From a virus, in IMG/VR virus record IMGVR_UViG_3300010410_000119, positions 1 through 27,192 of that record: 27,192 nt of DNA; one strand, written 5' to 3'. This document shows, piece after piece, positions 1-27,192 of the stretch (its first letter is position 1; each line of letters begins with the position of its first letter). A program made the position numbers and the translations under genes. A model generated the notes under the pieces. The model made no database searches. It was given only the letters and a program-made list of their open reading frames with translations, and was not told the DNA's origin.

Positions 1-89
1 GCTAGCCTGGTTACCTTTTCTAATGTATCCCTCACAAATCCTAGTTCTTCAGCTTTTTTCCCTAAATATATAATGTCGTAATTAGACAA
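1..89 (-). CDS. abiEii: AbiEii-type nucleotidyltransferase toxin, 5' fragment cut by window edge
   Basis: Only the first 29 codons are in the window. The reading begins with a TTG at 89 (MSNYDIIYL...), and its ribosome-binding site AAGGAGGTGAT is formed by the last codons of the upstream antitoxin gene; the two genes overlap by 8 bases. The visible residues contain LGFVRDTLEKV, which resembles the N-terminal helix typical of AbiEii/AbiGii nucleotidyltransferases that follow AbiEi. In this family the toxin is a GTP-binding nucleotidyltransferase held in check by the AbiEi protein at the level of expression (type IV system). The catalytic motif itself lies outside the window, so the call rests on the short N-terminus plus gene context. 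Confidence 0.7.
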   Translation of the reverse strand, partial: MSNYDIIYLGKKAEELGFVRDTLEKVTRL

Positions 90-849
90 GCATATCACCT
101 CCTTGATCCGTTAATTCAAATAGCCCTTCCGGTACCATCAGTTCCCATTCACTGTTATAGAAACTGTCGTCCTTTGCTTCACTCACAAGGTACCGTCTGC
201 TTTTTCCTATTTTACCTTTGCAATATTCTATGAATTCCTTCGATACCTGCATCTCTTTTCGATAATGGTCAAGGAGATATCCTACCCGTTGATATAGGCC
301 CTGGATATTGTATATATCAAGATATCGCTTCAGTTTCTTTTCATCCAAGTATTGGATTCCTTCCAGGCAGTTCAACAATTCTTCAAAGCCACCTATTTTA
401 TTGAAATCCCTTATGCTGTCAACAACTGTTCGTTCCATATCAGTTATTCTGACCCCGGTGGTGTTCTTTGCTTCAAAAACACCCTCACTCATCCTAGATG
501 CAACATATTTATAAGTTACATGATCATATTCAAAATGATTGAACTTTGTTTCAGATGAAACATACACTTCATAGAACACCTGATTTGCCAGCCCATAATA
601 TTCAAAAGCACTGTGATGAGAGATATATGCAGTGTCCGTTATGGCGCAAGCGATTTGATAGCGAGTTGCTACAAGCTGCCCTGTTGCAGGATTTACCACA
701 GAATAGATATTCTTTCTGACTTTCCTAACCCGGCCTTTTTTCATCAAACGATCTAGCTGAGTATACGCTGTCTTCTCATTACCTACAAACTTTTTCACAT
801 CTTCGATTGTAAAAACCGGATACTTCGCCAGTTCAGTCAACATATCCAC
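82..849 (-). CDS. abiEi: AbiEi-family antitoxin / transcriptional autorepressor
   Basis: A 255-residue protein with an N-terminal winged-helix-like region (about residues 1-60, including FTIEDVKKF and TQLDRLMKKGRVRKV) followed by the family-typical stretch ISHHSAFEYYGLANQVFYEV near residues 76-95 and a C-terminal antitoxin domain. AbiEi proteins bind inverted repeats in their own promoter and repress the operon, limiting the AbiEii toxin; the pair aborts phage infection in other Firmicutes. The GTG at 849 is preferred as start because GAGG lies 8 bases upstream; the ATG two codons later is possible. The gene overlaps the toxin start, as expected for translational coupling. It has its own promoter and operators upstream and is separated from the recombinase block by a likely terminator, so it is an independent unit, either cargo at the prophage edge or flanking chromosomal DNA. 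Confidence 0.85.
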   Translation of the reverse strand: MDMLTELAKYPVFTIEDVKKFVGNEKTAYTQLDRLMKKGRVRKVRKNIYSVVNPATGQLVATRYQIACAITDTAYISHHSAFEYYGLANQVFYEVYVSSETKFNHFEYDHVTYKYVASRMSEGVFEAKNTTGVRITDMERTVVDSIRDFNKIGGFEELLNCLEGIQYLDEKKLKRYLDIYNIQGLYQRVGYLLDHYRKEMQVSKEFIEYCKGKIGKSRRYLVSEAKDDSFYNSEWELMVPEGLFELTDQGGDMLV

Positions 850-859
850 TTATCTCACC

Positions 860-922
860 TCACTTTTTTAATTTTGCCATGATTTTCTTCGTATTTAAAG
901 AATAACGTTCCGTTTATAAAAA
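860..922 (-). promoter_or_regulatory. AbiEi operator, proximal copy of a doubled repeat
   Basis: On the plus strand this 63-base block carries half-sites ATGATTTTCTT (879-889) and AAGAATAACGT (898-908), an imperfect inverted repeat with an 8-base gap. The block is an imperfect direct repeat of 951-1015. It lies between the putative -10 box and the antitoxin start, so a bound protein would block transcription. AbiEi proteins are known to bind paired inverted repeats, which makes this the likely operator; binding itself is inferred. Confidence 0.6.
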
Positions 923-923
923 T

Positions 924-929
924 ATTATA
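924..929 (-). promoter_or_regulatory. Putative -10 box of the abiE promoter
   Basis: TATAAT on the minus strand, directly upstream of the proximal operator and about 75 bases before the antitoxin start. No good -35 match is seen at 17 bases, which would fit a weak promoter. Confidence 0.45.
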
Positions 930-950
930 CCCGTTCTGCTTAGTTGTTAT

Positions 951-1015
951 TCATCTTTTTTTAATTTTAGCACGTTATTCTTCAGAAGTAAAGAAAATCG
1001 TTCCATTTATAAAAA
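951..1015 (-). promoter_or_regulatory. AbiEi operator, distal copy of a doubled repeat
   Basis: On the plus strand it carries half-sites ACGTTATTCTT (972-982) and AAGAAAATCGT (991-1001). Outside the half-sites it shares a flank reading TTTATAAA next to GGAACG and an A-rich flank AAAATTAAAAAA with the proximal copy. The two operator centres are about 93 bases apart, close to nine helical turns, so both face the same side of the helix. Confidence 0.6.
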
Positions 1016-1076
1016 CTTGCAGCGAGCTAACATTTAGATAGGATTTCATTTTCGCTCCGTTTGTTGCAAACAAAAT

Positions 1077-1125
1077 AAACCCACCAAGTTCCTTGATTAA
1101 TACAATCAGTCCACTCAGTGGGTTT
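1077..1125 (-). terminator. Likely terminator of the recombinase operon
   Basis: On the minus strand, directly after the last recombinase stop codon, AAACCCAC (from 1125) can pair with GTGGGTTT (to 1077), enclosing a small inner stem TGATT/AATCA. It is followed by ATTTTGTTT. The loop is long and the U run imperfect, so efficiency is uncertain. Confidence 0.5.
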
Positions 1126-1139
1126 CGATCATCCCTTAC

Positions 1140-4100
1140 CTATTTTATGTGTCTTGATACATCAAAAATCAGATGGAAGGTTATGCTGTTATCAGGATGG
1201 ATGACACCATTTTCGATAATTCTTTTAAAGATGTCCTCCCTATAAAGCGCTCCCTCTTCATTTCCGATATTCTCCAGTTCTTTGAAAAGCCAAGTCTTTT
1301 CTTTTACTAAAAATCGATGAGCATCTTCTTTATCATTCAGCTCATTGATCAGGTCTTGGGTTTCCATAATAGAATCGGTATATCTTTTGATTTCAGTTGT
1401 ATCTTCACCACTCTTTGTTCCATCTTCTACTACTTTGTAAAGTTCTAAATATTCTTTCTTGTTTTCTTCTTCATAATATTCTAAAAGCCTCTTCTCATTC
1501 TCAGTCAGTTTTTTATCCTCTATTTGCTTGTTCAGTTGAGCTATGAAGGCTTTATCCTTCTTTATGCCTGATAGCATTTTCGTGAATAGTATTTTAATCT
1601 CCTCTTCGTCAATATATGGTGAATCGCAATTAATCAAAGCATCTTTTCCCAATGCCGCTTTGCATCTCCATCTATGTTTAATGCCAGCCTTAGTTTTTCT
1701 GGTAACATGAAAATAAAACTGGCCACATTCTGAGCAGATAAATCTGGAAAAGAATTCTAGTTGCTCATGGAAAACCTTAGCCTTAGCACTTTTCCTGGGT
1801 CTCCTCTTATCTAATACCAGCTGGGCCTTATTCCAAGTAGTTTTATCAATAATCGCGGGATGATGTTCTTCTATCAGAACCTGAGATGTTTGTCCAAAGT
1901 TCAATTTAGATCTGCTCGTGAAGGTGTCTTGTGTGTATCTTTTCTGATAGAGTAAATCTCCAGTATAGTTGATATTATTTAAGATGGTTGAAACTGTTTT
2001 GGGATTCCATGAGGCTTTCTTTTTCATGGTAGGAATACCTTCTTTAGTTAGGTCTTTACAAATCTGCAATCCACTTAAGCCATCTATGCACTTCTCAAAT
2101 ATAGACTGGACAACCTTCGCCTCATCCTCAACAATATACCAGGTCCTGTCTTTTTTGAAATCATATCCATAGGTCCTCATGCTATGCCCCACCATACCTC
2201 GTTTAGCATAGGCCTTTTTCCCCCAAGAGATACTTTCTCCTAGGCTTCTACTTTCTTCCTGCGCAAGTGCGCTGTAGACGGTCAAGAGAATTTCTCCGTC
2301 TTCGCTAGCAGTATCAATCCCCTCTTTCTCGAAGTAGATGGATACATTATGTTCTTTAAGCTTTCTCACATAATCAAGAGCATCCACAGTGTTTCTTGCA
2401 AATCTGGAAATAGACTTTGTAATAATACGATCGACCTTCCCGTTTTCGCAGTCTCTGATCATTTTCTGAAATCCAGCTCGCTTTTCAGCATTGGTCCCAG
2501 ATACACCTTCATCTGCATATATTCTTACTAACTGGTTATTAGAATCTTTAAGAAGAGCGAACGTATAGTATGCTACTTGGGCTTCAAGTGAACCAAGTTG
2601 ATCTGGTTCTCTGGTACTTACCCTGGCATAAACACCGACCCTTGTTTTTTTACTTTTCTTTTTCGGTTCAATTTTAATAATACCTTGTGAGTCGTCTTTA
2701 AGCTTCTTTTTGATTTTGTTTATTAATTCATTTGGTGGTTTATTTCTAAGCTCCAGCACTTCCACCTGATCCTCACTCCCTTCTTTTGATTGTACTGTTT
2801 TAGGTATAGACTCATCATTCTTTGGAATGGTGAACTTTGATGTGTCTTCATGTTCTACTTCGATTCCCGCCTTTTGTTTTTTATTATTGCTAGGTACCGT
2901 AGCCTTTGTATCATAGCTCCTTTTAAACTCACCTATTTCTGTTATATCGTTGTCCATCCATACAATTTGAAAGTCTTGCTCCGTTAAGATAGATAACTCC
3001 ATGATCCATGCTCTCAATAAGGGTATATCTGCCATGTCCATAAATTTGTCTACAGTTTCCACTCTTTGAAGTCTTTCTAATGCTGACACACGGTATATCC
3101 GATCTTCTTCAATTTTTGTAGCCAAGTCCTCAAAGGCAACAATTGTATTCTCAAGCTCCTTCACTCTTTCCATTTTATATTTGTACATATTATGATCAGA
3201 TTCCGCCAGCTCTTCTTTAGCTAGAATCAAGCTCATTAAATGACTCATCCTGTGAAGTTCAAACCTATCATTTTGATTAACTCTCTCAAGGTTATCTTTC
3301 ATGTGTTTTAGTGCACCTGGCTTTTCAAAATCATATCGGACCTTCAACGCTCTTATCATCATTTCTAATAATGTTGATTCACTAAAAGGCACATCTAAAC
3401 TGCAGCTGTTCTTATTTTTAGAGTTTAGACCACACTTCCATATAGAGTTTGTTTTTCGTTTGGAACGATGAAAATACCACCCGCAGCAGCCACAAGTAAT
3501 TCTTTGCGAAAGTGGATATTTCACATTCGCACTTTTTTCCCTCTTAGGCCTACTTCCAAAAATCTCCTGAACCTTATTAAAGGTAACTTCATCTATAATC
3601 GCTGGGTGTGTATTCTTTATCAGATAGCGATTTTCATGTCCATCGTTCATCATTGCTTTTTTCTCCAGGAAAATGCTCGTTTGTTTATTCGTAAGCCTGT
3701 CCCCTGTATAGTTTGAGTTTGTGAGTACGTTTTTTACACTAGCACTTGCCCACAGCTCTTTCCCGCCCGGGCTCTTTATACCTTCTTCTGTAAGCATCAG
3801 CCCAATTTGGTGAGATGTTTTTCCTAGTAGAAATTCTTCGAAAATAGTCCTTATAACGTGCGCTTCTTCCTCTACAATCCTGAAAGTCTTTCCCCCATTT
3901 GTTTCAACAACTCGGTAGCCATATTGATTTAACATGACTGGCTCTCCCATTCTATTCTTTTTTTCAAACCCCCATTTTACATGCTCTGATATTGTCAGGG
4001 ATTCTTGCTGGTAGACTGCCGCTAAAGCTGTTAGGAAAAACTTGTGTCTTGTTTTGGAAGAGTCGATCTTCTCTTTCTCAAAGAAGACTGTCACATTATG

Positions 4101-4469
4101 CTCTTTCAGTAATTCCACCGTCTCTAAAAGATCCTTTGCATTTCTAGAAAATCTTGAAATACTTTTTGTAATGACAAGATCGATTTTTCCTTCTTGGCAA
4201 TGTCTTATAAGCCTTTTAAACCCTGGTCGCTTATCAATGGTTAATCCTGATATTCCGCTATCATAGTAAATCCCTATAAGCTTATGATCTGGATTCGCCA
4301 CTATTAACTTTGAATAGTAATCCATCTGGTTTTCAAGAGAACTAAGCTTTGTATCATCTTGAATTCTGCTGATACGGCAGTATGCAGCAACCCTAAGCTT
4401 TTCTCCATTTTCACCCAGGGATAATTTTTGAGGTGGTTGCCACTGAAGCTCCACCTTTTTTCTCTCCAA
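1140..4469 (-). CDS. Double large serine recombinase (A-type and B-type modules fused)
   Basis: About 1109 residues, roughly twice the usual large serine recombinase. Module 1 has YCRIS with catalytic Ser34, the GISGLTIDKRPGF loop, ITKSISRFSRN, then a recombinase domain and zinc ribbon (C326, C329, C346, C356) with coiled coil to about residue 515. A charged linker (about 516-610) leads to module 2: YARVS with Ser618, YADEGVSGT, ITKSISRFARN, a second zinc ribbon (C912, C915, C936, C948) and coiled coil. Such enzymes integrate or excise phage and mobile DNA via a Ser-DNA intermediate. Module 1 resembles the first recombinase of this block and module 2 the second. The start is taken as the TTG at 4469 because GGAAGGAG lies 8 bases before it; the upstream ATG at 4487 overlaps that ribosome-binding site. 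In module 1 the usual ESR motif reads ESL. A 155-base gap without convincing signals separates it from the previous gene. Confidence 0.9.
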   Translation of the reverse strand: MERKKVELQWQPPQKLSLGENGEKLRVAAYCRISRIQDDTKLSSLENQMDYYSKLIVANPDHKLIGIYYDSGISGLTIDKRPGFKRLIRHCQEGKIDLVITKSISRFSRNAKDLLETVELLKEHNVTVFFEKEKIDSSKTRHKFFLTALAAVYQQESLTISEHVKWGFEKKNRMGEPVMLNQYGYRVVETNGGKTFRIVEEEAHVIRTIFEEFLLGKTSHQIGLMLTEEGIKSPGGKELWASASVKNVLTNSNYTGDRLTNKQTSIFLEKKAMMNDGHENRYLIKNTHPAIIDEVTFNKVQEIFGSRPKREKSANVKYPLSQRITCGCCGWYFHRSKRKTNSIWKCGLNSKNKNSCSLDVPFSESTLLEMMIRALKVRYDFEKPGALKHMKDNLERVNQNDRFELHRMSHLMSLILAKEELAESDHNMYKYKMERVKELENTIVAFEDLATKIEEDRIYRVSALERLQRVETVDKFMDMADIPLLRAWIMELSILTEQDFQIVWMDNDITEIGEFKRSYDTKATVPSNNKKQKAGIEVEHEDTSKFTIPKNDESIPKTVQSKEGSEDQVEVLELRNKPPNELINKIKKKLKDDSQGIIKIEPKKKSKKTRVGVYARVSTREPDQLGSLEAQVAYYTFALLKDSNNQLVRIYADEGVSGTNAEKRAGFQKMIRDCENGKVDRIITKSISRFARNTVDALDYVRKLKEHNVSIYFEKEGIDTASEDGEILLTVYSALAQEESRSLGESISWGKKAYAKRGMVGHSMRTYGYDFKKDRTWYIVEDEAKVVQSIFEKCIDGLSGLQICKDLTKEGIPTMKKKASWNPKTVSTILNNINYTGDLLYQKRYTQDTFTSRSKLNFGQTSQVLIEEHHPAIIDKTTWNKAQLVLDKRRPRKSAKAKVFHEQLEFFSRFICSECGQFYFHVTRKTKAGIKHRWRCKAALGKDALINCDSPYIDEEEIKILFTKMLSGIKKDKAFIAQLNKQIEDKKLTENEKRLLEYYEEENKKEYLELYKVVEDGTKSGEDTTEIKRYTDSIMETQDLINELNDKEDAHRFLVKEKTWLFKELENIGNEEGALYREDIFKRIIENGVIHPDNSITFHLIFDVSRHIK

Positions 4470-4642
4470 TATAAAAACTCCTTCCATTAGCGTACATTCC
4501 CGCTTAAGGCAGCAGGTATGTTATTAATCGCTCTAGTCCAGAGATAATGCAAGTACTATCTGTGGAATGGAAGAAGTTCTTGTTTTATTTATGCTATTCT
4601 TCTCTTGTTGGCCTTTATCCAGGGAAATCTCAACTTTAAGAT

Positions 4643-6328
4643 CTATTTTTTCTTTTTACTTCTCAGCGGCCTTCTCTTTACATTTACCTTGTAGGAAGCT
4701 CCACACTTTAGCTGAAGCTCCACTTGCCACTTGTGAAACACAATGCCTTTCTCAACGGTCTGTTTGAAAACCTCTGCGTCAAAGGGCTCATTTGGACTTT
4801 CTATTTTCTCCAGCTCTTCTATGAGGGTCTTCCTACTTTCTTTAAGGTACTCACTCTCTTTTTTATTCTCATGAAGACCGTCGTATTCCATTTGCAGGAT
4901 TTCCTGCTCATAGATTAGATGCCTCATTGTGGCTTCATATATGATTTCATTTGACCCCGAGGACCTTGATGCCATTTCAGTTATCTTATCCGTTATTCTA
5001 TCGATTTGATTCCCCAGCTCATGCAGTCTTCGTTCTTCCTCCTCTGTCAAGGATGCATCCATAATCGCCAGATTTATTTTCTCCATTAAGTCCTCTTGGT
5101 TGTTTTTCAAGTCATAAAGCAGCTTCATAAAACCTTTCTCCAGCTCCTCTTCCCAAATGTAACTGCAGTTGCAGTCTGTAAACTCAGGATCTCTTTTAGA
5201 AGATACTCTACATTGCCATGCAGTAAACTTTGTCTCAATTCTCTCTACACCATAGTATGTGGTTAACCGTCTTCTGGTTACTGGCCTTCCACATTCACCA
5301 CAGAATAGCTTGTTTGAAAAAGGAGCTATTCCGCTGTATACCATTCGATATTTATTGTCTGGATCCCTCAGCATGTTATTTCTTCTAGTCAGCTCCTCCT
5401 GGACCTTTTCCCAGTCTTCTTCACTTATAATAGCCGGATGATTGTTTCGAATGTAGTATTGAGGCTGATGGTCCTTGTTTCTCACCCGCTCGTGAGTCAG
5501 AAAGTCCACAGTTACAGTCTTCTGTGCTAGACAATCACCTTTGTACTTTTCGTTACGAAGAATCTTGTAGACCGCATCACTAGTCCAGGTTTTCTTGTTT
5601 CTGGCGGTCCTGATCTGATCACGCATGAGCTCTTTTGCAATGGTGGGAGTGCCCTTTCCTGCAAGAAGCTCCCGGTATATTCTTCTTACTATTTTGGCCT
5701 GTTCCTCATCAATGATCAGGTTGCCTTCCTCATCCTCTGTGTACCCAAGAAAGTAGGTAGTTGGGATATGAGGCTTCCCCTGCTGGAACCTTTTCTGGAC
5801 TCCCCATTTGGTGTTTTCAGATATGGACCGGGACTCTTCCTGAGCCATGGATGATAAAATTGTGAGAAACAATTCACTTTTACTATCTAAGGTGTCCAGG
5901 TTTTCCTTCTGAAAAAATATCCCTATGCCTAGACTTTTCAGCATTCTGATGTAATGAAGACAGTCCAGAGTATTTCTTGCAAATCTGCTGATGGACTTCG
6001 TGATGATGTAGTCTATCTCCTTCTTCTTACAAGACTCTATCATTCGGTTGAACTCTGTCCTGTTCTTTGTTGAGGTTCCCGATAAACCTTCATCTGCAAA
6101 GATATCTACAAGCTCCCAGTTTGGATTTTTCTCGACATACTCCTTAAAATATGAAACCTGAATGTCATAGCTGGTCGCCTGCATGGCTGAGTCTGTGGAT
6201 ACTCTCACATAAACGCCTATCTTTTTCTTTTGGCCATCTAAATGCTCCTCATTTCTTGGTGTCCTGGTCTTTGCAGGAATGATGCTCACTCGGGACGATG
6301 ATATCCTTTGTCCGGATCCTACTGCCAT
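4643..6328 (-). CDS. Large serine recombinase, B-type
   Basis: A 561-residue recombinase. The N-terminal catalytic domain has YVRVS (Ser44), FADEGLSGT, ITKSISRFARN and AQEESRSISEN; the recombinase domain follows, then a zinc ribbon (C343, C346, C373 and C386 or C388), a coiled coil at about 400-510 and a C-terminal strand-rich end (EKGIVFHKWQVELQL). It most resembles the second module of the fused recombinase downstream, including the C-terminal KGIVF/NGVIH ending. Its ATG overlaps the end of the preceding recombinase gene by 10 bases and its AAGGAGG lies inside that gene, so the two are translationally coupled and probably made in similar amounts, suggesting that they act together. All catalytic residues visible in the family are present. 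Confidence 0.92.
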   Translation of the reverse strand: MAVGSGQRISSSRVSIIPAKTRTPRNEEHLDGQKKKIGVYVRVSTDSAMQATSYDIQVSYFKEYVEKNPNWELVDIFADEGLSGTSTKNRTEFNRMIESCKKKEIDYIITKSISRFARNTLDCLHYIRMLKSLGIGIFFQKENLDTLDSKSELFLTILSSMAQEESRSISENTKWGVQKRFQQGKPHIPTTYFLGYTEDEEGNLIIDEEQAKIVRRIYRELLAGKGTPTIAKELMRDQIRTARNKKTWTSDAVYKILRNEKYKGDCLAQKTVTVDFLTHERVRNKDHQPQYYIRNNHPAIISEEDWEKVQEELTRRNNMLRDPDNKYRMVYSGIAPFSNKLFCGECGRPVTRRRLTTYYGVERIETKFTAWQCRVSSKRDPEFTDCNCSYIWEEELEKGFMKLLYDLKNNQEDLMEKINLAIMDASLTEEEERRLHELGNQIDRITDKITEMASRSSGSNEIIYEATMRHLIYEQEILQMEYDGLHENKKESEYLKESRKTLIEELEKIESPNEPFDAEVFKQTVEKGIVFHKWQVELQLKCGASYKVNVKRRPLRSKKKK

Positions 6329-7956
6329 GCCTCATCTCCTCCTTCATTAATGTTTATTTTGGTTTCCTCTCCGGTGACCCAAGTTACTTTCAATAAAAAA
6401 GATGACTCCGCTTCAACACGTGTCATCCAGGCTCTTAAAAATTTTGGATTTTCTAGTTTTTTATAGAGATCCTTTATTGGACTTGATGATTGCTTCATTC
6501 TTTCCAGTTCAGAAATCGCATCCTTTCTATAACAATCATCTGCGTCTACCATCGCCCACCAAGGTTCTCTTTCTGCTATAGCGCTTTCCACACTTTGTCT
6601 GTGTTTTACAAGCTCTGTCTCATCCGTATTTTCTAAAACTGCCATACTTTCAGCAAAGAGCGCCTTTTCAAGTTCTAATCTCAATCTATTTTGTTCTCCA
6701 TCCCTAAGCACTTCAGTGTTCTGGAGGTTTTTCTCAAGTTTTATGAGTTGTCTTTTACCAGGTGCTTTGGAATCAATATAATGTTTCTCAATAAAGGCCT
6801 TCTTTAATGCATTCATTATAGTTTCTTCTCGGATTCCAACTACACTGCAGAGTCTTGCGCTCTTTAAGTGGTTGCTACATCTCCATGTGACTTTTCCTCT
6901 AAGCTGATAGCGATGAAAGTTTCCACCGCACTCCCCACAGCTGATTCTACCTGAGAAATCATAGCGCTTCACAGGACCTCTCTTCACTCCTTTTGTTCTC
7001 GGTTTTATAAGTTTCTGAACTTTATCAAAAGTATCTCTGTCAACAATCCACTCGTGATGATCCTTGATGTAGTATTTCGTTTTCTGACCTTCATTGAGCA
7101 TGACTTTATGAGATAAATAATCTTCGGTGTAAGTCTTCTGGCATAGAGCATCTCCAACATATCGCTCATTGCTTAATATGCCTTTAACCGATACATTCGT
7201 CCAATCTTCTCTACCATTTGCCTTCAGGTAACCTTTGCGAATAAACTGTCTGGCAATTTCTGTAGGGCTTTTCCCATTCAGGCATTCCTCAAAGGCTTCT
7301 TGAACAATATACGCTTCTTTCCGGTCTATGACCCAAGGGACTCCCTTGACTTTCTTATATCCAAGAATTCGAGAGAATTTTGCTTCTCCCTGTTCAAAGC
7401 GTTTTGAAGTCGCCCAGCTGATGTTTTCAGAAGTGCTCCTGCTCTCTTCCTGAGCTGTAGCAGCAAGCATGGTGAGAATAAATTCACTCTGCATATCACC
7501 AGTATAGAGATTCTCTTTTTCAAAAAGCACAAAGATTTTTCTCTCTTTTAGCTCCCTCACTACCTGTAGTGTATCCATAACATTTCTTGCGAATCTTGAT
7601 ATAGATTTACACAGGATTAAGTCCATCTTTCCGGCTTTAGCATAGCGAATCATTTTATTAAAACCATCTCTCTTCTCTAGTCTGGTTCCTGATTTTCCTA
7701 GGTCTGAAAAGATACCTGCAAATTGCCACTCTGGATTAGACCTGATGTAGTTGGTGTAGTGCACGATCTGATTGTCCAGTGAATTTACTTGAAGTTCTTC
7801 TTCTGAACTTACTCTACAATATGAGGCAACTCTTAATTTATGTCCATCAATGGCTAAGTTCCCAACACTGTATTCACCGGGTCTACTGCTATGTGAACTG
7901 TATCTAAAGCAGTCATCCCCAGTAGAGTGCATTTTTCTCGAAATGGTGGTCTCCAT
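6319..7956 (-). CDS. Large serine recombinase, A-type, first gene of the block
   Basis: A 545-residue recombinase with YCRVS (Ser50), GKSGTRLEKRDGF, CKSISRFARN, AQEESRSTSEN, a recombinase domain, a zinc ribbon (C340, C343, C360, C370), coiled coil and a C-terminal segment with FLRAW. The LRAW segment and the general build match the first module of the fused recombinase downstream (LLRAW). The ATG at 7956 is chosen because AAAGGAGG sits 6 bases upstream; the frame is open further upstream but without such a site. It follows a copy of the phage promoter-like motif and is the first gene of the integration unit. Its exact role (integrase, excision partner or subunit of a mixed enzyme) cannot be told from sequence. 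Confidence 0.92.
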   Translation of the reverse strand: METTISRKMHSTGDDCFRYSSHSSRPGEYSVGNLAIDGHKLRVASYCRVSSEEELQVNSLDNQIVHYTNYIRSNPEWQFAGIFSDLGKSGTRLEKRDGFNKMIRYAKAGKMDLILCKSISRFARNVMDTLQVVRELKERKIFVLFEKENLYTGDMQSEFILTMLAATAQEESRSTSENISWATSKRFEQGEAKFSRILGYKKVKGVPWVIDRKEAYIVQEAFEECLNGKSPTEIARQFIRKGYLKANGREDWTNVSVKGILSNERYVGDALCQKTYTEDYLSHKVMLNEGQKTKYYIKDHHEWIVDRDTFDKVQKLIKPRTKGVKRGPVKRYDFSGRISCGECGGNFHRYQLRGKVTWRCSNHLKSARLCSVVGIREETIMNALKKAFIEKHYIDSKAPGKRQLIKLEKNLQNTEVLRDGEQNRLRLELEKALFAESMAVLENTDETELVKHRQSVESAIAEREPWWAMVDADDCYRKDAISELERMKQSSSPIKDLYKKLENPKFLRAWMTRVEAESSFLLKVTWVTGEETKININEGGDEAWQ

Positions 7957-8080
7957 GTTTTTCCTCCTTTCTTTAATAAGTCTTTCATGCAAAAGATTTC
8001 TAGTTATCATCCAAACACCAAGTTAAAAATAAATCCCCTGAAACACATGTAAATAAGGGTTTCAGCTCTTTTGCGTATTA

Positions 8081-8111
8081 CATATATCACTCAGAAGGCC
8101 TCTAATAGCAA
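8081..8111 (-). promoter_or_regulatory. Recurrent phage promoter-like motif, copy A (recombinase block)
   Basis: On the minus strand TTGCTA (8111-8106), 19 bases ending in CTGAGTGA, then TATATG (8086-8081), followed 7 bases later by CAAAAG. It matches copies B, C and D before the accessory genes. It lies about 125 bases upstream of the first recombinase start, leaving a long leader, unlike the 33-47 bases of the other copies. Confidence 0.6.
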
Positions 8112-8133
8112 GGATTACTTTGATAAAAAGGAT

Positions 8134-8171
8134 AAAAAAAGAGCCGATGCTAAGGTGATAAACATCGACTC
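8134..8171 (-). terminator. Rho-independent terminator after the lysis genes
   Basis: On the minus strand GAGTCGATG pairs with CATCGGCTC (one G-U pair) around a 13-base loop and is followed by a run of seven T. It closes the late transcript just after the endolysin gene and lies directly upstream of the recombinase promoter motif. Confidence 0.88.
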
Positions 8172-8190
8172 CGCACATTCAATTTTTCTC

Positions 8191-9180
8191 TTAATCATAT
8201 TTCATGTAGGCATCAAATCCTGACTGTTTTAATCTTACCATCAGCGCTTCTGCATTCTCTTTCTTGCTAAATGCTCCAACCTGAACCCGGTAATACTTCT
8301 GATCCCCCTTTGGCTTAGGTTCTACTTCTACACCTTTGCTTATGATAGCTAAGAGGTCTTTGTCCACCCAAGTCATTATCCCAGGAGAATCATCCCATTT
8401 TTCTTTGCTGATCTTCTTGCCAAGAAGGACACAGGCTTTGCCACCTTTAATCACAGATTTCCCATTAAACTCAGTTTGAGTGATTAAGTGATAGGTCCCT
8501 TTGACCCATGTAGGGATTGTTGGTCCACCAGGATAGTATCGAGTTGCGGGAGCCTTGATCTCCACAATATCCCCTGCATTAAAATCCTCTTTAACATTCG
8601 GTGAATCCTTCATTTCAAGTGCTTTCTTTACTGCAGCTCGAAAGGTATCCATACTCTCTCCATGTTTTGGAAACCAATGTCCCACATCGGAGTGATTTGA
8701 TGCGATCCCTTTTTTGTTTCCTTCTGCATGACTGAGAATATCTTTTTCCGTCAGATTATAGAGCTTACAAAGATACACACATAGCTCCACAGCATTCTTC
8801 CAGGCTGCTCTAAAGTAGGGTTCATTTTTCTTCACATCGTAACCAACCATGTTAGAGCCACCAGAATAAGAAAACCCACCCGGCTCGCAAATTTCAAAAC
8901 CGATGTGGGTGTTATTGGCATCTCCTCCTGCATGCCATCCTCTGTGATTCCAAGGAAGATACTGCCAAACTTCTTTATCGTCTAAGAAAGCATGGACACA
9001 GACCTGGCGATTAATTTCGCCAGCCTTATAGGATTTATTCCAGCGGCTGAACCAGTCAGCGGCCATCACTCCAGGCGTGGCTGTAGAATGGACCATGATG
9101 CCTTTAGGTGTGATCTTTCTTCCTGCTGTGTAACAATCATTTCTGGTCATGAACTTAGATTTCAAATTACTTAGTCCCAT
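8191..9180 (-). CDS. Endolysin: N-acetylmuramoyl-L-alanine amidase with SPOR domain
   Basis: A 329-residue protein with an Amidase_2/PGRP-like domain (about 1-185): KGIMVHSTATPG carries candidate zinc ligand His31, NHRGWHAGG and THIGFEICEPGG follow, and SNHSDVGHWFPKHG (His163, His168) matches the end of the catalytic domain. A middle SH3-like region (about 199-280) and a C-terminal SPOR repeat (about 292-327, YRVQVGAFSKKENAEALM) probably bind the wall. It cleaves the amide bond between muramic acid and the stem peptide at lysis. The start overlaps the holin gene by 14 bases, with GGAGGAGAC as ribosome-binding site. No signal peptide is present, fitting holin-dependent release. Confidence 0.92.
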   Translation of the reverse strand: MGLSNLKSKFMTRNDCYTAGRKITPKGIMVHSTATPGVMAADWFSRWNKSYKAGEINRQVCVHAFLDDKEVWQYLPWNHRGWHAGGDANNTHIGFEICEPGGFSYSGGSNMVGYDVKKNEPYFRAAWKNAVELCVYLCKLYNLTEKDILSHAEGNKKGIASNHSDVGHWFPKHGESMDTFRAAVKKALEMKDSPNVKEDFNAGDIVEIKAPATRYYPGGPTIPTWVKGTYHLITQTEFNGKSVIKGGKACVLLGKKISKEKWDDSPGIMTWVDKDLLAIISKGVEVEPKPKGDQKYYRVQVGAFSKKENAEALMVRLKQSGFDAYMKYD

Positions 9181-9583
9181 CTTTGTCTCCTCCGTCTTTT
9201 AGCTGCTCTAGAATATCCCGCAGCTTTTCTGGAATAGGTAGTCCCAGTCTTGTAGCATTTTCAATGATGCTGATTCCTTCATTGGACAGATAAAAGAAAA
9301 TCACTGCGGTTCTAATAGCACTGCCATCCCCGATGATGTTCTGATCAATAATGTGAGCCACCCCAACCAAAGAGAAAATCACCACTTTTTTAAAGATGCC
9401 CCGAGCACCTACATCGCTGGATAGATGCTTTTCCAGAACTGCACACATCACTCCCATTAAATAGTCCACTACTATAAAAGCGATCAGGGCATATAAAAAT
9501 CCGTCGTATCCTCCGAGAAACCATCCGAGCCATCCGCCAATAGCGGCAAAGGCCATCTGTAGAAAGGTCCAAATGTCTTTCAT
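9167..9583 (-). CDS. Holin, phage_holin_4 / toxin-secretion type
   Basis: A 138-residue membrane protein with hydrophobic segments at about 8-26 (FLQMAFAAIGGWLGWFLGG), 28-48 (LYALIAFIVVDYLMGVMCAV), 66-85 and 92-105, and a charged C-terminus (EKLRDILEQLKDGGDKDGTK). The DYLMGV motif and the ending NEGISIIENATRLGLPIPEKL are typical of the clostridial holin family that includes TcdE. It forms lesions in the membrane that let the amidase out. Ribosome-binding site GAGGAAAAG precedes the ATG. A terminator hairpin lies just upstream, so its expression may depend on read-through. Confidence 0.93.
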   Translation of the reverse strand: MKDIWTFLQMAFAAIGGWLGWFLGGYDGFLYALIAFIVVDYLMGVMCAVLEKHLSSDVGARGIFKKVVIFSLVGVAHIIDQNIIGDGSAIRTAVIFFYLSNEGISIIENATRLGLPIPEKLRDILEQLKDGGDKDGTK

Positions 9584-9618
9584 AGTCTTTTCCTCACTTT
9601 CACATATTTTTTATATTG

Positions 9619-9642
9619 AAAAAACGCCCGGCTAAAGGCGTT
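9619..9642 (-). terminator. Intrinsic terminator between tail fibre and holin genes
   Basis: On the minus strand AACGCC pairs with GGCGTT around an 8-base loop, followed directly by TTTTC. It lies within the late gene series between the putative receptor-binding gene and the holin. Confidence 0.7.
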
Positions 9643-9664
9643 ATTATCGTTGTCGTTCATAAAG

Positions 9665-10738
9665 TTAGTACGCACCATAATATATAAATCCGCTCGCCTT
9701 AGCATAGAATCCATCTCCTGGGATATAAATAGCACCGTCAAAAGTATCGTATTGGGTCGTTGTGAATCCTGGCTGTTCAACTCCCTCCCAGTAGAGTCCA
9801 TCATTGGAGACGCAGAGCATACTCTCTTTAAGAAGCGCAAACTTGCCCCAGTCCTCCATCCAGATGATGTTCCTTGGATTTGGGATGTTGTTGTTGGCCA
9901 GATCCCCTACCCAGGAAAGATTCGTCTCAGTAATCTGGGTGGCATCGTCACTCATCACGCAGAGCTTCACATAGTAGGTGTAATCACCGCCCACATTGGT
10001 GTAGTTGAACTTCATCACGAAGAGCACATCATTCACTGACCTGATAAACATATATCGGGTGTCATTCACATCCTCAGGTATAGTCGTGTTCCAAAGACCG
10101 GGACTTGCTGAACTAGCTATCGCTATAGATTTGTCGCCTCCAACCACGCCAACAAAGTTTCCCTTATGGGTGGTCAGGTATTTAAAGATGGGGACTGAGG
10201 TTCCATCAGAACCAACCAGGGTCCAGGCAGTTCGTTCTTCCAGAGAATCAAAGCTGTAATAAACCGGTGACTTGTAGTACCACCAGCTGACCACACCTGA
10301 ACCTCTGTCCATATCATAAGCACCACAGGTCATGGCATTTTGTGCTCCGGCGCAGTATCCAGCGTTATGCCAAGTGATGCCGTCAAAAGAGGCAATGATA
10401 TTGGCAAGGCCTACAATTTTTGCGATAAATACGCCATCCGCTGCATAAAGAATTTCAGGCTGACCGTGGCTCCACCAAGGAACACTGACCACAGTCCACT
10501 GCTTCGTTGTCTTATTCCAGTAAGACATGTATGGTGTTTTGGCGTAATAAACTGCAATCTGTGCGTTTCCGTTATCATAGACATTAATCTGTCTTTCACT
10601 CCCGTATTGTGTATAGCCAAAATTGTTATAGTATTTCTTACTCCAGCTTAAGGTAGGAATGGGAAGGACAATGCTGCCTCTGCCACCAAAAGCTGTCCAG
10701 ATGGCTAAGGTGTTATTGAAATTTCTATCATAACTCAT
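9665..10738 (-). CDS. Putative receptor-binding / tail fibre protein with beta-propeller-like repeats
   Basis: A 357-residue protein rich in Trp, Tyr, Gly and Ser, with recurring blade-like motifs such as SFDGITWHNAG (about 117-127), YYSFDSLEERTAWTLVG (about 164-180) and SNDGLYWEGV (about 307-316), which resemble the Asp-box-type turns of sialidase-like propellers. No coiled coil or chaperone domain is evident. It is the last tail gene before the lysis cassette, the usual place for the host-recognition protein of a siphovirus, and starts 11 bases after the preceding tail gene. The function is inferred from position and composition; the exact fold and the ligand are unknown. Confidence 0.6.
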   Translation of the reverse strand: MSYDRNFNNTLAIWTAFGGRGSIVLPIPTLSWSKKYYNNFGYTQYGSERQINVYDNGNAQIAVYYAKTPYMSYWNKTTKQWTVVSVPWWSHGQPEILYAADGVFIAKIVGLANIIASFDGITWHNAGYCAGAQNAMTCGAYDMDRGSGVVSWWYYKSPVYYSFDSLEERTAWTLVGSDGTSVPIFKYLTTHKGNFVGVVGGDKSIAIASSASPGLWNTTIPEDVNDTRYMFIRSVNDVLFVMKFNYTNVGGDYTYYVKLCVMSDDATQITETNLSWVGDLANNNIPNPRNIIWMEDWGKFALLKESMLCVSNDGLYWEGVEQPGFTTTQYDTFDGAIYIPGDGFYAKASGFIYYGAY

Positions 10739-10749
10739 GGGCTTCCTCC

Positions 10750-11877
10750 TTAAGCTTTCTCAATGGCTGTGATTCTTCCACTGGAGTCTGTTGTATAGGT
10801 GTAGTTCCCAGTGGATCCATCAGCGTAGGTGACTTCAAATGCTGCGGCATCAATCATAAGTGAAGATACTTCCTTTAGAAGAAGCTCGGAGAAAATATCT
10901 TCTAAGGTAATGCTGGTGATCCTTCCACTGGAATCAGTGGTGAAACTATATTCTGCATGGTACTGGTGGGTATCACCTTTTTCCACTTCATAGGTCACAT
11001 TGATGATGCTACCTACCACAGATAAAGTCTTTACGATGGTATAGGAAACCCCTAAGTCGTAGACCTGGTTTTGAAGGTCGTCCACGGAGCTACCTACGTT
11101 GGAAATGGAGTTCTCAATTCGGTAAAAAGTATCGGAGATACTAGGTCTGTATCTTCCCACTTCCACCCGAATGTTGTAGCGATAAAAGGGATTGTATTCG
11201 AGGGAAATGATTCTGGTCTTTACACTGATCCCCAGTGGGTTAAAGACGATATGCACATTGTCCCCCACCGCCAAATCCATAAGCTTGAAAAATGAAATAT
11301 CATAGGAGGATGCATTTTCTCTAGAATCATGGGATACTGCCACATTGGTGACATTCTTTGACCCCATGACCTGAAGGTATTCTGTGGAACCTCTATGACT
11401 TCTGATGTTTATATTATTGCCATCGTACTGGATCTCTCCGCCTAGAATGGCAATATACTGCATGAGAGCAGCCCTTCGTGAGACCTTCTGGTTGATTTTC
11501 ATAGTTACACTTTCAGTGAAATCAACAACTCCCGCTGAAAAAGGTGTACCAGAGAGAACCTGTGCAAGGCCTGCTGCTGGGTCCCCGGTGAAATCAAACT
11601 CTGTGATGTTATACATCTCATGGTTTAAGAGGTAAGATACGTGTTCACACAACACTGAACAGATGGGTAGGCTGCCTTGAAGGTTCTTAGAAACTTGAAC
11701 GATTTCAAAGTACTGGCCATCAATTTTAGCAATTTGCTTGACCTTTAGTGCCAGGGCTGACTTTGCAAGGACTGAAAATGTAAGGGTGTATTCTCCTTCC
11801 AGTGTTTCTCTTATGTTGGCACTGATGACTTTCTTTATGGTTTGAATGAGTGTGTTTCCTGCATAGATTTCAATCAA
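10750..11877 (-). CDS. Tail-tip / tail-associated protein
   Basis: A protein of 375 residues starting at a TTG (11877) that has AAAGGAGG 7 bases upstream; the frame is open upstream but that part overlaps the tape-measure gene. The N-terminal two thirds (LIEIYAGNTLIQTI, KQIAKIDGQYFEIVQVSK, CEHVSYLLNHEMYNI) resemble phage tail proteins that form the tail tip downstream of the tape measure. The C-terminus holds two copies of a TTDSSGRIT motif about 50 residues apart, in strand-rich segments that may bind the neighbouring fibre. No separate distal-tail (Dit) gene precedes it. A catalytic endopeptidase motif was not identified. Confidence 0.7.
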   Translation of the reverse strand: MIEIYAGNTLIQTIKKVISANIRETLEGEYTLTFSVLAKSALALKVKQIAKIDGQYFEIVQVSKNLQGSLPICSVLCEHVSYLLNHEMYNITEFDFTGDPAAGLAQVLSGTPFSAGVVDFTESVTMKINQKVSRRAALMQYIAILGGEIQYDGNNINIRSHRGSTEYLQVMGSKNVTNVAVSHDSRENASSYDISFFKLMDLAVGDNVHIVFNPLGISVKTRIISLEYNPFYRYNIRVEVGRYRPSISDTFYRIENSISNVGSSVDDLQNQVYDLGVSYTIVKTLSVVGSIINVTYEVEKGDTHQYHAEYSFTTDSSGRITSITLEDIFSELLLKEVSSLMIDAAAFEVTYADGSTGNYTYTTDSSGRITAIEKA

Positions 11878-11897
11878 GGCAGCTCCTCCTTTCTTTT

Positions 11898-14171
11898 TTA
11901 TGATCCTGCAACACCAAGGTTTCTTACCGTTACGGTATTTTGATTCCACTGTAGCTGGGCTATGACTCTGGTTAGGATATTGCCATCAATGGTAAGCGGA
12001 ATGGTCACATCAAAGACCGCGCCCTCTGAGCCACTTAAACTTCCTGTTACCTGAGAATTAAGGTCCAGATCAAAGTCTGTAGGAATGGCTCCCTGCATAT
12101 CTTTTTCCACACCGCTCATGGCCTCTGTGAATCCTTCACCGATACCCTCACCCATATTGGAACCAATGCCTGCAAAAACTCTAGAAGGTGAACGAATACC
12201 GAGGACTTTTTTAACACCACCAACAATACCGTTGACCATATTTTTCACTTTTTCGCCAAGCCAGCCAATCATTGAAGCAATACCATCCCATAACCCCCGC
12301 GCGATATTTCTTCCCACTTCTAGTATTGATGGAATACCACGGGCAAGGCCTGTAACGATAGACATAATGATCTGAGGAAGTTGAGCCACAATCTGTGGAA
12401 TGGCACGAATAAGTCCCATACCCAATTGGATCGTCAGTTGCACACCCATCTCGATTAGTCTTGGAAGATTACTGGTGATGAAGGTAATGATGCTATTAAT
12501 AATCTGAGGTAAGGACTGGATCAGTGTTGGTAGCGAATTAAGAAGGCCCTGGGCAAGTCCACTGATGATTTGGAAGGCTGCATCCAGAACCAAATCCAGG
12601 TTATTGATTAAGGTGGCGGCAATCAGAATCACCGCTTCCACAATGGATGGAATAAGTTCCGGCAGCGCATCTCCAAGTCCAGTAGCTAAAGTTACAATCA
12701 TCACCAGAGCAGCTTCCACCAGAGCCGGTAGATTGGTGATAATCCCATCCACTAAGGTTAGGATCAGCTGAAGGGCTCCCTCTGTTATCTGTGGTAGAGC
12801 CTCAATAAGGCCTCCAACAATGGTCATGATGATGTTTGTTGCTGCTTCAATTAACGTGGGCAGATTATCTAAAATGCCATTTACTAGAGCAATGATTAAG
12901 TCCGGCGCAACTTCTGCAATAGCTGAAATAAGACCTGTTACCACTTCGAGAATTTGCGGAAGGATAATGGCAATCTGCTCAACCGTTTCTCTTGCCCCTT
13001 CTTTTAGCTGTTCTGCTGCACCTTCTTGGCCGGTAATAAGACCAGTAAGTCCGTCCAGGACCATGGTAAAGCCTGGGAGGAGCTGGGATGTAATATTGTT
13101 TTTCACCCCGGCAAAGGATCTGGTGAGGTTATCCATGGCATCCGTATAATTCACTGCTGCATCCACTGACTCATCGCTCATGACAAGGCCTAATTCACTG
13201 GCCTTATTCTTTAGGTCCTCTGTGCTCTCTGCAGTTTGGTTTAATAGAGCCGCCAGTTCCACAGAAGAGTTTCCAAGAAGATCATTGGCAATGGCTGCTT
13301 TTTCACCTTCATCGGATATTCCTTGTAAGCCTTTGACCGTCATTTCAAAGATCTCTTCACGAGACTTCCCCTGAAGATCTTCCATAGAAATACCAAGTCG
13401 CTGAAACTTATCTGTAGCTGAGGTGCTTCCATTGATGGCATCATCCACTGTATTGTTTAGCTTCTTCATACCGTTTTCCAGAGAAGAGATACTGGCACCA
13501 TTTTGGGATAACACATAATCCCATTCCTGGTAGCCCTGCCTTGATAGACCTATCCTTTGGCTGGCTTTATCTATTTCATCCCCTGCTGCAGCTGCATCAT
13601 TAGCCATATCAAAGAGCTTTTTACCCGCAGTGACAGCAGCGGTTCCAATGGCGGCCATGGCCACGCCAATTCCAGCAGCCACTCCTTTAAGAACAGAGCC
13701 TAGCTTTTCAAACTTGCCACCTGCGTCATCGGTTACCTTTGCAGAGTCTTTTATCTCGTCTCCAAATTTGTCGGCTTCTTTGCCAGCGTCATCAAAGCCT
13801 TCACTGGCCTCATCCAGAGCTTTATTGTTTTCATCCAGCTCCCGCTCCATCTTGTTTAGATCAGCGTTGGCATTGTTTAATTGGATCTGCCACGCTTTGG
13901 TTCTTTTATCGTTCTCCCCAAAGGATTCAGCGGCATTTTTCAAAGCAGACTCTAAGGTGGACACTTTATTCTTTTGGGCTTCAATTTCTTTATTCAGGAC
14001 TTCATTTCTTGCAGTGACTGCCTGTATGGATTTATCCTGCTTATCAAATTGGGAAGTCACCAGCTTCATTTCCGATCCTAAAACTTTAAAATCACTGTTG
14101 ATTTCTCGGAGAGCATTCTTAAATTCCTTTTCACCTTCAACGCCAATCTTCAGTCCAAAGTTATCTGCCAT
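11898..14171 (-). CDS. Tail tape measure protein
   Basis: A 757-residue protein. Residues 1-150 are coiled coil (EKEFKNALREINSDFK, NKEIEAQKNKVSTLESAL), residues about 155-185 are hydrophobic (VLKGVAAGIGVAMAAIGTAA), and about 390-640 is a series of degenerate hydrophobic repeats of the type LPxLIxxxxxIIxxIxxGL. It ends after the RSPSRVFAGIGSNMGEGI motif common to Firmicute tape measures. The protein sets tail length and helps DNA entry; by the usual rule of about 1.5 angstrom per residue the tail would be near 110 nm. The ATG has AAAGGAGGTGAGG upstream. A strong terminator hairpin ends about 27 bases before the start, so its transcription needs read-through. Hydrophobic repeats make long antisense frames here, which are shadows. 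Confidence 0.95.
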   Translation of the reverse strand: MADNFGLKIGVEGEKEFKNALREINSDFKVLGSEMKLVTSQFDKQDKSIQAVTARNEVLNKEIEAQKNKVSTLESALKNAAESFGENDKRTKAWQIQLNNANADLNKMERELDENNKALDEASEGFDDAGKEADKFGDEIKDSAKVTDDAGGKFEKLGSVLKGVAAGIGVAMAAIGTAAVTAGKKLFDMANDAAAAGDEIDKASQRIGLSRQGYQEWDYVLSQNGASISSLENGMKKLNNTVDDAINGSTSATDKFQRLGISMEDLQGKSREEIFEMTVKGLQGISDEGEKAAIANDLLGNSSVELAALLNQTAESTEDLKNKASELGLVMSDESVDAAVNYTDAMDNLTRSFAGVKNNITSQLLPGFTMVLDGLTGLITGQEGAAEQLKEGARETVEQIAIILPQILEVVTGLISAIAEVAPDLIIALVNGILDNLPTLIEAATNIIMTIVGGLIEALPQITEGALQLILTLVDGIITNLPALVEAALVMIVTLATGLGDALPELIPSIVEAVILIAATLINNLDLVLDAAFQIISGLAQGLLNSLPTLIQSLPQIINSIITFITSNLPRLIEMGVQLTIQLGMGLIRAIPQIVAQLPQIIMSIVTGLARGIPSILEVGRNIARGLWDGIASMIGWLGEKVKNMVNGIVGGVKKVLGIRSPSRVFAGIGSNMGEGIGEGFTEAMSGVEKDMQGAIPTDFDLDLNSQVTGSLSGSEGAVFDVTIPLTIDGNILTRVIAQLQWNQNTVTVRNLGVAGS

Positions 14172-14198
14172 GAGTGCCTCACCTCCTTTACGGGCATG

Positions 14199-14223
14199 AA
14201 AAAAGACACCGTTTTTCGGTGTC
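14199..14223 (-). terminator. Intrinsic terminator directly before the tape-measure gene
   Basis: On the minus strand a perfect 7-bp stem GACACCG/CGGTGTC with a loop of five A is followed by TTTTTT. It lies between the tail chaperone reading and the tape-measure ribosome-binding site with no space for a new promoter after it. Confidence 0.88.
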
Positions 14224-14349
14224 AGCGTAATTTAACTTTTTAAATTGTCAATGTAACAATCAAACTTTTATCTTCAAAGTCCAATTCGTTGCTTTACCTT
14301 CTGTCCTTTTCACTCGCATATTTTCTTATTTATACGCACAGAAATGACA

Positions 14350-14948
14350 TTAGATCCACTCAGGAATGACCTCATCTATGAACAGTTCTCTCTTGGCTTT
14401 TGCAATGCCAATAAACTGCTTATGGCATTCCCACAGATCCATTAAATAGCCAATGGGCATCTGCCATACCTCTTCTTCTCTTCGGTTCAGATGGGCTGTT
14501 CCAAAATAAATAAGTCGGGTAAATAGTTCCTCATCACTTACCCGACCACCTCGTTTTTTGAGTCTTCACTCTCCACGTTTCGTTTTGTCCCCTTCATCAT
14601 ACTGGCCATAATGGCGTTTTTGTAATTTGCCAGCTCAAAAGGTGTGGTTAAAAGCTCCACTTCCTCTTCCGTCAAAAGTTCTCTTTGATCCTCTTTATTC
14701 TTGATGTTATGAATGTGAATGGACTGATTGGCTAAGAGCGTAATGAGCCACACCACTTCATCCAAGGCCAATTCAAAGTTCTCTGTTTTCATCAGCTTAT
14801 CACCCAGGTTTTCAAGCCCTCCATAACGCTTGGCAATTTCCTTTGTGGCTTTAGTGGTGAGGATCATCTTAAATTCAGTGCCACCCACATTGATGATGGC
14901 ACTTCTGTCTTCAGCTGCTTCCGTTAGTTTTATGTTTTCATCCGCCAT
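14350..14948 (-). CDS. Tail assembly chaperone fusion made by -1 frameshift (gpGT-like)
   Basis: Predicted 199-residue product: 132 residues read in the frame of the shorter chaperone, then a -1 shift at A AAA AAC and 67 more residues (RGGRVSDEELFTRL... to ...EVIPEWI, stop at 14350-14352). The extension has no start codon or ribosome-binding site of its own but is clearly coding-like (NRREEEVWQMPIGYLMDLWE). In long-tailed phages the short and extended chaperones together coat the tape measure before tail tube polymerisation, and their ratio is fixed by frameshifting. Position between major tail protein and tape measure is exactly as expected. Confidence 0.85.
14514..14559 (-). promoter_or_regulatory. 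Programmed -1 ribosomal frameshift signal
   Basis: Slippery heptamer A AAA AAC (14559-14553) in the correct phase, 6-base spacer GAGGTG, then a perfect 9-bp stem GTCGGGTAA (14546-14538) with TTACCCGAC (14522-14514) around a 15-base loop. The zero-frame stop TAA lies inside the first stem arm. Confidence 0.88.
14538..14948 (-). CDS. Tail assembly chaperone, short form (gpG-like)
   Basis: A 136-residue acidic protein (INVGGTEFKMILTTKATKEI..., ALDEVVWLITLLANQ) in the position of the first tail chaperone, 14 bases after the major tail protein stop codon. It ends TAA six codons after the slippery lysine codons. It is the main product when no frameshift happens. The helical middle with ELLTEEEVELLTTPFELAN fits the family; a precise family name was not assigned. 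Confidence 0.85.
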   Translation of the reverse strand: MADENIKLTEAAEDRSAIINVGGTEFKMILTTKATKEIAKRYGGLENLGDKLMKTENFELALDEVVWLITLLANQSIHIHNIKNKEDQRELLTEEEVELLTTPFELANYKNAIMASMMKGTKRNVESEDSKNEVVG

Positions 14949-14962
14949 TTATCTTCCCTCCA

Positions 14963-15844
14963 TTACGATACAATAACTGTTGCTACTTCTGTTTTCACTG
15001 GATCTGCTCCACTTAAGCCCAGAACGCAATAGTAATAATAGGTATCTGCAACCAGGTCAGTTGGGATATCAAAGCTTGCAGATGTTTCACCATTAATGAC
15101 AGTGCCTCCAGTAGAGCTGTCGATGGTATTCTCATACCACTGATAAGTCACAGGATTTGAAGTGTTGGAGCTGGCAACAACAGACAGGCTTCCAGAAATA
15201 CTACCAGCTGTCACTTCCGTTAAACTTTCAGGCTGGGTTGTGATGGTTATGGTGGGTGTCACCGGTGAAAAGTCCGGTTCATAAACAGCACTAAACCATT
15301 GGGTTATTGTAGAAGCGGCAACACCGGTATCTCCCTCTGTTACTTCAGCTTTCCAAGGATGCTTTTGCTCTCCATCCAGCTTGTTTCTTCTAAAGACCGT
15401 TCCTTCTATGGTGGGACTGCTAAAGGTAATGGAATCACCCTTGGTGGCAAGGCTTGTTGCTGGAACACTGAAGATAACCCTATATAGCCAAAAATAGCGA
15501 TACTTGCCATTGGACTTCTTGGCACGAAACCCGATGGCTACAGGTGATCCCCCATCCTCACTTCTTGAAACCACTACATTGTTGCTGTCGATCTTACAGC
15601 CTGTCAGGTCCTGAGCCACCAAGGAACCGATATCGTCAATCCCTAAGCTGAGCGCCCCGCTTTTAAACTCCTTCACAACCTCTGATGCACCATCATCTGC
15701 ATACAAAATCGCCTCAATCAGCTCTACACTAAGTTCTGCTGTCATGGCTTTTGCCAGCACCTTAGGTGTGCCATAGGTCTCAATGCCACTTTCATCTTCT
15801 GTGATTTTGGCATAATACAAACTATCTAATCCAATTGTTGCCAT
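14963..15844 (-). CDS. Major tail (tube) protein with C-terminal Ig-like domain
   Basis: A 293-residue protein. Residues 1-190 look like the tube-forming domain of Firmicute siphoviruses (MATIGLDSLYYAKI, EFKSGALSLGIDDIG, VAIGFRAKKSNGKYRYFWLY, followed by TFSSPTIEGTVFRR). Residues about 200-293 form an Ig-like domain with a typical PVTYQWYEN strand and YYYCVLGLSG. Such domains decorate the tail surface and are thought to help loose binding to cell surfaces or glycans. The ATG at 15844 is preferred to an earlier frame opening at 15862 because AAGGAGG is placed 8 bases before it. Here the Ig domain is in frame, with no frameshift needed. Confidence 0.9.
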   Translation of the reverse strand: MATIGLDSLYYAKITEDESGIETYGTPKVLAKAMTAELSVELIEAILYADDGASEVVKEFKSGALSLGIDDIGSLVAQDLTGCKIDSNNVVVSRSEDGGSPVAIGFRAKKSNGKYRYFWLYRVIFSVPATSLATKGDSITFSSPTIEGTVFRRNKLDGEQKHPWKAEVTEGDTGVAASTITQWFSAVYEPDFSPVTPTITITTQPESLTEVTAGSISGSLSVVASSNTSNPVTYQWYENTIDSSTGGTVINGETSASFDIPTDLVADTYYYYCVLGLSGADPVKTEVATVIVS

Positions 15845-15881
15845 GTCTTTGTCCTCCTTCATTTTCGCTAAATCTCTCCAG

Positions 15882-16229
15882 CTATATGTTTATTTCATAC
15901 TCTTTTGCCACATCAATGGCGAAGTGGTGAAAACCGGTATCTTCTTCATAACCGAGATACCTTCGATCTGTTATGGTAAATCCCTCACTTAAGAAACGTT
16001 GAACAATATCGTTTTTACTCTCCAGGTAGTTTCCTTTAGAAAAAAGGGAAAGGCGAACTTCCTGCATCTCTACAGAAGGTAGATCGTCAGCAAAATGATC
16101 AAAGATATCACTCATAGGAATAAGAACCAGGTATTCATCCGGGGCTTTCTTACTAAAGATTCCGGTTTCTATTGGAATTCCCAATGGCTCAAGCGCCTCG
16201 CTTATATCTTTCAAAATGCTGCCTGTCAT
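15882..16229 (-). CDS. Tail completion / tail terminator-like protein
   Basis: A 115-residue protein between the gp10-like protein and the major tail protein, where siphoviruses encode the tail terminator. It has an N-terminal helix (ILKDISEALEPLGIPIETG), central strands (YLVLIPMSDIFDHFADD, EVRLSLFSKGNYLESKNDI) and a C-terminal HHFAIDVAKEYEI strand, a pattern usual for small tail terminator folds that cap the tube and join it to the head. Assignment comes from size, order and pattern. Confidence 0.75.
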   Translation of the reverse strand: MTGSILKDISEALEPLGIPIETGIFSKKAPDEYLVLIPMSDIFDHFADDLPSVEMQEVRLSLFSKGNYLESKNDIVQRFLSEGFTITDRRYLGYEEDTGFHHFAIDVAKEYEINI

Positions 16230-16249
16230 TTCATTCGCCTCCCTTCTTT

Positions 16250-16681
16250 TTATAGTTTACTTATCTCTTCATCCAGTTTGTTTTTCATGGCTTCTATACA
16301 GGCTTTTCTGCTTGCCGCCTTCGCTGGCTTTAGAAATGGTTTTGCCGGTTGTCCAGACTTCCCATATTCTATGATGTTAGCAATCTTGGCATTAGACTCC
16401 CCATCGCTTCTTGGTTCATCAAACCCTACTTTCACATCATAATCGCCGTCACGATTAATTCCTGCAGGAGATACCCCTAGTGCTTTTACGAGTTCCCCGG
16501 TCGACCTTGAAGGGAGCTTTGTGTTATTCCCAATCACAGCCTGAAGATTTGATTTCACTTTGGCTTTCACCACTTCGCCACCTGCTTCTAGAACCTTCGG
16601 GATGATCTCATCGGTCTTCTCACTTAATTTGGATACTTTCAATAGAAAGTCATCGGGCATTTTAAAACTTGATTTGGCCAT
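16250..16681 (-). CDS. HK97 gp10-like head-tail / tail completion protein
   Basis: A 143-residue protein with the gp10-like features: an N-terminal helix (LLKVSKLSEKTDEIIPKVLEAGGEVV), GELVKALGVSPAG, a glycine-rich VKVGFDEP strand, and NIIEYGKSGQPAKPFLKPA, the highly conserved EYG...P..FL.P signature. The C-terminal helix is lysine-rich. It sits between head closure and tail terminator genes, in the order known from HK97-type phages. Structural role at the neck is inferred from the family. Confidence 0.88.
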   Translation of the reverse strand: MAKSSFKMPDDFLLKVSKLSEKTDEIIPKVLEAGGEVVKAKVKSNLQAVIGNNTKLPSRSTGELVKALGVSPAGINRDGDYDVKVGFDEPRSDGESNAKIANIIEYGKSGQPAKPFLKPAKAASRKACIEAMKNKLDEEISKL

Positions 16682-16689
16682 GAGATCAC

Positions 16690-17019
16690 CTAATCCTTTG
16701 TAGGTTCTGTTTTTTCTGCAGCTACTTCAACATATAATCCAGCTATGTTTTCCACACTGATGATCTTGTACCTGCCTGTATTACAGGAAATAAACTGGCC
16801 TACTTCCACTTGAATACCAGGAATGCGTCTGAACTGGAAGATGGCATTGGCTTTGCTATAGGCTGCCATGTTAGCCCACTTCCTTGAACCATGTCTTTCT
16901 TCTTTATAGGCTCTCACCTTGGCTACGACTGATTCCCCTCTAAAAGTGAATCCTTCATTGTCCTTGGTTTGCGTGGCATCGATGATCTCTATGAATGTGT
17001 TCATCTTTCCAAAGCTCAT
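16690..17019 (-). CDS. Head-tail adaptor / head closure protein
   Basis: A 109-residue protein with FIEIIDATQTKDNEGFTF near the N-terminus, AKVRAYKEERHGSRKW in the middle and FRRIPGIQVEVGQFI, the SPP1 gp16-like Phage_H_T_join pattern. It closes the connector after packaging and forms the docking face for the tail. The ATG at 17019 is preferred over one 21 codons upstream because AAGGAAGGTGAG lies directly before it. It is followed 8 bases later by the gp10-like gene. Confidence 0.85.
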   Translation of the reverse strand: MSFGKMNTFIEIIDATQTKDNEGFTFRGESVVAKVRAYKEERHGSRKWANMAAYSKANAIFQFRRIPGIQVEVGQFISCNTGRYKIISVENIAGLYVEVAAEKTEPTKD

Positions 17020-17137
17020 CTGTCTCACCTTCCTTAAGAACCTTCTCATCATAATCATGTCTTCGATCTTTCCTTCGGCCACTTCGATAGCAGCGTTTCT
17101 GCCTCTTTCGCTTCTTTTTCACCCAGAGTCTTTTCAT
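16955..17137 (-). CDS. Possible small basic ORF between connector and closure genes
   Basis: A 60-codon frame starting at an ATG that overlaps the connector stop codon (TAATG), with AAAGGAG 11 bases upstream. It encodes a very basic peptide (KRLWVKKKRKRQKRCYR) and overlaps the adaptor gene by 65 bases. The start arrangement is good, but low complexity and the overlap suggest it may be only a shadow frame; it also happens to be the only candidate covering the 117-base space between the two genes. Confidence 0.2.
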   Translation of the reverse strand: MKRLWVKKKRKRQKRCYRSGRRKDRRHDYDEKVLKEGETDELWKDEHIHRDHRCHANQGQ

Positions 17138-17445
17138 TAAACCTGCCACTCCTTTCCCATTCGAAGAAGGAGGTGTACGGTTTTCCATACCTGTTCCGAA
17201 GCTCTGACATCATTGTTGAAGAAGCCCCCTGTGGATCCATCCCGGCTCTCATAGAAATGGGTGGCCAGCATGATGATCCCTTGCTCGGTGGCTTTTGACA
17301 TCTGATGCTCTGCATAATAATCTGTACCTACTTGCTGGTAACCTTCTGCATAGTTAGTGGCAGCTTCAATCAAACCTTCAATTAAAAGATCATCCTCTGA
17401 ATGGGTTAAGATAAGATTTGCTTTTACCTTATCTAGTAGCGCCAT
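17137..17445 (-). CDS. Head-tail connector protein (gp6-like)
   Basis: A 102-residue helical protein: KANLILTHSEDDLLIEGLIEAA at the N-terminus is the typical start of the phage gp6-like / QLRG DNA-packaging connector family, followed by ATEQGIIMLATHFYESRDG and a C-terminal WKTVHLLLRMGKEWQV helix. Twelve or so copies would form the ring below the portal. Position after the capsid gene and before head closure agrees with the family. Confidence 0.9.
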   Translation of the reverse strand: MALLDKVKANLILTHSEDDLLIEGLIEAATNYAEGYQQVGTDYYAEHQMSKATEQGIIMLATHFYESRDGSTGGFFNNDVRASEQVWKTVHLLLRMGKEWQV

Positions 17446-17451
17446 GATTTA

Positions 17452-17676
17452 TCACTCGCTTTCCATGAGGCCCGCAGTTTTCAGTTTGAGAAGCAGGGCA
17501 TTGAAATCCGTCACAAGCCCAGCAACCTCTGTAGCTGTACTTTCAGCTTGAAGCGCTGCCGGTTTTAACTCCGTTCCATCAAAGGTGACTTTTCCTTCTG
17601 CAGTTACAGCTATCTCTCCACCAATGACGGTTTTCTCACCACCCTGTTCGGTGTAATTCTTCGTATTATATGTCAT
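17452..17676 (-). CDS. Head fibre-like small protein
   Basis: A 74-residue protein beginning with NTKNYTEQGGEKTVIGGE, followed by a short strand-rich part and a C-terminal helix (ATEVAGLVTDFNALLLKLKTAG). This start and size match small proteins annotated as head fibre protein directly after the capsid gene in clostridial phages. It may decorate the capsid; evidence is family resemblance and position only. AGGAGG is placed 8 bases before the ATG. Confidence 0.7.
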   Translation of the reverse strand: MTYNTKNYTEQGGEKTVIGGEIAVTAEGKVTFDGTELKPAALQAESTATEVAGLVTDFNALLLKLKTAGLMESE

Positions 17677-17702
17677 GGTTTTTACCTCCTATAAAAGATT
17701 AA

Positions 17703-17728
17703 GGAAGGCAGTACTTAAACCACCTTCC
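17703..17728 (-). other. Hairpin after the capsid gene
   Basis: On the minus strand GGAAGG pairs with CCTTCC around a 14-base loop, between the capsid stop codon and the next start. The following stretch is only weakly T-rich, so it may be an mRNA 3'-end stabiliser or partial terminator rather than a full one. Confidence 0.4.
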
Positions 17729-17740
17729 CCGTCAAGTTTC

Positions 17741-18934
17741 TTAGGCTTTCTGCTGAAGCACCTTGATGGCTTCAGGCAGGATTAGTTTTGCATCCAGTCT
17801 CTGAGAGGCAAGGAAACCTACCTGACCATTTGCTGCATAGAGCTCGTTCAGGCGCTTAAAGGTTCTGCCTTGACGGTCCGCAATCCAGTAGTACTTAAAG
17901 TCTCCAAAGAGAATGGTCTTCTCCCCTGCTGCTGCCACAGGCATGAACTGTGAGGAAATCACAGGTCGGTTTAAAATCGTATCTGGTGTTCCAGCCTGTA
18001 CAGATGGTTGCCACAAGTACTGTCCCTGACCATCCTTTAGCTTTCTGATGGCCTTGACTGTTGCATCATTTACAAGGAATGTCCCGTTCTTTCTGTAAGA
18101 GGACTTCAGGCTGTGATAAAGGTCCAGTACCTCATCCATGGTAATGGCTGTTGCACTTGCTGCGGTTACACCAAGACTTGCACCTCCTGTGGTATGAAGA
18201 AGTCCTGTTGGTTTGCTACTTCCATTACCGGTTAAGAATCCTTCTTCCTCGGCAGCACCAATTCGTCTTGCAAATTCTGCAGCGATATACGCTTCAAGGT
18301 CAAAGTAGCTGTCGTTAAGAAGCTCATCTGAAACCTTTAGCATGGTACCTAATTTGTAGGCAGAGAGGGTCACCTGGGTAAAGGCATCATCACTTTCGTT
18401 AAATGCTCCTTCTTCATCCATCCAAGCTGCTGAACCATGACTTGCCACCACAGGGATCTTGCGATCTCCGTGACTGGTATTAATGACATTGCAGAGATTT
18501 CTAAGGACATTGGCTTCCTGAAGCGCCTGAATCAGCTGATTCTCGTATTCATCTGGCACAAGGAAACCACCTTCAGAATCGGTACCAATCTGCAGTGCAT
18601 TTTGTACAGAAGGATTCATCTTGTTTCTCATGGCCCCCCAAAAGGCACTCTTATAGGCATCGGATGCTCTACCTGTTTTTTCCTCAATCATCTTATCAGG
18701 TCTGGATGCAAGAGGTTTGCTTGTCATAGCGGAAAGCTCTCTGTCCATAGCATCCTGTCGCTCAAGGCGCTCGATTTCCTTACCAAGGTTCATGACCTCA
18801 TCTTCCATCTTTTCATAGACAGCATTGTCTTCTGGTTTGATCAGACCGTTTTCCTGACGGTGGTCGTCTAAAAATATCTTGGCCTGCTCCCAAACCTTTG
18901 CTCTTTTTTCTCTCAGTTCTTGAATTCTACTCAT
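17741..18934 (-). CDS. HK97-type major capsid protein
   Basis: A 397-residue protein. Residues 1-100 form a charged coiled-coil scaffold-like delta domain (RIQELREKRAKVWEQAKIF, EDEVMNLGKEIERLE), and the HK97 fold starts with QIGTDSEGGFLVPDEYENQL (about 120-140). DAFTQVTLSAYKLGTMLKVS, NGSSKPTGLLHTTGG, DLYHSLKSSYRKNGTFLVN and ILFGDFKYYWIADRQG are all family hallmarks. The delta domain is expected to be cut off by the protease encoded just upstream. The ATG at 18934 has GGAGGTAA 7 bases upstream, formed in part by the protease stop codon. Confidence 0.96.
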   Translation of the reverse strand: MSRIQELREKRAKVWEQAKIFLDDHRQENGLIKPEDNAVYEKMEDEVMNLGKEIERLERQDAMDRELSAMTSKPLASRPDKMIEEKTGRASDAYKSAFWGAMRNKMNPSVQNALQIGTDSEGGFLVPDEYENQLIQALQEANVLRNLCNVINTSHGDRKIPVVASHGSAAWMDEEGAFNESDDAFTQVTLSAYKLGTMLKVSDELLNDSYFDLEAYIAAEFARRIGAAEEEGFLTGNGSSKPTGLLHTTGGASLGVTAASATAITMDEVLDLYHSLKSSYRKNGTFLVNDATVKAIRKLKDGQGQYLWQPSVQAGTPDTILNRPVISSQFMPVAAAGEKTILFGDFKYYWIADRQGRTFKRLNELYAANGQVGFLASQRLDAKLILPEAIKVLQQKA

Positions 18935-18939
18935 GTGTA

Positions 18940-19731
18940 TTACCTCCAATTTTTAATAAGCTCCAGCCGTCTTTCCAGCTGGGCAATAGGGATCTGGTTA
19001 ACTGCAGTTACAGGTTCTTGTTTGACCGTTGGGTCAGGCTCTTTTACTGCCTCTTCCTCACTCGCTCTCAGGTATTTCATCCTCGCCTGAATGCCAGGGA
19101 GCTTGTTCCTTAAAGCATTGGTCACCGTCATCTGGTCAAAGATAAAGCCACCGGAACCTTCATTCGCCGGTTCTGATTCGTAGAGAATCTTGTCGGCAAA
19201 CTTCAGCTCGATGGCTTTATGGGCACTCATCCAGGTTTCAGAGTCCATCATGTGTGAAATCTTCGCTCTGGAAAGTCCCGTCTTTGTCTGATAAGCATTG
19301 ATGATGCTTTCTTTTACTTCGCTAAGCAGGTTAATGCCTACTTGCAGATCCGCCACTTCCCCAGCAATAAGCATGGCTGGGTTATGGATCATGATGACTG
19401 ATAAGGGTGATACACACACCTCGTCTCCTGCCATGGCAATAACAGAAGCTGCACTGGCTGCCAGTCCATCTATGTGTACACTGATTTTTCCTGGATACTC
19501 TTTGAGCATGTTGTAAATCTGCGCTGCTGCAAAGGTGTCCCCACCTGGTGAGTGTATCTTTACGACAATGTCATCAGTACCAGGTCCACTACCATAAAGC
19601 TCTGTCTTAAACTGTTTAGGGGTGATGTCATCATCAAACCAAGAAGATTCTGCAATGTACCCTTCAAGATGTAGGGTCCTTATAGCAGGGCCATCTGTTT
19701 CATTCACCACCCAGCGCCAAAATTTATCCAT
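18940..19731 (-). CDS. ClpP-type prohead protease
   Basis: A 263-residue serine protease. VKIHSPGGDTFAAAQIYNML gives the oxyanion-loop region, DGLAASAASVIAMAG carries the likely catalytic Ser93, and MIHNPAM the catalytic His116; the acidic member is probably in the DSETWMSA region (about 163-170). A C-terminal extension after residue about 190 lies outside the ClpP fold and may serve as a scaffold or targeting part. The enzyme matures the prohead by cleaving the capsid delta domain. It lies between the portal and capsid genes, as in other HK97-type phages, and has AAAAGGAGG before its start. Confidence 0.95.
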   Translation of the reverse strand: MDKFWRWVVNETDGPAIRTLHLEGYIAESSWFDDDITPKQFKTELYGSGPGTDDIVVKIHSPGGDTFAAAQIYNMLKEYPGKISVHIDGLAASAASVIAMAGDEVCVSPLSVIMIHNPAMLIAGEVADLQVGINLLSEVKESIINAYQTKTGLSRAKISHMMDSETWMSAHKAIELKFADKILYESEPANEGSGGFIFDQMTVTNALRNKLPGIQARMKYLRASEEEAVKEPDPTVKQEPVTAVNQIPIAQLERRLELIKNWR

Positions 19732-19847
19732 CTAATCGACCTCCTTTTCCCCATAAAAAATGCACTCCTCATTTAGAGAAATGCTGTTGATACTTAAATT
19801 TAACTTTGTAGTTGTCCACAGAAATGGCCCTACTTATACACTAATCA

Positions 19848-21083
19848 TCAAGGCTCATCACCACCAGACTCTTCTAGCGCTTTCCTTGCATAGGCCCCCG
19901 CCATCTTAAGCGGCAGCATATTGCCATTGACCAGATATAAGTCTCCACCATCTTCTTCAGAGATGGGATCCATATTCTCCATCCTTCTCACGTCATTGAC
20001 GGAGAAAAAGCCGTTTTGAATACCGATGGCATAGCCATCCATCCTAGATTTATAATCCCCACGCATGAGAGCTGATGCATTGAAAGACACAAAACATTGA
20101 CCCTTCTCTTTATCGAGAAAGAGCTTCCTATTCATGGCTTGCTCTATTCGGACCAGCCAAGGCCTGATGGTATGGACCACAAAGCTGATGGATTGGTTTT
20201 CAATATTACTGAAAGAACTCTTACTAAGGTCCGCCACCATATGGGGTGGCACTTGGAAGATTCTACATATTTCTTCTATCTGAAACTTCCTGGTCTCAAG
20301 GAACTGAGCATCGGAGTTTGGCATGCTGATGGCTTGATACTGAAGGCCATCTTCTAGGACTGCTACTTTATTGCTGTTATTAATTCCCCCATAAGCCGCC
20401 TGCCAGGCATCTCTCACCTTTGTAGGATCCTTGATGGTTCCAGAAGTGGAAAGAATACCACTTGGTGTGGCGTTGTTGGCAAAGAACCTGCCCCCATATT
20501 CTTCAGCGGCAATGTTAAGGCCTATGGCATTTTTCGCAAGAGCTACTGGTGAATACCCCATAACCCCGTCAAAACCAAGACCCGGTACATGAAGAACGTC
20601 TTCTGGCCCCAGGTAGTGGGTGGTATTGTCTTTTCGGTAAGCATAGTAAAGATTTCCTTTGTTGTCCCGGTCTACAGTCATTTTATCCGGAAGCAGTGGA
20701 TACAGCTGTGCCACTTCACCCCTCCCATTTCGAATGATCTGGCAGTAGGCATTTCCCCAAAGAAGGATGTGGGTCATCATGGTCTCTCTTAAAGTAAAAG
20801 ACGTCATCTCCGGATTAGGTTCATCGTGGAGGATCCGGTAAAGCGGGTGAGTGAGTATTTTCTCCTTTCCGTCCCCTTTGTACTGGTATGTGTGAAGGGG
20901 TAAAGATGCCACGGTCTCTGCAATGATTCGCACACAGGCAAAGACTGCTGTTGTCTGCATGGAGCTTCGTTCATTGACCACTTTTCCAGAGACACTTTGT
21001 CCCATATAAAATCTTGGTGCATCACTGACTCGATCTGTCGGCTCAGCCCTTGCCCTAAAAAGCCAATTTAAAAAGTTCGCCAT
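19848..21083 (-). CDS. HK97-family portal protein
   Basis: A 411-residue protein with the family landmarks: NERSSMQTTAVFACVRIIAETVASLP (about 35-60), HPLYRILHDEPNPEMTS, FALLWGNAYCQI-like region (HILLWGNAYCQIIRNG), FQVPPHMVADL and NRKLF. It forms the dodecameric ring that anchors the terminase and passes DNA. It starts 19 bases after the terminase stop codon with AGGGAG upstream. A gap of about 115 bases before the protease gene holds no recognised gene. Confidence 0.95.
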   Translation of the reverse strand: MANFLNWLFRARAEPTDRVSDAPRFYMGQSVSGKVVNERSSMQTTAVFACVRIIAETVASLPLHTYQYKGDGKEKILTHPLYRILHDEPNPEMTSFTLRETMMTHILLWGNAYCQIIRNGRGEVAQLYPLLPDKMTVDRDNKGNLYYAYRKDNTTHYLGPEDVLHVPGLGFDGVMGYSPVALAKNAIGLNIAAEEYGGRFFANNATPSGILSTSGTIKDPTKVRDAWQAAYGGINNSNKVAVLEDGLQYQAISMPNSDAQFLETRKFQIEEICRIFQVPPHMVADLSKSSFSNIENQSISFVVHTIRPWLVRIEQAMNRKLFLDKEKGQCFVSFNASALMRGDYKSRMDGYAIGIQNGFFSVNDVRRMENMDPISEEDGGDLYLVNGNMLPLKMAGAYARKALEESGGDEP

Positions 21084-21102
21084 ACGTTGTTCTCACTCCC
21101 TT

Positions 21103-22659
21103 CTATCCCAGGATGATCATGTCCCGTTCATCATAGATGGACCCATCATCATCCGGTGGATTTACTGTGGCTCTGGCAACCCCCATGATCATGGCAACAA
21201 TGCCATCTATTTTTTCTGAGGATTTTTCCTTGTCTACCTTAATGTTTCCAGCCGGGTCTGTCCGGACCACAATGTTATCTGCCATCCATCTTAGAACCGG
21301 ATGCCCGCCATGGGCTACTTGCTTGCTTAAGATTAGCCTCATCAGATCCTTTGTGGGTGGTGACATATCCTTAAATCCCTGACCAAAGGGAACCACGGTA
21401 AATCCCATCCCTTCAAGGTTCTGACTCATCTGTGTTGCGCCCCATCTGTCATAGACAATTTCTCTGATGTTGTATTTCTCGCCAAGTCGCTCGATGAACT
21501 TTTCGATGAATCCATAGTGGACCACATTTCCTTCCGTGAGATTTAGAAGCCCCTGCCGGTGCCAGATGTCATAGGGAACGCTGTCTCTTTTTACCCGCTG
21601 ATGAAGGGTTTCTTCTGGTAGCCAGAAGTATGGTAGCACCTGAAATTTATCTCCTTCTTCTAACGGCGGGAACACCAGCACAAAGGCTGTGATGTCACTG
21701 GTGGAGGAAAGGTCCAGACCTCCGAAGCAGACTCGCCCTTTTAGCTCTTCCGGGTCTACAATGAAATTACAAAGGTCCCACTTATCCATGGGCATCCATT
21801 TGATTTCCTGCTTTAACCACATATTGAGCCTCAGTTGTTTAAACAAGGCGAGATCTGCCGGATCGTCCTTCACTTGACTATAGTGCTCTCTCACACGATC
21901 TATAGAAATGGTATGACCAAGACTTGGGTTGGCCTTGTACCAGTTGTTTTCATCTTCAATATCTGCATCATCATCAAGTCCATAAATGATGGATAGAAAA
22001 GTAGGATCCACTCGTTTACCCTCCAGGATATCTTTGGCCTTTTGATGCATCTCCCAGCCATAGCCGGAGAGCTGATTTCCTGCAGTGGTAAGATATAAAA
22101 AGAGTGGCTGTGTCCTGGCGTCACCCGATCCAGTGGTCAACATCTTTGCAAGGTCCGGATTTGGATAGGTCCAGATCTCATCTAGGATGACACAAGATGC
22201 ATTGATCCCAGACTTTGATTTAACATCGGAGCTAAGAACCTGATAGAAACTTCCTGTCTTTGGATAAGTGATTCGCTTGGTGGACCTTACCAGATTGGTT
22301 ACTTTTGATAGTGTTGGATTCCCCTCCACAAAGTTCATACTGGTGTTAAAAATGATGCTGGCCTGCTGCCGGTCACAGGCTGCTACATACACTTCAGCAT
22401 TTGGTTCTCCATCAGCGAGAAGCATGTAAAGGGCAATGGCCGCACCAAGTTCTGACTTGCCATTTTTCTTTCCTATTTCCACATAGGCTGTTCTATATTG
22501 TCTAGTACCATCTTCTCTTAACGTTCCAAAGAGGCGTCTCACCAGATCCTTCTCCCAATGGAGGAGCTTAAAAGGCTGACCAGCCCATTTGCCTTTGGTC
22601 AGCTTCAACTGTTCTATAAAGTTAATGGCGTGATTTGCATGAGCTTCACTATATGGCAT
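21103..22659 (-). CDS. terL: Terminase large subunit
   Basis: A 518-residue terminase. The ATPase has a Walker A-like GKKNGKSE (63-70) and Walker B VILDE (157-161), with the C-motif region LFLYLTTAGNQ. The nuclease has acidic residues Asp316 (GGLDLSS), Asp404 (VYDRWG) and Asp485 (SEKIDGIVA). It is of the Terminase_1 type usual in HK97-like Firmicute phages, and pumps DNA into the prohead and cuts the concatemer. It follows the small subunit after 21 bases, with AAAGGAGGGG before the ATG. It lacks nothing visible, although the N-terminus is short. Confidence 0.96.
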   Translation of the reverse strand: MPYSEAHANHAINFIEQLKLTKGKWAGQPFKLLHWEKDLVRRLFGTLREDGTRQYRTAYVEIGKKNGKSELGAAIALYMLLADGEPNAEVYVAACDRQQASIIFNTSMNFVEGNPTLSKVTNLVRSTKRITYPKTGSFYQVLSSDVKSKSGINASCVILDEIWTYPNPDLAKMLTTGSGDARTQPLFLYLTTAGNQLSGYGWEMHQKAKDILEGKRVDPTFLSIIYGLDDDADIEDENNWYKANPSLGHTISIDRVREHYSQVKDDPADLALFKQLRLNMWLKQEIKWMPMDKWDLCNFIVDPEELKGRVCFGGLDLSSTSDITAFVLVFPPLEEGDKFQVLPYFWLPEETLHQRVKRDSVPYDIWHRQGLLNLTEGNVVHYGFIEKFIERLGEKYNIREIVYDRWGATQMSQNLEGMGFTVVPFGQGFKDMSPPTKDLMRLILSKQVAHGGHPVLRWMADNIVVRTDPAGNIKVDKEKSSEKIDGIVAMIMGVARATVNPPDDDGSIYDERDMIILG

Positions 22660-22680
22660 CTGGTCCCCTCCTTTCGTTGG

Positions 22681-23190
22681 TTAATCATCATCCCGTCTTA
22701 AAAGCTCTTCTGCCTTAGGGATGTTTCCAAGTAGCTCTGCCATGGCATCTCCCTCTATGGTGTTACCGCTATTATTGATATTGAGCCTGCTTCTAGCCGA
22801 TGGGCTAAGGCCAAGCTCGGAGCAGAAGTTTCTCATCTGTTTTAGGTTTTGCTGGGCAATGGACACCTGAGGAATCTGCTGAATATATCCTGAAGCGGTC
22901 TTTAAGATGGATCCATGCTTTGAGATAAACTCCTCTGCTTCTTTCCATCTGGCATAGGCTTGGCAGTATCCGGCAAAGGCAGCCATATCAACCTCCGTCA
23001 GTAGCCCCATGGATTCAAGCTCCTTTGACAGCCTGCGCCATTCTTTTTTGGCATCTGGCTCCAGCCATGACGGGCACTTAGGTGCGGTTTGCTTGGGTTT
23101 AGGTTCATTTTTATTTAGCGGTCTTTTCCCTGGATTACCTTCCAGCTCTTTGATCGCTGTTGGTTTTGGTGGTCTTCCTCTACCTGCCAT
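22681..23190 (-). CDS. terS: Terminase small subunit, P27 family
   Basis: A 169-residue protein beginning AGRGRPPKPTAIKELEGNPG, then PKPKQTAPKCPSWLEPDAK and WRRLSKELESMGLLTEVDMAAFAGYCQAYARWKEAE, the signature of P27-family small terminases; the C-terminal part has GLSPSARSRL. It binds the packaging start site and regulates the large subunit. The ATG at 23190 is chosen because AAGGAGGTGAAAG precedes it; the upstream in-frame ATG overlaps that site. No HNH endonuclease gene, often found beside this family, is present in the upstream DNA. Confidence 0.95.
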   Translation of the reverse strand: MAGRGRPPKPTAIKELEGNPGKRPLNKNEPKPKQTAPKCPSWLEPDAKKEWRRLSKELESMGLLTEVDMAAFAGYCQAYARWKEAEEFISKHGSILKTASGYIQQIPQVSIAQQNLKQMRNFCSELGLSPSARSRLNINNSGNTIEGDAMAELLGNIPKAEELLRRDDD

Positions 23191-23217
23191 AACTTTCACC
23201 TCCTTCATTTGTGGTAA

Positions 23218-23239
23218 AGAAAAAAGACCCGTAGGTCTT
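23218..23239 (-). terminator. Intrinsic terminator directly before the small terminase gene
   Basis: On the minus strand AAGACC pairs with GGTCTT around a 4-base loop and is followed by TTTTC. Only about 30 bases separate it from the small terminase start, too little for a separate promoter, so late expression should depend on read-through. Confidence 0.78.
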
Positions 23240-23273
23240 CATGTAAATGTTGAATGGATTTTTATGAAAGCAG

Positions 23274-23453
23274 CTATTTTTCTTTTTGCCTCTCAGCTCT
23301 TCCCAGCTCATAGGCCATTTCTAAAGCTTTCTTCACTCCCCATACAGAAACTTCGTGAAAATCAAGTCCGTCAGAATTTCTAGTCTCCAAAGTCTCTATG
23401 AAGAGATGTTCTTTTGCGATGGTTTCCAGTTTCTTCTCAATTCCTTTATTCAT
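23274..23453 (-). CDS. Small DUF6900-like protein
   Basis: A 59-residue protein with IETLETRNSDGLDFHEVSVW and KKALEMAYELGRAE, which resembles a small family (DUF6900, named from memory) common in Firmicute phages and conjugative elements. Function unknown. The ATG at 23453 has AAAGGGG upstream; the frame opens 11 codons earlier inside a promoter-like stretch. It lies alone between two terminators, upstream of the packaging genes, and may be the first gene of the late transcript. Confidence 0.7.
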   Translation of the reverse strand: MNKGIEKKLETIAKEHLFIETLETRNSDGLDFHEVSVWGVKKALEMAYELGRAERQKEK

Positions 23454-23480
23454 TGTCTCAGACCCCTTTCCTTTTGGTGT

Positions 23481-23514
23481 GTACATATTAGCTCTGGTCC
23501 GGGGTATTATCCAG
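23481..23514 (-). promoter_or_regulatory. Possible degenerate copy of the recurrent promoter motif
   Basis: On the minus strand CTGGATAA ... CCAGAGCTAATATGTAC resembles the phage motif (CTTGCTAT ... AGAGTGATATATGTAC) with several mismatches and one missing base. It lies between a terminator and the DUF6900-like gene, where a late promoter would be expected. Confidence 0.3.
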
Positions 23515-23548
23515 TACTATTTTCATTTTTTGAATCTATTTATTTTAA

Positions 23549-23579
23549 GAGGAAAAGAGCCAATATCAAGGCTCTCCTC
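23549..23579 (-). terminator. Terminator after the accessory unit
   Basis: On the minus strand AGAGCC pairs with GGCTCT around an 8-base loop, flanked by GAGGA and TTTTCCTC that can extend the stem, with TTTT in the 3' arm. It separates the accessory genes from the DUF6900-like gene. Confidence 0.75.
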
Positions 23580-23619
23580 ATGATTTTCCATTTTAATTGA
23601 TAGAGGCTTATTAAATAGA

Positions 23620-23829
23620 TTACTTACCTCTAATCCCTTTGAAATTGAAATTCCCTTTTTGTATTTCTTCACGTTCTCTATCTTGAGCCTTACGATAATC
23701 AGGATCCTTGGTTTCCTTATCCTTACAGGTCATGCAGATACACTGTTCATTGAACATTGACATGGTTCGCCCATTCTCTAAAGAACCACCGCAGCGATCA
23801 CATGTTTTTTGACTAAAGAATCTATCCAC
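23620..23829 (-). CDS. Small zinc-ribbon-like protein
   Basis: A 69-residue protein with two cysteine pairs, CDRCGG (residues 10-15) and CICMTC (about 30-35), fit to bind one zinc ion, followed by a charged tail (DPDYRKAQDREREEIQKG) ending NFNFKGI. Similar short proteins occur in clostridial phages and integrative elements; no function is known to me. It overlaps the preceding gene by 8 bases and is the last gene of its unit. Confidence 0.75.
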   Translation of the reverse strand: MDRFFSQKTCDRCGGSLENGRTMSMFNEQCICMTCKDKETKDPDYRKAQDREREEIQKGNFNFKGIRGK

Positions 23830-24064
23830 TTCTTCTCCTCCCTTCGATTTTATAAATCTTCCGACTGGATTTCATAAACTTTTGTAGCATCTCTGCCTGT
23901 GGGTTCAAAGCCTTATCCGCATTCCAGAATAACTCCATATCCTCCATCAGATTAAGCAGTGTCAGAACTTCATGTTTACTGTCTGCAATTCCTAGCACTT
24001 TCTGCTTCTCTAGAATGGTCAAAATGAGACCTTGAAGCATTGCAACGTAGGTTATCTGATCCAT
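23822..24064 (-). CDS. Small helical protein of unknown function
   Basis: An 80-residue protein, mostly helical by composition (VAMLQGLILTILEKQKVLG, LTLLNLMEDMELFW), with a basic C-terminus (SSRKIYKIEGRRRSG). Its ATG overlaps the stop codon of the 254-residue gene (TAATG) and it overlaps the zinc-ribbon gene at its own end, so the three are translationally coupled. The family was not recognised. Confidence 0.7.
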   Translation of the reverse strand: MDQITYVAMLQGLILTILEKQKVLGIADSKHEVLTLLNLMEDMELFWNADKALNPQAEMLQKFMKSSRKIYKIEGRRRSG

Positions 24065-24828
24065 TAAGATTCACCCACCTTTCTGAATGCCCCGCTTCCC
24101 TCAAGGTTCTTAAGAAGTGTCTTTCTTGTTTGCTTATACTCTGGGCCATTCATACCAATCCGTATCAACCAAGTTCTAAGTGCATACTTGGGATTATCAT
24201 CCTGCGCCTGTTTGTAAGAAGCGCGTTTCAGTGTTTTGGCATATTGGTCGATGAGAGTAATGAGTTCTTTAAAGGCGGTCTTTTCCTCTTCCGTCTCATT
24301 CTCTTTTTGCAAAGTAAAAGTGATCTTTTGATTTTCAAAATCAAATTCTAACCCAGGGAGCTCATCCTGGAAGTTTTCAAGGACCTGCTTTAAGTCCTCC
24401 AGGTCTTTAATGTTTTGGCCCTCTAGCTTTTCAGCCAGTGTGTCTGATACAAACACCTTTGAGCCTTCAAATGCCAAGGTTAAAAGATGCTGCTTACTTG
24501 AGATCATGTTAATCAGATTTTGCAAGGTGCCTTCTGTATGGTCTGTCATGGGAAGAATTAACTCAAATCCTTTAACCTTCCCTAAGCTAGCTGCTACTAC
24601 TCCAGCGTCTTCATCCATAACATTTTCAGTTGCACTTACAACAGGCGGGTTCAAAATCTCCTCTAAGGTGAGTTTTTCCCCTTGAGCGTTTGTGATGTTC
24701 CCCACCCGATCCACAGTATAGGTTTCATCTGCTGTCCTGATCTCGTAGGCGAATGTTGGTACATTGAGATAAAGGGGTTTAACACCAAAGTGCTCACCTA
24801 TCCTTTTCACCATTTCTTTACGGTCCAT
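24064..24828 (-). CDS. Mobile-element protein with amidoligase-tail-like C-terminus ('virulence-related' family)
   Basis: A 254-residue protein. Residues 1-60 (MVKRIGEHFGVKPLYLNVPTF, YTVDRVGNITNAQG) and the middle FELILPMTDHTEGTLQNLINM match a family that is often labelled 'virulence-related protein' in gut Firmicute elements; the label has no experimental basis I know of. Residues 212-249 (NPKYALRTWLIRIG onward to GSGAFR) are 20/38 identical to residues 265-302 of the amidoligase in this window, so the two share a module. The ATG at 24828 has AAGGAGG upstream and lies 30 bases after the promoter-like motif; the frame is open further upstream but only across that motif. Function unknown; a partner or substrate of the amidoligase is one idea. 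Confidence 0.75.
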   Translation of the reverse strand: MDRKEMVKRIGEHFGVKPLYLNVPTFAYEIRTADETYTVDRVGNITNAQGEKLTLEEILNPPVVSATENVMDEDAGVVAASLGKVKGFELILPMTDHTEGTLQNLINMISSKQHLLTLAFEGSKVFVSDTLAEKLEGQNIKDLEDLKQVLENFQDELPGLEFDFENQKITFTLQKENETEEEKTAFKELITLIDQYAKTLKRASYKQAQDDNPKYALRTWLIRIGMNGPEYKQTRKTLLKNLEGSGAFRKVGES

Positions 24829-24857
24829 GTTCTTACCTCCTTGCTTTTTGGTACTTA

Positions 24858-24888
24858 CATATATCACTCTAAGCACCATGTATAGCAA
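24858..24888 (-). promoter_or_regulatory. Recurrent phage promoter-like motif, copy B
   Basis: On the minus strand TTGCTA (24888-24883), 19 bases ending in TTAGAGTGA, TATATG (24863-24858), then CAAAAAG. It lies between a terminator and the 254-residue gene, so a promoter role is likely. Confidence 0.65.
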
Positions 24889-24940
24889 GCATTTTCTGTA
24901 AGAATCTACTCAAAGATTTTCGGTTAAAATCGCTATAAAG

Positions 24941-24961
24941 AAAGCAGGCTCAATGCCTGCA
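24941..24961 (-). terminator. Terminator after the small two-gene unit
   Basis: On the minus strand GCAGGC pairs with GCCTGC around a 5-base loop and is followed by TTTCTTTAT. It lies just after the 103-residue gene and before promoter motif B. Confidence 0.8.
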
Positions 24962-24980
24962 GTCGAGAGTTTCTTGTAAG

Positions 24981-25292
24981 TTATATTTCAAGAGCCGTAT
25001 ATCTTGGGTAGTCATATCCTTCCGAATTAACCAGCACTTTTTCATTGGTATCCATATTGACGACTCGTACACACCTTACCTCTCCATCCATATTGACTCC
25101 GCCATCTTCAGATCTGATCCAAAACTGATCCTTTAAGAAATCATCAGCAAAGTCCCTAAAGTACTCATCGGCTAGGGAAACCTCTCTAATGATAATATAA
25201 GGCTGTCCTTTTTGGCCCTCTTTCACTGCCCGCAGGGTAAGGTCTTTTAGCTCATCAAGGTCACGTACTTTTCTGCCGAATAACGCTTTCAT
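24981..25292 (-). CDS. Accessory protein of unknown function (possibly DUF6329-like)
   Basis: A 103-residue protein with an N-terminal helix (RDLDELKDLTLRAVKEGQKG), central strands (YIIIREVSLADEYFRDFADD) and a C-terminus EGYDYPRYTALE that recalls a small family (DUF6329, from memory) of clostridial mobile elements. The ATG at 25292 overlaps the stop of the 61-residue gene (TGATG). No catalytic pattern is visible. It lies beside the amidoligase genes. Confidence 0.65.
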   Translation of the reverse strand: MKALFGRKVRDLDELKDLTLRAVKEGQKGQPYIIIREVSLADEYFRDFADDFLKDQFWIRSEDGGVNMDGEVRCVRVVNMDTNEKVLVNSEGYDYPRYTALEI

Positions 25293-25477
25293 CACTTGCC
25301 ACCTCCCAGGGGTTTAAAATGGCCTGATCCGATAAACTCTTCCATCTCACCAGAGGTGTAAATCAAACATTCATCATCATTACCATCAACCGGTGAAAGA
25401 ACAATGTCTCCGCACCATTTTCCTGCGATTTTGTAGACTTTTCCGCTTCTACTTTCAAACTGATCATTCTTCTTCAT
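25292..25477 (-). CDS. Small accessory protein, unknown function
   Basis: A 61-residue protein (KKNDQFESRSGKVYKIAG ... YTSGEMEEFIGSGHF). The family was not recognised; the strand-rich sequence with GKVYKI and WCGDIVLSP suggests a small beta-barrel. It has a strong AAGGAGG site and starts 37 bases after promoter motif C, as first gene of a two-gene unit. Confidence 0.65.
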   Translation of the reverse strand: MKKNDQFESRSGKVYKIAGKWCGDIVLSPVDGNDDECLIYTSGEMEEFIGSGHFKPLGGGK

Positions 25478-25514
25478 GCTTTTTCCTCCTTGTCCTGTGC
25501 TTTTTTTGGTAGTC

Positions 25515-25545
25515 TATATATCACTCTAAAAGCACATAATAGCAA
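25515..25545 (-). promoter_or_regulatory. Recurrent phage promoter-like motif, copy C
   Basis: On the minus strand TTGCTA (25545-25540), 19 bases ending in TTAGAGTGA, TATATA (25520-25515), then CAAAAAAA. It lies between the cyclotransferase gene and the 61-residue gene. Confidence 0.65.
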
Positions 25546-25575
25546 GGACTATTTGAAGTGAAAGATGTATTTCTT

Positions 25576-26067
25576 TTACAGATAGGTTGGAGGATGTCTT
25601 AGGATTTCCCTTTCACTTATGTCCAGGGCATCGTCAATGTATTTCCCATCAAACCCAGCAGTCTTATATCCTGCCCTTACGGTTTTAAGATATCCTGGAC
25701 TCGGTAAATTCAAATGGATCCTGTCGGGAATCTTGTCAGTCATGATATACACCATGGCCATAACCGACTCCCCAGTATCTAAGGTCACTTTCACATCCAG
25801 CTTCTCATAGAACCTGGGATAGCCTTCATAAAAATCTAGCGCTTCTTCATCTTCCGGTTGAAGCTCCCAAACTAGAACCGGTACCTTGCCGCCTCGTTTC
25901 TTCTCAATGGTGCAGTAGGCGTTTCCACCGCTGCCTTTAAAAAGCAGGCGATAACCCTTAAGATATGCCTTACCATAAACCGTAGCTGCGGGACACCTCA
26001 TCGCCATCTGGTCTATGTTTAGGTTTGATCCATAGGCTAGATTAAGCCTTTTTACACTTGTCATCAT
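25576..26067 (-). CDS. Gamma-glutamylcyclotransferase-like (AIG2/GGCT) protein
   Basis: A 163-residue protein with the family's substrate loop YGSN (12-15), MAMRCPAATVYGKAYLKGY, and LDFYEG with the likely catalytic Glu81; FYEK and VYIMTD follow. GGCT enzymes release 5-oxoproline from gamma-glutamyl amides, breaking the kind of bond an amidoligase makes. It follows the amidoligase gene in the same direction after about 130 bases, a pairing already noted in phages and mobile elements by comparative genomics. The two probably make and break the same unusual amide bond. A reader should keep in mind that neither the substrate nor activity is shown. Start at the ATG pair at 26067 after AGAAAGGA; an adjacent TTG is possible. 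Confidence 0.85.
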   Translation of the reverse strand: MMTSVKRLNLAYGSNLNIDQMAMRCPAATVYGKAYLKGYRLLFKGSGGNAYCTIEKKRGGKVPVLVWELQPEDEEALDFYEGYPRFYEKLDVKVTLDTGESVMAMVYIMTDKIPDRIHLNLPSPGYLKTVRAGYKTAGFDGKYIDDALDISEREILRHPPTYL

Positions 26068-26103
26068 CAATCCATCCTTTCTAACACTCGGTTTCTGCCC
26101 CTT

Positions 26104-26203
26104 AGCTTCGCCTGTGTGGGCTGTTCTTAAAGCTGAGGAGTCCTTCTACCACCTTAAGAGCGGTTGCCCGCTCGGTGGGTTTGAAGGCGCCGCCTTTTAT
26201 CTA
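26104..26203 (-). other. GC-rich structured spacer between amidoligase and cyclotransferase genes
   Basis: On the minus strand, right after the amidoligase TAG stop, CCACC-GAGCGG-GCAA-CCGCTC-TTAA-GGTGG (26178-26149) can fold as a two-part stem with a GCAA tetraloop and a 4-base bulge; a second stem AGCTT/AAGCT spans 26134-26104. The amidoligase frame also remains open for 33 codons after the TAG (GGAFKPTERATALKVVEGLL). It may be a structured RNA, a coding remnant or both. Confidence 0.4.
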
Positions 26204-27124
26204 TGCGGCTGTACGAAATCTCCAGGCCGCGGAGCCGTCTAGATGTTTACAAAGGTGCTCTCTGCAGTTTTTGAAGTCGTCTCCGATAAAACCGATTCGG
26301 TTAAGCCAGGTTCTCATGGAAAACTTAGGGTTTTCAACCTGGGGCTTTTTACTGCTAGCGCTTTTTTGTGTTAATGCCTGATGGTTCATGGCAAGGCTTA
26401 AGGCAACGTAGCTTCGAATCTTTCCTGCGTGGAGGGTTCCGTTGAATCCCCTAAGCTCAACCGTTCCGCACCCGTTAAAAAGGCTGTGAAGGTTCAGGAA
26501 ATGGTATCGGCTCTCGTGGTAGTGCCTTTCTCTTCTATCTCCATAACCTTGGTACCAAATGTCCTCAATTTGTTTGAGCGTAGTTGGTTTTTTTCTATTC
26601 AGCTTTTTCACCAAGCTTTCATCCATCTTCTTGCAGTAGTGCATTCTTCTTTGTTCTATCTGAAGGGCATCGTATAAAAGGTCGTTTCTTGAGTAGATGA
26701 TGTTCATGAAGTTTCTGATGGACCTTGGGGTATGGTCCCTTCCGTCTAGGTGGATATGGATTCCAGTACAGTTTTGCTGCTCTGAAAAGGCTCCAGCTTT
26801 TCTGAGTTTTCTCACCATCTCCTGGAGGCTTTCCATATCCCTTTCATAGGTCAGGATCGGGCTGACCAGCTCGACACTGTATTCGCTGCTTGCGCTGACC
26901 TTTTGTCCACCGGTTCTCTTCTGGCACTTTATGCTGCCGTCGTACACGATCTTCCAAACTCGCCCATCCCTCTCTGTGATTTTCAAAGTTTTGTAATAGT
27001 CATGAACCTCTTCTATGGTTCCCTCCAAATGATCGGCAACAACCTTCGCTGCCTTTTTCCTTGTAATGCCTGTCATCTCGATTTCAATACCGAAGTTACT
27101 CTTTAAAAAGTCTTTGCTTGTCAT
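26201..27124 (-). CDS. Amidoligase (Amidoligase_2-like, carboxylate-amine ligase)
   Basis: A 307-residue protein of the glutamine-synthetase-like amidoligase group: FGIEIEMTG (11-19), YDGSI (61-65), ELVSPIL (85-91), CTGIHIHLDG (119-128) and RYHFLNLHSLF with GTVELRGFNGTL (206-231) give the acidic and histidine residues expected to bind ATP and metal. Such enzymes join a carboxyl group to an amine, perhaps on a cell-wall peptide, small metabolite or protein. Residues 265-302 are a separate C-terminal module shared with the 254-residue protein encoded downstream. The gene is preceded by promoter motif D and AAAGGGG, and followed by the cyclotransferase gene. The substrate is unknown. Confidence 0.88.
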   Translation of the reverse strand: MTSKDFLKSNFGIEIEMTGITRKKAAKVVADHLEGTIEEVHDYYKTLKITERDGRVWKIVYDGSIKCQKRTGGQKVSASSEYSVELVSPILTYERDMESLQEMVRKLRKAGAFSEQQNCTGIHIHLDGRDHTPRSIRNFMNIIYSRNDLLYDALQIEQRRMHYCKKMDESLVKKLNRKKPTTLKQIEDIWYQGYGDRRERHYHESRYHFLNLHSLFNGCGTVELRGFNGTLHAGKIRSYVALSLAMNHQALTQKSASSKKPQVENPKFSMRTWLNRIGFIGDDFKNCREHLCKHLDGSAAWRFRTAA

Positions 27125-27170
27125 GTGTATTTGCCCCTTTCTTGTTTAGGTGTGTTTCTTTTGTCATGTA

Positions 27171-27192
27171 CATATATCACTCTAAACAAGAT
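27171..27192 (-). promoter_or_regulatory. Recurrent phage promoter-like motif, copy D (cut by window edge)
   Basis: On the minus strand TTTAGAGTGA followed by TATATG (27176-27171) and, 7 bases later, CAAAAG. The expected TTGCTA would lie beyond the window. It is 47 bases before the amidoligase start. Confidence 0.55.

Follow-up and report, generated by a model that had tools for sequence, protein, structure and literature searches.

The locus and its genes

The window, by which we mean the whole 27,192-nt stretch of an IMG/VR virus record analysed here, contains the half of a tailed phage that extends from the structural to the lysis genes, coded on the minus strand; these run in the order amidoligase, terminase, portal, tape measure, holin, endolysin, three large serine recombinase (LSR) genes that we call A, B and F, AbiEi and the start of AbiEii. 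Gene A (6319..8010, minus strand, as are all features below) encodes an A-type LSR of 563 aa if it begins at the ATG at 8010, or of 545 aa from the ATG at 7956; the latter, which the original prediction had used as its end, lies directly behind an AGGAGG and, judged by the sequence, appears the better start. Gene B (4643..6328), which overlaps A by 10 bp, encodes a B-type LSR of 561 aa, and gene F (1140..4487) is a single open frame of 1115 aa that holds a fused double LSR. Within F, the F1 module covers residues 1-525 (2913..4487), a linker residues 526-611 (2655..2912) and the F2 module residues 612-1115 (1143..2654).

Upstream of A lies a perfect 14-bp repeat, GAGTGATATATGTA (8079..8092), which has three exact matches in the window where none is expected; the other two (24856-24869 and 27169-27182) are upstream of two other phage genes, and the same genes are preceded by it in relatives. 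It is likely to be a shared phage promoter. A TTGCTA-like box stands about 18 bp upstream of the copies before the recombinases and the two other phage genes. Between F and the right end of the phage is defence cargo: an AbiEi antitoxin gene (82..849; PADLOC AbiEi, 1e-105), found in the same place in the related units L005 and L040 and in the isolate Anaerotalea alkaliphila, and the start of AbiEii (1..90), which is cut by the window end and is matched in relatives at 1e-124 (PADLOC). The A-B-F block adjoins the lysis genes, as does the integration module of a temperate phage, and the right ends of relatives join ugd, prophage or recombinase genes.

Four complete recombinase modules

That these three genes encode four complete serine recombinase modules was borne out by Pfam, which found Resolvase, Recombinase and Zn_ribbon_recom domains once each in A and B and twice in F; all matches were far above cut-off, and no other domains were found. 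The four catalytic serines and the zinc-ribbon cysteines that had been predicted are all there (S40 and S624 in F, S68 of A in the 563-aa numbering, S44 in B), as are the R and SRFxRN motifs of each module. Across 113 modules and 16 fused proteins the nucleophile, the R/SRFxRN motifs and the zinc cysteines vary little or not at all, and 16/16 fused proteins keep nucleophile, arginines and zinc cysteines in both halves, including S40, R38, R112, R115 and the zinc cysteines of F1 and S624, R622, R695 and R698 of F2. Every part is under purifying selection, with dN/dS of 0.06-0.07 for A, 0.055-0.06 for B and 0.08 for the catalytic part of both F1 and F2; the C-terminal halves of F are looser (0.2-0.3), and the linker stands at 0.24. 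From their sequences, all four modules look active.

An AlphaFold2 model of F (pLDDT 71.5 overall, pTM 0.49) has two LSR folds, at residues 30-520 and 613-1115, joined by a predicted disordered linker (pLDDT <50 at 525-611) with one short helix at 585-598. Among solved structures the model is closest to the SPbeta, phiC31 and Bxb1 integrases, with SPbeta YokA (9dxh, 9y66) as the best match.

The fusion recurs, and a split form exists

The fused gene recurs in independent assemblies and is therefore no sequencing artefact. A-B-F cassettes with a fused F, 93-98% identical per module, are present in two other assemblies (L005 and L040), and altogether 16 intact fused proteins, 31-94% identical to that of the window, were found in 12 assemblies, one of them, at about 32% identity, in the Alkalibacterium sp. 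MB6 isolate contig / GenBank PV036459. The GenBank phage (L006/L043), whose given source is human feces, has the same 57209 bp and the same A-B-F cassette as the isolate contig. In divergent phages the usual order is endolysin-A-B-F-defence cargo, and F is present in every A/B-clade cassette long enough to show it. There is also a stand-alone fused LSR of 1097 aa in G014 (L072), beside a transposase-like gene on an 18.7-kb contig that lacks both A and B. Frameshifted copies of F occur in G004, L014 and G012; F2 is broken by frameshift in three closely related units (L012, L014 and L042), and a near-identical copy in L065 is intact.

A search for a genome in which the third gene is in two pieces found one, in the isolate Anaerotalea alkaliphila. 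On one of its contigs the last genes are B and a 520-aa F1 that stops at TAATAA, and a second starts with a 537-aa F2, which is preceded by an AAGGAGG of its own and followed by AbiEi and AbiEii; the free N-terminus of this F2, MEIIEIQNKPSTELIDKIKKK, is homologous to the end of the F linker in the window. The same four modules are thus present as four genes, the join between the F1 and F2 contigs being unassembled, with intervening DNA possible. Since both halves nest inside the fused family in the tree, the fusion is ancestral and the split came later.

Whether fusion is widespread among tandem LSRs was considered and rejected: in 392 genomes of the Anaerotalea order, with two candidates scored per genome, the open frames of about 1190 aa were two separate genes with a gene of 138-163 aa between them. 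Such an intervening gene, resembling part of a recombinase domain, is frequent in the LSR pairs of Lachnospirales-order prophages (L119-L131), and in three LSRs of about 500 aa (L024, L025 and L037) part of the recombinase/zinc region is apparently present twice.

Relationships and co-variation of the modules

Among 105 catalytic+recombinase segments placed in a tree, A formed one clade (100/99) and B another (100/99); F1 was nearest to A (99/98), with two Lachnospiraceae genes inside, and F2 formed a clade of its own beside A+F1 (93/91). A strict A+F1 clade was not rejected by the AU test (p-AU 0.48), while in the same catalytic+recombinase part a B+F2 clade cost 25.7 log units and was rejected (p-AU 0.0165). 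The C-terminal halves, compared by hhalign, paired A with F1 (99.4%) and B with F2 (98.8%), with no cross matches. The original prediction had read the gene order as A, B, A-B, with module 1 of the fused gene grouping with gene 1 and module 2 with gene 2. The grouping of F1 with A was upheld in both regions; that of F2 with B stood in the C-terminal half and failed in the catalytic+recombinase part, which lies nearer A/F1, so that a simple duplicated A-B pair is too neat an account. Over all sampled phages A, B, F1 and F2 each keep to their own clade, except for one stand-alone F and the split copy, and on this tree the four module lineages are old.

The modules also differ in the company they keep. 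Pairwise identities between phages are correlated at r=0.97 for A with B and likewise for F1 with F2, and at r=0.64 for A with F1. Between the gamma and beta subtypes A and B are 76-84% identical and F1 and F2 38-43%, and since A/B stand at about 80% while F stands at about 40%, F has been exchanged as one unit. The joint evolution of A and B, together with this exchange of F, suggests a four-part machine for inserting DNA.

Right ends, arm and targets

The phages end, after F and the cargo zone, in a conserved arm that passes at once into varying DNA. Right ends were found for 19 units, most of them joined to identifiable target DNA. The arm reads TTATCCTTCTCGTATCATGGCG in the subtype to which the window belongs (alpha), and TTATCCTTCGMGAWTCAWGGCG or similar in other subtypes; the motif is absent from the window, and in close relatives the att arm of the right end is reached about 0.9-1.3 kb beyond the point that corresponds to the window end (right end at G001:20472 and G010:9355). 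The targets are diverse. The gene ugd was hit at two different codons (G007 and Anaerotalea), and a tail gene (G001), a portal gene (G010), a flippase-like gene (MB6) and the recombinase genes of other units were also joined, as was the phage promoter repeat (L087, G015/L093 and G007), the GAGTGATATATGTA-type repeat being itself the recombination target in L087 and L093. Units with near-identical F share the same kind of target: four gamma-type junctions fall on FxKE codons (in A, F1, F2 and B), two delta-type junctions on the RNEK codons of B, and, for beta units whose F is 97% identical, two on codon ~157 of B. The gamma type showed no sign of avoiding FxKE target codons in its own sequence. 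A CG is present at the crossover in the best native comparisons, those with a 98% copy for Ana15:33865 and with a related promoter copy for L093, and is absent from more distant relatives of other targets.

A 54-nt stretch of the arm correlates with A/B at r 0.84/0.88 and with F1/F2 at 0.68/0.69, though it is F that lies between B and the arm. This link to A/B comes mainly from one contrast, gamma against beta, and few independent lineages; there the arm is 72-83% identical (three of four beta units) and F about 40%. In 16/16 junctions with an identified target the junction runs in the direction of the target gene, either because target polarity is fixed or because a deletion mechanism produced it.

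Left (attL) ends and an intact attP were looked for in the units and none was found, all junctions being right-end ones. On the left the MB6 contig apparently breaks at repeats resembling IS ends, and G007 at an apparent group II intron in the capsid gene. By eye, group II intron-like sequence with a maturase-like ORF is present in or next to the capsid gene in L077, L078 (G007) and at G015:29573-31384.

Arrays and cargo

Two to five cassettes stand in a row on contigs of G001, G003, G005, G007, G009 and Anaerotalea, each later cassette being cut on its left at one of the right-end target sites. The five Anaerotalea units each have their right end inside A, B or F of the next, and the last is in ugd. 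We read the arrays as accretion at right ends with loss of duplicated left parts. Pure nested insertion is unsupported, as the Anaerotalea assembly lacks the matching left halves, which would hold the N-terminal parts of ugd, A, B and F. That successive phages nested in the recombinase genes of the previous phage, with left halves lost later, and that LSRs directly made deletions between tandem prophages are to us evenly balanced accounts: the chain of five junctions favours nesting, and the missing left halves weigh against it. Some array units have a truncated A or B yet an intact F, and look like remnants. The cargo between F and the right end includes AbiE, Dsr2, type II restriction-modification and IetS systems (PADLOC). 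Inside phage structural genes on an Anaerotalea contig (C15; L055:3446-6937) there are three adjacent tyrosine-recombinase-like ORFs with 46-bp inverted ends, laid out, by eye, as in a recombinase-in-trio (RIT) element.

Comparison with known systems

The integrases of A118, SPbeta, phiC31 and Bxb1 have in common with the proteins described here their domains, active site, zinc ribbon and coiled-coil region, and an att half-site with a short crossover; each of them is one gene whose product acts as a homodimer on each site, whereas the system described here combines four distinct modules, with two carried on a single chain. The SCCmec recombinases CcrA and CcrB offer another likeness, in that A and B, like them, are adjacent, different LSRs, and in that the elements are stacked in tandem. 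The best Ccr match of both B and F2 is to CcrB (125 and 117 bits). Membership of the Ccr families was rejected for every module, all being far under the NCBIfam cut-offs for CcrA, CcrB and CcrC (900/700/900 bits; best 125). The setting also differs from SCCmec, being that of a phage, and none of the right ends was at the end of rlmH (orfX), the SCC insertion site; they were in ugd, flippase-like, tail, portal and LSR genes.

Similar in layout are the streptococcal prophages of the Phi1207.3 and phi-m46.1 group, with holin-lysin, two LSR genes and cargo at the right end (PMC4260502); the insertion site is a dinucleotide (GA) within the comEC coding sequence (PMC4260502). Their LSR genes, about 35-41% identical to those here over matched pieces, are separate, with no fused protein. 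In L009 (PV036433) two LSR pairs face each other, and each is flanked on its outer side by an endolysin gene. The use of several target genes and repeated integration into prophage genes are reminiscent of multi-targeting LSRs, among which related recombinases use several target genes (Durrant et al. 2022, PMC10083194), and of helper-embedded satellites, which target prophage late genes (PMC10111431); in contrast to both, the recombinase genes themselves are among the targets here. DUF4368, common but not universal in the multi-targeting clade, had no Pfam match in A, B or F, and the integrases of the helper-embedded satellites (HE-PICI) constitute a single clade of their own and are located in late genes of the phage lambda type. 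LSR genes in tandem are already known from phages and from SCC elements; a search of the open-licence literature for a fused double LSR (or a paper on fused or tandem serine recombinases) found no description of one.

A proposed multi-part integrase and its alternatives

A serine-integrase synapse requires four catalytic subunits, two per att site, and four modules can therefore fill one tetramer. Our main reading is that the block serves the integration and excision of a temperate tailed phage of Firmicutes and that A, B and F form one multi-part serine integrase, with four modules in three chains, to which we give a probability of about 0.5. At the level of sequence its supports are intact modules under selection, an old and conserved fusion, the co-evolution of A with B and of F1 with F2, and a conserved arm with variable targets; from these we infer joint action in one complex and which pair would be on which site. 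A and B would be one functional pair, and F1 and F2 a second, permanently tethered and swapped between phages as a unit, so that one pair would occupy the phage site and the other the target. As the arm tracks A/B more than F, and the target follows F, we propose, as a possibility that we still regard as doubtful, a hetero-tetramer in which an A:B heterodimer would read the phage site and a single-chain F1-F2 dimer the target, and in which the swap of one gene would change the target range. In favour of a four-module enzyme, four LSR genes in a row, none of them fused, are carried by two unrelated phages, the tree classes running 1-2-1-2 in L022 and 1-1-2-2 in G015 (L094-L097); against it, many related phages have two LSR genes only.

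It is possible, if somewhat doubtful, that there are instead two integrases acting independently or sequentially: a conventional one encoded by the A/B gene pair, and a single-chain one, F, that recombines att sites of its own and is kept for opening other targets. The abundance of two-gene pairs that lack F, the stand-alone fused LSR in G014, from which F alone may suffice and which counts against a four-module enzyme, and the swapping of F independently of A/B all agree with such a division. Harder to reconcile with it are the single right-end arm per unit, which tracks A/B while the target follows F, and the presence of F wherever an A/B-clade cassette is long enough to show it. Far less probable is a decaying or non-catalytic F kept as a DNA-binding or regulatory factor, something that the faster C-terminal halves (dN/dS 0.2-0.3) and the frameshifts in G004, L014 and G012 might have suggested, were the catalytic residues of both modules not invariant in 16 fused proteins and dN/dS not 0.08 in both catalytic parts.

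The geometry of the tether bears on one further alternative. LSRs bind as dimers on each att site and recombine in a tetramer (PMC3783163); one half rotates against the other, and the subunits of one att site finish on opposite rotating halves (PMC11607074). The original prediction was that the fused copy may form a bridged dimer for one reaction, for example excision; in such a scheme F1 and F2 would link attP and attB, one module per DNA. If the tether joined subunits within the same rotating half, one from each site, it would avoid the rotating interface, and the 87-residue flexible linker of the AlphaFold2 model could span either geometry. Nothing in the sequence ties F to excision or to bridging, however, and the co-evolution of A with F2 or B with F1 that a bridge predicts was not seen; A varies with B, F1 with F2 and F with the integration target, which fits an F pair on the target better, and we consider the bridge improbable. 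With the F pair on the target, the covalent link would cross the rotating interface, limiting or timing rotation, or would set which subunits rotate together.

To our knowledge, mechanistic work on serine integrases has nearly all been on one protein acting as a homodimer. If our reading is true, these phages would provide a natural tethered four-module system in which to ask what each subunit contributes to the synapse and what sets directionality, a test of whether subunit rotation tolerates a covalent link, and a retargetable integrase whose phage site and target are read by different polypeptides. The arrays, for their part, suggest that such phages have landed repeatedly in the recombinase genes of resident prophages, leaving their defence genes (AbiE, Dsr2, type II restriction-modification and IetS) behind.
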